From the NCBI GenBank assembly GCA_030550095.1, contig JAUQQA010000027.1:1-34430 (forward strand): a stretch of DNA of 34,430 nucleotides, given 5' to 3'. The notes under the pieces were generated by a model, which did not search any database, was not told the DNA's origin, and was given only the letters and a program-made list of their open reading frames with translations. This document shows positions 1 to 34,430 of this stretch, in pieces (the first letter of the stretch is position 1; every line of letters starts with the position of its first letter). The translations under genes and the position numbers were made by a program. This DNA is from Chloroflexota bacterium. GTDB lineage: Bacteria > Chloroflexota > Anaerolineae > J036 > Brachytrichaceae.

Positions 1-726
1 TCCCTTCATGCTCAAGCATGGCCTTTAAGTAACGATGCGGTTCTGCCACAGCATAGAAAGCGCGTGGCTCATGGATTGATAGGTTTGATTTCGCTCCAAC
101 CGCAGGATAGGTTGAGTGTGCCTTCTTTGCGAGGCGTGCAGCCCTACGGTATGTATTGGCTTTTGCGCGCTTTAGGCGAATCTGGTTATGTTGCAGAAGG
201 GATAAGTGTGATAAAAGCTTACTACGGTGACCTAATTCAAAAAGGCGCAACGACATGGTGGGAGATCTTTTTCGCTGATCAGAGACCGACCTCTAGTCTT
301 TCGCATGGTTGGGGTGGCTCACCCACTTGGTTCTTGAGCACCTACGTATTGGGTGGCAGGCAAATCGAGCGGGGGCAGTGGCTGTTTCAGCCGGCATTGC
401 TGCCCAGCTTTGAGGTCACAGGCTCTTTGCCTCTCGGCGACGCGGTTTTGCATGTGTCATGGCGAAGAGAAGGATGCCAGAGCGGGTTCTCCGAAATTGA
501 GGCTCCCACAGGTCACACTGGAACGATCAAACTGCCGCGATCTGCAGACGAAGTGTTTTGGAACGGTGAGCGCGTTTGGTCCCAAAGAACAGCGTTGAGC
601 TCAAGTGTGACTCTAGATGATGAGCATCTTCTCATCCGCCCTGTTCCTCCAGGTCGTCATATCTTGGAACTTCGTTGGGATTGTGAGCGGCTTCATTTGC
701 CCCTAGTCAGGGCAAGCACGCCCTAA
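1..726 (+). CDS. alpha-L-rhamnosidase-like glycosidase (GH78), C-terminal part
   Basis: The reading frame is open from the first base of the window, so only the last 241 residues are present and the true start lies upstream. The family hydrolyses terminal alpha-L-rhamnose from glycosides or polysaccharides with an inverting (alpha/alpha)6-barrel. The visible part holds the end of that barrel: an HAQAW segment at residues 3-7, a GATTWWEIF stretch near residue 83, and SLSHGWGGSPTWFLST near residue 99. The last two are hallmark GH78 stretches. A C-terminal beta-sandwich domain follows from about residue 120. The catalytic acid region is outside the window, so activity and signal peptide cannot be judged. 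Base composition is odd: sampled stretches are about 38-50% G+C, against about 65% in a sample from the dGTPase gene. The family call is fairly secure; the exact substrate is not. Confidence 0.8.
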   Translation, partial: SLHAQAWPLSNDAVLPQHRKRVAHGLIGLISLQPQDRLSVPSLRGVQPYGMYWLLRALGESGYVAEGISVIKAYYGDLIQKGATTWWEIFFADQRPTSSLSHGWGGSPTWFLSTYVLGGRQIERGQWLFQPALLPSFEVTGSLPLGDAVLHVSWRREGCQSGFSEIEAPTGHTGTIKLPRSADEVFWNGERVWSQRTALSSSVTLDDEHLLIRPVPPGRHILELRWDCERLHLPLVRASTP

Positions 727-816
727 CTAAGCACGCGAAACCTTGAAAGCTGCTGGCTGGCAAGGCAGTTTGGCTGTGCACAGTCGCTGTGCTACCCATT
801 CTCTCGGCTACAGCGT

Positions 817-822
817 TACAAT
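817..822 (+). promoter_or_regulatory. -10 element (TACAAT) close to the next start codon
   Basis: TACAAT ends 12 bases before the ATG at 835, so transcription would start about 5 bases before the start codon. No convincing -35 hexamer is seen 16-18 bases upstream, and there is no Shine-Dalgarno site. It fits the near-leaderless pattern seen at other first genes in this window. Confidence 0.45.
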
Positions 823-834
823 CTAAAACGTCTC

Positions 835-1719
835 ATGATGCCTCCTGCGGCTTCGCGCCTCACCTCCGAGGATCGCGCTTTGCTTGCCGATCGCGTCTCT
901 GTCACAACTGCGTTGCTGGTGTTGGTCCCTGTGTTGTTGATGTTCGCAGCGCTGTCATCGCAGCGGCTACAGGTGAGTGTGCTCGGTGCGCCGCTTTACA
1001 TCACGCTCGACGCTAAGACATTGCTGCTTTGGGTAATGCCAGCGCTGGCAGCAATTGGCGCTGACTGGACGCTGCGCGTGCACCCAGCAGTGCGTGAGGG
1101 CAAGGTGTTCGTGCTGTTTCCGTTTTGGATCGCGCCTGGACTTGCTGCGTTCTGGCTGGCGCTTGCACTGGGGCAGGCGCAGAGTTGGGCAGTGTGGGTG
1201 TTGACGCTCATCTTCGGCGCTGTGTTGGTGAGCGCGTTGATCGTCGCTGAGTACTACACGCTCTCACCCCATGCAAATCAGCACGTCCTGGCGCGCAACG
1301 TTGTGCAGTTCGCTAGCTACCTGATCGCCTTCGCTTCCTTCACGCTGATCTACGGCATCCGCGAGCGAAGCCTAGTGAGCGCTACAGCCACGCTGCTGAT
1401 CGCTTTGGCGCTCGCCGTTGATCTGCTCGCTTCGCAAGGGGCGCCGCTCAGGCGTGCACTCGTCTTCGCCTTGATCGCTGCGTGGGCAGTGGGGCAATCC
1501 ACTTGGGCGATGAATTACTGGAACGTCGGCGCGCTGAGCGCGGGTCTGATCCTGCTGGGAGTTTTTCATTTCACTGTTGGGCTCTCGCGCGCTGTGTTAA
1601 CGGGCTCCGCCTCGCGCGGCGTGGTGGTTACCCACGGCGGGGTGTTGACTCTGCTTGCTCTCGCCGCGTTCGCGCTTGCGAACTTGGAGCGCGCTGCGAA
1701 CTTGCCAGGAGGAATTTAA
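835..1719 (+). CDS. polytopic membrane protein of unknown function
   Basis: This 294-residue protein is almost entirely hydrophobic, with about nine predicted membrane helices (roughly residues 22-41, 57-75, 88-108, 118-140, 155-175, 180-200, 206-226, 228-252 and 265-285). I recognise no transporter signature, catalytic motif or signal peptide, so no function is assigned. It ends with TAA at 1717-1719, three bases before the start of the PfkB-type kinase gene, and its last codons carry that gene's ribosome-binding site. The two are therefore very likely co-transcribed and translationally coupled. The ATG at 835 was chosen because a TACAAT box lies just upstream. A role alongside nucleoside or sugar phosphorylation is suggested only by the neighbour. 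Confidence 0.8.
   Translation: MMPPAASRLTSEDRALLADRVSVTTALLVLVPVLLMFAALSSQRLQVSVLGAPLYITLDAKTLLLWVMPALAAIGADWTLRVHPAVREGKVFVLFPFWIAPGLAAFWLALALGQAQSWAVWVLTLIFGAVLVSALIVAEYYTLSPHANQHVLARNVVQFASYLIAFASFTLIYGIRERSLVSATATLLIALALAVDLLASQGAPLRRALVFALIAAWAVGQSTWAMNYWNVGALSAGLILLGVFHFTVGLSRAVLTGSASRGVVVTHGGVLTLLALAAFALANLERAANLPGGI
1707..1714 (+). promoter_or_regulatory. Shine-Dalgarno site for the kinase gene
   Basis: AGGAGGAA lies 8 bases before the ATG at 1723 and inside the last codons of the upstream membrane-protein gene. This supports translation of an internal operon gene and fixes its start. Confidence 0.75.
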
Positions 1720-1722
1720 GCC

Positions 1723-2679
1723 ATGAGCGACCGCGTCTTGGTGATCGGTGCAGCGAACTTTGACATTAAGGGGCGCATGGCAAACCCGCCAGTGATGTAC
1801 TCCTCGAACACGGCCTTGATCCGCACCAGCTTTGGCGGCGTCGCGCGCAACATCGCGGAGAACCTCGCGCGGCTTGGTGTGCCTGTCACGCTGCTCACCG
1901 CTGTCGGAGATGATTACGCTGGCGAAGGCTTGCTCGAGAGCGCCCACGAAGTCGGCGTAGATGTCTCTCGGGCGCTCGTGATCGAGAATGCCACTACCGG
2001 CACCTACCTCGCTGCGTTGGATGACCAAGGTGACATGCTGCTGGCGCTCGACGACCTGCGTGTGCTGCGCCACATCACGCCCGACTACCTCAAGCAACAC
2101 CGTGACGCCTTTCGTGACTGCGCGCTCGTCGCCATGGACCTTAACCTCAGCGACGAAGCGCTGCGCACGGCGATCCACTTGGCACACGCCTATGACAAGC
2201 CGATCTGCGTGGACCCTACCTCGGCAGTGCTCGCAAGCACGCTGCGCCCGTACTTGCCACATCTCTACGTGGTGACGCCGAACATCAGCGAGGCTGAAGC
2301 GCTGCTCGGTGATTTCGAGATCCGCTCCTCAGACGATGCCCTGCTCGCCGCGCGGCAGTTGGTGCGGCTTGGCGTCAAAGTTGCGGTGATCACGCAGGCA
2401 GAACGCGGCGCTTGCTACGCTACCGAGTCCGAAAGTGGTCAGTTCCCCGCGCTGCGCGTCAACATCGTGGACACCACCGGCGCTGGCGACGCGCTCACTG
2501 CCACGTTGATCTTCGGCTTGCTGAACGGCTTCTCGATCAGCGATGCGTTGCAGCTCGGCATTCGTGCAGCGGCGCTCACCCTCACCTCCACCGAGACCGT
2601 GGCGCCTGAGCTGAGCTTGGATCGGCTCTACGGCATGGACGAAGATCTCCGCTCCCCCGACGCCGAGCCGGTTTTGTAA
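1723..2679 (+). CDS. PfkB-family carbohydrate kinase, probably pseudouridine kinase (PsuK-like)
   Basis: This 318-residue ribokinase-fold enzyme would use ATP to phosphorylate a sugar or nucleoside hydroxyl. The PfkB signature 1 region is FGGVARNIAENLARLG (about residues 37-52). Signature 2 is DTTGAGDA (about 250-257), where Asp256 would be the catalytic base; ANFDIKGR near the N-terminus resembles the substrate-lid entry. Several stretches (GANFD-I-G at the start, GGVARNIAENLA, ITPDYLKQHRD, and a D-x-N-x-S-x-EAL stretch) recall E. coli PsuK, which makes pseudouridine 5'-phosphate for PsuG. No psuG glycosidase gene is adjacent; the operon partner is a membrane protein. The family is certain, but the substrate is inferred from resemblance only. 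Another nucleoside or sugar kinase remains possible. Confidence 0.85.
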   Translation: MSDRVLVIGAANFDIKGRMANPPVMYSSNTALIRTSFGGVARNIAENLARLGVPVTLLTAVGDDYAGEGLLESAHEVGVDVSRALVIENATTGTYLAALDDQGDMLLALDDLRVLRHITPDYLKQHRDAFRDCALVAMDLNLSDEALRTAIHLAHAYDKPICVDPTSAVLASTLRPYLPHLYVVTPNISEAEALLGDFEIRSSDDALLAARQLVRLGVKVAVITQAERGACYATESESGQFPALRVNIVDTTGAGDALTATLIFGLLNGFSISDALQLGIRAAALTLTSTETVAPELSLDRLYGMDEDLRSPDAEPVL

Positions 2680-2684
2680 ACCGC

Positions 2685-2702
2685 TTGCTGAGAAGCAGTT
2701 TT
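2685..2702 (+). terminator. weak hairpin with T-run after the kinase gene
   Basis: TTGCT and AGCAG (2685-2689, 2694-2698) can pair around a GAGA tetraloop, with one T-G wobble, followed by TTTT. The stem is only 5 bp, so this is at best a weak terminator. It lies just upstream of the next gene's -10 box. Confidence 0.25.
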
Positions 2703-2720
2703 GCGCGTCTGCGGACTCTC

Positions 2721-2726
2721 TACAAT
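2721..2726 (+). promoter_or_regulatory. -10 element (TACAAT), leaderless start
   Basis: TACAAT ends 7 bases before the ATG at 2734, placing the transcript start at or beside the start codon. TTTTGC at 2699-2704 is a possible weak -35, 16 bases upstream. The position decides the gene start: an upstream in-frame TTG at 2701 would lie inside the promoter. Confidence 0.55.
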
Positions 2727-2733
2727 CTGCTGC

Positions 2734-4533
2734 ATGGCGAACGAGATGCGCGTGCAGTGGCGTGAGTGGAGTGACGAGGCGTTCGCAGAGGCGAAGGCGC
2801 AGGACAAACCCATTTTGCTTGGCATCAGCGCGGTGTGGTGTCATTGGTGTCATGTGATGGACCGAGGCATCCCTGGCGATCCCATTCACACGGGTGTTTA
2901 CAGCGACCCTCAGATCGCGGCTTACATCAACGAGCACTTCATTCCAATTCGCGTGGATAACGACCAGCGCCCTGACATCAACGCGCGCTACAACATGGGC
3001 GGTTGGCCCACCACCTGTTTCCTCACCCCCGACGGCGAGGTGATCTACGGCGCGACCTACCTCGCGCCAGCGCAGATGCGTCAATTGCTGCCGCGCGTGG
3101 TTGAAGTCTGGCGCAATGAGCGTGAGGAAGTGCTTGCGCACTTGCGCGCCCACGCGCAAGCGGTCGAGCCGCCTGCGGCGCCTGTCGGCGCGTTGCCCGA
3201 CGCCGAAACCGTGCTCAACGCCGTGCTCACCGTCATCACACGTAACTACGACCGCCGCAACGGTGGCTTAGGCGGCGGGCAAAAGTTCCCGATGAGCGAG
3301 GTGTGGTCGCTGCTGCTCCTACAACATCACCGCAGCGGCGAGGCAGCATGGCTCGACATGGTAGCGCAGACGCTGATCGCCATGGGCACGCGCGGCATGT
3401 ACGACCGCGTCGCTGGCGGCTGGTTCCGCTATTCCACCACGCCCGATTGGAGTGTGCCGCACTTCGAGAAGATGCTCGAAGACCACGCGCGCCTGCTGCC
3501 GCTCTACGCGCGCGCCGCGCAGCATTGCCAACAGGCGGGCAAAACCGCCGAAGCTGAGACATTGCTCGGCGTCGTCCAAAGCGCGCTGGCGTATCTCCAA
3601 AGCACGTTGCTGCGCGATGACGCCGAAGCGACGTACTTCGCCGGCAGCCAAGACGCAGACGAGCACTACTACATGCTCTCGCGCGTCGAACGCGCCCAGC
3701 ACACACCGCCTTTCGTTGATTGGCGGCTGTATGCCGACTGGAACGCGCTGATGGTCTCGGCGCTGCTCGAAGTGAGCGTGGTGTTGGGACAACCCGAGCT
3801 TGAAATGCTGGCCCAGCGCGTGTGGCACACGCTCGTGCGCTTGTGCGTCCAAGAGGATGGCTGCGTGGTTCACTCGCTGATCCCAAGCGAGACTGGCTTC
3901 CAACCCGCGCGCTTGCGCGGCATGCTCGGCGACCAAGCAGCGCTGGCGAAGGCCAGCCTCGACCTCGCGCAGCACGTGCCTGCGTTGCGCGCCGAGGCGC
4001 TGCAGCTTGCTGAGCGCGTCGTGCGCTTTGCGGTGCAACATCTGCGCGCGCCGAACGGTGGTTTCTACGACACACCAGCCGATGAGAACTGCCAGGGCTT
4101 GTTGCGCGTGCGCATCCAGCCGATGGCCGACAACAGCGCGTTTGCTGAGGCGCTGCTCGGACTGAGCTTTTTGCGCGAGGAACCCCGTTGGCGCGAAATA
4201 GCACAGCAAGCACTGGCGGTCTTCGCGGAGGAGTATCGGCGCTACCGTGAGCACGCCGCAGGCTACGCGCTCGCAGTTTGGCGCGCTGCGAACTTGCCCG
4301 ACGAGATCGCGCTGGTTGCCGATTCCGATGAGGCGCTTGCAGCGTGGGCGCGCGCCGCGCACACTCCCTACGCGCCGTGGCGTTGCGTGCATTTGCTGCA
4401 CACGGCGCGCGACGCGCACATCATCGCTGCGCGCGGCTACCCCACGCAACGCTTGCCGGTCGCGTTCCGCTGCAAGGGCACAACGTGCAGCGCGCCGATC
4501 TTCGAGCCATCCACGCTCACGACGGGCGTGTGA
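2734..4533 (+). CDS. thioredoxin-domain protein of the DUF255 / YyaL / SPATA20 family
   Basis: This 599-residue protein has an N-terminal thioredoxin-like domain (about residues 5-150) with the motif CHWC at Cys36-Cys39. A long alpha-helical region follows that resembles six-hairpin glycosidase or N-acylglucosamine epimerase folds (about 165-530). That pairing defines the DUF255 family. The QKFPMSE, DRVAGGWFRYSTTPDW and PHFEKMLEDHARLL stretches and the closing C-K-G-T-T-C segment are typical. The family's biochemical role is poorly known; a redox function coupled to a sugar-like ligand is often guessed. Family members are usually nearer 650-700 residues, so this one is compact. No signal peptide is seen, suggesting a cytoplasmic protein. 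The start at ATG 2734 is preferred because TACAAT lies 7 bases before it. The 3' end overlaps the convergent methyltransferase gene by 17 bases. Confidence 0.88.
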   Translation: MANEMRVQWREWSDEAFAEAKAQDKPILLGISAVWCHWCHVMDRGIPGDPIHTGVYSDPQIAAYINEHFIPIRVDNDQRPDINARYNMGGWPTTCFLTPDGEVIYGATYLAPAQMRQLLPRVVEVWRNEREEVLAHLRAHAQAVEPPAAPVGALPDAETVLNAVLTVITRNYDRRNGGLGGGQKFPMSEVWSLLLLQHHRSGEAAWLDMVAQTLIAMGTRGMYDRVAGGWFRYSTTPDWSVPHFEKMLEDHARLLPLYARAAQHCQQAGKTAEAETLLGVVQSALAYLQSTLLRDDAEATYFAGSQDADEHYYMLSRVERAQHTPPFVDWRLYADWNALMVSALLEVSVVLGQPELEMLAQRVWHTLVRLCVQEDGCVVHSLIPSETGFQPARLRGMLGDQAALAKASLDLAQHVPALRAEALQLAERVVRFAVQHLRAPNGGFYDTPADENCQGLLRVRIQPMADNSAFAEALLGLSFLREEPRWREIAQQALAVFAEEYRRYREHAAGYALAVWRAANLPDEIALVADSDEALAAWARAAHTPYAPWRCVHLLHTARDAHIIAARGYPTQRLPVAFRCKGTTCSAPIFEPSTLTTGV

Positions 4534-5137
4534 GCATGAACACCGAAACCGAGGCGTGGCGCATCCTCACGACGTGATGCGCCACCGCAAAGCCCGCAGC
4601 AGCAAAACGCCGCTGCGCGGCGTGTACCTCGCGTTGCGATTGCCCCGTCAGTCGGTAGATCGCGCGCAACAGCCGCGCGTGCGGCGTTGCTGAAAGCACG
4701 ATCACCCACACCCCGCCAGGGCACAACACGCGCCACACGGCGCGCAAGGTGTGCGCGTCGAAGACAGCAGCGGTGGGGAAGGTCCACACGGCTGCGTCGA
4801 AACATCGGTCTGCAAAGGGGAGCGCGCGCGCGTCCGCTTGCGCATGCAGCGCCGGTGCGAGCGCAGCGCGGCGCAGGCGCTCGCGCAGCCGGCGCGCCAT
4901 TTGCCACGATCGATCCACGCCCACCACGTCTATGCCGCACGCGCGCAAAGCGACGAAAAGATGCCCAGGACCGTGCCCGATTTCGAGCACGCGCCCTCTT
5001 TGCGGCAGAAACTGCAACGCACACCGCCCCCAGTCATGCCACTCGCCGAACGAGACTGCCGCTGCCACGACATCGTAAGCCCAGGCGAACGTGGTGTAGA
5101 GCCGATCGAGCAACCAGAGCACAAGCGCGCGCAGCAT
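4517..5137 (-). CDS. class I SAM-dependent methyltransferase
   Basis: This 206-residue protein has the Rossmann-type methyltransferase core. Motif I is VLEIGHGPG at residues 50-58. An acidic residue follows the second strand (VVGVDRSWQMARR), DARALPFADRCFDAAVW is the usual motif II/post-II region, and a CPGGVWVIV strand follows. It would transfer a methyl group from S-adenosylmethionine to an unknown acceptor; the fold does not reveal which. The hydrophobic N-terminus (LVLWLLDRLYTTFAWAYDVVAA) might contact a membrane or a lipid-like substrate, as in quinone or lipid methyltransferases, but this is inference. It is transcribed away from the FtsK-type gene, sharing a 109-base intergenic region, and converges on the DUF255 gene. 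Confidence 0.82.
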   Translation of the reverse strand: MLRALVLWLLDRLYTTFAWAYDVVAAAVSFGEWHDWGRCALQFLPQRGRVLEIGHGPGHLFVALRACGIDVVGVDRSWQMARRLRERLRRAALAPALHAQADARALPFADRCFDAAVWTFPTAAVFDAHTLRAVWRVLCPGGVWVIVLSATPHARLLRAIYRLTGQSQREVHAAQRRFAAAGFAVAHHVVRMRHASVSVFMLTRPS

Positions 5138-5175
5138 GACGGTATCCCAAATTTCCCATATTTCGCAAGCCCCAC

Positions 5176-5204
5176 TTGACGATCACAAATGGGTTCAAGA
5201 TAAT
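5176..5204 (+). promoter_or_regulatory. sigma-70-type promoter of the FtsK-like gene
   Basis: TTGACG (5176-5181), a 17-base spacer and GATAAT (5199-5204) form the best canonical promoter in the window. Transcription would start near 5211, inside the LexA-like palindrome. A GGAG ribosome site at 5235-5238 lies 8 bases before the ATG at 5247. Confidence 0.7.
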
Positions 5205-5206
5205 TT

Positions 5207-5220
5207 TGAACAAGTGTTCT
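5207..5220. promoter_or_regulatory. LexA-like (SOS box) palindrome
   Basis: TGAACAAGTGTTCT holds a perfect GAAC-N4-GTTC palindrome (GAAC 5208-5211, GTTC 5216-5219). The known LexA box of Bacillus and mycobacteria is CGAAC-N4-GTTCG with a purine/pyrimidine preference in the centre, and AAGT fits it. The site covers the predicted transcript start of the FtsK-like gene, a position where a bound repressor would block initiation. The outer bases are T rather than C/G. Confidence 0.55.
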
Positions 5221-5246
5221 AATTCGTTGAGAGCGGAGACGAAGCA

Positions 5247-6221
5247 ATGTACCGCAAGCTTGCCTCGACTGCGGACCGAATCGAAGCGGTGCTGCGCGAA
5301 CGGCGCGCGCCAGCTATCGTTGTAGGCGGTCGGGTGTTGCCGGGGTTTGTAGAGATGCTGCTGCGCCCGGCGCCGGGCACGCGCGTTAGCCAGATCAAGG
5401 CGCTGCAAGCTGACCTGGCGTTAGCACTTGGGAACGCAAACGTGCGCTTGGTGCAAAGCGGTGATCATCTCGCCGTGCACATCCCGCGCGCCCAGCGCAG
5501 CGTGGTGCGCCTTTCGCAGCTACTGCAACGCGCGCAGCAGGCGCCGCCTTATACCGCAGTGCTCGGGCTTGCGGAAGACGGCGCGGTGCTCATGGCGAAT
5601 CTCGCTGCGCCCGAGGTGGCGCATGTGCTGATCGCAGGCGCGACGGGCAGCGGCAAGACGGTGCTCGCGCGCACCATCGTGCTGAGCCTGTGCGCGCGCC
5701 ATCGCCCCGCGCAGTTCGGCTTGGTCGTGATCGACCCCAAGTTGCGTGGCGAGGATGTCTTCGAGAACGCCGTGCGCCGCCATTTGCTTTTGCCGATCGC
5801 GCGCACGCCCGAAGCGATCCACGCTGCGATCGCGCGCGTGGTGCAGGCGATGGAACAGCGCACGCCGCGCGATGCAATCCATCCGCGCGTGTTGGTGTAT
5901 GTGGACGAGTTGGCGGACGTCTGCCACATGGGGGGCAGCGGCATGGTCGAGCAGCTCACGCGCATTGCGCAGCGCGGGCGCGAGGTTGGCGTGCATTTGC
6001 TTGCCTGCACGCAAAAGCCGACTGCGCGCGCGATCGGGAGCCTGCTCAAGGCAAACCTGCCGCTGCGGCTTGTGGGGCGTGTCGCCAGCCCTGAGGATGC
6101 GCGCGTTGCAGCGGGGCGTGGTGGCACCAACGCCGAGCGCCTGCTCGGCAGCGGTGATTTCCTCGCCGTCAGCGGCGCAGGCACCATTCGATTCCAGGCA
6201 GCTTACCCTGACGTGATGTGA
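5247..6221 (+). CDS. minimal FtsK/SpoIIIE-type DNA-translocase ATPase
   Basis: This 324-residue protein is essentially a single FtsK/SpoIIIE motor domain. An N-terminal region of about 100 residues (PAPGTRVSQIKALQADLALAL resembles the alpha domain preceding the motor) leads into Walker A GATGSGKT (131-138) and Walker B VLVYVDELAD with Asp220-Glu221. The FtsK-specific run follows: Q-R-G-REVGVHLLACTQKP, then KANLPLRLVGRVASPEDAR, and LLGSGDFLAVSG. It lacks the four membrane helices of full FtsK, the long linker and the C-terminal winged-helix gamma domain that reads KOPS sites. It is therefore not a complete chromosome-dimer-resolution FtsK. The next gene encodes a two-helix membrane protein that could anchor it. 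The promoter carries a LexA-like box, suggesting DNA-damage control. A plasmid- or element-derived transfer ATPase is an alternative, but no other mobile genes are nearby. Confidence 0.88.
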   Translation: MYRKLASTADRIEAVLRERRAPAIVVGGRVLPGFVEMLLRPAPGTRVSQIKALQADLALALGNANVRLVQSGDHLAVHIPRAQRSVVRLSQLLQRAQQAPPYTAVLGLAEDGAVLMANLAAPEVAHVLIAGATGSGKTVLARTIVLSLCARHRPAQFGLVVIDPKLRGEDVFENAVRRHLLLPIARTPEAIHAAIARVVQAMEQRTPRDAIHPRVLVYVDELADVCHMGGSGMVEQLTRIAQRGREVGVHLLACTQKPTARAIGSLLKANLPLRLVGRVASPEDARVAAGRGGTNAERLLGSGDFLAVSGAGTIRFQAAYPDVM

Positions 6222-6229
6222 GGGCAACG

Positions 6230-6616
6230 ATGCGCGGGCTGAATGTGGCGTTCGGCTTGGGCGTGGTCGGGTTCATGATCGCGCTGGGCGTCGGCATCAG
6301 CGCACACCTCAGCGCCGTAATGGTTGCGGTGCTAATGGGTGTAGTGATCGGCGCGTTGGTCACGGCGCCGACGGTTGCTTTGGTGATGTGGATCGCGTTG
6401 CGCGCGCACCACGAGGCAGCACATCCGTATGCGCCGATGCCGCCCTCGCCCGTGCGCCCTGTGCCCTGGTCGGCAGCACAGCCCGCCGAACCAGCGCCGC
6501 CTTTCGGCTTCGGGCAAGGCTTGCTGCCTCAGCCACGGCGGTTCTACGTCATTGGCGAATCGGGTGAGGTGACAGAGCTGAGCGCTGCTGAGTCGGATGA
6601 GGAGATGCGCTGGTGA
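6230..6616 (+). CDS. small two-helix membrane protein with a proline-rich tail
   Basis: The 128-residue product has two adjacent hydrophobic helices (about residues 3-25 and 28-52). They are followed by a cytoplasm-like tail rich in proline and alanine (about 60-100) and an acidic end (ESGEVTELSAAESDEE). I do not recognise a family. The ATG at 6230 is preferred: AGGG at 6221-6224 sits 5 bases before it, whereas the in-frame GTG at 6218 overlaps the ATPase stop codon and lacks a site. It begins 8 bases after the FtsK-like gene, so the two are almost certainly one transcript. A plausible idea is a membrane anchor supplied in trans to the soluble ATPase, but nothing beyond topology and position supports it. 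Confidence 0.75.
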   Translation: MRGLNVAFGLGVVGFMIALGVGISAHLSAVMVAVLMGVVIGALVTAPTVALVMWIALRAHHEAAHPYAPMPPSPVRPVPWSAAQPAEPAPPFGFGQGLLPQPRRFYVIGESGEVTELSAAESDEEMRW

Positions 6617-6629
6617 GCCGCAGGGGGCA

Positions 6630-7802
6630 CTATGACGCAGCCGAGAATCGCAGTCGGAGCATCGCTCCCGCTGCGAGCACTTGTAACCCGGCGGAAAGCG
6701 CTACCAGCAGCATGGGTGAGACTTCGTACAGCGTGCCCATGGTGGCGCTGCCGAGGAACCACGCCACACCAAAGCCTGCGTTGAACACGCCGTAGGCTGA
6801 GCCGCGCATCTCGGCGGGTGCAAAGTCGGCGACCGCCGCGCGCAGCACAGATTCATACGCGCCCATGCACACACCCCACATCAGCACGCCAGCGACGCTC
6901 AGCATGCCCAAGCCCGAGAACGCCAACGGCGCGCTTGCAGCGCCAATCAAGCTTGCCGCTGCGAGCACGTACCTGCCGCTGCGATCGAACAGCCTCCCGA
7001 AGAGCAGCGCCGCTGCGGCATCAATTGCCATTGCAGATGCATACAGAAGCGGGATCATCGGCGGTGCAAAGAGCGCTGTGCGCTCGAAGTGATACGCCAT
7101 CAACGGGAAGTCCACGAACCCAGCACCCGCGAGCGCTGCTGCACCCAGGTAAAGCCAGAAAGCGCGTGGTAGCCGGCTGCTGTTCAGCGCGGTGGAAGTC
7201 GGCTCAAGCGCTGAAGGTTGGGGGTAAAGCCAGCGCGCTGCGGCGAGCGCGCTGAGCGCCAGCAGCGCGGGCACAACGAGCAAACCAAATGCCTCGCGAT
7301 AGCCCTCTTGCGTTGCGACCACTGCCGTCACCAGCAAGGGGCCTGCCACGGCGCCGATCTGATCCATGGCCTCGTGCAAGCCAAATCCCCAACCGCGCCC
7401 GGTGAGGTGCGTCGCGTGCGAGAGCATGGCATCACGCGCAGGTGTGCGCAGTGCTTTGCCGATGCGCTCTAAGAGCAACAGGACGATGGCGATTTCCCAT
7501 CGCCCTACAAGCGCAAGCAGCGGGACGGCAAGCAAGTTTACGGCGTAGCCGACGAAAGTGAGCAACCAGTAGCGCTGTGTGCGGTCAACAAGCACGCCGC
7601 TCACAAGGCGCAGCACATAGCCTATCATTTCACCCGCGCCGACCACCACACCAAGCACTGCTGCGCTTGCGCCGAGCACGGCGAGAAAAGGCCCACTGAT
7701 GCTGCGCGCGCCTTCATACGTCATATCGGCGAAGAGGCTCACCACGCCGATCAGCACCACAAAGCGCACAGCGTGGGCACGGGAAAGGACGCCGCGGTTC
7801 AA
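6630..7802 (-). CDS. major facilitator superfamily (MFS) transporter
   Basis: This 390-residue protein has about twelve hydrophobic helices in the two-times-six MFS pattern and a central loop near residues 195-215. The loop between helices 2 and 3 carries GVLVDRTQRYWLL, the usual MFS motif A position, and an RIGKALRTPARDAMLSHAT stretch follows helix 4. It would act as a secondary transporter in the cytoplasmic membrane; the substrate cannot be told from sequence, and drug or metabolite efflux is a common role for such proteins. The start is a TTG at 7800-7802, chosen because TTGACA-N16-TATCTT lies immediately upstream with the -10 box 9 bases before it. It has no Shine-Dalgarno site and follows the glycosyltransferase gene after 57 bases. 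Confidence 0.87.
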   Translation of the reverse strand: MNRGVLSRAHAVRFVVLIGVVSLFADMTYEGARSISGPFLAVLGASAAVLGVVVGAGEMIGYVLRLVSGVLVDRTQRYWLLTFVGYAVNLLAVPLLALVGRWEIAIVLLLLERIGKALRTPARDAMLSHATHLTGRGWGFGLHEAMDQIGAVAGPLLVTAVVATQEGYREAFGLLVVPALLALSALAAARWLYPQPSALEPTSTALNSSRLPRAFWLYLGAAALAGAGFVDFPLMAYHFERTALFAPPMIPLLYASAMAIDAAAALLFGRLFDRSGRYVLAAASLIGAASAPLAFSGLGMLSVAGVLMWGVCMGAYESVLRAAVADFAPAEMRGSAYGVFNAGFGVAWFLGSATMGTLYEVSPMLLVALSAGLQVLAAGAMLRLRFSAAS

Positions 7803-7811
7803 AGCGAGGCT

Positions 7812-7839
7812 AAGATAGCATAGCCTTTTGGGCTGTCAA
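7812..7839 (-). promoter_or_regulatory. promoter of the MFS transporter gene
   Basis: On the minus strand, a perfect TTGACA (7839-7834), a 16-base spacer and TATCTT (7817-7812) are present. The -10 box ends 9 bases before the TTG start at 7802, giving a leader of only 2-3 bases. The MFS gene can thus be transcribed independently of the upstream glycosyltransferase gene. Confidence 0.65.
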
Positions 7840-7859
7840 GCTGCATAATCGCGCCCACT

Positions 7860-9014
7860 TCAGCCCACCAGCACAGGCGCTTGGTGAAGCGTGGCGGTTT
7901 CGTGCTCGACCTCAGTTGCCTCGCCGTTGATCACGCGCTCGATGAACGCCTCATAGCGATCGGCGAAGCGCTCTAGTGAGAAGTGCTCAGCGCGTCGGCG
8001 CACGTTGCGGCGGTCGAGCCAGTCCACGCGGCGCACGGCTTCAACGAGCGCATCCACGTCGCGCGGCGGGACGAGGAAGCCGCTGATGCCGTCCTCGATC
8101 AGCTCGCTGGGACCACCCTCGTTGTAGGCGATCACGGGCGTGCCGCCAGCCATCGCTTCAATGCACGTGTTGCCAAATGCCTCCACCCAGTGCGGCGTCA
8201 TTAACATCACCTTGGCGTTGCGCACCACACGGTGAAGTTCAGCTTGGTTGAGGAAGCCGTGGTAGGTCACGTCCACGTCGGGGTATTGCGCGCGGCACGC
8301 TTCCCAGTACTCGGGATGTTGCATCTTGCCGCATACGTCGAGCGGCATCTTTAGGCGCTGTGCTACGGCAAAAGCATCCTCAAGCCCCTTCTCAGGCGAG
8401 ATGCGCGCCACCCAGCACAATCGCTCAGCAGGCTTTGGGTTGAATTGATAGCGGTTGAGGTCCACGCCGCCATAGAGCGCCATCATGCGGCAGGGGTCAA
8501 TGAAGGGGAAGGTGCGTGCTTGCGCGCAGGTGTTGACGGCGAAGCGATGCGGGAACTCATAGAAGCGCTCGCGGATGATCGCGTCCACCGCGTCTATCGT
8601 CGAGGCGATGCTGATGATGTGCCCAACGGGGGTGCGGAAGAAAGGGGTAAGGTAGTACGCCAACCAGTCGTAGTTGATGCCGATGATCGCGTCGTACTGA
8701 TCCTGCACGCGCATCGCCAGCTCCCACATGCGCTCGAGCACGCCATCGGGCTGCGCTGTGATCGCTTGGTCGCGCGAAGCAGTGGTGGCGTAGTGAGGTG
8801 GTTTGCCCTCGACCTGATACACATACACCTCAGGCGCGGGCTGCACACTGCCAGCAGGCGCGATGATGGCAACGGTATGACCACGGCGCGCGAGAATCGG
8901 CGTGAGGTTCATCAGGTTGGTCTCGACGCCGCCGCCTTCGCCAGAGCCAAGCGGACCGACAGGGCTGGTCAAAAAGAGCACGCGGCGGCGTGGCTTGCGC
9001 GTTCCGTTCAGCAT
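7860..9014 (-). CDS. glycosyltransferase family 4, possibly pterin-glucosyltransferase-like
   Basis: This 384-residue GT-B glycosyltransferase has an N-terminal acceptor domain beginning VLFLTSPVGPLGSGEGGGVET (about residues 12-32). Its donor domain holds WVARISPEKGLEDAFAVA and the E-x7-E motif EAFGNTCIEAMAGGTPVIAY. It would transfer a sugar from a nucleotide donor with retention of configuration in the cytoplasm. The glycine-rich SPVGPLGSG-x-GGGVE start recalls cyanobacterial UDP-glucose:tetrahydrobiopterin glucosyltransferase as I remember it; that is a lead, not an identification. GAGAGGAG lies about 12 bases before the ATG at 9014, a rather long spacing. Its neighbours (a transporter downstream, a divergent dehydrogenase) do not define a pathway. 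Confidence 0.85.
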   Translation of the reverse strand: MLNGTRKPRRRVLFLTSPVGPLGSGEGGGVETNLMNLTPILARRGHTVAIIAPAGSVQPAPEVYVYQVEGKPPHYATTASRDQAITAQPDGVLERMWELAMRVQDQYDAIIGINYDWLAYYLTPFFRTPVGHIISIASTIDAVDAIIRERFYEFPHRFAVNTCAQARTFPFIDPCRMMALYGGVDLNRYQFNPKPAERLCWVARISPEKGLEDAFAVAQRLKMPLDVCGKMQHPEYWEACRAQYPDVDVTYHGFLNQAELHRVVRNAKVMLMTPHWVEAFGNTCIEAMAGGTPVIAYNEGGPSELIEDGISGFLVPPRDVDALVEAVRRVDWLDRRNVRRRAEHFSLERFADRYEAFIERVINGEATEVEHETATLHQAPVLVG

Positions 9015-9111
9015 GATTGTGGTTGTCTCCTCTCTCTTGTGTTACGTCGAGCATCTTACGCTCTAAAGTGAGTGATGCCTTAACCCCGACCGAGACGCTT
9101 CTCAGGGTTGG

Positions 9112-9141
9112 TTGGCTAGCCGGTGTGCTCTGCGCTACACT
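9112..9141 (+). promoter_or_regulatory. promoter of the short-chain dehydrogenase gene
   Basis: TTGGCT (9112-9117), an 18-base spacer and TACACT (9136-9141) precede the ATG at 9151 by 9 bases, giving a leader of about 2-3 bases and no Shine-Dalgarno site. The TTG at 9112 is in frame with the gene but is part of the -35 box and should not be read as its start. Confidence 0.5.
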
Positions 9142-9150
9142 CGTTGCGCG

Positions 9151-9846
9151 ATGGAGCACAATGTCGTGGTGATCACGGGCGCGTTCGGCGGGCTTGGACC
9201 GAGCGTGATCGAAGCGTTTGCGCGCGCTGGCGCGCAGCTCGCGCTTGCTGATCGCGACCTACAGCGCAGCGCGACAGTGCTCGGCGCGCTCGAACTGCGC
9301 CCCGACGCGGTTTTTGTGCGTGCCGTGGATCTGCTCGATGAGCCGGCGACGCGCGCCTGGGCAGACGAGGTGCTCGCGCGGTTTGGTCGCGTGGATGCCG
9401 TGCTACACCTCGTGGGCGGTTGGCGCGGCGGCGGCGCGATCGAGGATTTCCCCGCGGAAGATTGGCGCTGGTTGCAAGCAGCGCTGGTGCAGACCACTTG
9501 GCACGTGATCCGCGCCTTTGCCCCTGCACTTAAGGCGCACCGCGGGCGGTTCGTCATGATCTCCTCGACGCAGGCGCAGCGCCCCAGCTATGGCAACGCC
9601 GCATACGCAGCGGGCAAAGCAGCCGCAGAGGCACTCACCCTCGCGCTTGCAGATGAGCTAGCACCTCACGGCGGCGCAGCAAACATCGTCGTCGTTAAGG
9701 GCATCCTCACGCCGCAAATGCGCGCCGAGCGACCCAACGAACTTTTTGCTGACCTCACGCCTGCTGAGGACATCGCGCAGGCGCTGTTGTTCCTCTGTGG
9801 CGAGGCAGCGCAGAAGATGAACGGGCAGCGGCTGTATTTGTGCTGA
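9151..9846 (+). CDS. short-chain dehydrogenase/reductase (SDR)
   Basis: This 231-residue classical SDR has a Rossmann fold. Its dinucleotide-binding motif is TGAFGGLG (Thr9-Gly16), and an acidic Asp after the second strand (LALADRD) suggests NAD(H) preference. The catalytic set is Ser138/Ser139 with Tyr152-x-x-x-Lys156 (YAAGK). The usual NAG-type stretch after the fourth strand is replaced by HLVGGWRGG. It would oxidise an alcohol or reduce a carbonyl; the substrate is unknown. At 231 residues it is slightly short, with a clipped C-terminus (MNGQRLYLC). The ATG at 9151 is supported by the TACACT box 9 bases upstream. It is followed after 63 bases by the dGTPase gene, which has its own -10 box. 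Confidence 0.88.
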   Translation: MEHNVVVITGAFGGLGPSVIEAFARAGAQLALADRDLQRSATVLGALELRPDAVFVRAVDLLDEPATRAWADEVLARFGRVDAVLHLVGGWRGGGAIEDFPAEDWRWLQAALVQTTWHVIRAFAPALKAHRGRFVMISSTQAQRPSYGNAAYAAGKAAAEALTLALADELAPHGGAANIVVVKGILTPQMRAERPNELFADLTPAEDIAQALLFLCGEAAQKMNGQRLYLC

Positions 9847-9896
9847 TGTGGGCGCAGTTGCCGTTCGCGTCGCGCGTCTGTGTTCGCAGGCGCGCA

Positions 9897-9902
9897 TAGA
9901 AT
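9897..9902 (+). promoter_or_regulatory. -10 element (TAGAAT), leaderless start
   Basis: TAGAAT ends 7 bases before the ATG at 9910. No good -35 is seen and there is no Shine-Dalgarno site; the spacing predicts a transcript starting at the start codon. Confidence 0.45.
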
Positions 9903-9909
9903 CCACGGG

Positions 9910-11076
9910 ATGCGGCGCACACGCGAACAGCTCGAAGCACTCGAGCGCATAACGCTCGCGCCCTATGCGATGTGCAGCGCGGATTCGCGCGGGCGCGCTT
10001 ACCCCGAGCCAGAAGCCGCCTATCGCACCGCCTTCCAGCGCGACCGCGACCGCATCTTGCACACCTCAGCCTTCAGGCGCTTGCAAGGCAAGACGCAAGT
10101 GTTCATCACCACAGAGGGCGATTACTACCGCACGCGCATCACGCACACGCTCGAGGTGGCGCAGATCGGGCGCACGGTGGCGCGCGCGCTCGGCGCCAAC
10201 GAAGACCTTGTGGAGAGCATCTGCCTTGCGCACGACCTCGGGCATCCGCCGTTCGGGCACACCGGCGAGCGCGTGTTGCATCAGCTCATGGAAGCACACG
10301 GCGGGTTCGACCACAATCACCATAGCCTGCGCGTGATCACGGAGCTGGAGCGTCGCTACTCGGAGTTCCCAGGGCTGAACCTCACCTTTGAGGTACGCGA
10401 GGGCCTGGTGAAACACCACGCGGATGCCGAGGAGGAGCTTGTACCTGCGGAGTATCTGCCGGGCTTGCGCGGCACGGTGGAAGCGCAAATCGCCGCGCTG
10501 GTGGACGAGCTTGCTTACAACGCGCACGACCTCGACGACGGGCTGCGCTCGGGGTTAATCGAAGCGGGCGCCGTAGCGCAGTTGGGCTGGTGGCAGCGGG
10601 CGGTGGCGCGCGCGGGCGTGGGCGACCCCGTGCCGCGCGATGAGCTGGCGCGTCACCGCGTCGTGCGCAAACTCATCGGCGCGATGGTGGACGATGTGCT
10701 TGAAGAGAGCGCGCGCCGCCTCGCGCGCCTAGAAGCCGAAGGGCGTGCCACCGTCGAGGGAGTGAGGCGCCACCCGACATTGGTGGTTGCGTTCTCAGAA
10801 GAAGCCGTGCGCCTCAACCGCGAGCTGCGTCAGTTTTTGTTCGACCAGCTTTACTATCACCCGCGCCTGATGCGCATGACGCACAAAGCGGAGCGCATCG
10901 TGCAAGACCTGTTCCGCGTGTACACGCGCGAGCCGCGCATTCTGCCGCGCAGCTTCCAGCAGCGCCTGAGCGAAATGCCTGTGCAGCGTGTGGTGTGCGA
11001 CTACATCGCTGGCATGACCGATCGCTTTGCGCTCGAGGAGCACGCGCGCCTGTTCGATCCGCACACGCACGTGTAG
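9910..11076 (+). CDS. dgt: dGTPase-like deoxynucleoside triphosphate triphosphohydrolase
   Basis: This 388-residue HD-domain enzyme would cleave dNTPs (dGTP in the type enzyme) to the nucleoside and tripolyphosphate, helping to control nucleotide pools in the cytoplasm. The family's N-terminal arginine/lysine-rich segment is DRDRILHTSAFRRLQGKTQVF (about residues 45-65). Metal ligands of the HD site are His79 (RITHTLEV) and His108-Asp109 (LAHDLGHPPFGHTGE), with a later Asp in NAHDLDDGL. The length suits the non-E. coli 'dGTPase-like' branch (about 340-450 residues). Real substrate preference cannot be read from sequence. The ATG at 9910 is supported by TAGAAT 7 bases upstream. Its stop codon is separated by one base from that of the convergent SGNH-like gene. 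Confidence 0.93.
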   Translation: MRRTREQLEALERITLAPYAMCSADSRGRAYPEPEAAYRTAFQRDRDRILHTSAFRRLQGKTQVFITTEGDYYRTRITHTLEVAQIGRTVARALGANEDLVESICLAHDLGHPPFGHTGERVLHQLMEAHGGFDHNHHSLRVITELERRYSEFPGLNLTFEVREGLVKHHADAEEELVPAEYLPGLRGTVEAQIAALVDELAYNAHDLDDGLRSGLIEAGAVAQLGWWQRAVARAGVGDPVPRDELARHRVVRKLIGAMVDDVLEESARRLARLEAEGRATVEGVRRHPTLVVAFSEEAVRLNRELRQFLFDQLYYHPRLMRMTHKAERIVQDLFRVYTREPRILPRSFQQRLSEMPVQRVVCDYIAGMTDRFALEEHARLFDPHTHV

Positions 11077-11077
11077 C

Positions 11078-12163
11078 TCATTCGCCGAGGATCGCCGCGA
11101 GCGTGTGCAGCGTGAGCAATAGGCGCTGGTCCATGCCGACGGGGCTGAGGTGAAAGTCTTTCTCGCCTTCGTCCACCAAGCCGTAGTTCGGCAAGCTGCG
11201 CGTGGCTGCCCAAAAGTCCATGAGCGGCACGTCGTACTCGCGCGCGAGGCGTCGGATGGTGGTGTTGATGTATTGCGAGGGCGCGCCGTTGAAAGTCTCG
11301 ATGTCGTCAGCTTTGGTGACGAGCACGGGCAACACGCCTTCGCGCAGGGCGTGCTCGATGATCGCACGGTAATGCGTCTCGAAGTCGCGCCAGGTGTATT
11401 GCTCCTGTGTGCCAAGCCCAATGAACACGATGCTCGCGCGTGAGTGTCGCAGTTCACAAGCGAAGGGCGTCTCACCGCGGCGCACGTCACACAGCGCGCC
11501 ATCTGCCCACAGCGGGTCCATCACCGAAGCTGCTCCAAGCCCGCCGTTCGCCGCCAAGCTCACGCGCCCAAATGAGCGCCAAAAGCGCATCACCACGCGC
11601 TGAAGCTCCGTGGGCAAGCGGTGTGCGTCGAACTCACCTGTGGCGAGGCGGCGCACGTACACCGCCGGCATTGAGTTGCAATCGCCAACCACTGCAAACA
11701 TGCCGGGGTCTTTGCCGCGCTCGGCGGCAGCGCGGTAGAAGGCGCGCTGCTTAGGCGTGATCGTCGGCACGCCGAGTGGTGGCGCGACCGGGCGCGTGAT
11801 CGCGCGGCGCGGCGTGATGCGTAGTGGGGTGAGTGTGGGCGTGAGCACGGCTGCGCTTTGTACATCGCCTGAATACACGGCGCCCAAGTCGGCGAGCAGC
11901 CATGCTGGCGCGCGTGATTCAGGAAGTTTGAGCAACCACCAGCGGTTATCGGCAGTGCGCCCGAGCACGTCGTAAAACTGCCCGTGGCTCGCCAGCGCGC
12001 TGCGCGGCGCGATGAGCGAGGGCTCGGTGCGCAGCCAAGCCGCGGGCACGGTGATGGTGATCTTGGGCAGCGGTTGTGCGTGGCTGTTTGCCGTTGCGAG
12101 GGCAAAGGCAAGCCCAAGCACGAGGAAAGCGCGGCGCACAGTTGAAAACGCAGATCGGTTCAT
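11078..12163 (-). CDS. secreted SGNH-like protein with N-terminal SH3-like domain, copy A
   Basis: This 361-residue protein starts with a signal peptide (residues 1-29, likely cut after SHA). An SH3b-like beta domain follows (about 35-95: WLRTEPS, YDVLGRTADNRWWLL, PAWLLADLG), then a threonine/proline linker and an SGNH-hydrolase-like domain (about 150-360). The block I motif reads VVGDCN (158-163), with Cys where the Ser nucleophile normally sits. Block II is NGGLGAAS, block III GLGTQEQ instead of GTND, and the last motif is KDFHLS rather than D-x-x-H. It is probably exported and may be inactive, Cys-dependent, or a binding protein. Its start overlaps the stop of the upstream paralogue in an ATGA arrangement (12160-12163), so the pair is translationally coupled. 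Confidence 0.8.
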   Translation of the reverse strand: MNRSAFSTVRRAFLVLGLAFALATANSHAQPLPKITITVPAAWLRTEPSLIAPRSALASHGQFYDVLGRTADNRWWLLKLPESRAPAWLLADLGAVYSGDVQSAAVLTPTLTPLRITPRRAITRPVAPPLGVPTITPKQRAFYRAAAERGKDPGMFAVVGDCNSMPAVYVRRLATGEFDAHRLPTELQRVVMRFWRSFGRVSLAANGGLGAASVMDPLWADGALCDVRRGETPFACELRHSRASIVFIGLGTQEQYTWRDFETHYRAIIEHALREGVLPVLVTKADDIETFNGAPSQYINTTIRRLAREYDVPLMDFWAATRSLPNYGLVDEGEKDFHLSPVGMDQRLLLTLHTLAAILGE

Positions 12164-13296
12164 CGTCGTCGAGGCAAAGGAGTTGGGGTTGGTTTTGGCG
12201 CAGTCGCGGGTGTGGGCAATGCGCTCAGCGTTTGCAAAAGCATGACCAAGCGCGCGTCGGCGCCGAATGCGTTCACGTGGAAGGGCGTGCGCATGTTGAG
12301 GGTATCGTCGCGTTCGATCGCCAAGCCGTTGTCGGGAAGCTGGCGCGCGGCAAACGCGAAGTCAATCACAGGCAGCCCGTATTGTGCGCCGAGTCGTCGG
12401 ATGATGGTGTTGATGTAGTCAGGCGGCGCGTCGCCCTCAACGCTTTCGAGCGCATCGGCTTTCGTCATGAGGATGGGCAGCGCTTTTGCTGCGAGCACGC
12501 GCTCGATCACAGCGCGGTAGTTTGCCTCGAACTCGCGCCACGTGAACGTGTCGCCCGTGCCGAGCGCGATGACCACCACGCTCGCGTTGGAGCGGCGCAG
12601 CTCGCAATCGAGCGGCGTCTCGTTGCGATTACACTGCTTGGGATCGCTCCAAAGCGGGTCAAGCGGCGAGGCAGTGTTGAAGCCGCCGTTCGTCGCCACG
12701 CTTGCGCGGGTGAACGAACGCTGGAAGCGCTGCACCGTGCGCGCAAGCTGCGGATAGGGCGCTAGGTTCACGGCACCTGCGGCGAGCCGACCGAAGAACA
12801 CAGGGTGCTCGGCGTTGCAATCGCCCACCACTGTGACGATGTCTGCGGCACGCCCAGCGCGAACCGCTTGCTGATACAGTTGGCGCGCGCGCGTGGAGAT
12901 CATCGGAATGCCGAGCAGTGTGTTGGGCAGACTTGCCTGCGGTGGCGGCGCGCGCTCGAGCACGGGGAGTTGGGTGATGTCGCTGCCGTCAGCGAAGCGC
13001 ACATCGCGGCGGTGAACCCAGGCGTAAGTTGTGCCGAAGGGCACAAGCACCCATTCGCTGTTGGCGTCGCGTCCGAGCGCAGGATAGCACTCGTATTTGA
13101 ACATTCGCCCTATGGCTGGCGCATCCCACGCGTTGCTGCTGCGCGGCAAAACGCTGTCAATGTGCACCATGACGTGCCGCGCGCTGCCGCACACGAACGG
13201 CAATGCAGGGCGCGCTGCATGGGCGCGCGGCGTAAGCGCGAAGGCGAGCATCAGCACAGATGCTGTTCCAGCAAGCACAAGCCTGTAGCCACGCAT
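12160..13296 (-). CDS. secreted SGNH-like protein with N-terminal SH3-like domain, copy B
   Basis: This 378-residue paralogue of the next gene has the same layout. A signal peptide (1-27, likely cut after AHA) leads to an SH3b-like region (about 40-105: YPALGRDANSEWVLV, YAWVHRRDVRF), a linker, and an SGNH-like domain from about 135. The final tail is basic and proline-rich. Block I is VVGDCN (156-161) with Cys for Ser, block II TNGGFNTAS, block III ALGTGDTFTW in place of GTND, and the final His lies in MRTPFHVNAFG without Asp at -3. Shared TKAD and YINTxIRRL segments show common descent with copy A. The ATG at 13296 is preferred over 13308 because TATGCT (13309-13304) then sits 7 bases upstream, as at other leaderless starts here. 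The signal peptide also starts more naturally there. Confidence 0.78.
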   Translation of the reverse strand: MRGYRLVLAGTASVLMLAFALTPRAHAARPALPFVCGSARHVMVHIDSVLPRSSNAWDAPAIGRMFKYECYPALGRDANSEWVLVPFGTTYAWVHRRDVRFADGSDITQLPVLERAPPPQASLPNTLLGIPMISTRARQLYQQAVRAGRAADIVTVVGDCNAEHPVFFGRLAAGAVNLAPYPQLARTVQRFQRSFTRASVATNGGFNTASPLDPLWSDPKQCNRNETPLDCELRRSNASVVVIALGTGDTFTWREFEANYRAVIERVLAAKALPILMTKADALESVEGDAPPDYINTIIRRLGAQYGLPVIDFAFAARQLPDNGLAIERDDTLNMRTPFHVNAFGADARLVMLLQTLSALPTPATAPKPTPTPLPRRR

Positions 13297-13303
13297 CGCC
13301 GAG

Positions 13304-13309
13304 AGCATA
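13304..13309 (-). promoter_or_regulatory. -10 element (TATGCT) for the SGNH-like pair
   Basis: On the minus strand TATGCT ends 7 bases before the ATG at 13296. It contains the alternative upstream ATG (13308), which argues against that codon as the start. No clear -35 is seen. Confidence 0.4.
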
Positions 13310-13348
13310 CCGCACTCGTGCCTTCGCCCACACTTCGCGCGTTTGCAC

Positions 13349-13354
13349 TAGACT
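13349..13354 (+). promoter_or_regulatory. -10 element (TAGACT) for carbamate kinase
   Basis: TAGACT ends 12 bases before the ATG at 13367, with no Shine-Dalgarno site between. The divergent SGNH-like gene starts 71 bases away, so this short region serves both directions. Confidence 0.4.
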
Positions 13355-13366
13355 AACCGAGTCGTC

Positions 13367-14275
13367 ATGCTCCTCGTCATCGCGCTTGGCGGCAACGCGC
13401 TCTTGCAACGCGGCGAGCCCATGAGCGCAGCGGTGCAGCAACAAAACGCGCGCCGCGCTGCTCAGGCGCTTGCAGCGGTGGCGCAATCGCACCGCCTCGT
13501 GATCACGCACGGCAATGGTCCGCAGGTGGGCTTGTTGGCGCTCCAGCAGTTGGCAACGCCCGATGTGCCGCAATTGCCGCTCGACGTGCTCGTCGCGCAA
13601 ACGCAGGGACAGATCGGCTACATGCTCGAGCAGGCGCTTCGCGCAGCCTTGCCGCCTCAGCAGCCGGTCGCTACGCTGCTCACCAACGTCGTCGTGGACG
13701 CCGACGATCCCGCGTTTCAGGCGCCCACCAAGTTCATCGGTCCGCACTACGACGCACCCGAAGCAGAAGCGCTCGCGGCGCGTTATGGCTGGGTGTTTCG
13801 TCAAGACGGCGCTCGATGGCGGCGCGTGGTGCCTTCGCCGCAGCCGAAGCGCATTGTGCAGATCGAGGTGATCCGCCGCTTGGTGACGGACGGCGTGATC
13901 GTGATCTGCGTCGGGGGCGGGGGCGTGCCCGTGATCGAGCGGAACGAAGGCTTGGTTGGCGTGGAGGCCGTGATTGACAAAGACCTCGCCACGAGCTTGC
14001 TGGCGCGCGCGCTCGACGCCGATTGCCTTGTGATCGCCACGGAAGCCGACGGGGTCTATCTGCACTACGGGCAGCCGCATCAGCAGCGCCTGGAGCGCGT
14101 CACGCCTGCCGAGCTGCGCGCACAGCTTGCGCACTTCCCTGAAGGCTCGATGGGCCCCAAAGTGCGCGCCGCGATCGAGTTTGTGGAACACACGGGGCGC
14201 CCCGCGATGATCGGCGCGCTGCACGAGGTGGAGCGCTTGGTGCGCGGCGAGGCGGGCACGCAGGTCGTCCCCTGA
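13367..14275 (+). CDS. arcC: carbamate kinase
   Basis: This 302-residue amino-acid-kinase-fold protein has typical carbamate kinase stretches: IALGGNALLQRGE at the N-terminus, ITHGNGPQVGLLALQQ (about 45-60), the YMLEQAL region, ICVGGGGVPVI (about 181-191), IDKDLATSLLA and the closing SMGPKVRAAIEFVE. It transfers phosphate between carbamoyl phosphate and ADP, normally to make ATP in arginine deiminase, agmatine or purine/allantoin degradation, or in reverse to make carbamoyl phosphate. Length matches the family (about 300-315). No arginine deiminase or carbamoyltransferase gene is nearby, so the pathway is undefined. Neighbours are divergent SGNH-like genes and a tRNA-modifying enzyme with its own -10 box. 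Confidence 0.93.
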   Translation: MLLVIALGGNALLQRGEPMSAAVQQQNARRAAQALAAVAQSHRLVITHGNGPQVGLLALQQLATPDVPQLPLDVLVAQTQGQIGYMLEQALRAALPPQQPVATLLTNVVVDADDPAFQAPTKFIGPHYDAPEAEALAARYGWVFRQDGARWRRVVPSPQPKRIVQIEVIRRLVTDGVIVICVGGGGVPVIERNEGLVGVEAVIDKDLATSLLARALDADCLVIATEADGVYLHYGQPHQQRLERVTPAELRAQLAHFPEGSMGPKVRAAIEFVEHTGRPAMIGALHEVERLVRGEAGTQVVP

Positions 14276-14306
14276 ACGCGAGCACGCCCTGTTCACGGGC
14301 GAACGG

Positions 14307-14312
14307 TACAAT
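14307..14312 (+). promoter_or_regulatory. -10 element (TACAAT), leaderless start
   Basis: TACAAT ends 8 bases before the GTG at 14321. There is no Shine-Dalgarno site and no obvious -35. It makes the GTG the likely start of the dihydrouridine synthase. Confidence 0.5.
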
Positions 14313-14320
14313 CGCGCTTC

Positions 14321-15376
14321 GTGAACGCGCGAAAGCCATCGTTCTACGTCCGCGATGTGCCCGTTTACGGCGACCTCATCTTGGCGCCGATGGACGGCTT
14401 CTCGGACCTGCCGTTTCGGCTGATCTGCCGCGAGTACGGCAGCGCGATGAGCTACACCGAGTTCACCTCCTGCGATGCAATCTTGCGCAACGCGCGCCCG
14501 GCGCTGCGCCAGTTGGACTACCACCCGGCGGAAAAGCCGCAGGTGGTGTTCCAGATTTTCGACAGCGACGAAGATCGCATCGTGGCGGCAGCGCAGAAGA
14601 TCGAGCGGCTCGGTCCGGACATCATTGACCTAAACATGGGCTGCTCGGTGAGCAACGTGAGCGGGCGCGGCGCAGGCGCCGGCTTGCTGCGCGACCCGCA
14701 AAAGGTGGCGCGCATCTTCAGCCGCTTGAGCAAGGCCGTGAAGGTGCCGGTCACGGCGAAGATTCGCCTCGGCTGGGATTCGCGTTCGCGCAACTACTTG
14801 GAGATCGCGCGCATCCTTGAGGACAATGGCGCCTCGCTCATCGCCGTGCATGGCCGCACCAAGGAGCAGGGCTACAAGGGCGTTGCCGATTGGGACGCCA
14901 TCGCTGAGGTGAAACAAGCGGTGCACATCCCCGTCATCGGCAACGGCGATGTGAAAACCGTCGCTGACATCGCGCGCATCAAGGCACACACCGGCTGCGA
15001 CGGCGTGATGATCGGGCGCGCCGCCATCGGCAACCCGTGGATCTTCCAGCGCAAAGATCGCCACGAAGTGAGTGTGGAAGATGTGATCACCTTGCTCAAG
15101 CGCCACCTGCAAGCGATGTTGGATTACTACGGCGCGTATGGGCTGGTGCTGTTCCGCAAGCACGCGGTGAAGTACATGCATGGCTTGCCGCACGTCGCCG
15201 CGTTGCGCGCGCAGCTCGTCACCTGCGAGAGCGTGGGCGAATTCCTCGAGGCAATTGATACGTTTTACGAGCGCTACAAGCGTGGACGCTTGCCCGACTC
15301 CGCCTACATCTTCGCGGCTGAGCCTGAAGAAGAGATCGAGTGGTCGTGTGACCGCGCCGCCATCGCATGCGCGTAG
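14321..15376 (+). CDS. dus: tRNA-dihydrouridine synthase
   Basis: This 351-residue FMN-dependent enzyme would reduce specific uridines in tRNA to dihydrouridine using NAD(P)H. The TIM-barrel core starts LAPMDGFSDLPFRLI (about 21-35). The catalytic cysteine is Cys108 in DLNMGCSVSNVSGRGAGAGLL; the residue after it is Ser where Pro is usual. Further motifs are TAKIRLGW (about 142), AVHGRTKEQGYKG (about 173), GNGDV and GVMIGRAAIGNPWIF for flavin phosphate binding. A helical C-terminal domain follows. Length and motifs resemble DusB-type bacterial enzymes, but which tRNA position it modifies is not clear. The GTG start is supported by the adjacent TACAAT. Its last 10 bases overlap the next gene, indicating coupling. 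Confidence 0.92.
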   Translation: MNARKPSFYVRDVPVYGDLILAPMDGFSDLPFRLICREYGSAMSYTEFTSCDAILRNARPALRQLDYHPAEKPQVVFQIFDSDEDRIVAAAQKIERLGPDIIDLNMGCSVSNVSGRGAGAGLLRDPQKVARIFSRLSKAVKVPVTAKIRLGWDSRSRNYLEIARILEDNGASLIAVHGRTKEQGYKGVADWDAIAEVKQAVHIPVIGNGDVKTVADIARIKAHTGCDGVMIGRAAIGNPWIFQRKDRHEVSVEDVITLLKRHLQAMLDYYGAYGLVLFRKHAVKYMHGLPHVAALRAQLVTCESVGEFLEAIDTFYERYKRGRLPDSAYIFAAEPEEEIEWSCDRAAIACA

Positions 15377-16467
15377 CCTTGCTCTCCAAGGCGCTGGTGG
15401 TCGGCGCGTATCAGCGCAAATGCGAGCTGCTCGCCGAGCAACCTGATGTGGCGCTCACGGCGCTCGTGCCGCCGCGCTGGGGGCGCCACGTGCTCGAACG
15501 CGCGCACACGCGCGGCTATACGCTGCAAGTTGTGCCCGTGCGCTTCAGCGGGCACTTTCACCTTCACTACTATCCCACGCTCGCGCGCGTGTTGCGTGCG
15601 TTGCAGCCGCAGCTTGTGCACGTGGACGAAGAGCCGTACAACCTCGCCACTTGGCTTGCGGTGCGCGCGGCGACGCGCCTGCGGCCGCGTCCGGCGGTGG
15701 TGTGTTTTTCGTGGCAAAACCTGAACCGACGCTACCCGCCGCCGTTCCGATGGATGGAGCGCGACGTGCTGCGACACACCGACGCGCTGATCGTCGGCAA
15801 CGCCGAAGCCGCCACCGTGTGGCGCGCGAAAGGGTATCGCGGGCCGATCGCGCTCGTGCCGCAGTTTGGCGTGGACGAAGCCACGTTCACACCAGCGCCG
15901 CACGCAGCGCGCGAGGCGTTCATCGTTGGCTTTGCAGGGCGCTTGGTGCGCGAGAAAGGTGTGGATGTCCTGCTGCGCGCGTTCGCGCAGTTGCCCGAGC
16001 CGGCGCAGTTGCACATCGTCGGCGAGGGCGACCAGCGCGAGGCGCTGCGCGCGTTGGCGCGGGCGTTGGGGGTAGCCGCGCGCGTGCATTTTCAGCCGGC
16101 ACTCCCCTCAACAGCGATGCCTGCGTTTTACCGATCGCTCGATGTGCTGGTGTTGCCCTCGCGCACGCTGCCGAATTGGAAGGAGCAGTTCGGGCGTGTG
16201 CTCATCGAGGCGATGGCGTGCGGCGTGCCGGTGGTCGCCTCGCGCTGTGGCGAAGCGCCGAACGTGGTGGGCGACGCCGGCTTGGTGTTCCCCGAAGAAG
16301 ATGCAGATGCCCTTGCGGCGCAGCTCCACATGCTGATGCACGACGCGCGGCTGCGCGCGATGTTAGGCGAGCGCGGGCGCGCGCGCGTGCTCGCGCACTT
16401 CACCATGCGGCGCGTTGCCGAGCAAACCGCGCAAGTTTGGCGCGAAGCTTACGCAAGGCTGTGCTAG
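15367..16467 (+). CDS. glycosyltransferase family 4
   Basis: This 366-residue GT-B enzyme begins MRVALLSKALVVGAYQRK. It has a linker with NAEAATVWRAKGYRGPIALVPQFGVDEATF (about 140-175). In the donor domain, GFAGRLVREKGVDVLLRAFA (about 191-210) binds the nucleotide sugar together with the E-x7-E-type EQFGRVLIEAMACGVPVVAS. It would add a sugar to a lipid, exopolysaccharide or small-molecule acceptor; no surface-polysaccharide cluster surrounds it, so the acceptor is unknown. Its start lies inside the end of the dihydrouridine synthase gene, so the two are co-transcribed despite unrelated functions. Its TAG stop shares the palindrome CTAG (16464-16467) with the stop of the convergent RicT gene, leaving no room for a separate terminator. 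Confidence 0.87.
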   Translation: MRVALLSKALVVGAYQRKCELLAEQPDVALTALVPPRWGRHVLERAHTRGYTLQVVPVRFSGHFHLHYYPTLARVLRALQPQLVHVDEEPYNLATWLAVRAATRLRPRPAVVCFSWQNLNRRYPPPFRWMERDVLRHTDALIVGNAEAATVWRAKGYRGPIALVPQFGVDEATFTPAPHAAREAFIVGFAGRLVREKGVDVLLRAFAQLPEPAQLHIVGEGDQREALRALARALGVAARVHFQPALPSTAMPAFYRSLDVLVLPSRTLPNWKEQFGRVLIEAMACGVPVVASRCGEAPNVVGDAGLVFPEEDADALAAQLHMLMHDARLRAMLGERGRARVLAHFTMRRVAEQTAQVWREAYARLC

Positions 16468-17762
16468 CGCTTGCGGCGCTTGGGCAGCGGGCGCCGTTGT
16501 GGCTGCGTAGCTGGCGGCTTGGGGGGCTGTGCTGATGCGGGCGGGCTTGCCGAGGCCTGTGCTGCTGGGCGACCGATGTCCGTTGGGCGCAAGGCTTTGC
16601 GCTTGCGCTTGCGACGCTTGCGCTTTGCGGGGGTGGATGTCTCTGGCGCAGCGGCAGCTAGCTCGGGCAATGCGGTGGAGAGCGCAGCGCGTTCTTCTGC
16701 TTCTTCTCCTTCCTCGTCTTCGGGTTCAGGCTCGGCAACTGGCGCTGCTGCGATGGGTGTAGCTGTAGCCTCGCTCTTGCCGCGGCCACACTCACAGCCG
16801 CCGTTTTCGTGGCGGTCGCACGTGCCGCTCAGCGCTTTCTCTTGCAGGCGCTGGAACTCCTCGAGCGGCACGAGCTGCTCGCGGTGGAACACCACCTCGC
16901 GCGCCTCAGGTCCTTCGCCGAAGCGCACGCGCACTGAATCGCGCAGGTGCAAAATCTCCACCACCTTGCCAGGACCCATCGGCGTGCCGATCATGGACTT
17001 GAGCTTAGGCAGGTGTCGGCGCGCCTCGACGTATTGCTCGTACTCGTAGATCAAGCAACAGCGCAGCCGCCCACACATGCCAGCGATGTCCTTTGGGTCC
17101 AGGCTGAGGTTTTGCTCTTTGGCGTGCTTGATCGAGATAGGGCTGAACTCGGTGAGGAAGCGCGAGCAGCAACGCTGGTCAATGCCGCAGGCACCAGCGC
17201 CGCCGATGATCTTCGCTACCTCGCGCGGGCTGATCTGGCGCGTCTCGATGCGCGCGCGGTAAAGGCGGCTCATCGCCTCGCGCAGCGGTGCCACCTCGAC
17301 GCGCACCTCTTGGTCGGTGGTGTAGAGGAAGGTGAGCGTCTGCCCGTCGAAGCTGTACTCCGCGCGGACGATCTTGACGGGCAGCTTGAGCGCTGCGGCT
17401 TCGGCGCGGCAGGCGATCAGCGCTTCTAGTTCTTTCTGCTGGTAGAAGTGGCGCATCGCCATATCGCGCCCTGTCGCGCGGCGCTCGATGCGCTTGTAAG
17501 GGCCTTGGGGGTCTTTGGGCGGCTTGAAGGTCGCCACCTGCGCCATTTGCTTGCCGCGCGCGGTGTCCACGATCACCCAGTCGCCGATCTTCAGGTCGTC
17601 GAACCCCTCGGCGCTGTAGTGGTAAATCTTGCCGACGGGCTGAAAGCGCACGCCCACGAGCCGCGGCTTAGGTGCTTCGGGCGGCGTCGTGGGCGCGCCC
17701 GTCCATTCTGGCAAGTCGAAAATCGAAGGCTCTCGCGTTGCAACCGCTTCTACTTCTCCCAT
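16464..17762 (-). CDS. ricT: PSP1-domain protein, RicT (YaaT) family
   Basis: This 432-residue protein holds a PSP1 core (about residues 33-310). It carries the family's cysteine signature: Cys192, Cys198-Cys199 (CGIDQRCC) and Cys230, Cys235-Cys236 (MCGRLRCCLIYE). In Bacillus, RicT forms a complex with RicA and RicF that binds iron-sulfur clusters and stimulates RNase Y mRNA processing. RicA and RicF are not in the window. Beyond the core there are three extra cysteines (Cys315, Cys323, Cys325) and a low-complexity tail. The tail is acidic near 350-362 and then strongly Lys/Arg-rich (KRKRRKRKRK, about 382-392), ending in a proline-rich, basic stretch. That tail is not part of the standard family and could bind RNA. 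The start at 17762 follows GAGGAAG, about 11 bases upstream. Confidence 0.88.
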   Translation of the reverse strand: MGEVEAVATREPSIFDLPEWTGAPTTPPEAPKPRLVGVRFQPVGKIYHYSAEGFDDLKIGDWVIVDTARGKQMAQVATFKPPKDPQGPYKRIERRATGRDMAMRHFYQQKELEALIACRAEAAALKLPVKIVRAEYSFDGQTLTFLYTTDQEVRVEVAPLREAMSRLYRARIETRQISPREVAKIIGGAGACGIDQRCCSRFLTEFSPISIKHAKEQNLSLDPKDIAGMCGRLRCCLIYEYEQYVEARRHLPKLKSMIGTPMGPGKVVEILHLRDSVRVRFGEGPEAREVVFHREQLVPLEEFQRLQEKALSGTCDRHENGGCECGRGKSEATATPIAAAPVAEPEPEDEEGEEAEERAALSTALPELAAAAPETSTPAKRKRRKRKRKALRPTDIGRPAAQASASPPASAQPPKPPATQPQRRPLPKRRKR

Positions 17763-17763
17763 T

Positions 17764-17804
17764 GCGTGACCGCTTCCTCAACAATACGACGTTGCTGGTC
17801 ACGC
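17764..17804 (-). promoter_or_regulatory. inverted repeat enclosing the ricT ribosome-binding region
   Basis: GCGTGACC (17764-17771) and GGTCACGC (17797-17804) are perfect 8-base complements around a 25-base loop. On the minus strand the 3' arm ends two bases before the ricT ATG, and the GAGGAAG ribosome site falls in the loop. It could be a leader hairpin modulating translation or a protein-binding site. It has no T-run, so it is not a terminator for the upstream glutamate dehydrogenase gene. Confidence 0.4.
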
Positions 17805-17811
17805 TGCGCGA

Positions 17812-19101
17812 CTATGGGTAAAGCCCGCGCGTGCGCGTTGCCTCAGCGACACGCCCGACGCCCAACACGAGCGCCGCGGTGCGTAGGTCAATGTCCATGC
17901 GCAGCGCGGTCTCGTACACGTCATGAAAGCTACGCACCATGATGCGCTCGAGGCGGTGCGTCACGTCCTCTTCTTCCCAGAAGAGTTGCTGCAAGCTCTG
18001 CACCCACTCGAAGTAGCTCACCACCACGCCGCCGGCGTTGCACAAGATGTCTGGGATGACGACGACGTTGTTCTCGAGCAAGATCTCGTCGGCTTCAGGT
18101 GTGGTTGGTCCGTTGGCGCCTTCAGCGATCATGCGCGCGCGGACTTGCGCAGCGTTGTCGGCGGTGATCTGGTTTTCCATCGCCGCCGGCACCAGCACAT
18201 CGCATTGTAACGTGAGCAGCTCGGCGTTGGTGATGCGATCGCCCTCAGGGAACTCCACCACGCTGCGGTGTTCCTTCATGAAGCGGCGCAGCTTGGGGAT
18301 ATCAAGCCCATGCGGGTTGTAGATGCCGCCCTCGATGTCGCTCACGGCGATCACCTTGCAGCCCATTTCGTATGCTGTCTGCGCGGTGATCGAGCCGACG
18401 TTGCCGAAGCCCTGCACGGCAATGCGGATGCCGTCAAAATTCCAGCCGAAGGTGCGGTAGGCCTCGCGCACGATGAACATGATGCCGCGCCCTGTGGCTT
18501 CGAATCGGCCCGCCGAGCCGCCGATGTTGAGCGGCTTGCCCGTGACGATCGCGGGCACGGAGTAGCCGCGGTGCATGGAGTACGTGTCCATGATCCACGC
18601 CATGATCTGCGGGTTGGTGCCCATGTCGGGCGCGGGGATGTCGCCTTCGGGGCTGATCAGTGGCGTGATCTCGGTGGTGTAGCGCCGCGTGAGCGCTTCC
18701 AACTCGCGCAGCGAGAGTTGCTTCGGGTCCACCACCACGCCACCCTTCGCGCCGCCATAGGGGATGTTCACCACCGCGCACTTCCACGTCATCCACATCG
18801 CCAGCGCGCGCACTTCTTCGAGGTCCACATGCGGTGAGTAGCGGATGCCGCCCTTCGTCGGTCCGCGCGCCGTGTTGTGGTGCACGCGGTAGCCGGTGAA
18901 GCAGCGGATCTCGCCGTTGTCCATCTTGACGGGGAAGTTCACGGTGAGTTCGCGGCGTGGGTAGCGCAAGATCTCGTATAAGCCGCTTTCTAGCCCAAGG
19001 ATTTGCGCTGCGCGGTCGAACTGAGCGAGCGCAGTTTTGTAGGCGCTGTCGCGCTGCGGCTTGCTTGCCGCAGCCGACGGCAGAGGTTGGTAGATCGTCA
19101 T
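17812..19101 (-). CDS. gdhA: glutamate dehydrogenase (Glu/Leu/Phe/Val family)
   Basis: This 429-residue enzyme would interconvert glutamate and 2-oxoglutarate plus ammonia using NAD(P). Substrate-site lysines are Lys82 (TKGGIRYSP), Lys106 (TWKCAVV) and the catalytic Lys118 in [14 protein letters not shown], the family signature. Asp158 lies in PAPDMGTN. The dinucleotide domain has the G-x-G-x-x-G motif [11 protein letters not shown] (about 225-235). The length and NVNFP-type N-terminus fit the hexameric bacterial/archaeal enzymes of about 420-430 residues. Leucine dehydrogenases are shorter, so glutamate is the best substrate guess; cofactor preference is not assigned. GAGGTGA lies just before the ATG. 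It is divergent from an amino-acid ABC importer, which suggests a link between amino-acid uptake and catabolism. Confidence 0.93.
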
Positions 19102-19125
19102 GGATCACCTCACATCGGTTGTTGA

Positions 19126-19153
19126 CCTTGGCGGCTAGGAGGGCACGCCAAGG
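19126..19153 (-). promoter_or_regulatory. inverted repeat in the gdhA leader
   Basis: CCTTGGCG (19126-19133) and CGCCAAGG (19146-19153) pair perfectly around 12 bases. On the minus strand the hairpin lies about 24 bases before the gdhA start and its loop reads CCTCCT, which could pair weakly with the nearby GAGGTG ribosome site. No T-run follows. Confidence 0.4.
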
Positions 19154-19169
19154 CTCGGGTTGTGCGAAG

Positions 19170-19229
19170 GGCGAGCTAGCCGCTTTGCTGCCAAGCGGTT
19201 GCGTGGCACAAAGCGAAGCGCCGCTCGCC
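19170..19229 (-). promoter_or_regulatory. long imperfect hairpin in the gdhA leader
   Basis: Three nested paired segments fold these 60 bases. GGCGAGC (19170-19176) pairs with GCTCGCC (19223-19229), CGCTTTG (19181-19187) with CAAAGCG (19209-19215), and TGCC (19189-19192) with GGCA (19205-19208). They are separated by an asymmetric internal loop and one bulged C, with a 12-base apical loop. If gdhA is transcribed from the promoter at 19245-19273, this structure lies in its roughly 137-base leader. It matches no riboswitch that I recognise. Confidence 0.45.
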
Positions 19230-19244
19230 AAACGGCGCGTTGGT

Positions 19245-19273
19245 ATTGTATAAACTCAATGCCCAAAATCCAA
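19245..19273 (-). promoter_or_regulatory. candidate gdhA promoter
   Basis: On the minus strand TTGGAT (19273-19268), a 17-base spacer and TACAAT (19250-19245) form a good promoter, predicting a start near 19238. Its -10 box overlaps the candidate -10 of the divergent importer operon. Confidence 0.5.
19249..19256 (+). promoter_or_regulatory. candidate -10 region of the amino-acid importer operon
   Basis: TATAAACT contains two overlapping -10-like hexamers (TATAAA, TAAACT). No good -35 is seen 16-18 bases upstream. A start near 19262 would leave a short leader containing the GGAGGG site at 19280-19285. It overlaps the divergent gdhA promoter. Confidence 0.35.
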
Positions 19274-19279
19274 ACTCTC

Positions 19280-19285
19280 GGAGGG
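19280..19285 (+). promoter_or_regulatory. Shine-Dalgarno site deciding the importer start
   Basis: GGAGGG lies 12 bases before the ATG at 19298. An in-frame ATG at 19259 is upstream of this site and almost inside the -10 box, so 19298 is preferred. Confidence 0.6.
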
Positions 19286-19297
19286 AAACACGTTCCG

Positions 19298-20479
19298 ATG
19301 GCAGCCAAGCGCTTGGAACGCCTGCCCGTTTGGGCATTTTGGCGCGATGAACGCTTCATTCGCGCGGTGATCCAGATTGTGGTGCTCGGCGGCGTGATCT
19401 GGCTAGGGATCACCGCCGCGAACAATGTGGCGTTTTCGCTGCGGCAGCAGGGCATCGCGCTGGGGTTCGACTTCCTGAACAACGGCGCGGGCTTCGACAT
19501 CGGCGACACGCTGATCCCCTACACCAACAGCGACACGTTCGCGCGCGCGCTCTTGGTCGGCTTGCTCAACACCTTGGTCGTGAGCGTAACAGGCATTGTG
19601 TTGGCGACGATTCTCGGCATCTTCGTGGGGATCGCGCGCCTCTCGAGCAATTGGCTGGTGAGCCGCACAGCGTGGTTGTTCATCGAGCTGATGCGCAACG
19701 TGCCGCTACTGGTGTTGCTCGTGTTCCTCTACACTGCGGTGTTCCTCAAGCTGCCGCGCGCGCGCCAGGCGATCAGCGTTGGACCGATCTACCTGAGCAA
19801 CCGCGGTGTTGCCGTGCCTTGGGGTGAGCCGACGGAGACATGGGGCGCGTTCCTCGCCGTGCTGGGCGCAGCGCTTGTCGGCGCGGTGATGGCTGGCGTG
19901 GGGATGCGCGTGTGGCAAAACCGCAGCGGGCGCCCTAAGCCGATCGTGTTGCCAGCGCTGGGGGTGCTGCTGGGGGCGAGCGTGGTGGGGTGGTTTGCAT
20001 TGCCGCAGCCGCCGCTCACGCTCTCGTATCCGGAGATCGCAGGGTTCAACTTCCGCGGCGGTCGCACGTTCACGCCAGAGTTCATGGCGCTGTTGTTAGG
20101 GCTGGTGATCTACACCGCCGCGTTCATCGGCGAGGTGGTGCGCGCAGGGATCCAATCGGTGCCCAAGGGACAGGTTGAGGCAGCGCGCGCGCTCGGCTTC
20201 GGACCAGGGCGCACGTTGCAGCTCATCGTCTTCCCGCAGGCGCTGCGCGTCATCGTGCCGCCGCTCACCAACCAGTACCTGAATCTCACGAAGAACTCTA
20301 CGCTCGCTGTCGCTATCGGCTACCCCGATCTCTTCAGCGTCTCTGGCACCATCATCAACCAGACTGGGCGCGCGGTGGAGATGATCGCGGTGGTGATGGC
20401 GGTGTATCTCAGCACCAGCCTGTTCACTTCACTGTTGATGAACCTCTACAACCGTCGCGTGCGCTTGGTGGAGCGGTGA
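19298..20479 (+). CDS. aapQ: amino-acid ABC transporter permease, AapQ-like
   Basis: This 393-residue inner-membrane permease belongs to the general L-amino-acid family (AapQ/BztB). It has an N-terminal helix (about 25-45), then stretches close to AapQ: QGIALGFDFLNNGAGFDIGDTLIPY, LLNTLVVSVTGIVLATILGIFVGIARLSSNWLVSR, and an inserted, less conserved loop region. The C-terminal permease core has the EAA-type cytoplasmic loop VEAARALGFGPGRTLQLIVFPQALRVIVPPL (about 292-322), which docks on the ATPase. With AapM it would form the heterodimeric channel. The next gene begins 3 bases after its stop, so the operon is tight. No periplasmic binding protein (aapJ) gene lies on either side. Confidence 0.88.
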   Translation: MAAKRLERLPVWAFWRDERFIRAVIQIVVLGGVIWLGITAANNVAFSLRQQGIALGFDFLNNGAGFDIGDTLIPYTNSDTFARALLVGLLNTLVVSVTGIVLATILGIFVGIARLSSNWLVSRTAWLFIELMRNVPLLVLLVFLYTAVFLKLPRARQAISVGPIYLSNRGVAVPWGEPTETWGAFLAVLGAALVGAVMAGVGMRVWQNRSGRPKPIVLPALGVLLGASVVGWFALPQPPLTLSYPEIAGFNFRGGRTFTPEFMALLLGLVIYTAAFIGEVVRAGIQSVPKGQVEAARALGFGPGRTLQLIVFPQALRVIVPPLTNQYLNLTKNSTLAVAIGYPDLFSVSGTIINQTGRAVEMIAVVMAVYLSTSLFTSLLMNLYNRRVRLVER

Positions 20480-20482
20480 ACC

Positions 20483-21700
20483 ATGAGCCTTTCTGCACAA
20501 CCTCTGCCTCAACGACCTGTTGCTGAGCCGTTGCCACCCCCCACAGAGCGCTTCACGCTGTTGGGCTGGCTTTACAAAAACCTGTTCAACACGTGGTACA
20601 ACGCCGTGCTCACGGTGGTGATGGTGGTGCTCATCGCGCTGGCGGTGCGCGCAGCGGGCGAGTGGGCGCTCAGCATTGCACGCTGGGAGGTGATCACCAC
20701 CAACCTGCGCCTCTTCGCCATCGGTCAGTACCCGGCTGCGGCGTTGTGGCGCGTGTGGGCGAGCGTGGTGCTGCTTTGGGGGGTGGCAGGGCTTTCGATC
20801 GGCGTGTGGGGACAGCGCGCCTATGGCAGCGTGGGCATGTTGCTCGCCTTCCCGTTCGTGCTGGGTGTGCTTGCCACAGACGAGACCACGCGCTGGGCGT
20901 TGTTGGGCACAACGGTAGCTGGCGCGTTTGGTTACGGACTTGGGCTGCTGCGCAAGCGCTGGCTGCGCCGCCTGGCGATCGTGGGATGGATCGCTTACTT
21001 CCCACTGGTGATCGTGCTGATCGCAGGTTTAGGCGACGAGGCGCCGCTGTTGCCCAGCGTGCCGACAAACCTTTGGGGTGGCCTGCTGCTCACGCTGTTG
21101 CTCACGGTGGTGGGGATCGTGTTTTCGTTTCCGTTGGGCGTGCTGTTGGCGCTCGGGCGCCGGTCCAAGCTGCCCATCGTGAGCGCGCTCAGCGTAATCT
21201 ACATCGAGGTGGTCCGCGGTGTGCCTTTCGTCACGGTGTTGTTCATGGCGCAGCTAATGTTGCCGTTGTTCCTGCCCGGCGTGACGATCGACCGCGTGAT
21301 CCGTGCCATGGCGGGCGTGGTGTTGTTCAGCGCAGCGTACTTGGCGGAGAACGTGCGCGGTGGGCTACAAGCTATCCCGCGCGGTCAATACGAAGCCGCC
21401 TATGCGCTGGGCTTTAAGCCGTGGCAAACCACGCTGCTGATCATCCTGCCGCAGGCGCTCAAGGCGGTGATCCCCATCCTTGTTGGTCAATTCATCGCAT
21501 TGTTCAAGGACACGTCGCTCGTGGTGATCGTCGGCTTGCTCGACCTCATGGGGATCGCCAAGACCGTCTTGGCGCAGCCGGACTTCCTCGGTTTGCAGGC
21601 GGAGGTGTATGCCTTTGTGGCGCTGGTGTATGGCGTGTTTTCGTTCCTCATGTCAACGCTCAGCCAGCGCTTGGAGCAGCGCCTGAACGCAGCGCGATAG
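20483..21700 (+). CDS. aapM: amino-acid ABC transporter permease, AapM-like
   Basis: This 405-residue protein is the second permease of the general amino-acid importer. A cytoplasmic N-terminus of about 35 residues precedes the first helix. The middle holds additional helices (about 85-190) that vary between homologues. The conserved permease core starts near [33 protein letters not shown], with [26 protein letters not shown] and the ATPase-docking loop [32 protein letters not shown]. The closing [21 protein letters not shown] segment is also typical of AapM. It sits between aapQ and the ATPase gene in a tight operon, 19 bases before the latter. Confidence 0.88.
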
Positions 21701-21719
21701 TTACCGTGGAGGGAACCCA

Positions 21720-22475
<756 letters not shown>

Positions 22476-22556
22476 GAAACTCGCCGTTAAACTAGGTGCG
22501 TTTCTGGTCGCTCGGCTAGGTTCAGAGCGCAGGAGACGTGGTACGACGAGAAAACC

Positions 22557-23276
22557 GTGAAGCGCTGGGCGGTGAGATGGATCGGCGGTGTGATGATCGG
22601 CTTGCTTGTGGCGTGTGGCGCGGCGCGTTCTCCTACGGTGCCCTCGTCCGTCTCGCCGACGCTCGCAGAGCAGCTTGCTGAGGCGGGCTGGCAGCCAGTA
22701 CTGCAAGCGCCGGCGCAGTTCACGCACATGCCGCTGGCACCTGGCACCACTTGGGTGTATCACGTCGTCAATGAGGACGATTGCGCCAAACAAGAAGGCA
22801 CGCGCCAAACGCCCGGCATGATCACAGAGACGATCACCAGCGCTTGGCACGACGGCGACGTGTACGTGTTTGTGTTGAACGTCACCTCTGAGCTTTACGG
22901 CTACACCAGCACGCACGAGGCGGCGTATGTTTTGGTGGGCGATGCGCTCTACCGCGCGGCGGGGAGTGCGGCGCTTGCCCTCGCGCAAGCGCGCGGCGAA
23001 GGCTTCGATAACTCCTTAGCGTTCCGTCCCAAGCCAGCCGAGAAAACCACGCTCGGGGCGTGGAAAGTGATCGGACAAGAGCCAGTCGCTTGGGAAGGCG
23101 GGACGCAGGCTGATTGTTTTCACTTGCAGCGCCGCACCTCAGCCAACGAGCTGCATCACTGGTTCTGCCCAGGCATCGGCTTTGTGAAGCGCCAAGAGGT
23201 GAGCGCTGGTCCGATAGCGCACGTGCAAACGCAAACCCTGATCAAGCTCGAGCGCGTGGCGAACGTTTCGCCTTGA
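22557..23276 (+). CDS. putative lipoprotein of unknown function
   Basis: This 239-residue protein has a short signal peptide with lipobox LVAC. Cys20 would be lipid-modified and the protein anchored on the outer face of the cytoplasmic membrane. A Ser/Pro/Thr-rich linker (21-35) precedes a beta-rich domain (about 55-235). That domain holds PLAPGTTWVYHV, repeated aromatic beta strands, and three cysteines (in NEDDCAKQ, ADCFHL and HWFCPGIGFVKR) that might form a disulfide. The WFCPGIGFVKR ending is reminiscent of extracytoplasmic domains whose last strands read 'apGvG.v', found in many uncharacterised lipoproteins. I assign no function. The GTG at 22557 is chosen because it gives a standard 19-residue signal; no clear promoter or Shine-Dalgarno site is seen. 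Confidence 0.75.
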   Translation: MKRWAVRWIGGVMIGLLVACGAARSPTVPSSVSPTLAEQLAEAGWQPVLQAPAQFTHMPLAPGTTWVYHVVNEDDCAKQEGTRQTPGMITETITSAWHDGDVYVFVLNVTSELYGYTSTHEAAYVLVGDALYRAAGSAALALAQARGEGFDNSLAFRPKPAEKTTLGAWKVIGQEPVAWEGGTQADCFHLQRRTSANELHHWFCPGIGFVKRQEVSAGPIAHVQTQTLIKLERVANVSP

Positions 23277-23300
23277 GCAAACCACAGGCTGCGCTACACT
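23273..23300 (+). promoter_or_regulatory. promoter of the zinc-ribbon gene
   Basis: TTGAGC (23273-23278, overlapping the lipoprotein stop codon), a 16-base spacer and TACACT (23295-23300) are present. The start codon at 23317 lies 16 bases further on, giving a leader of about 9-10 bases without a Shine-Dalgarno site. Confidence 0.5.
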
Positions 23301-23316
23301 TCTGCTTCGGCTCGCG

Positions 23317-24021
23317 ATGTCGCTCGCAGAATCGCTCCACCGCTTGCAGCAACTGGACAATGAGATCCAAGCGGCACAAATGGAATTGGCGTCTATCGCG
23401 CAAGCGCTTGCTGATTCCCCCGCTGTGCAGCACGCGCGCGCGGAATGTGCGCGCTTGGAGCAAGCGCTGCGCACCGCCAGCAGCGAGTTGAAGCTGCGCG
23501 AGTTGGACGCGCAAGCGCTCGCGGAGAAGATCGCGCACGAGGAGCACCGCCTCTACGGTGGGCTGATCCGCTCGCCAAAGGAGATCCTCGACGTCGAACG
23601 CGAACTCAGCGCCTTGCGTCGTCGCCGCGAAGCGCTCGATGAGGAGCTGCTTGGACTGATGGAGCGCGTGGAGCAGCTCCAGGAGGAGCTACAGCAATGC
23701 CGCAATGCGTTGCGCCAAGCTGAGCAGCGCTTCGCTGAGGACAGCGCCGCTTTGCGCGCCCAGCAAACGGCGCTCCAGGGTTCGCTCCAGGCGTTGCTTG
23801 AGCGCCGCCAAGCGCTCGCGGAACATCTCAGCCCATACGCGGTGCAGCAGTACGAAGCGCTGCGCGCGCGCAAAGCAAACAAAGTGGCGGTTGCGCTGGT
23901 GCGCGATGGCGTGTGCACACAGTGTGGTCAAGGGTTGCCCTCGCAGCTCGCCCAGCAAGCGCGCATCGGCGACGAAGTGGTGTTTTGCCCAAACTGCGGC
24001 AGGATCCTCTATGCGCCGTAG
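23317..24021 (+). CDS. coiled-coil protein with C4-type zinc ribbon
   Basis: This 234-residue protein is mostly an antiparallel coiled coil (about residues 1-180; heptad-like, rich in Glu, Gln, Leu and Arg). It has a conserved turn VxRSPKEILDVERELSALRRRREALDEELL (about 72-110) and ends in a zinc ribbon with Cys200, Cys203, Cys224 and Cys227 (CTQC, CPNC). This is the layout of the widespread bacterial C4 zinc-ribbon family (CT398-like). Structural studies of that family suggest binding to transport or secretion partners or nucleic acid; the role is unsettled. The family is often encoded near GTP cyclohydrolase/YbgI-type or RNase H genes, which are not seen here. It has its own promoter and lies upstream of the complex I operon. 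Confidence 0.87.
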   Translation: MSLAESLHRLQQLDNEIQAAQMELASIAQALADSPAVQHARAECARLEQALRTASSELKLRELDAQALAEKIAHEEHRLYGGLIRSPKEILDVERELSALRRRREALDEELLGLMERVEQLQEELQQCRNALRQAEQRFAEDSAALRAQQTALQGSLQALLERRQALAEHLSPYAVQQYEALRARKANKVAVALVRDGVCTQCGQGLPSQLAQQARIGDEVVFCPNCGRILYAP

Positions 24022-24090
24022 CGGCGCGGTCGCGCGCTGTTTGCCTGAGCCTTCCTTAACCGCTGCGCGCGTTTGTCCCGCGCTTGCGGC

Positions 24091-24096
24091 TATAAT
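24091..24096 (+). promoter_or_regulatory. consensus -10 box of the complex I operon
   Basis: A perfect TATAAT lies 85 bases before the nuoA start. No strong -35 is seen at the usual distance (GCGTTT is the nearest candidate). A start near 24103 would leave a leader of about 79 bases containing the hairpin at 24134-24160, in contrast to the leaderless genes elsewhere. Confidence 0.55.
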
Positions 24097-24133
24097 CCTC
24101 TCGCCTTTTTTCGGGCACGCAGAGGACCGCTAA

Positions 24134-24160
24134 GCCACAGCGCACGCGCAGCGCTGTGGC
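24134..24160 (+). promoter_or_regulatory. perfect hairpin in the nuoA leader
   Basis: GCCACAGCGC (24134-24143) and GCGCTGTGGC (24151-24160) form a perfect 10-bp stem with a 7-base loop. There is no T-run, so it is not an intrinsic terminator. It could stabilise the mRNA 5' end or serve as a regulator's operator. Confidence 0.5.
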
Positions 24161-24181
24161 TGTATTACGGATAAGCTAGCC

Positions 24182-24538
24182 ATGAGAACAGACTTTGCCT
24201 TTGTCGGCGTGATGATCGTCTCGGCGGCGCTGCTCATGGGCGTAACGCTCCTCGCGGCGTCGTTTCTGCGCCCCAAAAAGCCCAACACCGCAAAGCTCTC
24301 CACGTACGAGTGCGGCATGGAGACCGTGGGCGACACGTGGGTGCAGTTCCGCGTGAACTATTACATCCTCGCGCTGGTGTTCGTGTTGTTCGACATTGAG
24401 GCGATCTTGCTTTTCCCCATCGCCGTGGCGTTCAACGCGCTGCCGCTGTTTGCCGTGTTGAACGTCGTCTTGTTCATCTTAGTGCTGTTGGCAGCGCTGC
24501 TTTACGCTTGGCGCAAGGGCGCGCTGGATTGGGAGTGA
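24182..24538 (+). CDS. nuoA: NADH-quinone oxidoreductase subunit A
   Basis: This 118-residue membrane subunit of complex I has three helices (about residues 8-28, 60-82 and 87-108). The first loop holds KLSTYECGMETVGD, with the conserved cysteine and acidic residues near the quinone-site entrance, and QFRVNYYILALVFVLFDIEAILLFP is typical. It sits at the junction of membrane and peripheral arms. Length matches the family (about 115-147). Normally nuoB, C and D follow, but here the gene ends 9 bases before an intrinsic terminator and nuoH comes next. It is the first gene after the strong TATAAT; only a weak GGAT precedes the ATG. Confidence 0.95.
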   Translation: MRTDFAFVGVMIVSAALLMGVTLLAASFLRPKKPNTAKLSTYECGMETVGDTWVQFRVNYYILALVFVLFDIEAILLFPIAVAFNALPLFAVLNVVLFILVLLAALLYAWRKGALDWE

Positions 24539-24547
24539 GTTGGAGAG

Positions 24548-24578
24548 CCTGATGGGCACACAGCCCGTCAGGTTTTTT
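24548..24578 (+). terminator. intrinsic terminator or attenuator between nuoA and nuoH
   Basis: CCTGATGGGC (24548-24557) pairs with GCCCGTCAGG (24563-24572) around the loop ACACA, with a single T-G wobble, and six Ts follow (24573-24578). The stem is 10 bp, extendable to 12 with A-T and G-T pairs. The T-run ends only 7 bases before the nuoH ATG, so it occupies the place where nuoH's ribosome site should be. Confidence 0.75.
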
Positions 24579-24585
24579 GTGCGCT

Positions 24586-25839
24586 ATGGACGCGATTACA
24601 AACCTTCTGAAGATCATCAGCGACTTCGTGGCTGAGCTGATCCGCTCAGTGCTGGGCTTCAGCCCGCTGCTCGCCGAGCTGGTGACGATGGGCATCGCGG
24701 CGGTGGTGCTGATCACCTTTGCGGCGCTCTCGTTCATGGGCTTGACCTACGTCGAGCGCAAAGTGGTGGCACGCATTCAAGACCGGCTCGGTCCGAACCA
24801 AGCCGGACCGTTCGGCTTGTTGCAGCCGCTCGCCGACGGCATCAAGATGTTCACCAAAGAGGACACCACACCCGCCACCGCAGATCGTTGGGTGTACAAC
24901 GCAGCGCCGTTGGTGATCGCGGTGTTCGCGCTCGCCACCTACGCAGTGATCCCCTTCGCGCCAGGCGTGGTGGGCACCAACCTGAACGTGGGCGTGTTCT
25001 ACGTGCTAGCGATCGGCTCTGGCAGCATCGTGGCGATCCTCATGGCGGGCTGGGGAAGCAACAACAAATATGCTTTGCTGGGCGCTTTCCGCACGGTGGC
25101 GCAGCTCATCGGCTACGAAGTGCCCATGCTGCTCAACGTGCTCACGGTGGTGTTGGTGACCGGCTCGATGAGCCTAATTGACATCATCAACCACCAAACG
25201 CTCGCTGATGGCAACCCGGGCATCCCGCACATTCTCATGCTGCCGCTGCCGGCGCTCGTGTTCCTGATCAGCGGCATCGCCGAGACGGGTCGCTCACCGT
25301 TTGACCTGTTGGAGGCGGAATCGGAGATCGTCGCGGGCTTCCACACCGAGTACAGCGGCATGAAGTTCGCGCTCTTCTTCTTGGGCGAGTATGTAAACGC
25401 CTTAGCGGTGTCGTTCGTCTTCTCCACGTTGTTCCTTGGCGGTTACGCTGGCCCAATCCTGCCGCCGTATGTTTGGATCTTGCTGAAGGCAGCGCTGGTG
25501 TTCTTTGTGTTCATGTGGCTGCGCGGCACATTGCCCCGCGTGCGCATTGACCAGATGCACGCGCTGAACTGGAAGTTCCTCGTGCCGATGAGCACCGTGA
25601 ACTTGGTGTTGGTGATGTTGGTGCTCAAGCTCTTCCCCACCAGCGAGTCCGCCGCGCAAGCCTTCGGCGGCCTTCTCGTCACGCCGTGGGTGCAGACGAT
25701 CATCTTGGCGGCAGTGAACCTCGGTGTGTTGTTCACGGCGCTGACGCTCGCAGCACGGGCGGCGCGGCGCTTCCGCCAAGCCGAGGAGGAAATGATCATG
25801 CGCCGGCGCGCAGCTAACCTCGCGGCGGCGAAGGCTTGA
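24586..25839 (+). CDS. nuoH: NADH-quinone oxidoreductase subunit H
   Basis: This 417-residue subunit forms much of the quinone chamber and links it to the proton channels. Hallmarks are YVERKVVARIQDRLGPNQAGPFGLLQPLADGIKMFTKED (about 48-85), GIAETGRSPFDLLEAESEIVAGFHTEYSGM (about 228-257) and a closing LPRVRIDQMHALNWKFLVP. It is longer than usual (about 320-350), with an N-terminal amphipathic segment of about 25 residues and a charged C-terminal tail (EEEMIMRRRAANLAAAKA). The ATG at 24586 is preferred; a TTG at 24577 lies within the terminator T-run. No Shine-Dalgarno site precedes it, because the intergenic space is taken by the terminator hairpin. Confidence 0.95.
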   Translation: MDAITNLLKIISDFVAELIRSVLGFSPLLAELVTMGIAAVVLITFAALSFMGLTYVERKVVARIQDRLGPNQAGPFGLLQPLADGIKMFTKEDTTPATADRWVYNAAPLVIAVFALATYAVIPFAPGVVGTNLNVGVFYVLAIGSGSIVAILMAGWGSNNKYALLGAFRTVAQLIGYEVPMLLNVLTVVLVTGSMSLIDIINHQTLADGNPGIPHILMLPLPALVFLISGIAETGRSPFDLLEAESEIVAGFHTEYSGMKFALFFLGEYVNALAVSFVFSTLFLGGYAGPILPPYVWILLKAALVFFVFMWLRGTLPRVRIDQMHALNWKFLVPMSTVNLVLVMLVLKLFPTSESAAQAFGGLLVTPWVQTIILAAVNLGVLFTALTLAARAARRFRQAEEEMIMRRRAANLAAAKA

Positions 25840-25847
25840 ACGCGCAG

Positions 25848-25853
25848 AGGAGG
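25848..25853 (+). promoter_or_regulatory. Shine-Dalgarno site of nuoJ
   Basis: AGGAGG lies 8 bases before the nuoJ ATG at 25862, a textbook internal operon site, contrasting with nuoH. Confidence 0.7.
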
Positions 25854-25861
25854 TCTCTGGC

Positions 25862-26563
25862 ATGACCCTGCAACAGGTGATTTTCATCATCTTGGCGATC
25901 GCGGTGATCGGCTCGGCGCTGTTTGTGGTGACCACGAGCAACTTGTTCCGCGGCGCGCTGATGCTGATCGTGGCGTTCTTTGGCGTTGCCGGCTTCTACG
26001 TGTTGCTGGATAACGGCTTGTTCGCTGTCGCGCAGGTGATGATCTACATCGGCGCGATCTCGATCCTCATCATCTTCTCGGTGATGCTCACGCGCGGCAT
26101 GCAGGCGATGATCCCGCGCAACGCGCAAGCCGGCAGCGTTGCCATTGCGGCTGCGTTGTTGTTCCTCATCTTGCTGCTCGCGTTCGGGCCTTTCCGCTTG
26201 GTGGTGGACTTGAGCGGTGTCCCGATCCTCTCCGCGCTGTTCCGCACCGAGTCGGCGCGCGTTTTGGGCGGTGTGCCGTGGCAGTTCGCCAACCGCGAGG
26301 TGCCTGAGACCTACATCGCTGATTTCGGGCGCGCGCTCGTGGACCTCAACCAGTTCTTGCTGCCCTTCTTGCTCGTCGCGTTCCTTGTGGACGCTGTGCT
26401 TGCGGGTGCGATTTACATCGCGCGCCAGCGCAAGCCCGCCGAGGTGATCGCCGAGCGCGAAGCGATCGCCAAAGAGGAAGCTGAAGAGCTGGCGGCATTG
26501 CAGCCACAACCCACTGCGCCAACGCTCCCACAAGGCGCCATCGCCTCAACCGCTGACCACTGA
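25862..26563 (+). CDS. nuoJ: NADH-quinone oxidoreductase subunit J
   Basis: This 233-residue membrane subunit has five helices. The third carries the conserved pi-bulge region AVAQVMIYIGAISILIIFSVMLT (about 56-78), which in complex I rearranges during turnover. It is longer than the E. coli protein (184). An expanded loop lies around 110-150, and a charged, proline-containing C-terminal tail (about 195-233: AEREAIAKEEAEELAALQPQP) is likely cytoplasmic. It follows nuoH after 22 bases with AGGAGG, and nuoK begins 12 bases after its stop. Confidence 0.93.
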   Translation: MTLQQVIFIILAIAVIGSALFVVTTSNLFRGALMLIVAFFGVAGFYVLLDNGLFAVAQVMIYIGAISILIIFSVMLTRGMQAMIPRNAQAGSVAIAAALLFLILLLAFGPFRLVVDLSGVPILSALFRTESARVLGGVPWQFANREVPETYIADFGRALVDLNQFLLPFLLVAFLVDAVLAGAIYIARQRKPAEVIAEREAIAKEEAEELAALQPQPTAPTLPQGAIASTADH

Positions 26564-26575
26564 GGAGTTGAACCC

Positions 26576-26908
26576 ATGGGCCTACAAAACGCCATCAACG
26601 GGATACCGCTGGAGTGGTACTTGATCGTCGCTGCTGCGTTGTTCAGCATCGGGCTGTATGGCGTGCTGGCGCGCAAGAACGCCGTCGCCATGCTGATGGG
26701 CGTGGAGCTGATGCTGAACTCGGTGAACCTCAACCTGCTTGCTTTTTGGCGCTACTTGGCGCCGGAATCCGCAGCGGGCTTGGCGTTCGCTGCGTTTGTT
26801 TTTGTGGTCGCAGCGGCTGAGACCGCCGTCGGTTTGGCGCTGATCATCGCTGTTTATCGCTCGCTGAAGAGCGTGGACCCCGAGACCCTCACTCAACTCA
26901 AACTCTGA
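26576..26908 (+). CDS. nuoK: NADH-quinone oxidoreductase subunit K
   Basis: This 110-residue MrpC-like subunit has three helices. The two membrane glutamates needed for proton transfer are present in GVELMLNSVNLN and AAAETAVGLAL. A slightly extended N-terminus (MGLQNAINGIPLEWY) precedes the first helix. GGAG at 26564-26567, touching the nuoJ stop codon, serves as ribosome site. NuoL follows 10 bases downstream. Only one nuoK copy is present, so the second NuoM was not duplicated together with a K subunit. Confidence 0.95.
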   Translation: MGLQNAINGIPLEWYLIVAAALFSIGLYGVLARKNAVAMLMGVELMLNSVNLNLLAFWRYLAPESAAGLAFAAFVFVVAAAETAVGLALIIAVYRSLKSVDPETLTQLKL

Positions 26909-26918
26909 GCCGAAAAGC

Positions 26919-29123
26919 ATGTTTGCCGAAGCACCTGTGACTGCTCCGCCGTATCTTGCCACGTTGCTTTGGCTGGCGCCGCTGCCGCCGCTCGTGGCGT
27001 TTGCGCTCATCGCGCTGTTTTTCAACCGCTATCGCCAACTCAGTTCGACCATCGCCGTGGTCTCGATGTTGGCGTCAACGGTGATGTCGTTCATCGTGTT
27101 CTTCAACGTGTGGCAACTGAAGGATTTGGGCAAGGCGCCGATCCGCAGCACCTTCCCCTGGTTGCCCACAGGCGACACCGTGCTCAACATCGGCGTCGGC
27201 GTGGATCCGCTGGGCGCGACTTTCCTTTTCATGGTGCCCCTCGCGTGCTCGCTGATCTTCATCTACTCGACAGGCTACATGGCGAACGACCCTTACTATT
27301 CGCGCTTCTTCGCCTACCTCAGCCTGTTCGGCGGCTCGATGATGGGGCTGGTGGTCAGCGATAACTTGCTGACGCTGTTCATCTTCTGGGAGCTGATGGG
27401 CTTCTGCTCCTACTCGCTGATCGGCTTCTTCTTCCGCAAGCCCTCAGCGTACCGCGCTGCAGTGAAGGCGTTCATGACTACGCGCGTGGGCGACATGCTG
27501 TTACTGCTGGGCATGGCGTATCTCTACACGCAGACCGGCACGCTGAGCTTCCACGAGATTTTGCACAACGAAGAGGTGCTAACCAAGCTTGCGGAGACGC
27601 CCGCTGTGTTCGGCCTCTCGGCAGCGGCTGCGATCGCGCTGCTGATCTTCGGTGGCACGGTGGGCAAGAGCGCGCAATGGCCCCTCCACGTGTGGTTGCC
27701 AGACGCGATGGAAGGTCCTACGCCCGTCTCGGCGATGATCCACGCTGCCACGATGGTGAGCGCTGGCGTGTTCATGCTGCTGCGCTTCTTCCCGTTGCTG
27801 CAAGCTGCTGGTGAGCACAACACGGCGTTCTTGGTCGTGGCGCTGATCGGCGCGTTCACCGCCTTCATGGGTGCGACGATCGCCGTGGCGCAGTACGACA
27901 TCAAGCGCGTGCTGGCGTTTTCCACCATCTCGCAGCTCGGCTTCATGGTGGCTGCGACCGGCATCGGCGCGTATGTCGCCGCGGCGTTCCACCTGCTCAC
28001 GCACGCCTTCTTCAAGGCGTTGCTCTTCCTCGCTTCGGGCTCGGTGATCCACGGCGTGGAGCATGGGCATCACGCAGCGCACGCCCACCACGCAGGGCAT
28101 CACGGGCATTCGAGCCATGCAGGGCACGAAGAGGAGCATGGTTCAGAGCACGAGGAGCACGCGCATGATCACGACTTCGACCCCCAGGACATGCGCAACA
28201 TGGGCGGCTTGGCGCGGCGCATGCCGATCACCTTCGCCACGTTCCTGATCGGCGGCGCAGCGTTGGCGGGCGTGCCGTTCATCACCGCGGGCTTTTGGAG
28301 CAAGGATGAGATCTTCGCCGATGCGTACTACCACGGCTTGGTGAAGGGCGACGGCCTAGCAACGCTGGTGTTTGTGCTGCTGGTGCTCAGCGCGCTCATG
28401 ACCGCCTTTTACACCACGCGCCAGATCGTGATGACCTTCCTTGGCGAGCCGCGCACTGAAGCTGCTGCGCATGCAGAAGAAAGTGTGCCCTCGATGACCT
28501 TCCCGCTCATCGTGCTTGCCGTCTTCGCGCTCTTCATCGGGTTCATCAACGTGCCGAAGGATTTCCCCGTGTTCGGCGCGTTGGTAGGCGGCGGCGCATT
28601 CTGGTTGAAGAACTTCCTCGCTAGCATGTTGCTGGAGAAGCCCGAGGCACCGCCGTTTAACGCTGTGCCGGTGTTGTTCTCAATCGTCGTGGCGCTCGGC
28701 GGCATTGCATTGGGCTACATGGTGTACGGCGTGCGCCCGTTGACAGCAGGGCAAACGGATCCTGTGGAGCGCTTGCCGTTCTTCAAGTTCCTCCACAACC
28801 GCTGGTATTGGGATGATCTGTACCGCGCCATCTTCGTCAAGCCGATGCAGTTCATCGCCGACCGCTACAGCGAGGCGGTGGATCGCGGCGTGATTGACCG
28901 CATCTTGGAAGGCGGCTACGCGCTCGGCGCGCGCGTCACAAAGGGCTTTGCCGAGTTCGACCGCGTGGTGATCACGGGCTTTTCGGACGCCGTTGGGCGC
29001 GCCTTCCGCGCGGCTGGCGATTGGGTGCGCGACCTGCAAACGGGGCAAGTGCAGGGCTACCTTCTCTCCAGCCTTGCCATGGCGTTGGTGATCCTCATCG
29101 TCTTCATCTTCCTGTTCCAGTAG
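26919..29123 (+). CDS. nuoL: NADH-quinone oxidoreductase subunit L (with His-rich insert and long lateral helix)
   Basis: At 734 residues, this distal antiporter-like subunit is about 120 longer than E. coli NuoL. The core is standard: FWELMGFCSYSLIGFFF with the helix-5 glutamate, GKSAQWPLHVWLPDAMEGPTPVSAMIHAATMVSAG with the helix-7 lysine, and AGFWSKDEIF. Two additions explain the extra length. A histidine-rich insert (residues 378-419, 17 His in 42) lies between the SVIH stretch and QDMRNMGGL. The C-terminal lateral helix region from Leu634 to the LQTG motif (706-709) spans 76 residues, where I recall about 50 in ordinary homologues. The longer helix fits a complex with one more antiporter-like subunit, and two nuoM genes follow. 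Confidence 0.95.
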   Translation: MFAEAPVTAPPYLATLLWLAPLPPLVAFALIALFFNRYRQLSSTIAVVSMLASTVMSFIVFFNVWQLKDLGKAPIRSTFPWLPTGDTVLNIGVGVDPLGATFLFMVPLACSLIFIYSTGYMANDPYYSRFFAYLSLFGGSMMGLVVSDNLLTLFIFWELMGFCSYSLIGFFFRKPSAYRAAVKAFMTTRVGDMLLLLGMAYLYTQTGTLSFHEILHNEEVLTKLAETPAVFGLSAAAAIALLIFGGTVGKSAQWPLHVWLPDAMEGPTPVSAMIHAATMVSAGVFMLLRFFPLLQAAGEHNTAFLVVALIGAFTAFMGATIAVAQYDIKRVLAFSTISQLGFMVAATGIGAYVAAAFHLLTHAFFKALLFLASGSVIHGVEHGHHAAHAHHAGHHGHSSHAGHEEEHGSEHEEHAHDHDFDPQDMRNMGGLARRMPITFATFLIGGAALAGVPFITAGFWSKDEIFADAYYHGLVKGDGLATLVFVLLVLSALMTAFYTTRQIVMTFLGEPRTEAAAHAEESVPSMTFPLIVLAVFALFIGFINVPKDFPVFGALVGGGAFWLKNFLASMLLEKPEAPPFNAVPVLFSIVVALGGIALGYMVYGVRPLTAGQTDPVERLPFFKFLHNRWYWDDLYRAIFVKPMQFIADRYSEAVDRGVIDRILEGGYALGARVTKGFAEFDRVVITGFSDAVGRAFRAAGDWVRDLQTGQVQGYLLSSLAMALVILIVFIFLFQ

Positions 29124-29133
29124 GAGTGCGCGC

Positions 29134-30702
29134 ATGAGCCTGCTGAACACAAACATCCTCTCCGTCATCACGTTTTTGCCGCTGGTGGGGATGCTGCTGG
29201 TGTTGCTCACGCCGCCGCGCGCGGTGCGCACCATCCAGTGGGGCTCCATCGCCTTCAGCCTGATCCCGCTGGCGTTGTCCATCATGCTCTTCGTGAGCTA
29301 CGACCAAAGCCAGGGTGGTTTCCAGTTCGTCGAGCGCGCCACGTGGTTCCCCCAGATCAACGCCACTTATCAATTGGGCGTGGACGGCATCAGCCTGCCG
29401 TTGGTGGTGCTCACCACCTTCCTCACGCCCTTGGCGATGATCATCAGCACCAGCGTGGAGAAAAACCCCAAGGCCTACTACGCGCTCTTCTTCCTGCTGG
29501 AGACCACAGTGATCGGCGTGTTCGTCGCGCTCGACCTCATCCTGTTCTTCATCTTCTACGAGATCGGCTTGGTGCCGATGTTCTTTTTGATCAACCAATG
29601 GGGTGGGGCGAACCGCCGTTACGCCTCGTTCAAGTTCATCCTCTACACCATGTTCGCCAGCTTGGGCATGTTGCTGGCGATTCAGGTGATCGGGTTGACC
29701 TCGAAGAGCTTCGACATGGTGTATCTCGCCAGCGAGGCAGGTCGCCCGTTCACGGAGCGCAACCCTGCGAACTTCTTCGGTTGGGATACTTCGGTTTGGA
29801 AGGCGGTGGCGTTCGTCGCCTTCACGATCGCCTTCGCGCTCAAAATCCCGATCTGGCCTTTGCACACATGGTTGCCCGACGCGCACACCGAGGCGCCAAC
29901 GGGCGGCTCGATGATGCTGGCGGGCATTTTGCTCAAGCTGGGCGGTTACGGCTTCTTCCGCCTGGTGATGCCCCTGTTCCCCGATGTGTTCGGTCAGGAT
30001 TTGCTGCCTGGCTTGACCTTCGCGCAGGTGTTGGCGATCTTGGCGCTGCTGAGCATCGTGCTGGGCGCGTTCGCTGCCTGGGGGCAAAACGACTTCAAGA
30101 AGTTGGTGGCGTACTCCTCGATTAACCACATGGGCTTCGTTTCGATGGGCATTGCAGCGACTGGCTTGGCACTTTCGCCGAGCAGCACCGTGCGCGAGAT
30201 TGACGCCATCATTGCGGGCAATGGCGCTGTGCTGCAAATGGTGACGCATGGCTTGAGCAGCGCGGCGATGTTCGCCATGGTCGGCGTGCTCTACGACCGC
30301 GCGCACACGCGCGATCTCAACCGCTACGGCGGCTTATGGGTGATGATGCCGATCTACGGGGCGATGCTCATCTTCTGCGCGATGGGATCGCTAGGCTTGC
30401 CGGGGCTTTCGGGTTTTGTGAGTGAGTTCATGGTGGTGCGCGGCGCGTGGCCTATCTTCACGCTCTACACCATCCTCGCCATGGCGGGCTTGCTTGTCAC
30501 AGGCATTTACATCCTGAAGGCGATCCAGAAGGTGCTGCATGGTCCGCTTGGCGAAGAGTGGCATCATCACAAGCTCCCCGACATTCGCTTCACCGAGATC
30601 TTGGGCGTGGCGCCGCTGATGGGCGCGATGCTGGTGCTGGGCGTGTATCCAGCGCTGGCGCTGAACTTGATCAACGTTGGCGTGCAAGGGCTGCTGAGGT
30701 AG
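29134..30702 (+). CDS. nuoM: NADH-quinone oxidoreductase subunit M, first copy
   Basis: This 522-residue antiporter-like subunit has about 14 helices. Proton-channel residues are in place: the helix-5 glutamate in FYEIGLVPMFFLINQWGG, Lys237 in ALKIPIWPLHTWLPDAHTEAPT (helix 7), the helix-8 lysine in MLAGILLKLGGYGFFR, and the helix-12 glutamate in GLSGFVSEFM. It is thus a conventional, proton-pumping NuoM. AGGAG at 29122-29126, overlapping the nuoL stop, lies 7 bases before the ATG. A second, more divergent nuoM follows 6 bases after its stop. Confidence 0.95.
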   Translation: MSLLNTNILSVITFLPLVGMLLVLLTPPRAVRTIQWGSIAFSLIPLALSIMLFVSYDQSQGGFQFVERATWFPQINATYQLGVDGISLPLVVLTTFLTPLAMIISTSVEKNPKAYYALFFLLETTVIGVFVALDLILFFIFYEIGLVPMFFLINQWGGANRRYASFKFILYTMFASLGMLLAIQVIGLTSKSFDMVYLASEAGRPFTERNPANFFGWDTSVWKAVAFVAFTIAFALKIPIWPLHTWLPDAHTEAPTGGSMMLAGILLKLGGYGFFRLVMPLFPDVFGQDLLPGLTFAQVLAILALLSIVLGAFAAWGQNDFKKLVAYSSINHMGFVSMGIAATGLALSPSSTVREIDAIIAGNGAVLQMVTHGLSSAAMFAMVGVLYDRAHTRDLNRYGGLWVMMPIYGAMLIFCAMGSLGLPGLSGFVSEFMVVRGAWPIFTLYTILAMAGLLVTGIYILKAIQKVLHGPLGEEWHHHKLPDIRFTEILGVAPLMGAMLVLGVYPALALNLINVGVQGLLR

Positions 30703-30708
30703 TCGCAC

Positions 30709-32238
30709 ATGGTGAACTTTCCCATTCTCACCTTGATCATGGTCGCGCCGCTGATCGGCGCCGCGATCATCTTGCTGATCCCAAAGGATCGCACCGACGC
30801 GATTAAAGTTGTGGCGGCAGCTGCGTCGTTTGTCTCGATGGCGCTCGCGTTTGTGGTCTTCCTCGCCTACGACCGCACGCAGGGCGGCTTCCAGTTCCAA
30901 GAGAAGGTGCCATGGATTCCTGAGTTCGGCATCAGCTATCACCTTGGCGTAGATGGATTCGCCGCGCCGCAGTTGCTGCTCACAGGCATTGTGATGTTCT
31001 CGGCAGTGCTCGTCTCGTGGCACGTTGAGGATCGCCCGCGCGAGTTTTTCGCCTTCTTGCTCATGCTGGTGGCGGGTGTGTTCGGCAGTTTCATGGCGCT
31101 GGACTTGTTCTTGATGCTCATCTTCTACGAGCTGGTGCTGTTCCCCGTGTATGTGCTGATCGCAGGGTGGGGCAGCAAGCGCCGCGAATACGCCGCAATG
31201 AAGTTGACGATCTACCTGTTCGTCGGCTCGCTCGTGGCGATCATCGGCATCTTGGCGCTCTACTTCCAGGCGGGCAACTCGTTTAACTTCTTCGACCTGA
31301 AGGACGGGGTGGCGAAGCTGCCGAACTCAGTCGAGGTGCAGCGCACGTGGTTCTTGCCGGTGTTTGTCGGCTTCGGCGTGCTGGCTTCGCTGTGGCCTTT
31401 GCACAACTGGTCGCCCGATGGTTACGCTGCTGCGCCGACGGCAGTCTCGATGTTGCACGGCGGCGTGCTGAAGGCAACTGGCGCTTATTGCGCTCTGCGC
31501 TTCGGCGTGCAACTGATGCCCCAGGGCGCGAGCTACTGGATGCCTATCGTGGTGTTCTTCGCCATGGCGGGCTTGATCTATGCCGCGCTGATCGCCTTCC
31601 GCCAGACGGATCTCAAGTACATCATCGGCTTCTCGTCAGTGAGCCACCTCGGCTTGGTGTTGCTGGGCATTGCAGCGCTGAACGAGTATGGCTTGAACGG
31701 CGCAGGCTTGGAGCTGTTCGCTGGCGGCGTGATGACCGGCTTGATGTTCGCGCTGGTGGGCATGATCTACGAGCGCTCACACCGCCGCGACCTTACCGAG
31801 CTGAGCGGCTTGGCGCGCGTGATGCCGATGGCTGGCGTGGGGTTTGTGATTGGCGCGCTCACGCTGATGGGCATGCCTGGCTTGCCCGGTTTCCCAGCGG
31901 AGGTGCAAATCTTCATGGGCTTGTGGAACGCTTCCACCACGCCAAGCTCGATGTTCCCCGGCGCAACAAACGGCTGGTATGCCGTGGTCGCGGTGGCGGG
32001 AATTCTCGCTGTGGTGATCAACGCTGCGTGGACGTTGCGCGTGGCGCAGCGGGTGTACTTCAGCGAGCCGCAACATCCTGAGCTGCTCTCGCTGCCAGGT
32101 TTAACCGCGCTGGAGAAGGTCGCCATCGCGCTGATGTGTGGTGTGTTGATCGTCGTCGGCGCGCTGCCGAACACGGTGATGAGCGCCATTGCGGCAGGCG
32201 TGCAAGGCATCGTGCAAGGTTTTGGGGCGGCAGGCTAA
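30709..32238 (+). CDS. nuoM2: second NuoM-like antiporter subunit (NuoM2)
   Basis: This 509-residue protein is clearly NuoM-like throughout but divergent from the neighbouring copy. The helix-5 glutamate (FYELVLFPVYVLIAGWG), the helix-8 lysine (HGGVLKATGAYCALR) and a helix-12 glutamate (GLPGFPAEVQIFMG) are kept. The helix-7 position that is Lys237 in the first copy is Leu225 here (VLASLWPLHNWSPDGY), with no other lysine in that helix. LPDAH has become SPDGY. In 2M-type complex I the extra NuoM is thought to insert between the usual antiporter subunits as a fourth channel. Whether this one pumps without the helix-7 lysine is open. The gene is tightly packed in the operon, with an AGGT site in the last codons of the first copy. 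Confidence 0.92.
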   Translation: MVNFPILTLIMVAPLIGAAIILLIPKDRTDAIKVVAAAASFVSMALAFVVFLAYDRTQGGFQFQEKVPWIPEFGISYHLGVDGFAAPQLLLTGIVMFSAVLVSWHVEDRPREFFAFLLMLVAGVFGSFMALDLFLMLIFYELVLFPVYVLIAGWGSKRREYAAMKLTIYLFVGSLVAIIGILALYFQAGNSFNFFDLKDGVAKLPNSVEVQRTWFLPVFVGFGVLASLWPLHNWSPDGYAAAPTAVSMLHGGVLKATGAYCALRFGVQLMPQGASYWMPIVVFFAMAGLIYAALIAFRQTDLKYIIGFSSVSHLGLVLLGIAALNEYGLNGAGLELFAGGVMTGLMFALVGMIYERSHRRDLTELSGLARVMPMAGVGFVIGALTLMGMPGLPGFPAEVQIFMGLWNASTTPSSMFPGATNGWYAVVAVAGILAVVINAAWTLRVAQRVYFSEPQHPELLSLPGLTALEKVAIALMCGVLIVVGALPNTVMSAIAAGVQGIVQGFGAAG

Positions 32239-32250
32239 TTGCAGTTGACG

Positions 32251-32562
32251 ATGGCAAAGCAAGGAGCGCATCAAGATCGCGCAGTGCTCACGGTGCGCGT
32301 TACGCCGCGCGCACGTCAAAACGCCATCATTGGCATTCAAGCCAATGGCACGATCCAAGTGCGCCTGAGCGCGCCCCCCGTTGATGGGCAAGCGAATGAA
32401 GCCTTGCTCGCGTTCCTTGCTGAAGTGCTGGACGTGCCTAAAACGCGCCTTGCCCTTGTGGCGGGACATGCGAGCCGGGAGAAACGGGTGATGGTCTCGG
32501 CGATGGACGCGGAGACCGCACACACGAAAATCGCGGCTCTCGTGCAAAAGCCGCGCAGTTGA
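32251..32562 (+). CDS. DUF167 (YggU) family protein
   Basis: This 103-residue small alpha/beta protein has the DUF167 pattern: VLTVRVTPRARQNAII near the N-terminus, QVRLSAPPVDGQANEALLAFLAEVLDV in the middle, and LVAGHASREKRV. The family is widespread from bacteria to humans and its biochemical role is unknown. The ATG at 32251 is preferred to the TTG at 32239, which directly abuts the nuoM2 stop codon. It lies between nuoM2 and nuoN in the same direction, 12 bases after the former and 42 before the latter, so it is probably co-transcribed with complex I genes. Whether it serves the complex or was inserted by chance is not evident. Confidence 0.9.
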   Translation: MAKQGAHQDRAVLTVRVTPRARQNAIIGIQANGTIQVRLSAPPVDGQANEALLAFLAEVLDVPKTRLALVAGHASREKRVMVSAMDAETAHTKIAALVQKPRS

Positions 32563-32604
32563 ACCAAAACGTTCTACCGATGAGAACTTGAATTCACAGC
32601 AACC

Positions 32605-34095
32605 ATGGGCGGATTCACAAGCGTCAATCCAGCGGAATTCCTCGGCATCTTGCCCGAAATTTTGCTCGTGCTCTGGGCAAGCGCGCTCTTCGCAGTGGAC
32701 CTGATCGCAGGTCAGAGCCTCACGCGGCGCGGCCTGGGTGTGCTTTCAGCAGGCGGTTTAGCTGTGATTTTGTTGATCACGCTGCTGACGGCGCCTGCTG
32801 AGCCGCAGGTCGTGCTTGGCGGCATGGTGCGCAATGACTTCTTCACCACCGCCTTCCGCGTGATTTTCATCGTCGGCGCGGCGTTGACGGCGTTGGTGGG
32901 GATCGACTTTCGCCCCATGCGCGCTGGAGGCGAGTTCTTTGTGCTCGTCACCTTCAGCGCGGCTGCGATGTCGCTGATGGCGGGCGCAAACGACATCATC
33001 TTGCTGTATCTCGCCACTGAAACGGCGAGCTTCTCGCTGTATTTGCTCACGGGCTTTTGGCGCGGCAACAAGCTGAGCGCAGAAGCTGCCCTAAAGTATT
33101 TCGTCTTTGGCGCCGTGACCTCGACCGCTATGCTCTTTGGCTTGAGCCTGCTGTTCGGCTTGAGCGGCGGCAACACCAACTACGCCGCGATCGCGCGCGC
33201 GTTGCTCGACCCGGCGCTGCGTGTGCCCGTGACGCTTGCGGCGTTGTTGGTGTTGGTGGGGTTCGCCTTCAAGACCTCAGCGGTGCCGTTCCACTTCTGG
33301 GCGCCAGATGTCTATCAAGGCGCGCCGACGCCTGTCGCTGGGTTCATCAGCACAGCCTCGAAGGCGGCTGGGTTCGCCATCTTGCTACGTTTTCTGTTTT
33401 ACACCTTGCCGCCTGGCACGAGCGAAGCCTCGCTGAGCTGGGCGACGCTGATGCAGCCGATCGCCATCCTCACTATGGTGTTGGGTAGTTTGTTCGCGCT
33501 GGTGCAGTCGGACGTGAAGCGCATGTTGGCCTACTCCAGCATTGCGCAAGCGGGCTACGTCTTCGTTGGTGTGAGCGCGTTGGCGCTGGGCGTTGCGAAC
33601 CGCGCTGAGGCGGTGGCTGCGGTGATCTTCTACCTGGCGACGTACATGCTCACCAACATCGCGGCGTTCGGCGCGCTTGGCATGGTGGAGTATCGTCTCG
33701 GCAGCACCGACATTAAGGCGTTCAACGGCTTGGGGCGCCGCGCGCCGTATTTAGCGCTGGCGATGTCGGCAGCGTTGCTCAGCCTGTTGGGCGCGCCGCC
33801 AATGGTCGGCTTTGTGGCGAAGTTGATCATCTTCCGCGAGGCGATCGGCGCGAACTTGATCGGCTTGGTGGTGATCGGCATCATCACGGTGCTGATCTCG
33901 GTCGCCTATTACCTCAACGTGGTGCGCGCGATGTACGTCGAGCGCAGCGAGGACGAGCAGAAGCCGCTCATCGTGCCCGCGCCAACGACGGTGGTGCTGT
34001 TCGTCACAGCGACGGGCATCTTGGCGCTCACGGCGATCTCGCCGCCGTTCTGGGAGATCGCGCTGCAAGCTGCGCGCGCGTTCTTGGGCGCGTGA
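32605..34095 (+). CDS. nuoN: NADH-quinone oxidoreductase subunit N
   Basis: This 496-residue antiporter-like subunit closes the operon. Channel residues are visible: the helix-5 glutamate in LYLATETASFSLYLLTGFW, the helix-7 lysine in GFAFKTSAVPFHFWAPDVYQGAPTPV, the helix-8 lysine in ISTASKAAGFA and the helix-12 lysine in MVGFVAKLIIF. It follows the DUF167 gene after 42 bases that carry no clear ribosome site. A strong intrinsic terminator lies 20 bases after its stop. With L, M and M2 it makes four antiporter-like subunits in one cluster. Confidence 0.95.
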   Translation: MGGFTSVNPAEFLGILPEILLVLWASALFAVDLIAGQSLTRRGLGVLSAGGLAVILLITLLTAPAEPQVVLGGMVRNDFFTTAFRVIFIVGAALTALVGIDFRPMRAGGEFFVLVTFSAAAMSLMAGANDIILLYLATETASFSLYLLTGFWRGNKLSAEAALKYFVFGAVTSTAMLFGLSLLFGLSGGNTNYAAIARALLDPALRVPVTLAALLVLVGFAFKTSAVPFHFWAPDVYQGAPTPVAGFISTASKAAGFAILLRFLFYTLPPGTSEASLSWATLMQPIAILTMVLGSLFALVQSDVKRMLAYSSIAQAGYVFVGVSALALGVANRAEAVAAVIFYLATYMLTNIAAFGALGMVEYRLGSTDIKAFNGLGRRAPYLALAMSAALLSLLGAPPMVGFVAKLIIFREAIGANLIGLVVIGIITVLISVAYYLNVVRAMYVERSEDEQKPLIVPAPTTVVLFVTATGILALTAISPPFWEIALQAARAFLGA

Positions 34096-34115
34096 GGCAG
34101 GGTGCAACGGAATGC

Positions 34116-34155
34116 CAACGCCTCGGTGTGATTTGCCGAGGCGTTGTTTTTTTTT
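34116..34155 (+). terminator. strong intrinsic terminator of the complex I operon
   Basis: CAACGCCTCGG (34116-34126) and CCGAGGCGTTG (34136-34146) form a perfect 11-bp stem with a 9-base loop, followed by nine Ts (34147-34155). The final T is also part of the stop codon of the convergent chaperonin gene. On the opposite strand the hairpin lacks a downstream T-run, so it should act mainly on the plus strand. Confidence 0.92.
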
Positions 34156-34430
34156 CACGGGTATGCCGAGGATTTTGGCTTGCGGTGATGCACGATCACG
34201 TCGGTGGTGAGCACCTGCGCCGCAAGGCTGCCAGCAACGCGCACCGCGTGCTCGAGCACTTCGAGCGCATCCACCACGCCAACTTGTGCCAGAGCTACCA
34301 GCTTGCCAGCGCGCACATCGAAGCCGAACGCGTCGCCATGCGCGCGGTTGGCTTCGCGTGCGGCGTGCACGCCGGCGCGCGCGTCGAGTCCAGCGTTGGC
34401 GAGGAGCACGCGCATGGGGGCTTCGAGACC
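34155..34430 (-). CDS. GroEL/HSP60-type chaperonin, C-terminal part (divergent)
   Basis: The frame is open to the window edge; 91 C-terminal residues are visible. GLEAPMRVLLANAGLDA corresponds to GroEL's ALEAPLRQIAENAG, GFDVRAGKLVALAQVGVVDALEVLEHAVRVAGSLAAQVLTTDVIV to its G-x-D-x-x-x-G-E-Y-x-D-M-x-x-x-G-I-I-D-P ending and the last ATP-domain helices. The match is clear but divergent: the GSVVV stretch after NAG is replaced by RAGVHAAREANRA, and there is no GGM-repeat tail (it ends HHRKPKSSAYP). It is therefore perhaps a second, specialised chaperonin copy. The protein would fold other proteins in an ATP-driven ring; whether a groES gene accompanies it cannot be seen. Confidence 0.82.
   Translation of the reverse strand, partial: GLEAPMRVLLANAGLDARAGVHAAREANRAHGDAFGFDVRAGKLVALAQVGVVDALEVLEHAVRVAGSLAAQVLTTDVIVHHRKPKSSAYP

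Follow-up and report, generated by a model that had tools for sequence, protein, structure and literature searches.

FtsK is a single large membrane protein, known for its part in normal division. In E. coli it combines a 4TM domain, a linker, a motor and a gamma domain, and the full-length gene (ftsK, or dinH) is SOS-induced (PMC4080785). B. subtilis has, beside its membrane-bound translocase, a second member of the family, SftA, that lacks transmembrane helices; in the part of the published account on which we draw, SftA retains a gamma-like domain and is brought in by the FtsZ ring, and that part mentions neither a separate membrane anchor nor a LexA box (PMC5357621).

The gene described here, mini-FtsK, shares with E. 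coli FtsK the FtsK alpha and motor domains and, as promoter comparison predicts, LexA/SOS control. It differs in being a separate, additional motor without a gamma domain, and a two-helix protein would take the place of the 4TM domain, if the partner described below does supply the membrane part. It resembles SftA in being a second translocase of the FtsK type that lacks a membrane part, but unlike SftA it has no gamma domain (PMC5357621). Like TcpA, it is a small FtsK-like motor (TM-score 0.65 between the two), but it is chromosomal, LexA-linked and class-wide, and no transfer genes were recognised near it; transfer or replication genes alongside, or a place on a plasmid or element, would mark a conjugative translocase such as TcpA or TraB. 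HerA is likewise a related DNA motor, and the genome has an ORF-HerA operon that also carries a LexA box; mini-FtsK differs from HerA in having an FtsK alpha domain, and Pfam matched no HAS barrel in it. In the literature that we searched, we did not find the combination of a separate gamma-less motor, a dedicated membrane partner, class-wide LexA control and, often, a place behind lexA. Nor did that literature, which mostly excluded subscription papers, yield a published LexA regulon for Chloroflexi or Anaerolineae. The earlier note had placed the gene outside the known SOS set. That calls for caution, as SOS control of full-length FtsK is already known from E. coli; the newness lies in the separate, dedicated and, as proposed here, split form.

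The window, that is, the whole stretch of DNA analysed, comprises 34,430 nt of a Chloroflexota bacterium (GCA_030550095.1, contig JAUQQA010000027.1, positions 1-34,430). Its relevant features are as follows.

4517..5137, minus strand: divergent class I methyltransferase gene (Pfam Methyltransf_25, 5.8e-15)
5176..5181, plus strand: -35 element TTGACG (sequence and pattern scan; TTGAC at the same place in family members' promoters)
5185..5196, plus strand: apparently decayed first LexA box ACAAATGGGTTC (aligned against the same-genus promoter TTGACGATTGAACGTGTGTTCTAGATAATCTTGAACAAACGTTC)
5199..5204, plus strand: -10 element GATAAT (pattern scan; GATAAT retained in many family members)
5208..5219, plus strand: LexA box GAACAAGTGTTC, putative operator, over the predicted +1
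5247..6221, plus strand: mini-FtsK, 324 aa, FtsK alpha and motor domains (Pfam, AF2, fold match)
5634..5660, plus strand: Walker A, AGATGSGKT, residues 130-138 (comparison of 21 orthologues)
5886..5909, plus strand: Walker B region with invariant D220 and E221 (comparison of 21 orthologues)
6230..6616, plus strand: small membrane protein, 128 aa, with two helices, a Pro-rich linker and a tail motif
6536..6559, plus strand: tail motif RRFYVIGE, partner residues 103-110, proposed docking peptide

The LexA box at the mini-FtsK promoter

The earlier note had described a TTGACG-N17-GATAAT promoter, followed by a LexA-like palindrome, ahead of an FtsK-type gene. We found both in place: 17 nt separate TTGACG from GATAAT, the box GAACAAGTGTTC covers the predicted +1, as had been proposed, and the mini-FtsK ATG lies at 5247. 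A pattern scan returned exactly this promoter, with 10 of 12 positions matching (0.1 expected from shuffles of the 200-bp stretch). The window alone contains no excess of boxes over chance (one perfect GAAC-N4-GTTC seen, 0.37 expected), and one match in 34 kb is what might be expected if the palindrome were a chance match at a gene without SOS control. The match becomes significant because the box is rare genome-wide, stands at the lexA and recA promoters, and is kept upstream of orthologues.

The genome encodes one LexA (a full ORF on contig C9 with a PF01726 match of 6.1e-17). Perfect GAAC-N4-GTTC sites number 11 in 2.35 Mb, and the reversed control pattern gives 95. Judged by overlap with long ORFs, seven of these boxes lie within genes and were set aside from the regulon. 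The four at promoters belong to lexA, recA, mini-FtsK and a 197-aa ORF that precedes a HerA gene. The first three are near copies of one another over 16 nucleotides: TAGAACGCGCGTTCAA at lexA, TAGAACAGTTGTTCAA at recA and, on the minus strand, TAGAACACTTGTTCAA at mini-FtsK. The mini-FtsK operator is thus of the same kind as the genome's own lexA operator, and the same box was present in 23 of 25 lexA promoters of relatives. These results support the earlier note's reading of the palindrome as a LexA box. That reading had been staked on the genome's LexA motif being like GAAC-N4-GTTC and on the palindrome's presence in orthologous promoters; we checked both, and neither check refuted it.

On the second point, we sought the box within 250 bp upstream of 73 distinct mini-FtsK orthologues with readable upstream DNA. 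A perfect box was present at 49 of the 73, a count that is non-independent through relatedness, yet spans many families; the other 255 palindromic half-sites gave a mean of 0.31 and a maximum of 3 at the same orthologues. Only a spacer of 4 gave matches. By our own arithmetic, the 11-126 boxes per genome correspond to a chance rate of about 0.004 per 250-bp stretch. A further 13 orthologues lack a near box; each follows lexA or a lexA paralogue on the same strand, and boxes lie upstream there. Six have a one-mismatch box and five have none, two of the latter with less than 250 bp of readable sequence. Together, the 49 orthologous promoters, the dependence on spacer and the 13 genes behind lexA refute a chance match, to which we assign a negligible probability. 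The predicted LexA control of mini-FtsK is strongly supported, because the box is common to the lexA and recA promoters, occurs at 49 of the orthologues, is supplemented by the 13 genes behind lexA, and sits in a retained layout.

That layout was revealed by position-by-position alignment of promoters from the window's family: TTGAC, box 1, (TA)GATAAT or similar, and box 2 over +1. Family members carry a perfect box between -35 and -10, at the site of the decayed ACAAATGGGTTC. In the window species box 2 is intact and box 1 is reduced to the half site GGTTC, and many relatives have two boxes. Among the 49 box-bearing orthologues, 26 have two, mostly 27-31 bp apart. The shared order supports the promoter call and suggests that the operator was once double, one predicted LexA site having been lost in the window species.

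The same operator had also been proposed to affect the divergent methyltransferase gene, whose start lies 109 bp away and which could share it. We found no conservation of this arrangement: the methyltransferase adjoins mini-FtsK only in the window's genus, so a conserved effect on it is unsupported, and the gene is probably outside the system.

The mini-FtsK motor and its distribution

Pfam, the AF2 model and fold comparison agree with the earlier description of mini-FtsK as a minimal FtsK-type motor. Pfam assigns it FtsK_SpoIIIE (2.3e-24) and FtsK_alpha (6.7e-8), and the AF2 model (pLDDT 90.3) matches the FtsK motor on DNA (6t8b) with a TM-score of 0.89. A RecA-like motor, Walker A and B, and the FtsK alpha domain place the protein in the FtsK/SpoIIIE family. 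Within Walker A, residues G131, T133, G134, S135, G136 and K137 are invariant among the 21 orthologues. Two features of canonical full-length FtsK are missing: Pfam found neither a 4TM domain nor the gamma domain PF09397, and the protein stops after the motor. The same genome encodes two large FtsK-type ORFs, of 850 and 939 aa. The former has the 4TM, alpha, motor and gamma domains, which indicates that the mini form is an addition to, and not a replacement of, full-length FtsK.

We found strong mini-FtsK orthologues in most of 60 relatives, from some 30 families of one class; the weaker matches were full-length FtsKs. The 31 named matches at 42-69% identity all bear titles from Anaerolineae or from other groups of Chloroflexi (Anaerolineales, Caldilineae, Thermoflexales, Ardenticatenia), and beyond Chloroflexi identity falls to 36% or less, to ordinary FtsKs of other phyla. 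In a tree, 26 mini-FtsKs formed one clade apart from 22 full-length FtsKs, with support of 100/100. In family f27 of the same class (genomes G053, G076, G095, G104, G113, G122, G130, G161 and G169), mini-FtsK is apparently absent; the matches there were no stronger than those to full-length FtsK. One genome binned outside Anaerolineae (L267) carries the box, motor, extra gene described below and partner in the same order; this is possibly a stray contig, because its genome is listed with 8% contamination.

Mobile elements often place genes under LexA control, and mini-FtsK might be a relic or a component of a mobile element or phage, a conjugation or defence translocase. Phage FtsK-like proteins do share about 34% identity with it, and the TcpA fold match and weak matches to defence-system motors point the same way. 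We nevertheless consider this reading very improbable. A single clade in most of the 60 relatives and some 30 families of one class argues against it, as do the linkage to lexA in many families and the housekeeping-type character of the Pfam-annotated neighbours in the window; in relatives, the neighbours are lexA and the partner gene. We rejected an origin from a phage or plasmid.

A second possibility is that mini-FtsK acts in repair, with recombination or break intermediates as its substrates, like HerA, and that its partner serves only to position it near the membrane. The folds of HerA and FtsK are related, and the genome's fourth promoter box, at the ORF-HerA operon, would place another DNA motor in the regulon. 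We judge this decidedly unlikely: in both fold and sequence mini-FtsK comes closest to the FtsK motor rather than to HerA, the gene that constantly accompanies it encodes a membrane protein, and we recognised no nuclease gene among the annotated neighbours of the pair.

The membrane-protein partner and a proposed split FtsK

The earlier note did not include three features that emerged here: a conserved partner gene, the second operator of relatives, and operons that join lexA and mini-FtsK. A homologue of the partner lies downstream of mini-FtsK in 65 of 66 orthologues. In the window its ORF has an alternative start, a GTG at 6218 that overlaps the mini-FtsK stop. Of the 65 partners, 58 have two hydrophobic segments and seven have three. 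Most of them carry the motif R-x-F-x-[IV]-[IV]-G-[ED], which in several forms the extreme C-terminus. Basic residues follow helix 2. The AF2 model is poor (pLDDT 66), with helices at 2-24 and 29-63 and the rest at low confidence; a Foldseek search with it returned no matches, and no Pfam or NCBIfam family scored above cut-off. The idea that the tail motif is common to full-length FtsKs was rejected, as none of eight such proteins has it.

We somewhat favour the view that these genes form a two-gene SOS operon encoding a split FtsK, in which a separate subunit holds a soluble pump at the membrane. Its fuller version, an SOS-dedicated second pump without a gamma domain, held by a separate anchor that docks through a C-terminal peptide, present class-wide and often behind lexA, we regard as a toss-up. 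LexA bound to the box over +1, and in many relatives also to the one between -35 and -10, would repress the operon. DNA damage would then lead to RecA-driven self-cleavage of LexA and switch the operon on. The first product, to judge from its sequence and model, is a soluble FtsK-type dsDNA translocase consisting of the alpha and RecA-like motor domains only. As known for the family, it would assemble on dsDNA as a hexamer and pump. Since it has no gamma domain, its pumping should involve neither the reading of polarity sequences nor the activation of XerCD. The second product would be a two-helix membrane protein with a Pro-rich linker, whose conserved tail lies in the cytoplasm and docks the motor at the membrane. 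We infer this placement and docking from the near-universal co-occurrence of the two genes, the basic residues after helix 2 and the C-terminal or nearly C-terminal motif. The most likely role, whose chances we put at about even, is that during SOS the pair would work beside normal FtsK and clear or move chromosomal DNA at the membrane or septum. A soluble translocase could, however, act on recombination intermediates and have no septal role at all.

Small membrane proteins that inhibit division during SOS exist in other bacteria. The partner, a small membrane protein in a predicted SOS operon and of no known family, might likewise be a septation-delaying effector of a division checkpoint, with mini-FtsK competing with, or reshaping, the normal FtsK at the septum; a full-length FtsK is indeed encoded in the same genome. 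However, the partner is encoded together with an intact ATPase. The invariance of the ATPase's catalytic residues suggests a need for pumping as such, and what is conserved in the partner past its helices is a tail that follows a basic stretch rather than a periplasmic domain. We hold a checkpoint to be unlikely.

If the split-FtsK reading is true, DNA movement at the membrane would belong to the regular damage response of Anaerolineae. Mini-FtsK would offer a natural minimal motor, split from the membrane and sequence-reading parts, for dissecting FtsK, and its predicted regulation adds a firm LexA target for the class.

In some lineages, an extra small gene of about 80-100 aa, with a WFRDDI motif and of no known family, lies between mini-FtsK and the partner (L068, L078, L084, L085, L087, L112 and L267). 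Because some members of the class insert this gene, the two-part machine of motor and membrane protein may be incomplete. In one lineage (L075 and L114) an intervening gene is of the SRAP (HMCES/YedK-like) type, to judge by its MCGRF start.

Other LexA-boxed genes

At recA, all 3 loci parsed from the window's family have a perfect box, and none of the 20 from other families does (L217-L246). With the recA box confined to that family (3 of 23 parsed loci), the class-wide motif is defined by lexA, not recA, and the LexA regulon may not include recA in much of Anaerolineae.

The HerA operon (G000:C16:298-2620; L097:298-2620) encodes the 197-aa protein, which belongs to none of the known families, together with a HerA-type motor, and has the perfect LexA box just before its start. 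A box at -13 to -15 was present in 10 of 30 relatives' loci, all 10 from the window's family.

The genome scan allowing two mismatches gave hundreds of matches and was useful only for a one-mismatch box at a full-length FtsK. This degenerate box, GAAC-N4-GTCC, lies at -13/-14 from the start of one full-length FtsK (L095:2244-2255) and recurs at six loci from relatives within the family (L255, L256, L257, L258, L259 and L260). This FtsK may also be under weak LexA control.

Finally, four loci (L072, L076, L090 and L112) contain tandem LexA-type genes, the second of which, with LexA DNA-binding and S24 peptidase domains, directly precedes mini-FtsK; the boxes at these loci stand between the two LexA-type genes.
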